Source of the DNA: Candidatus Brocadiia bacterium
GTDB taxonomy: Bacteria > Planctomycetota > MHYJ01 > JACQXL01
Reading direction: 5' to 3'
DNA length: 11,109 nucleotides
Assembly (NCBI GenBank): GCA_020062035.1
Contig: JAGUXD010000177.1
Location: 1-11,109 of the forward strand
Of the stretch, positions 1 to 11,109 are shown in pieces. Made by a program: the position numbers and the translations under genes. How positions within the stretch are numbered: the first letter of the stretch is position 1; every line of letters begins with the position of its first letter. The notes beneath the pieces are model-generated. The model made no database searches. It was not told the DNA's origin and worked only from the letters and a program-made list of their open reading frames with translations.

Positions 1-2
1 AT

Positions 3-956
3 GTTCTTGGGGTCAGAGAAAGGATTAAACCGGAAGAATTCTACTTTCGTCAATCGCCTCCTTCAGCAAAGGCAAGCCCTTCTACTGATGGAATAACCGA
101 GGGCTCATATGAAAATAATAAAACCGATGAGCCATTAGAAGTAACATTAAAAGGTGATGCCAATAATTTTGCCGCTTGGAGATTTATTAATCTTAATAAC
201 TATCCTTTTGGCGAGAAAGTAAAAGCAGAGATAAAGATAAAGGTCGGCGAGGGGAGATACCGGATTTCTTCTGAAGTGCTCGTGAGAATTCTGAACCCCT
301 TAACCAAAGAAGAAGGCCGCGAGATACTGGACATATCTTACCGAAAAACAGAGACAATCCAATTTGAGCATAAATTCATAGATAAAACAGGCGAAGTTAA
401 GATATTCTTACACAGACTAAACCCGGATAGTTACATCACCGTTACACCTGAAAGTATTGTGCTTCTTTCATCCGCTCGGAGTTTTGAGTATAGTTTTTTC
501 ATTGCCTTATTGGTTGTTTTCCTGCAGGTTGTTCTGGTTATTATTTTTTGTGTGACTTGCTCGTCATTTCTTTCTGGGGCAGTGAATATCTTTTTCAATA
601 TCTTTTTATATTTCGCAGGTAGCGGGATGAAGTTTTTACAGGATTCACTTGATTTGATGAGGTTATCCATTCAGGAGCAACTCAAAAGGCAGAACATCGC
701 CGAATTGGCGCAGCAGGTTCATCATCATATAGAAGGTGAAATGCCTCTCTGGTTGATGCGATTGTCAGAGGAGATATTGGGAATCGTCTTAAAGATTATA
801 CCTGATTTCTCTCGCTTTGATGCCTGGAATAATTTCTTAAGAGGTTATACAATAAGTATTAGTAGTTATAGTTATTTAATAGAATACATTTTTATCTATG
901 CGATTGTGATGCTCGTCATCAGTATTATTGCGTTCAGATTAAGAGAGATAAAATAG
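3..956 (+). CDS. ABC-2-type transporter permease, C-terminal part (5' end outside window)
   Basis: The frame is open from base 3, so the start lies upstream; 317 residues are visible. A soluble, beta-rich stretch of about 160 residues, probably periplasmic, contains a segment that fits the pattern of PVC ABC-2 permeases (residues roughly 75-160, ending SSARSFEYSF). It is followed by hydrophobic segments at about 163-192 and 193-208, an amphipathic charged loop (about 210-285), and a last membrane helix (about 290-312). The final residues FRLREIK give the basic end typical of ABC-2 permeases. The ATPase partner would be expected upstream. The next gene, 50 nt downstream on the same strand, encodes a TPR protein of a type I recall next to such permeases in planctomycetes. 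The permease call rests on topology and remembered family pattern. The substrate is unknown. The GTG at 276 is only an internal codon, since homology-like sequence continues upstream of it. Confidence 0.6.
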   Translation, partial: VLGVRERIKPEEFYFRQSPPSAKASPSTDGITEGSYENNKTDEPLEVTLKGDANNFAAWRFINLNNYPFGEKVKAEIKIKVGEGRYRISSEVLVRILNPLTKEEGREILDISYRKTETIQFEHKFIDKTGEVKIFLHRLNPDSYITVTPESIVLLSSARSFEYSFFIALLVVFLQVVLVIIFCVTCSSFLSGAVNIFFNIFLYFAGSGMKFLQDSLDLMRLSIQEQLKRQNIAELAQQVHHHIEGEMPLWLMRLSEEILGIVLKIIPDFSRFDAWNNFLRGYTISISSYSYLIEYIFIYAIVMLVISIIAFRLREIK

Positions 957-966
957 CGCGGAGCGT

Positions 967-979
967 ATCCCACAGGGAC
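967..979. repeat. Short palindrome of the GTCCC...GGGAT type
   Basis: The 13-mer ATCCCACAGGGAC lies in the 50-nt gap between the permease and TPR genes. Its reverse complement, GTCCCTGTGGGAT, differs from two other copies in this window (7038-7050 and 10361-10373) only in the two central bases. An overlapping CACAG/CTGTG stem (971-975 with 981-985) could also form. The same gap carries three GGAG-containing units (about 959-967, 992-1000, 999-1006), one of which serves as the ribosome binding site of the next gene. Confidence 0.5.
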
Positions 980-1006
980 ACTGTGTGTAGCGTGGAGTGT
1001 GGAGCA

Positions 1007-2272
1007 ATGAATAAGAAATACATTATTATAGTAATTGTCGGACTATTGCTAAGTCAGGTTGTTGTAAAGCACTGGGTCTCATCACAGAAAGAATATCAGG
1101 AAATGCTCTCATCTAACCCCTTTACAACCCTACCATCGGCTGATTATTTAGGCACTTATATCGCAAGTTTACTACTTTCTGGATTCAAGCCATTACTCGT
1201 TGATTATCTCTGGATAAAACAGGACAAACTCCAGCAGGAAAAACAGTTTGAGGAGATTAGATTATTATTGAGTATTATCGCCCGGCTCCAGCCCCGTTTT
1301 GTAGAGGTCTGGTCATTTAATGCCTACAATATGGTCTACAACATCTCTCACCAGCAGAAACTTCCAGAAATGAGATGGGACTGGGTCAAGGCCGGATTAG
1401 ATTATATCCGAGAAGGGATGAAACACAATCCGGGCAGTGCTCATCTGGCTCATTGGACAGGACTTTTCTATTACGACCGCATCGCTCAAGAGCCCTATCT
1501 GATGCAACAGGTTGAGACAGAACAAGGTCAAACCACCTATGAAATAGCCAGTTCGTGGTATCAAACAACCATAGACCTTTACCGGGCAAAAGGGATGGAT
1601 TTATATGGCCGAATGTATCTTCCGATGTATTTTGGCTGTCGTTTCTTACACGCATTTGAACTCGTGAAGAAGAACAAATTTGATGAAGCGATACAGGAAT
1701 TAGAAAATTTGCTTAACTATAAAAAAGATGATGCCCTGGAACAGGAGCGATTAAAGGACCTAATAGAAGTATTCAGATATAATAAAGAAATTAGCCGTAT
1801 TACTCCAGACAGTCCTCAATATTTTACTAAAAACTCTTTACTTCTGGATAAATACAGGGAAATCTCTTTTAAGCATATCGGCTATGATTTCCGTCCCATA
1901 AATGAACGGGTGGAATTTATCCTAAATAAATATCTTAATTACACTTATTATTTAATAGACCAGAAAGAATATGATAAGGCAGCAAAGCAAATGGAAATAT
2001 TACTTAACAAAACGAATAATTTTATTCCAGAACTTGACACACATCCGATAAAAGTATATTATCAGCATCTTTTAGAAAGATATTCAGAATTACAAACTTT
2101 AATTCATATGGAATGTTATCTACGCTCACAGGGTATGGTTGATATTAAGAGAGCAACGGTTGGGGGTGAACTTAAATCACTTTACGAACAATACATAAGA
2201 AAAAACCAAAAATACTACTTTAAGTGGTTGCTGTTAGAAGAGCGAGAGCGGTTTAATAAGTTATTCCGCTGA
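1007..2272 (+). CDS. Membrane-anchored TPR-like protein of the PVC ABC-transporter-associated type
   Basis: The protein has 421 residues from the ATG at 1007, which has GGAG at 994-997 with a 9-nt spacer. A GTG 24 nt upstream is in frame but would only add residues encoded by repeat-like DNA. Residues 5-20 form an uncleaved signal anchor, so the bulk probably faces the periplasm. Two blocks are diagnostic: SGFKPLLVDYLWI (58-70) and LQPRFVEVWSFNAYNMVYNI (94-113). They match a pattern I recall from planctomycete and verrucomicrobial proteins encoded beside ABC-2 permeases. The rest is almost all alpha-helical with degenerate TPR-like pairs, for example around residues 215-245 (KKNKFDEAIQELENLLNY) and 322-345 (EYDKAAKQMEILLN). 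No catalytic motif is visible. A scaffold or accessory role for the upstream transporter is inferred from position; the true function is unknown. Confidence 0.75.
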   Translation: MNKKYIIIVIVGLLLSQVVVKHWVSSQKEYQEMLSSNPFTTLPSADYLGTYIASLLLSGFKPLLVDYLWIKQDKLQQEKQFEEIRLLLSIIARLQPRFVEVWSFNAYNMVYNISHQQKLPEMRWDWVKAGLDYIREGMKHNPGSAHLAHWTGLFYYDRIAQEPYLMQQVETEQGQTTYEIASSWYQTTIDLYRAKGMDLYGRMYLPMYFGCRFLHAFELVKKNKFDEAIQELENLLNYKKDDALEQERLKDLIEVFRYNKEISRITPDSPQYFTKNSLLLDKYREISFKHIGYDFRPINERVEFILNKYLNYTYYLIDQKEYDKAAKQMEILLNKTNNFIPELDTHPIKVYYQHLLERYSELQTLIHMECYLRSQGMVDIKRATVGGELKSLYEQYIRKNQKYYFKWLLLEERERFNKLFR

Positions 2273-2284
2273 ATCGTGATAGAG

Positions 2285-2355
2285 CCGATGGGCTTTCCAC
2301 AGTGGGTTGCTGTCGGCTCCCCGAAGCACACTTCATTGGAGTCGCCCATCGGGGA
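2285..2355 (+). repeat. Inverted-repeat leader in front of hppA
   Basis: The 95-nt gap between the TPR gene and hppA contains nested inverted repeats. CCGATGGGC (2285-2293) pairs perfectly with GCCCATCGG (2344-2352). Alternatively, TCCCCGA (2318-2324) pairs with TCGGGGA (2349-2355), with a small GAAG/CTTC stem (2323-2326 with 2331-2334) nearby. The first two foldings exclude each other because they share 2349-2352. The region ends just before the hppA ribosome binding site (AAGG, 2356-2359). It may be a repeat element or a leader that controls translation; it matches no riboswitch class I know. Confidence 0.45.
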
Positions 2356-2367
2356 AAGGCAGAGAAT

Positions 2368-4626
2368 ATGTCTAATGAAATAGCACAGATACCGTTAGGA
2401 TGGTGGATTGCACCAATTGGAGCCTGTGTTGCTTTATTATTTGCTTATATTTTTTATCTGGGGATGAAGAAGCAATCGCCGGGTGAGCCTGATATGGTTC
2501 GGATTGCCGGCTATGTCAAGGTCGGCGCAATGGCTTACCTCAGACAGCAATACAAAGTCGTTGCCTTGTTCTTTCTTGTATTAGTTATGTTATTATCATT
2601 TATGGCATTTGTTCTTCATATCCAGTCCGTCTGGGTGCCGTTTGCATTCTTAACAGGCGGATTCTTCTCGGGTTTATGCGGATATTTAGGAATGAAGACC
2701 GCGACTGAGTCATCATCCCGAACCGCCTTTGCGGCCAAGAATTCACTTAACCGTGGCTTGCAGGTCGCTTTCCGCTCCGGTGCGGTGATGGGCTTGGTCG
2801 TGGTCGGCTTCGGTCTTATTGATATCGCCATCTGGTTCTATGTCCTTTATAAGGTGATGGGAATGCCAATTAATGAGGTAACTGTAACGATGCTTTGTTT
2901 CGGGATGGGTGCATCAACGCAGGCGTTATTTGCCCGTGTCGGTGGCGGAATCTTTACCAAAGCCGCTGATGTTGGTGCTGACTTGGTTGGTAAAGTAGAG
3001 ACCGGAATTCCTGAAGATGACCCGCGTAACCCGGCCGTGATTGCCGATAATGTTGGTGATAATGTAGGCGATGTCGCCGGAATGGGGGCTGACCTCTACG
3101 AATCATACTGCGGCTCTATTCTCTCTGCCGCGGCTTTAGGCGCGGCCACGGCAGTAAGTTTGAAGATTGATAACCCAGTCCCATGGGTGATTCTGCCGAT
3201 GATTATCGCCGGTATCGGTAATCTCTTTTCTGTATTCGGTGTTTATGTGGTGAGAACATCTGAAAACGCTAACCAGAAGAGCTTGATGTCCGCCCTGTTC
3301 CGTGGGATTAACCTGACTTCAGGACTGACTATTATCGTCTCAGGCGTCGCCGTGTTTTATCTCTTATCAGATTATCCAGACCAATTGGGCGGTATCTGGT
3401 TTTTAGGTGTGCCCAAAGGTGCGGTGACGATGTGGCTTTCAATGGTGGTCGGTTTGATTGCCGGTCTTATTATTGGCAAGGCAACAGAATATTATACCTC
3501 ACACAACTATAAGCCCACGCAGGGAATTGCTGACCAGGCACAGACCGGTCCTGCCACGGTAGTGATTGCCGGTATCTCGGTCGGGATGCTCTCCACGATT
3601 GTGCCGGTGTTAACGGTCTGCTTATGCACGATTTTCTCGTTTGGGTTAGCCGGCGGCTTTACAGACCCCATTAGAGGTCTTTATGGAATCTCGCTTGCCG
3701 CTGTGGGAATGCTTTCCAATTTGGGTATCACGTTGGCGACCGATGCCTATGGACCGATTGCGGACAATGCCGGTGGCAATGCCCAGATGACCCATCAACC
3801 ATCGTTTGTCAGGGAGCGAACCGATGCCCTTGACTCTTTAGGTAATACCACGGCCGCAACAGGCAAGGGCTTTGCGATTGGCTCTGCGGCTTTAACTGCG
3901 CTTGCGTTAGTTGCTGCTTATATTGAAGAGATTCGTATCGGGCTAATCAGGGCTGGCCAAGAAATCATATACTTGGGCGAGAAAGCCGTTAAGGTTACAG
4001 ATGCCTCCATCGGTGACTTTATGCTCTATTATTCAGTCTACCTGATGAATCCCAAGGTCCTGGTGGGTATGTTTATCGGCAGTATGCTGGTCTTTGGATT
4101 TGTGGCATTGAGTTTACGGGCTGTCGGCAAAGCCGCCAATAAAATGGTCTTGGAAGTAAGAAGACAGTTTAAGGAAATCCCGGGACTGCTTGAAGGTAAG
4201 GCAGAGGCAGATTACTCGGTCTGTGTCTGGATTGCCACGAAAGGCGCTCAAAAAGAGATGATTCTGCCTTCAAGTCTGGCTCTGATTACACCGATTCTGG
4301 TTGGCTTGCTCCTTGGTGTCGCAGGGGCAGTCGGTATGCTCACCGGCGCGATTGTCTGTGGCTTTGTAATGGCCGTAATGTTAGCCAATGCAGGCGGTGC
4401 CTGGGATAATGCCAAGAAATGGATTGAAGCAGGCAAATACGGAGGCAAGGGCTCATTTGCCCATAAAGCAGCGGTAACCGGCGATACGGTCGGTGACCCA
4501 TTCAAGGATACCTCAGGCCCCTCGCTTAATATCCTTATTAAACTGATGTCAATGGTCTCTATCGTTTTTGCAGGTCTTACTGTTAAATATTCTCCAATAA
4601 TTGCGAAATGGTTAGGATTGGTTTAA
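2368..4626 (+). CDS. hppA: Membrane-bound ion-pumping pyrophosphatase (K+-dependent type)
   Basis: This integral membrane enzyme couples hydrolysis of PPi to pumping of H+ or Na+ across the inner membrane. The 752 residues from the ATG at 2368 match the full family length with about 16 membrane helices. The in-frame GTG at 2302 would add 22 residues read from the inverted-repeat leader and is rejected. All active-site blocks are present: DVGADLVGKVE (201-211), DNVGDNVGD (227-235) followed by GMGADLYES, GNTTAAT (492-498), DNAKKWIEAG (from 680) and GDTVGDPFKDTSG (705-717). Ala496 in GNTTAAT, where K+-independent enzymes carry Lys, indicates K+ dependence. Glu245 in ADLYES occupies the place used by Na+-PPases such as that of Thermotoga, though some H+ pumps share it. 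Na+ pumping is therefore plausible but unproven. Base composition is visibly richer in G+C, and codons more biased, than in the flanking genes, as expected for a highly expressed gene. Confidence 0.97.
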   Translation: MSNEIAQIPLGWWIAPIGACVALLFAYIFYLGMKKQSPGEPDMVRIAGYVKVGAMAYLRQQYKVVALFFLVLVMLLSFMAFVLHIQSVWVPFAFLTGGFFSGLCGYLGMKTATESSSRTAFAAKNSLNRGLQVAFRSGAVMGLVVVGFGLIDIAIWFYVLYKVMGMPINEVTVTMLCFGMGASTQALFARVGGGIFTKAADVGADLVGKVETGIPEDDPRNPAVIADNVGDNVGDVAGMGADLYESYCGSILSAAALGAATAVSLKIDNPVPWVILPMIIAGIGNLFSVFGVYVVRTSENANQKSLMSALFRGINLTSGLTIIVSGVAVFYLLSDYPDQLGGIWFLGVPKGAVTMWLSMVVGLIAGLIIGKATEYYTSHNYKPTQGIADQAQTGPATVVIAGISVGMLSTIVPVLTVCLCTIFSFGLAGGFTDPIRGLYGISLAAVGMLSNLGITLATDAYGPIADNAGGNAQMTHQPSFVRERTDALDSLGNTTAATGKGFAIGSAALTALALVAAYIEEIRIGLIRAGQEIIYLGEKAVKVTDASIGDFMLYYSVYLMNPKVLVGMFIGSMLVFGFVALSLRAVGKAANKMVLEVRRQFKEIPGLLEGKAEADYSVCVWIATKGAQKEMILPSSLALITPILVGLLLGVAGAVGMLTGAIVCGFVMAVMLANAGGAWDNAKKWIEAGKYGGKGSFAHKAAVTGDTVGDPFKDTSGPSLNILIKLMSMVSIVFAGLTVKYSPIIAKWLGLV

Positions 4627-4628
4627 TG

Positions 4629-4634
4629 AGGAGG
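4629..4634 (+). promoter_or_regulatory. Strong ribosome binding site of the small TPR gene
   Basis: A perfect AGGAGG lies 2 nt after the hppA stop codon and 8 nt before the ATG at 4643. It is the best Shine-Dalgarno sequence on the + strand of this window, which supports the small downstream gene as genuinely translated and co-transcribed with hppA. Confidence 0.8.
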
Positions 4635-4642
4635 TTGAATCT

Positions 4643-4960
4643 ATGTTCTTTATCATTCAGCCAAATAAAGGTTTCTTCGGTCTGGTATTTCTTATCCTGA
4701 TTTTCATTCTGGTTGTTTTCACTAAAGTCATCGGTCAAACCGAAAAGGAAACCATTGAGAAAATTCGTGTCCAGATGAAGTTGGAAAAATACAACGAGGC
4801 CAGGGCGCTTCTGGACAAAGCCAGAGCCGAGTATCCTGAGAGTATAGATATCGCAAACCTGACTGTCGGCCTGTATGAGAGGATGGGAACAGGACAGGAA
4901 GAAATTTTGGAGTGCAATCCCGAAAGCCTTGGGGAGTCAATGCACTCCATACCTCCATAA
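4643..4960 (+). CDS. Small membrane-anchored protein with one TPR-like hairpin; tail encoded by a palindrome
   Basis: The 105-residue product has a strong start signal. Residues 10-30 form one membrane helix. Residues 34-83 look like a TPR helix pair (KLEKYNEARALLDKARAEYP, then IDIANLTVGLYERMG), so the domain probably continued into further repeats in an ancestor. From residue 89 on, the sequence is encoded by a 42-nt palindrome (4908-4949), and the stop follows 9 nt later. I read this as a TPR protein cut short, or given a new end, by a palindromic element. A frameshift or sequencing error near 4905 is possible, but no frame between 4960 and 5059 shows convincing TPR sequence. No function can be assigned. 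It follows hppA by 16 nt and is likely in the same transcript. Confidence 0.65.
   Translation: MFFIIQPNKGFFGLVFLILIFILVVFTKVIGQTEKETIEKIRVQMKLEKYNEARALLDKARAEYPESIDIANLTVGLYERMGTGQEEILECNPESLGESMHSIPP
4908..4949 (+). repeat. Palindromic element inside the end of the small TPR gene
   Basis: TGGAGTGCA (4908-4916) pairs perfectly with TGCACTCCA (4941-4949), and an inner TCCC/GGGA stem (4918-4921 with 4932-4935) extends it into a two-tier hairpin. There is no T-tract, so a REP- or MITE-like element is more likely than an intrinsic terminator. Confidence 0.6.
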
Positions 4961-4963
4961 CGA

Positions 4964-4997
4964 ATATGACGTCCCGATAAATCGGGAATCGTCGTAT
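4964..4997 (+). repeat. Second palindromic hairpin, between the small TPR gene and rsfS
   Basis: An 8-bp outer stem (4964-4971 with 4990-4997, one G-T wobble) and a 5-bp inner stem CCCGA/TCGGG (4973-4977 with 4982-4986) enclose a TAAA loop, with small bulges between. It begins only 15 nt after the previous palindrome. The GTCCCG...CGGGAAT core (4971-4989) resembles the other GTCCC...GGGAT palindromes of the window. No poly-T follows. The rest of the gap to 5059 shows no gene. Confidence 0.6.
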
Positions 4998-5059
4998 GAA
5001 TAATGCGGGTTAAGGATATTTACCTTGAGTATTAGTATTGGCTGCTAAGCAATTTACTA

Positions 5060-5533
5060 ATGGCGAAAATCAGAGAACGCAAAACGCAAAACACAAAACG
5101 CAAACCGAGCCTCGCTGTCGGGCAGACAGGAACTAAAATATCCACAAGTCGGGCATTGGCTTTATTCTGCGCAGACCTTATCAAAGAGAAAAAAGGGCTT
5201 GATATTGTAATCCTTAATGTCAAAAAGCAACTCCAGATTACCGATTATTTTGTAATCTGCTCAGCCAGAAACAGAAAACAATCTCAGGCAATCGCCCAGC
5301 ACATAAATTCTGCATTAAGGAAAAATCCCTGTAGCGGGCAAGGGTATGAACAGGGCTCATGGATTGTTCTGGATTTAGTAGAAGTAATTGTTCATATCTT
5401 TCTGGAACCGTTAAGAAGACATTATGACCTTGAATTTCTCTGGTCTAATGTGCCACGAGTTAGGGCCCTGAATGGCGCCAAAGACGCCACGCCTCCTTCC
5501 CCAAAACTTTCGTCAAGGAGAAGGAGGCATTGA
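5060..5533 (+). CDS. rsfS: Ribosomal silencing factor RsfS (DUF143/Iojap family) with extended ends
   Basis: RsfS binds ribosomal protein L14 and blocks joining of the subunits when nutrients are short. The conserved domain spans about residues 29-134, with DIVILNV (48-54), TDYFVICSARNRKQSQAIA (61-79) and the GYEQGSW...VHIF...YDLEFLW block (95-128). Family proteins are usually about 105-130 residues; this frame has 157. The first 28 residues are read through a 4 x 7-bp tandem repeat and a small palindrome, and the ATG at 5060 lacks a Shine-Dalgarno sequence. The real start may therefore be a later codon, for example TTG at 5156, although that would trim the domain edge. The last 20 residues (NGAKDA...RRRRH) come from a hairpin. 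Residues 89-95, between the two conserved blocks, coincide with a further palindrome-like ATCCCTGTAGCGGGC (5325-5339). The gene is separated from hppA by repeats, so co-transcription is uncertain. Confidence 0.85.
   Translation: MAKIRERKTQNTKRKPSLAVGQTGTKISTSRALALFCADLIKEKKGLDIVILNVKKQLQITDYFVICSARNRKQSQAIAQHINSALRKNPCSGQGYEQGSWIVLDLVEVIVHIFLEPLRRHYDLEFLWSNVPRVRALNGAKDATPPSPKLSSRRRRH
5077..5104 (+). repeat. Four tandem 7-bp units ACGCAAA
   Basis: The units are ACGCAAA, ACGCAAA, ACACAAA and ACGCAAA, with one mismatch in 28 bases. They lie inside the predicted N-terminal extension of rsfS. A period of 7 shifts the reading frame at each unit, which is unlike a coding repeat and suggests this DNA was originally noncoding. 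Confidence 0.8.
5491..5528. terminator. Hairpin at the convergent gene boundary, possible bidirectional terminator
   Basis: GCCTCCTTC (5491-5499) pairs perfectly with GAAGGAGGC (5520-5528) around a 20-nt loop, at the 3' end of rsfS and just beyond the stop of the converging outer-membrane gene. Position favours a shared terminator, but neither strand has a T-run after the stem. A repeat element is the alternative. Confidence 0.4.
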
Positions 5534-5547
5534 AAGGAGGTTAGGGT

Positions 5548-6942
5548 TTAGAATTTCAGGGCCGCGCCAAAGACAATCATCTGCATTGAACTTTCAGACG
5601 GATAAGCAGTCTTGAAGAATTTAGCACCATCAAGCGTTGCATAGCCAAACGTAAATCCTAAACTCGGAGTATATTGAAGAGTAACAATCAAATCAATCTC
5701 GGTCCCCAATTTGTCAGATATCCGGCTCGTGGCTGGTGGATTACCTGATTTAGTGAACTGGCCTATTAGAAGTGTTACTTTTAATTCTTCAGGAGAGCCA
5801 TCCTTATCAATATCAACGTTGGTTGATATACCGGACTTTACTTTTATGGCGGTATAATCACTATCAAGGTCAAGACCAAAGACCTCGTCCTCTAAAATCA
5901 TTGTGGACTTGACATTTTCAAGAGAGACGAACTTTTTATTCGTCTTTGCGGTGCCGCCGCCGCTGAGGAACCAATATGACAAATCAACATAGGGTTTTAG
6001 TGTGTGCTGAATATCGTATTTCACGCCTGCCCGATATGCAGATGCAGAGTGCGCTACAACAGTACGAGTTACCGCAAAATCACCAGTTTGACTATAATAT
6101 TCTAAATATCCGTTTAAGTCAGGAACTCCCAGACCGGGGTAATTAGCGCCCACGCCAATGGTCTGGATATTTGTATTGTTTTTGCTATTAAGTATCTGGG
6201 ATAATAAAGCGTTAAAGACCTTATTATCTAATTTATACCAAGCAACCGCACCATTAAGTTTGGTATCATTGCTTAATTGGTTAATACCGTTAGTGGTGTC
6301 TGTAATCTTACCAATAAATAGGACGGCCTGATAGTTATTATCCTTTAATGAACCGTAATCAAAGCGGAAGCCGCTAAATTCATCGGTAGATTTAGAACGA
6401 GGTTCCAACACTCCACTGGTGAGAAAACGATTGATGGCATTAGAGGAGGCATTACCTGTATCCAGAAAGAAGCCGCCTTCGCCTTCACGTAGAGCAATTT
6501 TGAGATTCTGTAAGCCATAGGTAAAAGTCAACTCTGGAATGACGAATTTTTCCAATTTAACAAGCGCCTGTTTTAATGACAGTGGGATATTATCTCCACC
6601 TAAAGAATTCACATTAGCCGCGGTTCCCGAAATAGCATTATTATTAACTAATCGTTCATTTTGTAGTTGTAAAAACCCGGAGATTTTATCACCGACATCT
6701 GCGTCTAAATTGATAGTAATCAGAGGTAACCAGAGTGTGTCGCCGTCCTGTTCTGCATTATTATCAAGAACTCTGTTTATGCCATCATCTCTGGAGACCA
6801 TTGGCATATCAATCTCTCCGGAGACCGTAATCTTCTTGGCGCTTGATGATGTCTGGTCTGTTGTAACCTGACCCGCGTTAATAATGTTAAGGGCGCTGAA
6901 TATTAAACCCAGCCCTACAGAAACGAATATTACTTTTTTCAT
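5548..6942 (-). CDS. Outer-membrane beta-barrel (porin-like) protein
   Basis: The 464-residue product starts with a signal peptide (MKK, hydrophobic core 4-18, likely cleavage after Ala23). The mature part consists of alternating polar and hydrophobic stretches rich in Gly, Asn, Thr and Tyr, as in transmembrane beta strands. It ends ...MIVFGAALKF: the C-terminal Phe with alternating hydrophobics is the signal recognised by the BAM assembly machinery. An acidic loop at 377-382 (DIDKDG) has the DxDxDG pattern of calcium-binding loops and probably faces outward or caps the pore. The general layout recalls alginate-export-like or carbohydrate porins, but no family is certain and the substrate is unknown. 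The ATG at 6942 is preceded by a purine-rich AAAGGGG with 6-7 nt spacing. A TTGACA box about 60 nt upstream suggests its own promoter. Confidence 0.8.
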   Translation of the reverse strand: MKKVIFVSVGLGLIFSALNIINAGQVTTDQTSSSAKKITVSGEIDMPMVSRDDGINRVLDNNAEQDGDTLWLPLITINLDADVGDKISGFLQLQNERLVNNNAISGTAANVNSLGGDNIPLSLKQALVKLEKFVIPELTFTYGLQNLKIALREGEGGFFLDTGNASSNAINRFLTSGVLEPRSKSTDEFSGFRFDYGSLKDNNYQAVLFIGKITDTTNGINQLSNDTKLNGAVAWYKLDNKVFNALLSQILNSKNNTNIQTIGVGANYPGLGVPDLNGYLEYYSQTGDFAVTRTVVAHSASAYRAGVKYDIQHTLKPYVDLSYWFLSGGGTAKTNKKFVSLENVKSTMILEDEVFGLDLDSDYTAIKVKSGISTNVDIDKDGSPEELKVTLLIGQFTKSGNPPATSRISDKLGTEIDLIVTLQYTPSLGFTFGYATLDGAKFFKTAYPSESSMQMIVFGAALKF

Positions 6943-6975
6943 ACTGCACCCCTTTCTTTTTTATATTTAATGTAT

Positions 6976-7006
6976 TTTGTATTTAATTTATCGGTATTTC
7001 TGTCAA
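6976..7006 (-). promoter_or_regulatory. Probable sigma-70 promoter of the outer-membrane protein gene
   Basis: On the - strand a perfect -35 box TTGACA (complement of 7001-7006) is followed, after 19 nt, by TACAAA (complement of 6976-6981), a 4-of-6 match to TATAAT. The spacing is slightly long, and other AT-rich hexamers nearby could serve as the -10. The whole 6943-7029 gap is strongly AT-rich. Confidence 0.5.
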
Positions 7007-7029
7007 GAAACTTAAGTAAATTTATATTT

Positions 7030-7959
7030 TTATTTTAGTCCCAGTGGGATAAACCGGTTTCTGATAATAGATAATAGTATGCAGATAACAAGAATCAAAG
7101 CCACAAGAGAGAGGGTTATCAGAATCGGAATTTTATAGACCTCACTAATAAGCATTTTAACTCCGATAAAGACAAGCATAATTGAGAGGCCATAATGAAG
7201 ATAATGAAAGAGACGCATAATACCTGATAAGACAAAGAAAAGAGCCCTTAAGCCCAACATCGCAAAGACATTAGAGGTATATACTATAAAGGTGTCCTGG
7301 GTTATTGCCAGAATCGCCGGCACCGAATCTACCGCAAAGATAATATCTGTTGTCTCTACGACGAGCAGAACCACTAATAAAGGAGTTGCCATTAAACCCG
7401 CTGTTCCTTTTATAAAGAACCTGCTCTCGGAATAATTTTCTGAGACAGGGAATAACTTCTTAAATGCCTTCAGGATTATATTTTTTTCGGGATGAATCTC
7501 TTTATCTTTCTGGAAAGCCATTTTGATTCCTGTGAGCACTAAGAATGCGCCGAATATATAGATAATCCAATGAAAACGTTGAAGTAAAGTGATACCTAAG
7601 ATAATGAAGATTGCCCTCATAATAAGAGCGCCTAAAATCCCCCAGAAAAGAATCTTATGCTGGTATTCAGAAGGCACCCGGAAATAAGAAAAGATTAGCA
7701 GGAATACAAAAAGATTGTCCACACTCAATGACTTTTCAAGTAAATAACCGGTGAAGAATCTCAAGGCATCTTCTGAGCCGCGCCAGAAATAAATTACCAC
7801 ATTAAATACAAGGGCTAAGATAATCCAGAAGGTACTTAAAAGAAGGGCTTCCCTAATCTTGATCGTGCGGGCTTTACGATGAAATACACACAAATCTAAT
7901 ACTAATAGGATAATTACAAGAGTTACAAAACCAATCCATATTATAATTTGGTTCGGCAT
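7030..7959 (-). CDS. terC: TerC/Alx-family integral membrane protein
   Basis: The 309-residue protein has 7-9 membrane helices. Both family blocks are present: GYLLEKSLSVDNLFVF (71-86) and VETTDIIFAVDSVPA (201-215), with buried acidic residues (Glu75, Asp81, Glu202, Asp205, Asp211) thought to handle metal ions. Characterised relatives (Alx, MeeF/MeeY) export Mn2+ or help load secreted metalloproteins, and others are linked to tellurite resistance; the family alone does not decide between these. The gene lies 25 nt after hutI on the same strand with no clear Shine-Dalgarno sequence, so it probably relies on read-through from hutI. The last residues (FIPLGLK) are encoded by a palindrome (7038-7050) that recurs elsewhere in the window. 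Confidence 0.92.
   Translation of the reverse strand: MPNQIIIWIGFVTLVIILLVLDLCVFHRKARTIKIREALLLSTFWIILALVFNVVIYFWRGSEDALRFFTGYLLEKSLSVDNLFVFLLIFSYFRVPSEYQHKILFWGILGALIMRAIFIILGITLLQRFHWIIYIFGAFLVLTGIKMAFQKDKEIHPEKNIILKAFKKLFPVSENYSESRFFIKGTAGLMATPLLVVLLVVETTDIIFAVDSVPAILAITQDTFIVYTSNVFAMLGLRALFFVLSGIMRLFHYLHYGLSIMLVFIGVKMLISEVYKIPILITLSLVALILVICILLSIIRNRFIPLGLK
7038..7050. repeat. GTCCCAGTGGGAT palindrome overlapping the 3' end of terC
   Basis: This 13-mer encodes most of the IPLGL end of the TerC-family protein. It is identical except for two central bases to the copies at 967-979 (reverse complement) and 10361-10373. Confidence 0.5.
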
Positions 7960-7984
7960 AAGTAATAAGGGGGATTACCCAGCG

Positions 7985-9271
7985 CTATAGGTTCTTTGCC
8001 ATGTGTTTCAATAAACAGCCCTTTTTAATCACTGTATCAACCAAATTCACCCCAAAATGGTAAGGGATATGTTTATAAGAGGGGCAGTCCCAGATTACCA
8101 TATCGGCTTGTTTACCAACCTCAAGTGAACCGATGTGCCTTTCTCTTTTTATCGCACAGGCAGCATTAATAGTCGTGGCAACCAGAACCTCTGCCGGGGT
8201 CATCTTCATCATTACACAGGCAATCGTCATTATCATCGGTAATGATTCGCTCATACAGGTGCCGGGATTAAAATCAGTTGCTAATGCTACAGGTAATCCC
8301 ATCTCTATCATCTTTCGTGCTGGTGCGTAGGTAGAGAAGCCGAGCATAAAAGTGGTGCCCGGCAATAAGATAGCAATCACCCTTTTTTCTCTCATTTTCT
8401 TTAAGCCCTTATCAGAGGCAAACATCAGATGGTCGGCTGATGTAGCATTTAACTCACCTGCAAGTTCTGCGCCGCCTGAGGTAGTGAATTCATCCGCGTG
8501 TATCTTTATACTTAAGCCGTATTTTTTCGCAGTGGTGAGTATCTGCCATGCGTCTTTTATCTCAAATATATCCTTCTCGCAGAATACATCACAGAACTCG
8601 GCTAATTTCTTCCTCGCCACCAGTGGAAGCATTTCTCGTTTAATATTGTCAACATAACCCTGTTTATTATTCCTGTACTCATCAGGAATTTCGTGCGCGC
8701 CTAAAAATGTCGCTACTAACTCAGGATAATTACCGTCATTTGCTTTATTGAGTTCTTTAATAACCTCAAGCATCTTTATTTCATCAGAAACGTTTAACCC
8801 ATAACCGCTTTTTGCTTCCAAGGTAGTAGTTCCGCAGGAAATAGACCTTACGAGATGTTTAAGAGCATTTGCTTTCAACTCTTCTTTTGATGCCAGGCGA
8901 ACTTTTCTCACGGTCGATTTAATACCGCCACCTCCCTCTGCGATTTGCTGATATGTCGCGCCCCTTATTTTCAACTCAAACTCATCTACTCTATTACCTA
9001 TAAAGATAGGGTGGGTATGACAGTCAATCAAGCCCGGTGTTATGGTTTTCGCACCTGCCTTGATTACCTTTGCCGCAGAATATTCTTCAAGAATATTATC
9101 TGTTTTACCAACTGCTTTAATCCGACCGTTTTTGATAGCGACTGCACCATGGTTAATAATTCCTAAATAATTCATCTCGTCGCTACCAACACGAAGAGGG
9201 GGCTCGGGAGATGCTAAAGTAACCAGTTCTGCTGCATCAGAAATAATCAAATCCACTCTTTGCTTCTTCAT
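7985..9271 (-). CDS. hutI: Imidazolonepropionase
   Basis: This amidohydrolase opens 4-imidazolone-5-propanoate to N-formimino-L-glutamate, the third step of histidine breakdown, in the cytoplasm. The 428-residue length is normal. Metal and substrate residues are in place: His85 and His87 in DCHTHPIF, His193 in GAHEIP, His258 with Glu261 in KIHADEF, His281 in ADHL and Asp333 in ATDFNPG. ATG overlaps the stop of the M42 peptidase gene as ATGA (4 nt), and no Shine-Dalgarno sequence is visible, so translation is probably coupled. The companions hutH and hutU are absent from this window, so the pathway is either encoded elsewhere or incomplete. A related amidohydrolase with a shifted substrate is possible, but the motif set is that of HutI. 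Confidence 0.95.
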   Translation of the reverse strand: MKKQRVDLIISDAAELVTLASPEPPLRVGSDEMNYLGIINHGAVAIKNGRIKAVGKTDNILEEYSAAKVIKAGAKTITPGLIDCHTHPIFIGNRVDEFELKIRGATYQQIAEGGGGIKSTVRKVRLASKEELKANALKHLVRSISCGTTTLEAKSGYGLNVSDEIKMLEVIKELNKANDGNYPELVATFLGAHEIPDEYRNNKQGYVDNIKREMLPLVARKKLAEFCDVFCEKDIFEIKDAWQILTTAKKYGLSIKIHADEFTTSGGAELAGELNATSADHLMFASDKGLKKMREKRVIAILLPGTTFMLGFSTYAPARKMIEMGLPVALATDFNPGTCMSESLPMIMTIACVMMKMTPAEVLVATTINAACAIKRERHIGSLEVGKQADMVIWDCPSYKHIPYHFGVNLVDTVIKKGCLLKHMAKNL

Positions 9272-10332
9272 GGAATAAAACAGAGGTCGGCTTTTATACG
9301 ATAAGTAAAACCGGATAGTAATTTTGCGGCATTTTCTAAATCAGATAAGACGATTACTTCAACCGGCGTATGCATATAACGATTTGGCACACTGATTAAG
9401 CCCGTAGCAACCCCTGCCTTGTTCAGTTGGATTGCGTTTGCGTCTGTTCCAGTAGCACCCGGTGCGGCTTCTATCTGATAAGGAATTTTCTCTTCTCTGG
9501 CTGTCTCTACCAGTTTCTCAAACACTACCGGATTTATATTAGCGCCACGGGAAATAACTGGTCCTTTGCCTGACTTTATTTCCCCTGTCTTTTTAGAATT
9601 AGAATCAGGATAATCCGTAGAATGGGTTACATCAATGGCGATACCGACATCAGGGCTAATGCCATACACGCTTGTTTTAGCACCTCTTGCGCCTATTTCT
9701 TCTTGAACCGTGGAGACCCCAAAAATAGCGGCTTTGGGTTTTTTTCTGGAAAGTAATCTCAACATCTCGGCAACAACAAAACTACCCATCTTGTCATCAA
9801 ACCCACGGGCAACGACAAAGTCGTTCTTGAGACGCTCAAAACCGGCAATATTGGTGATAGGGTCACCGATGGAAATGACCTTTTCTACTTCTTTTTTATC
9901 TTTGGCGCCGATATCAAGCCAGAGTGTATGAATCTTTGGCATTGCCGCTGATTTTCGTTCTTCTTCCTCCATCAAATGGATTGCCTTTTTACCAACCACT
10001 CCTAAGATAGGTCCTTTTTTAGTATGAATATAAAACCTCTGTCCCGGCAAAAGAGCGGTATCTATTCCACCAATCGCTCTAAAGTAAATATAGCCCTTAT
10101 CATCAATGTAATTCACCATTAAGCCGATTTCGTCGCAATGTCCGCAGAACATTATTTTGGGCCTGCCCCTGGGATTTATCACTGCGATAGCATTACCGTG
10201 GACATCTTTTTTCACCTCGTCCACAAAATGATTTACATATTTACACCAGATTGCTTGCGCGGGTTGTTCAAAACCAGAAGGGCTTGGTGTGTTCGTCAGT
10301 TCTTTTAAGAAATTTAATGACCTTTGTTCCAT
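9268..10332 (-). CDS. M42-family metallo-aminopeptidase (TET/FrvX-like)
   Basis: The cytosolic dinuclear-metal aminopeptidase has 354 residues from the ATG at 10332. I prefer that start to the ATG 18 nt upstream because GAGAGGAG sits 6 nt before it. Expected ligands and catalytic residues are visible: His65 and Asp67 in GHCDEIG, the Asp179/Asp180 pair in GFDDKMG, Glu211 and Glu212 in VQEEIGARG, Asp234 in AIDVTHS and His321 in RYMHTP. The family forms dodecameric tetrahedral particles that trim short peptides; some members were once labelled endoglucanases. Overlap with hutI suggests a joint role in peptide and amino-acid use. Its 5' end lies only about 40 nt after the tRNA remnant at 10376, with no clear promoter between, so transcription may come through the tRNA cluster. 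Confidence 0.95.
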   Translation of the reverse strand: MEQRSLNFLKELTNTPSPSGFEQPAQAIWCKYVNHFVDEVKKDVHGNAIAVINPRGRPKIMFCGHCDEIGLMVNYIDDKGYIYFRAIGGIDTALLPGQRFYIHTKKGPILGVVGKKAIHLMEEEERKSAAMPKIHTLWLDIGAKDKKEVEKVISIGDPITNIAGFERLKNDFVVARGFDDKMGSFVVAEMLRLLSRKKPKAAIFGVSTVQEEIGARGAKTSVYGISPDVGIAIDVTHSTDYPDSNSKKTGEIKSGKGPVISRGANINPVVFEKLVETAREEKIPYQIEAAPGATGTDANAIQLNKAGVATGLISVPNRYMHTPVEVIVLSDLENAAKLLSGFTYRIKADLCFIP

Positions 10333-10360
10333 ATAAAACTCCTCTCTCATATTAAGAAGC

Positions 10361-10373
10361 GTCCCGCTGGGAT
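10361..10373. repeat. GTCCCGCTGGGAT palindrome between the tRNA cluster and the M42 gene
   Basis: This is the third 13-bp copy of the GTCCCNNTGGGAT palindrome. Its last base coincides with the final A of the CCA encoded after the tRNA 3' half. Confidence 0.5.
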
Positions 10374-10375
10374 GG

Positions 10376-10408
10376 TGGGCAGTACAGGATTAGAACCTGT
10401 GACCTTGC
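10376..10408 (-). pseudogene. 3' half of a split or disrupted tRNA
   Basis: Read on the - strand, this segment contains the 3' strand of an anticodon stem (GCAAG), a 3-nt variable region (GTC), a T arm (ACAGG-TTCTAAT-CCTGT) and a 3' acceptor strand ACTGCCC followed by A and an encoded CCA (10373-10375). No D arm or 5' acceptor strand precedes it locally. The matching 5' half is at 10632-10670, more than 220 nt upstream on the same strand, and its acceptor GGGCAGT pairs perfectly with ACTGCCC. The T loop has T at position 57, normally a purine, and the variable loop is short, which are signs of decay. The T arm otherwise matches the neighbouring tRNA at 10484-10558. Confidence 0.7.
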
Positions 10409-10419
10409 GGAAAAGAGGT

Positions 10420-10454
10420 GCGGAGAAAAACCGCAAGAGAGGGTTTTTCTCCGC
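10420..10454. repeat. Perfect 13-bp hairpin inside the tRNA-splitting segment
   Basis: GCGGAGAAAAACC (10420-10432) pairs with GGTTTTTCTCCGC (10442-10454) around a 9-nt loop. Alternatively CCGCAAG at 10431-10437 can pair with CTTGCGG at 10404-10410, which on the - strand would give the tRNA 3' half a surrogate anticodon stem. No T-run follows on either strand. Confidence 0.65.
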
Positions 10455-10483
10455 TTATCCCTTAATCAATTTTGATAATAGAA

Positions 10484-10558
10484 TGGACGGTACAGGATTC
10501 GAACCTGTGACCACTTGCGTGTCGAGCAAGTGCTCTAAACCAACTGAGCTAACCGTCC
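10484..10558 (-). tRNA. tRNA-Val(GAC), with unusual C33
   Basis: This 75-nt cloverleaf is complete on the - strand. It has acceptor GGACGGT/ACCGTCC, D stem GCTC/GAGC with loop AGTTGGTTTA, anticodon stem CTTGC/GCAAG with loop TCGACAC, variable region TGGTC, T stem ACAGG/CCTGT with loop TTCGAAT, and discriminator A73. CCA is not encoded. Positions 34-36 read GAC, the valine anticodon, consistent with A73. Position 33 is C, where U is almost universal, so the amino-acid call is somewhat less secure. The gene lies between the two halves of another tRNA. Confidence 0.85.
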
Positions 10559-10581
10559 AGTTAAACTCCTTCCTTCTTAAT

Positions 10582-10613
10582 AGGGGAAACCCCTTTGTTG
10601 AGTAGTTTCCCCT
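10582..10613. repeat. 9-bp hairpin upstream of tRNA-Val inside the tRNA-splitting segment
   Basis: AGGGGAAAC (10582-10590) pairs perfectly with GTTTCCCCT (10605-10613) around a 14-nt loop. On the - strand it lies between the tRNA 5' half and the complete tRNA. A purine-rich AAGGAAGGAG (complement of about 10568-10577) follows it, but no reading frame uses it. Confidence 0.55.
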
Positions 10614-10631
10614 TACCCCTTTCCGCAACAA

Positions 10632-10670
10632 TGTCGAGCAAGTGCTCTAACCGGACTGAGCTAACTGCCC
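10632..10670 (-). pseudogene. 5' half of a split or disrupted tRNA
   Basis: Read on the - strand, the segment holds acceptor strand GGGCAGT, TA, D stem GCTC/GAGC with loop AGTCCGGTTA, the 5' anticodon-stem strand CTTGC and loop bases TCGACA. The expected GCAAG does not follow; TTGTTGCGGAAAGG does. Eighteen bases (TAGAGCACTTGCTCGACA) are identical to the complete tRNA at 10484-10558, but the acceptor stem differs and pairs 7 of 7 with the 3' half at 10376-10408. If the two halves were joined, the loop would again carry GAC, with C at position 33. Confidence 0.7.
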
Positions 10671-10694
10671 ATTATTTAATCGCCACGGCGGGAT

Positions 10695-10767
10695 TGGAGA
10701 TGAGGGGACTTGAACCCCTGACCTGCTGATTGCGAACCAGCCGCTCTCCCAACTGAGCTACATCCCC
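10695..10767 (-). tRNA. tRNA-Ala(CGC)
   Basis: This 73-nt cloverleaf has acceptor GGGGATG/CATCTCC, D stem GCTC/GAGC, anticodon stem GCTGG/TCAGC with loop TTCGCAA (anticodon CGC at 34-36), T stem AGGGG/CCCCT and A73. The acceptor contains G3-U70, the identity element recognised by alanyl-tRNA synthetase, which independently confirms alanine. CCA is not encoded. The 5' end is 2 nt from the stop codon of birA, so the tRNA must be cut from a birA read-through transcript unless a promoter lies within birA. Confidence 0.95.
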
Positions 10768-10769
10768 AT

Positions 10770-11108
10770 CTAAACCAAACGAAACATTTCTACGGTCTCA
10801 CCGGCTAACCATTGTCTCTCACCTTTATTATTTAATAAAGCAATCCCCTTACACAGGTCTAAATCAACAACCTTTCCTTCTAACAAATCTCCTTTTACCT
10901 TCAAGCACACCATTTTATCTAATACACAAGAAAACTCTCGCCAGGCATTCTGGATATTTTCCAGTTCTTTATTCAACATTTTACAATACCATTTGTCCAA
11001 GAAATAAATCAAATCGTTAATTATTAAGTCAATGTTATAATTTCTGTTGTTTTCTATTATAATAGAAGTAGTTATATCTTTCAAATCCTCTGGCATTTCG
11101 GATTTCCT
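10770..11108 (-). CDS. birA: Biotin-protein ligase (BirA), C-terminal part (5' end outside window)
   Basis: The frame is open to the window edge, so the gene is truncated; 112 residues plus the stop are visible. The segment ESEMPEDLKDI-like start (SEMPEDLKDITTSI) matches the end of the BirA catalytic domain, followed by the helical linker (YFLDKWYC...WREFS). Last comes the small C-terminal barrel (GKVVDLDLCKGIALL, then WLAGETVEMFRLV), which matches the pattern of BPL C-terminal domains. The enzyme makes biotinyl-AMP and transfers biotin to carrier proteins such as the acetyl-CoA carboxylase subunit. Whether the DNA-binding repressor domain is present cannot be seen. An ATG at 11096 is an internal Met codon, not the start. 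Confidence 0.85.
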   Translation of the reverse strand, partial: RKSEMPEDLKDITTSIIIENNRNYNIDLIINDLIYFLDKWYCKMLNKELENIQNAWREFSCVLDKMVCLKVKGDLLEGKVVDLDLCKGIALLNNKGERQWLAGETVEMFRLV

Positions 11109-11109
11109 C

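Follow-up and report, generated by a model that had tools for sequence, protein, structure and literature searches.

The window, i.e. the whole stretch of DNA that was analysed (11109 nt), is an entire contig (C73) of the metagenome-assembled genome G000, which holds 1.19 Mb in 211 contigs and has a completeness estimate of 64%. Read along the - strand, the tRNA region of the window runs from a tRNA-Ala(CGC) through the 5' half of a tRNA-Val, the first of two hairpins, the complete tRNA-Val(GAC) and the other hairpin to a tRNA-Val 3' half that encodes CCA (Table 1). We refer to the interrupted gene as the host and to the complete tRNA as the guest. In G001 and G002, too, a Val gene or a piece of one comes after Ala(CGC). 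The sole ORF of at least 80 aa that overlaps the insert between the halves runs antisense to the tRNAs (93 aa, 10324-10605, + strand) and is probably a spurious reading. No transposase, integrase or endonuclease was found within the insert, which is too short to code for an integrase, and of the eight other window proteins scanned five belong to non-integrase families and three are without a match. No Rfam match to an intron RNA family was obtained in the region, where a search extended to E = 1 returns two tRNA matches alone.

Table 1. Features of the window and GIY-YIG ORFs at other loci; positions refer to the window unless a locus is named.
Feature	Position	Strand	Remarks
tRNA-Ala(CGC)	10694..10768	-	intact; directly upstream of split tRNA-Val
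Host tRNA-Val(GAC), 5' half	10632..10670	-	39 nt; stops in anticodon loop after ...TCGACA
Host tRNA-Val, 3' half with encoded CCA	10373..10409	-	T57; 3-nt variable region (GTC)
Guest tRNA-Val(GAC)	10483..10559	-	complete, no encoded CCA; ARAGORN; Rfam RF00005, 69.6 bits
Element E1 (type 1)	10577..10631	+	9-bp hairpin and tail CCCCTTTCCGCAAC; model match stops 2 nt from 5' half
Element E2 (type 2)	10403..10458	-	13-bp hairpin, loop CTCTCTTGC, tail TTTTCCGCAAGG; tail overlaps start of 3' half
Terminal inverted repeat, right arm	10405..10413		TTTCCGCAA (- strand sequence)
Terminal inverted repeat, left arm	10620..10628		TTGCGGAAA (- strand sequence)
GIY-YIG ORF	L011 1566-1829	-	
GIY-YIG ORF	L116 1632-1916	-	
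GIY-YIG ORF	L236 1106-1426	+	
GIY-YIG ORF	L238 1032-1337	+	
GIY-YIG ORFs, two	L215 2941-3228 and 3302-3595	-	

Host halves and guest tRNA

A sequence-only reading of this DNA had described a complete tRNA-Val(GAC) nested between two tRNA halves with complementary acceptor and anticodon-stem strands, together with two strong hairpins, a break in the anticodon loop, an encoded CCA, a T57 and a short variable loop, and each of these features was found as described. The acceptor strands of the two halves (GGGCAGT/ACTGCCC) pair at 7 of 7 positions and the anticodon-stem strands (CTTGC/GCAAG) at 5 of 5, and the CCA is encoded at 10375-10373, next to the 3' half (10408-10376). Neither half was called by ARAGORN or by the Rfam tRNA search. 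When the halves were joined from ...TCGACA (10632) to CGCAAG (from 10409), ARAGORN called a tRNA-Val(GAC); a join one base shorter, at GCAAG (from 10408), was called tRNA-???. The first join places the insert, 10410-10631, between positions 37 and 38 and gives it a length of 222 nt, against the separation of about 223 nt given by the earlier reading.

The 5' half is identical to the Val(GAC) of G008 at 38 of 39 positions. The 3' half matches the Val(GAC) of G008, the Val(GAC) of G001 and the Val(CAC) of G008 alike, at 29 of 31 positions, a count that omits the GCAAG which the element tail also has. An A5-U68 acceptor pair is common to the two halves and is missing from the Val(GAC) of G001, G005, G006 and G008; since it recurs in the Val(CAC) of G008, this pair is weak evidence for the origin of the halves in one gene. 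Both halves were likely derived from a single gene, but need not have been, because the Val(CAC) of G008 resembles the 3' half no less closely, A5-U68 included. The T57 and the 3-nt variable region of the 3' half suggest decay of the host, and on their account the old gene is probably dead.

The guest is presumed to be functional. Its only other match within G000, which is 64% complete, is a tRNA-Ile. Over the stretch in which the host 5' half matches the Val(GAC) of G008 at 38 positions the guest matches it at 34 of 39, which indicates that host and guest are different alleles. Guest and halves form imperfect direct repeats (90% over 29 nt and 88% over 40 nt), while the outer ends of the insert are inverted repeats. 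The predicted fold of the region brings the halves together around the guest and is more stable than that of shuffled sequences (z -6.7, 0 of 200 shuffles as good), with the complete tRNA and the hairpins contributing to this value.

Palindromic elements at the joints

Both hairpins of the insert are perfect, with arms of 9 bp in E1 (10582-10590/10605-10613) and of 13 bp in E2 (10420-10432/10442-10454). The terminal inverted repeats, which the earlier reading took to bound the segment, pair at 9 of 9 positions; they are not its strict boundary, because the right arm reaches four bases into the start of the 3' half. The tail sequence GCAAG is also the anticodon-stem 3' strand of both tRNA-Val copies, and this shared sequence may guide the joining or may merely mask the exact boundary. 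A candidate loop-to-tail pairing, possibly a pseudoknot, has five pairs kept in all of the three sequences compared, one of these pairs being changed on both sides.

A search for the right-hand hairpin identified two E2 copies in G003, a genome of the same family, one adjoining the 3' end of a tRNA-His and the other the 5' end of a tRNA-Leu. The three type-2 elements (window E2 and the two from G003) were aligned and padded with N as model R1, which was searched against 99 genomes, G000 included. Outside its members, and apart from weak matches, R1 matched G005:C10 (E 3.9e-7), G007:C99 (6.5e-4) and the window E1 (0.013 for the whole genome), and the window E1 was also matched by a further model, R2 (E 0.0018). 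A type-1 model, R3, built from the window E1, the G007 copy and the E1 of G005, recovers two type-2 copies, those of G003 and the window (4.4e-5 and 1.0e-3), and types 1 and 2 are therefore related. The segment that the earlier reading proposed to look for elsewhere has homologous elements in G003, G005 and G007. Across 392 genomes of the phylum (G000 included), R2 at E <= 1e-4 matched G000, G003, G005, G007 and G032.

The accepted copies number seven, in four of the nine genomes of the order. All seven present the same end, with the tail near CCTTTTCCGCAA, at most about 2 nt from a tRNA or a displaced gene piece or overlapping it, and six of the seven meet tRNA genes by this end. These homologous copies lie at non-orthologous sites in the four genomes, namely the Val, Pro, His, Leu and acyl-CoA dehydrogenase loci. 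Beside the two G003 copies BLAST detected no displaced fragments, and the neighbouring tRNAs are intact. At one locus of G003 (L196, 4202-5562, - strand) four features stand in a row: a gene for a phage integrase, a displaced piece that by eye resembles tRNA-Arg(TCT), an E2 element and the tRNA-Leu.

Several candidate copies were rejected. The G032 match to R2 is a GC-rich hairpin with no tRNA within its 3060-nt locus, and nine weak model matches were set aside after inspection (L164, L165, L168, L169, L193, L194, L254, L255 and L256); a tRNA-Arg is about 100 nt away from L169, but no paired stem is seen there by eye. A gapped tail pattern searched across 23 genomes of the class was found in G007 only, and a mismatch-tolerant loop pattern gave 151 matches in G000 against 137 in the control, and thus no sign of further loop copies in that genome. 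A viral origin was also rejected: three scans of viral contigs gave nine pattern stretches, which we took as chance, with no ARAGORN tRNA in any of the nine loci and the hairpin plus tail absent from all nine by eye. Two observations concern coding genes. In G000 (C142; L200, about 1351-1377) an HflX-like GTPase gene contains a match to the E2 loop and inner stem (E about 0.002-0.01), which is either chance or a partial in-frame E2 copy; the partial copy in the HflX-like gene (L181) was left out of the copy count. In G007 a GMP synthase gene (L195, 2438-4048, - strand) has an apparent in-frame palindromic insert, seen by eye, and palindromic elements inside coding genes occur elsewhere.

A nested tRNA-Pro in a second family and an element at a protein gene

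The arrangement recurs in G005, a genome of another family in the same order. The sequence around the R1 match on contig C10 (locus L162) was read as the 5' half of a tRNA-Pro, a hairpin like that of E1, a complete tRNA-Pro(GGG) called by ARAGORN, E2 and the 3' half of a tRNA-Pro, with the parts in the same order as in the window, both elements in the same orientation and the break again in the anticodon loop, its exact base being uncertain by 1-2. Measured from tail to tail this cassette has 290 nt. The G005 host carries a palindrome inside the D-arm of its 5' half, an acceptor mismatch between its halves and, as in the window, a 3-nt variable region in its 3' half. Of three joins of the halves, one was called tRNA-Ala(GGC) by ARAGORN and two were not called, which indicates that this host has decayed. 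The recurrence with homologous palindromes indicates that the window arrangement is more than chance.

The G005 tRNA-Pro locus follows a glyoxalase-family gene, and a matching gene precedes a complete tRNA-Pro(GGG) in G003, G006 and G008, 500-850 nt apart. By BLAST, the tRNA-Pro(GGG) genes of G003 and G006 have no tRNA piece beside them, and the one of G008 is accompanied by a different 3' piece; within G005 the tRNA-Pro locus has no second match at E <= 0.001. Uninterrupted Pro(GGG) and Val(GAC) genes occur in similar surroundings in genomes of the same order, none of which is a close relative. Ahead of the tRNA-Pro genes of G006 and G008 we noted by eye repeated tRNA-like starts that are accompanied by palindromes. 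Downstream of the tRNA-Pro(GGG) of G008 (L236) and G002 (L239) the T-arm and acceptor end of a tRNA-Pro occur a second time, and the T-loop of this copy seems to be broken by a TCCGCC..GGCGGA palindrome, again by eye.

At the G007 locus a complete acyl-CoA dehydrogenase gene (389 aa) is followed by a type-1 element and then by approximately the last 34 codons of a diverged second copy. The two gene ends agree at 83 of the 102 bases, and the protein they encode is identical; the 19 differences, with the protein unchanged, indicate that diverged working alleles were brought together with the palindrome at the joint. Compared with the gene of the congener G005, the two ends match at 82 and 83 of 102 bases, so that either end differs from the other as much as from the G005 gene, and no element follows the dehydrogenase gene of G005. 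Upstream of the G007 dehydrogenase neither an element nor a 5' piece was seen, and this case is one-sided.

tRNA fragments and GIY-YIG genes

Fragments were sought by BLAST of each tRNA against its own flanks (700 nt, E <= 0.01), for 36 complete tRNAs at 25 loci of the order and 30 at 25 loci of other families of the phylum; these loci are not random, having been chosen because they matched tRNA-Val, tRNA-Pro, the dehydrogenase or the element. Eight of the 66 tRNAs have pieces of themselves nearby (11 pieces). Six of these tRNAs (8 pieces) belong to the order and two (3 pieces) to the other families, where the loci resemble one another, and fragments are not clearly more frequent in the order than in the other families. 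All 11 pieces lie on the strand of their tRNA, and their polarity is nested throughout: upstream pieces are 5' pieces (4 of 4) and downstream pieces are 3' pieces (7 of 7). Three pieces come from the two nested loci, and without these the nested polarity holds in 8 of 8. A laxer count (450 nt, E <= 0.05) gives 10 of 35 and 4 of 30 tRNAs with pieces, and no piece on the opposite strand. The tRNA-Pro 5' half of G005 fell below the BLAST limit and was recognised by eye. Several displaced pieces carry other palindromes (TCCCGAT..ATCGGGA and similar). In two genomes of another family (L025 and L026), two and one near-identical copies of the 3' end lie downstream of tRNA-Val(CAC).

A phmmer search with two queries against the ORFs of all loci examined identified six GIY-YIG ORFs at five loci, all in this order (G005, G001, G008 and G006), and all six match Pfam GIY-YIG (Table 1). 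Five of the six have a same-strand tRNA downstream at a distance of at most 164 nt, and the sixth lies 48 nt past a tRNA-Gly and 417 nt ahead of a tRNA-Pro; this neighbourhood is partly a matter of sampling, because many loci were chosen around tRNAs. None was found in the 25 tRNA loci of the other families. At the G005 tRNA-Val (L011) and the G001 tRNA-Ala (L116) a 5' tRNA fragment is followed by the ORF, the stop codon of which is a TAG within the complete tRNA. This position suggests that cutting of tRNA genes may start their replacement. The loci with GIY-YIG genes are without E elements and the E loci are without GIY-YIG genes; in the window no phmmer match was obtained at E <= 1e-4.

Discussion

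A complete tRNA gene lies within a decayed gene for the same amino acid at two loci, one tRNA-Val and one tRNA-Pro, in two families, and homologous palindromes stand at the joints. We consider it probable that an older tRNA-Val of the window was split and replaced by a cassette that brought its own tRNA, and is now a relic, rather than that the halves form a spliced or split tRNA. We propose that a 222-nt cassette with a complete tRNA-Val(GAC) would have split the anticodon loop of the older tRNA-Val(GAC) at 37/38, bounded by inverted copies of E1 and E2 whose tails form its outer ends, so that the palindromes would be the ends of a mobile unit. Insertion would begin with a break in the anticodon arm, possibly made by GIY-YIG endonucleases, and the break would be filled by a donor segment carrying the same isoacceptor. 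As the window cassette has no GIY-YIG gene, the endonuclease step is one that we infer. The incoming tRNA would have taken over the tRNA supply, and the insertion would therefore have been tolerated while the old gene decayed to two flanking relics. Recurrent replacement of tRNA genes by such nested new copies would leave 5' pieces upstream and 3' pieces downstream.

A further-reaching version of this proposal is tentative, and we rate it as possible but doubtful: palindrome-ended, non-coding tRNA cassettes (222 nt in the window, about 290 nt in G005) would insert at 37/38 of cognate genes, driven in trans by nucleases such as those of the GIY-YIG type, and would repeatedly overwrite the isoacceptor gene of the cell as selfish copies. 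Several results count against the proposed replacement itself, namely the equal closeness of the 3' half to Val(GAC) and Val(CAC), the absence of a transposase, integrase or endonuclease from the insert, the few E copies in the order, the one-sided copy at a protein gene in G007, the intact tRNAs beside the two G003 copies, the similar fragment frequencies in the order and in other families, the separate occurrence of GIY-YIG genes and E elements, and the incompleteness of G000.

The main rival, which we judge unlikely, is that tRNA-Val copies stood in tandem, and that the outer two, perhaps Val(GAC) and Val(CAC), were cut by separate element insertions while the middle one survived. The two genes do lie close together in G006 and G008, the 3' half is equally near to both and shares its A5-U68 with the Val(CAC) of G008, and other palindromes repeatedly interrupt tRNA pieces in this order. 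However, the halves correspond, the 5' one carrying the anticodon GAC and the 3' one the GCAAG that matches it, with no loss at 37/38, and in G005 both halves are tRNA-Pro and meet in the same loop. Tandem decay should also give upstream 3' pieces, whereas all 11 fragments are nested in polarity. Of the three origins listed by the earlier reading, our results favour insertion of a palindromic element carrying a tRNA, through the G005 replicate, the homology of the palindromes and the fragment polarity; recombination between tandem copies fits less well, and an intron-like or split tRNA is unsupported.

It is improbable that the locus is the shrunken remnant of a tyrosine-integrase island, in which integration at the anticodon loop restored the tRNA and left a complete tRNA with displaced pieces. 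This hallmark of islands, a restored complete tRNA with displaced fragments left behind, is present at the locus, and the Islander report describes islands that split their target and restore the tRNA, with the anticodon loop among the crossover sites and a displaced fragment as a typical trace (PMC4383910). Partial tRNA copies from such integration are reported to be widespread (PMC9897764). The direct repeats between guest and halves would also agree with an island, as would the phage integrase of G003, which is next to a copy of E and a displaced piece resembling tRNA-Arg. Against this, the usual outcome in the Islander report is one displaced fragment per tRNA, seldom the 5' one, its table giving 159 with a 5' fragment against 3760, which we take as 3' (PMC4383910). 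In the window both halves surround a complete tRNA between inverted palindromes, no integrase lies between them, and the arrangement is found in two families.

A functional split or intron-containing tRNA, the halves of which would pair via the flanking inverted repeats and be joined after removal of the inner tRNA, is very improbable. The acceptor and anticodon stems pair, the CCA is encoded, the flanking repeats are complementary and in the predicted fold the halves enclose the guest; the break lies at 37/38, the site favoured by tRNA introns. On the other hand, the window 3' half has T57 and a 3-nt variable region, a variable region that the G005 counterpart shares, and the latter further has a D-arm palindrome, an acceptor mismatch and joins that are called tRNA-Ala(GGC) or nothing. 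No Rfam intron was found in the region, and ARAGORN allowing introns of up to 400 nt reports none. We discount an assembly chimera almost entirely, since the same architecture with homologous elements occurs in an independent genome of another family, although the window belongs to a fragmented and incomplete metagenome-assembled genome and repeats such as tRNA genes often cause misassembly.

Bacterial mobile DNA often lands in tRNA genes, and in the cases known to us incoming DNA restores one end of the tRNA gene. At the present loci, which belong to two families and concern two amino acids, the older gene is split around an entire cognate tRNA and each joint carries a palindrome. Should the cassette prove mobile, very small selfish units could swap essential tRNA genes. 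The proposed replacement, if true, would account for the fragments around live tRNA genes and would offer a simple system for testing how such units choose the anticodon loop.

Comparison with known systems

Archaeal split tRNAs have halves divided at the anticodon loop and complementary flanking sequences, and the window resembles them in both respects; it differs in the apparent decay of its host halves, in the complete tRNA that separates them and in being known from DNA alone. Rickettsia palindromic elements and similar families are short dispersed palindromes in or beside genes. The E family is likewise made of short palindromes in or beside genes; unlike them, it meets tRNAs by the same end in six of seven copies, forms inverted pairs around a tRNA and has few copies.

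T4 SegB, a GIY-YIG homing endonuclease in a tRNA gene region, adjoins tRNA genes as the ORFs described here do, and targets DNA of that region (PMC2988022). In contrast to SegB, the present ORFs are at chromosomal bacterial loci, lie between a 5' fragment and a complete tRNA in G005 and G001, and are only predicted to cut. In the window, as in tyrosine-integrase islands and prophages (Islander, PMC4383910), the incoming DNA splits its target tRNA and restores a working one, and a fragment is displaced. The window is unlike such islands in its 222-nt length, its lack of an integrase, the displacement of both halves and the inverted palindromes at the outermost positions. Our literature search, the coverage of which excludes most subscription journals, returned no report of one tRNA gene enclosed whole by the halves of another and flanked by palindromic elements.
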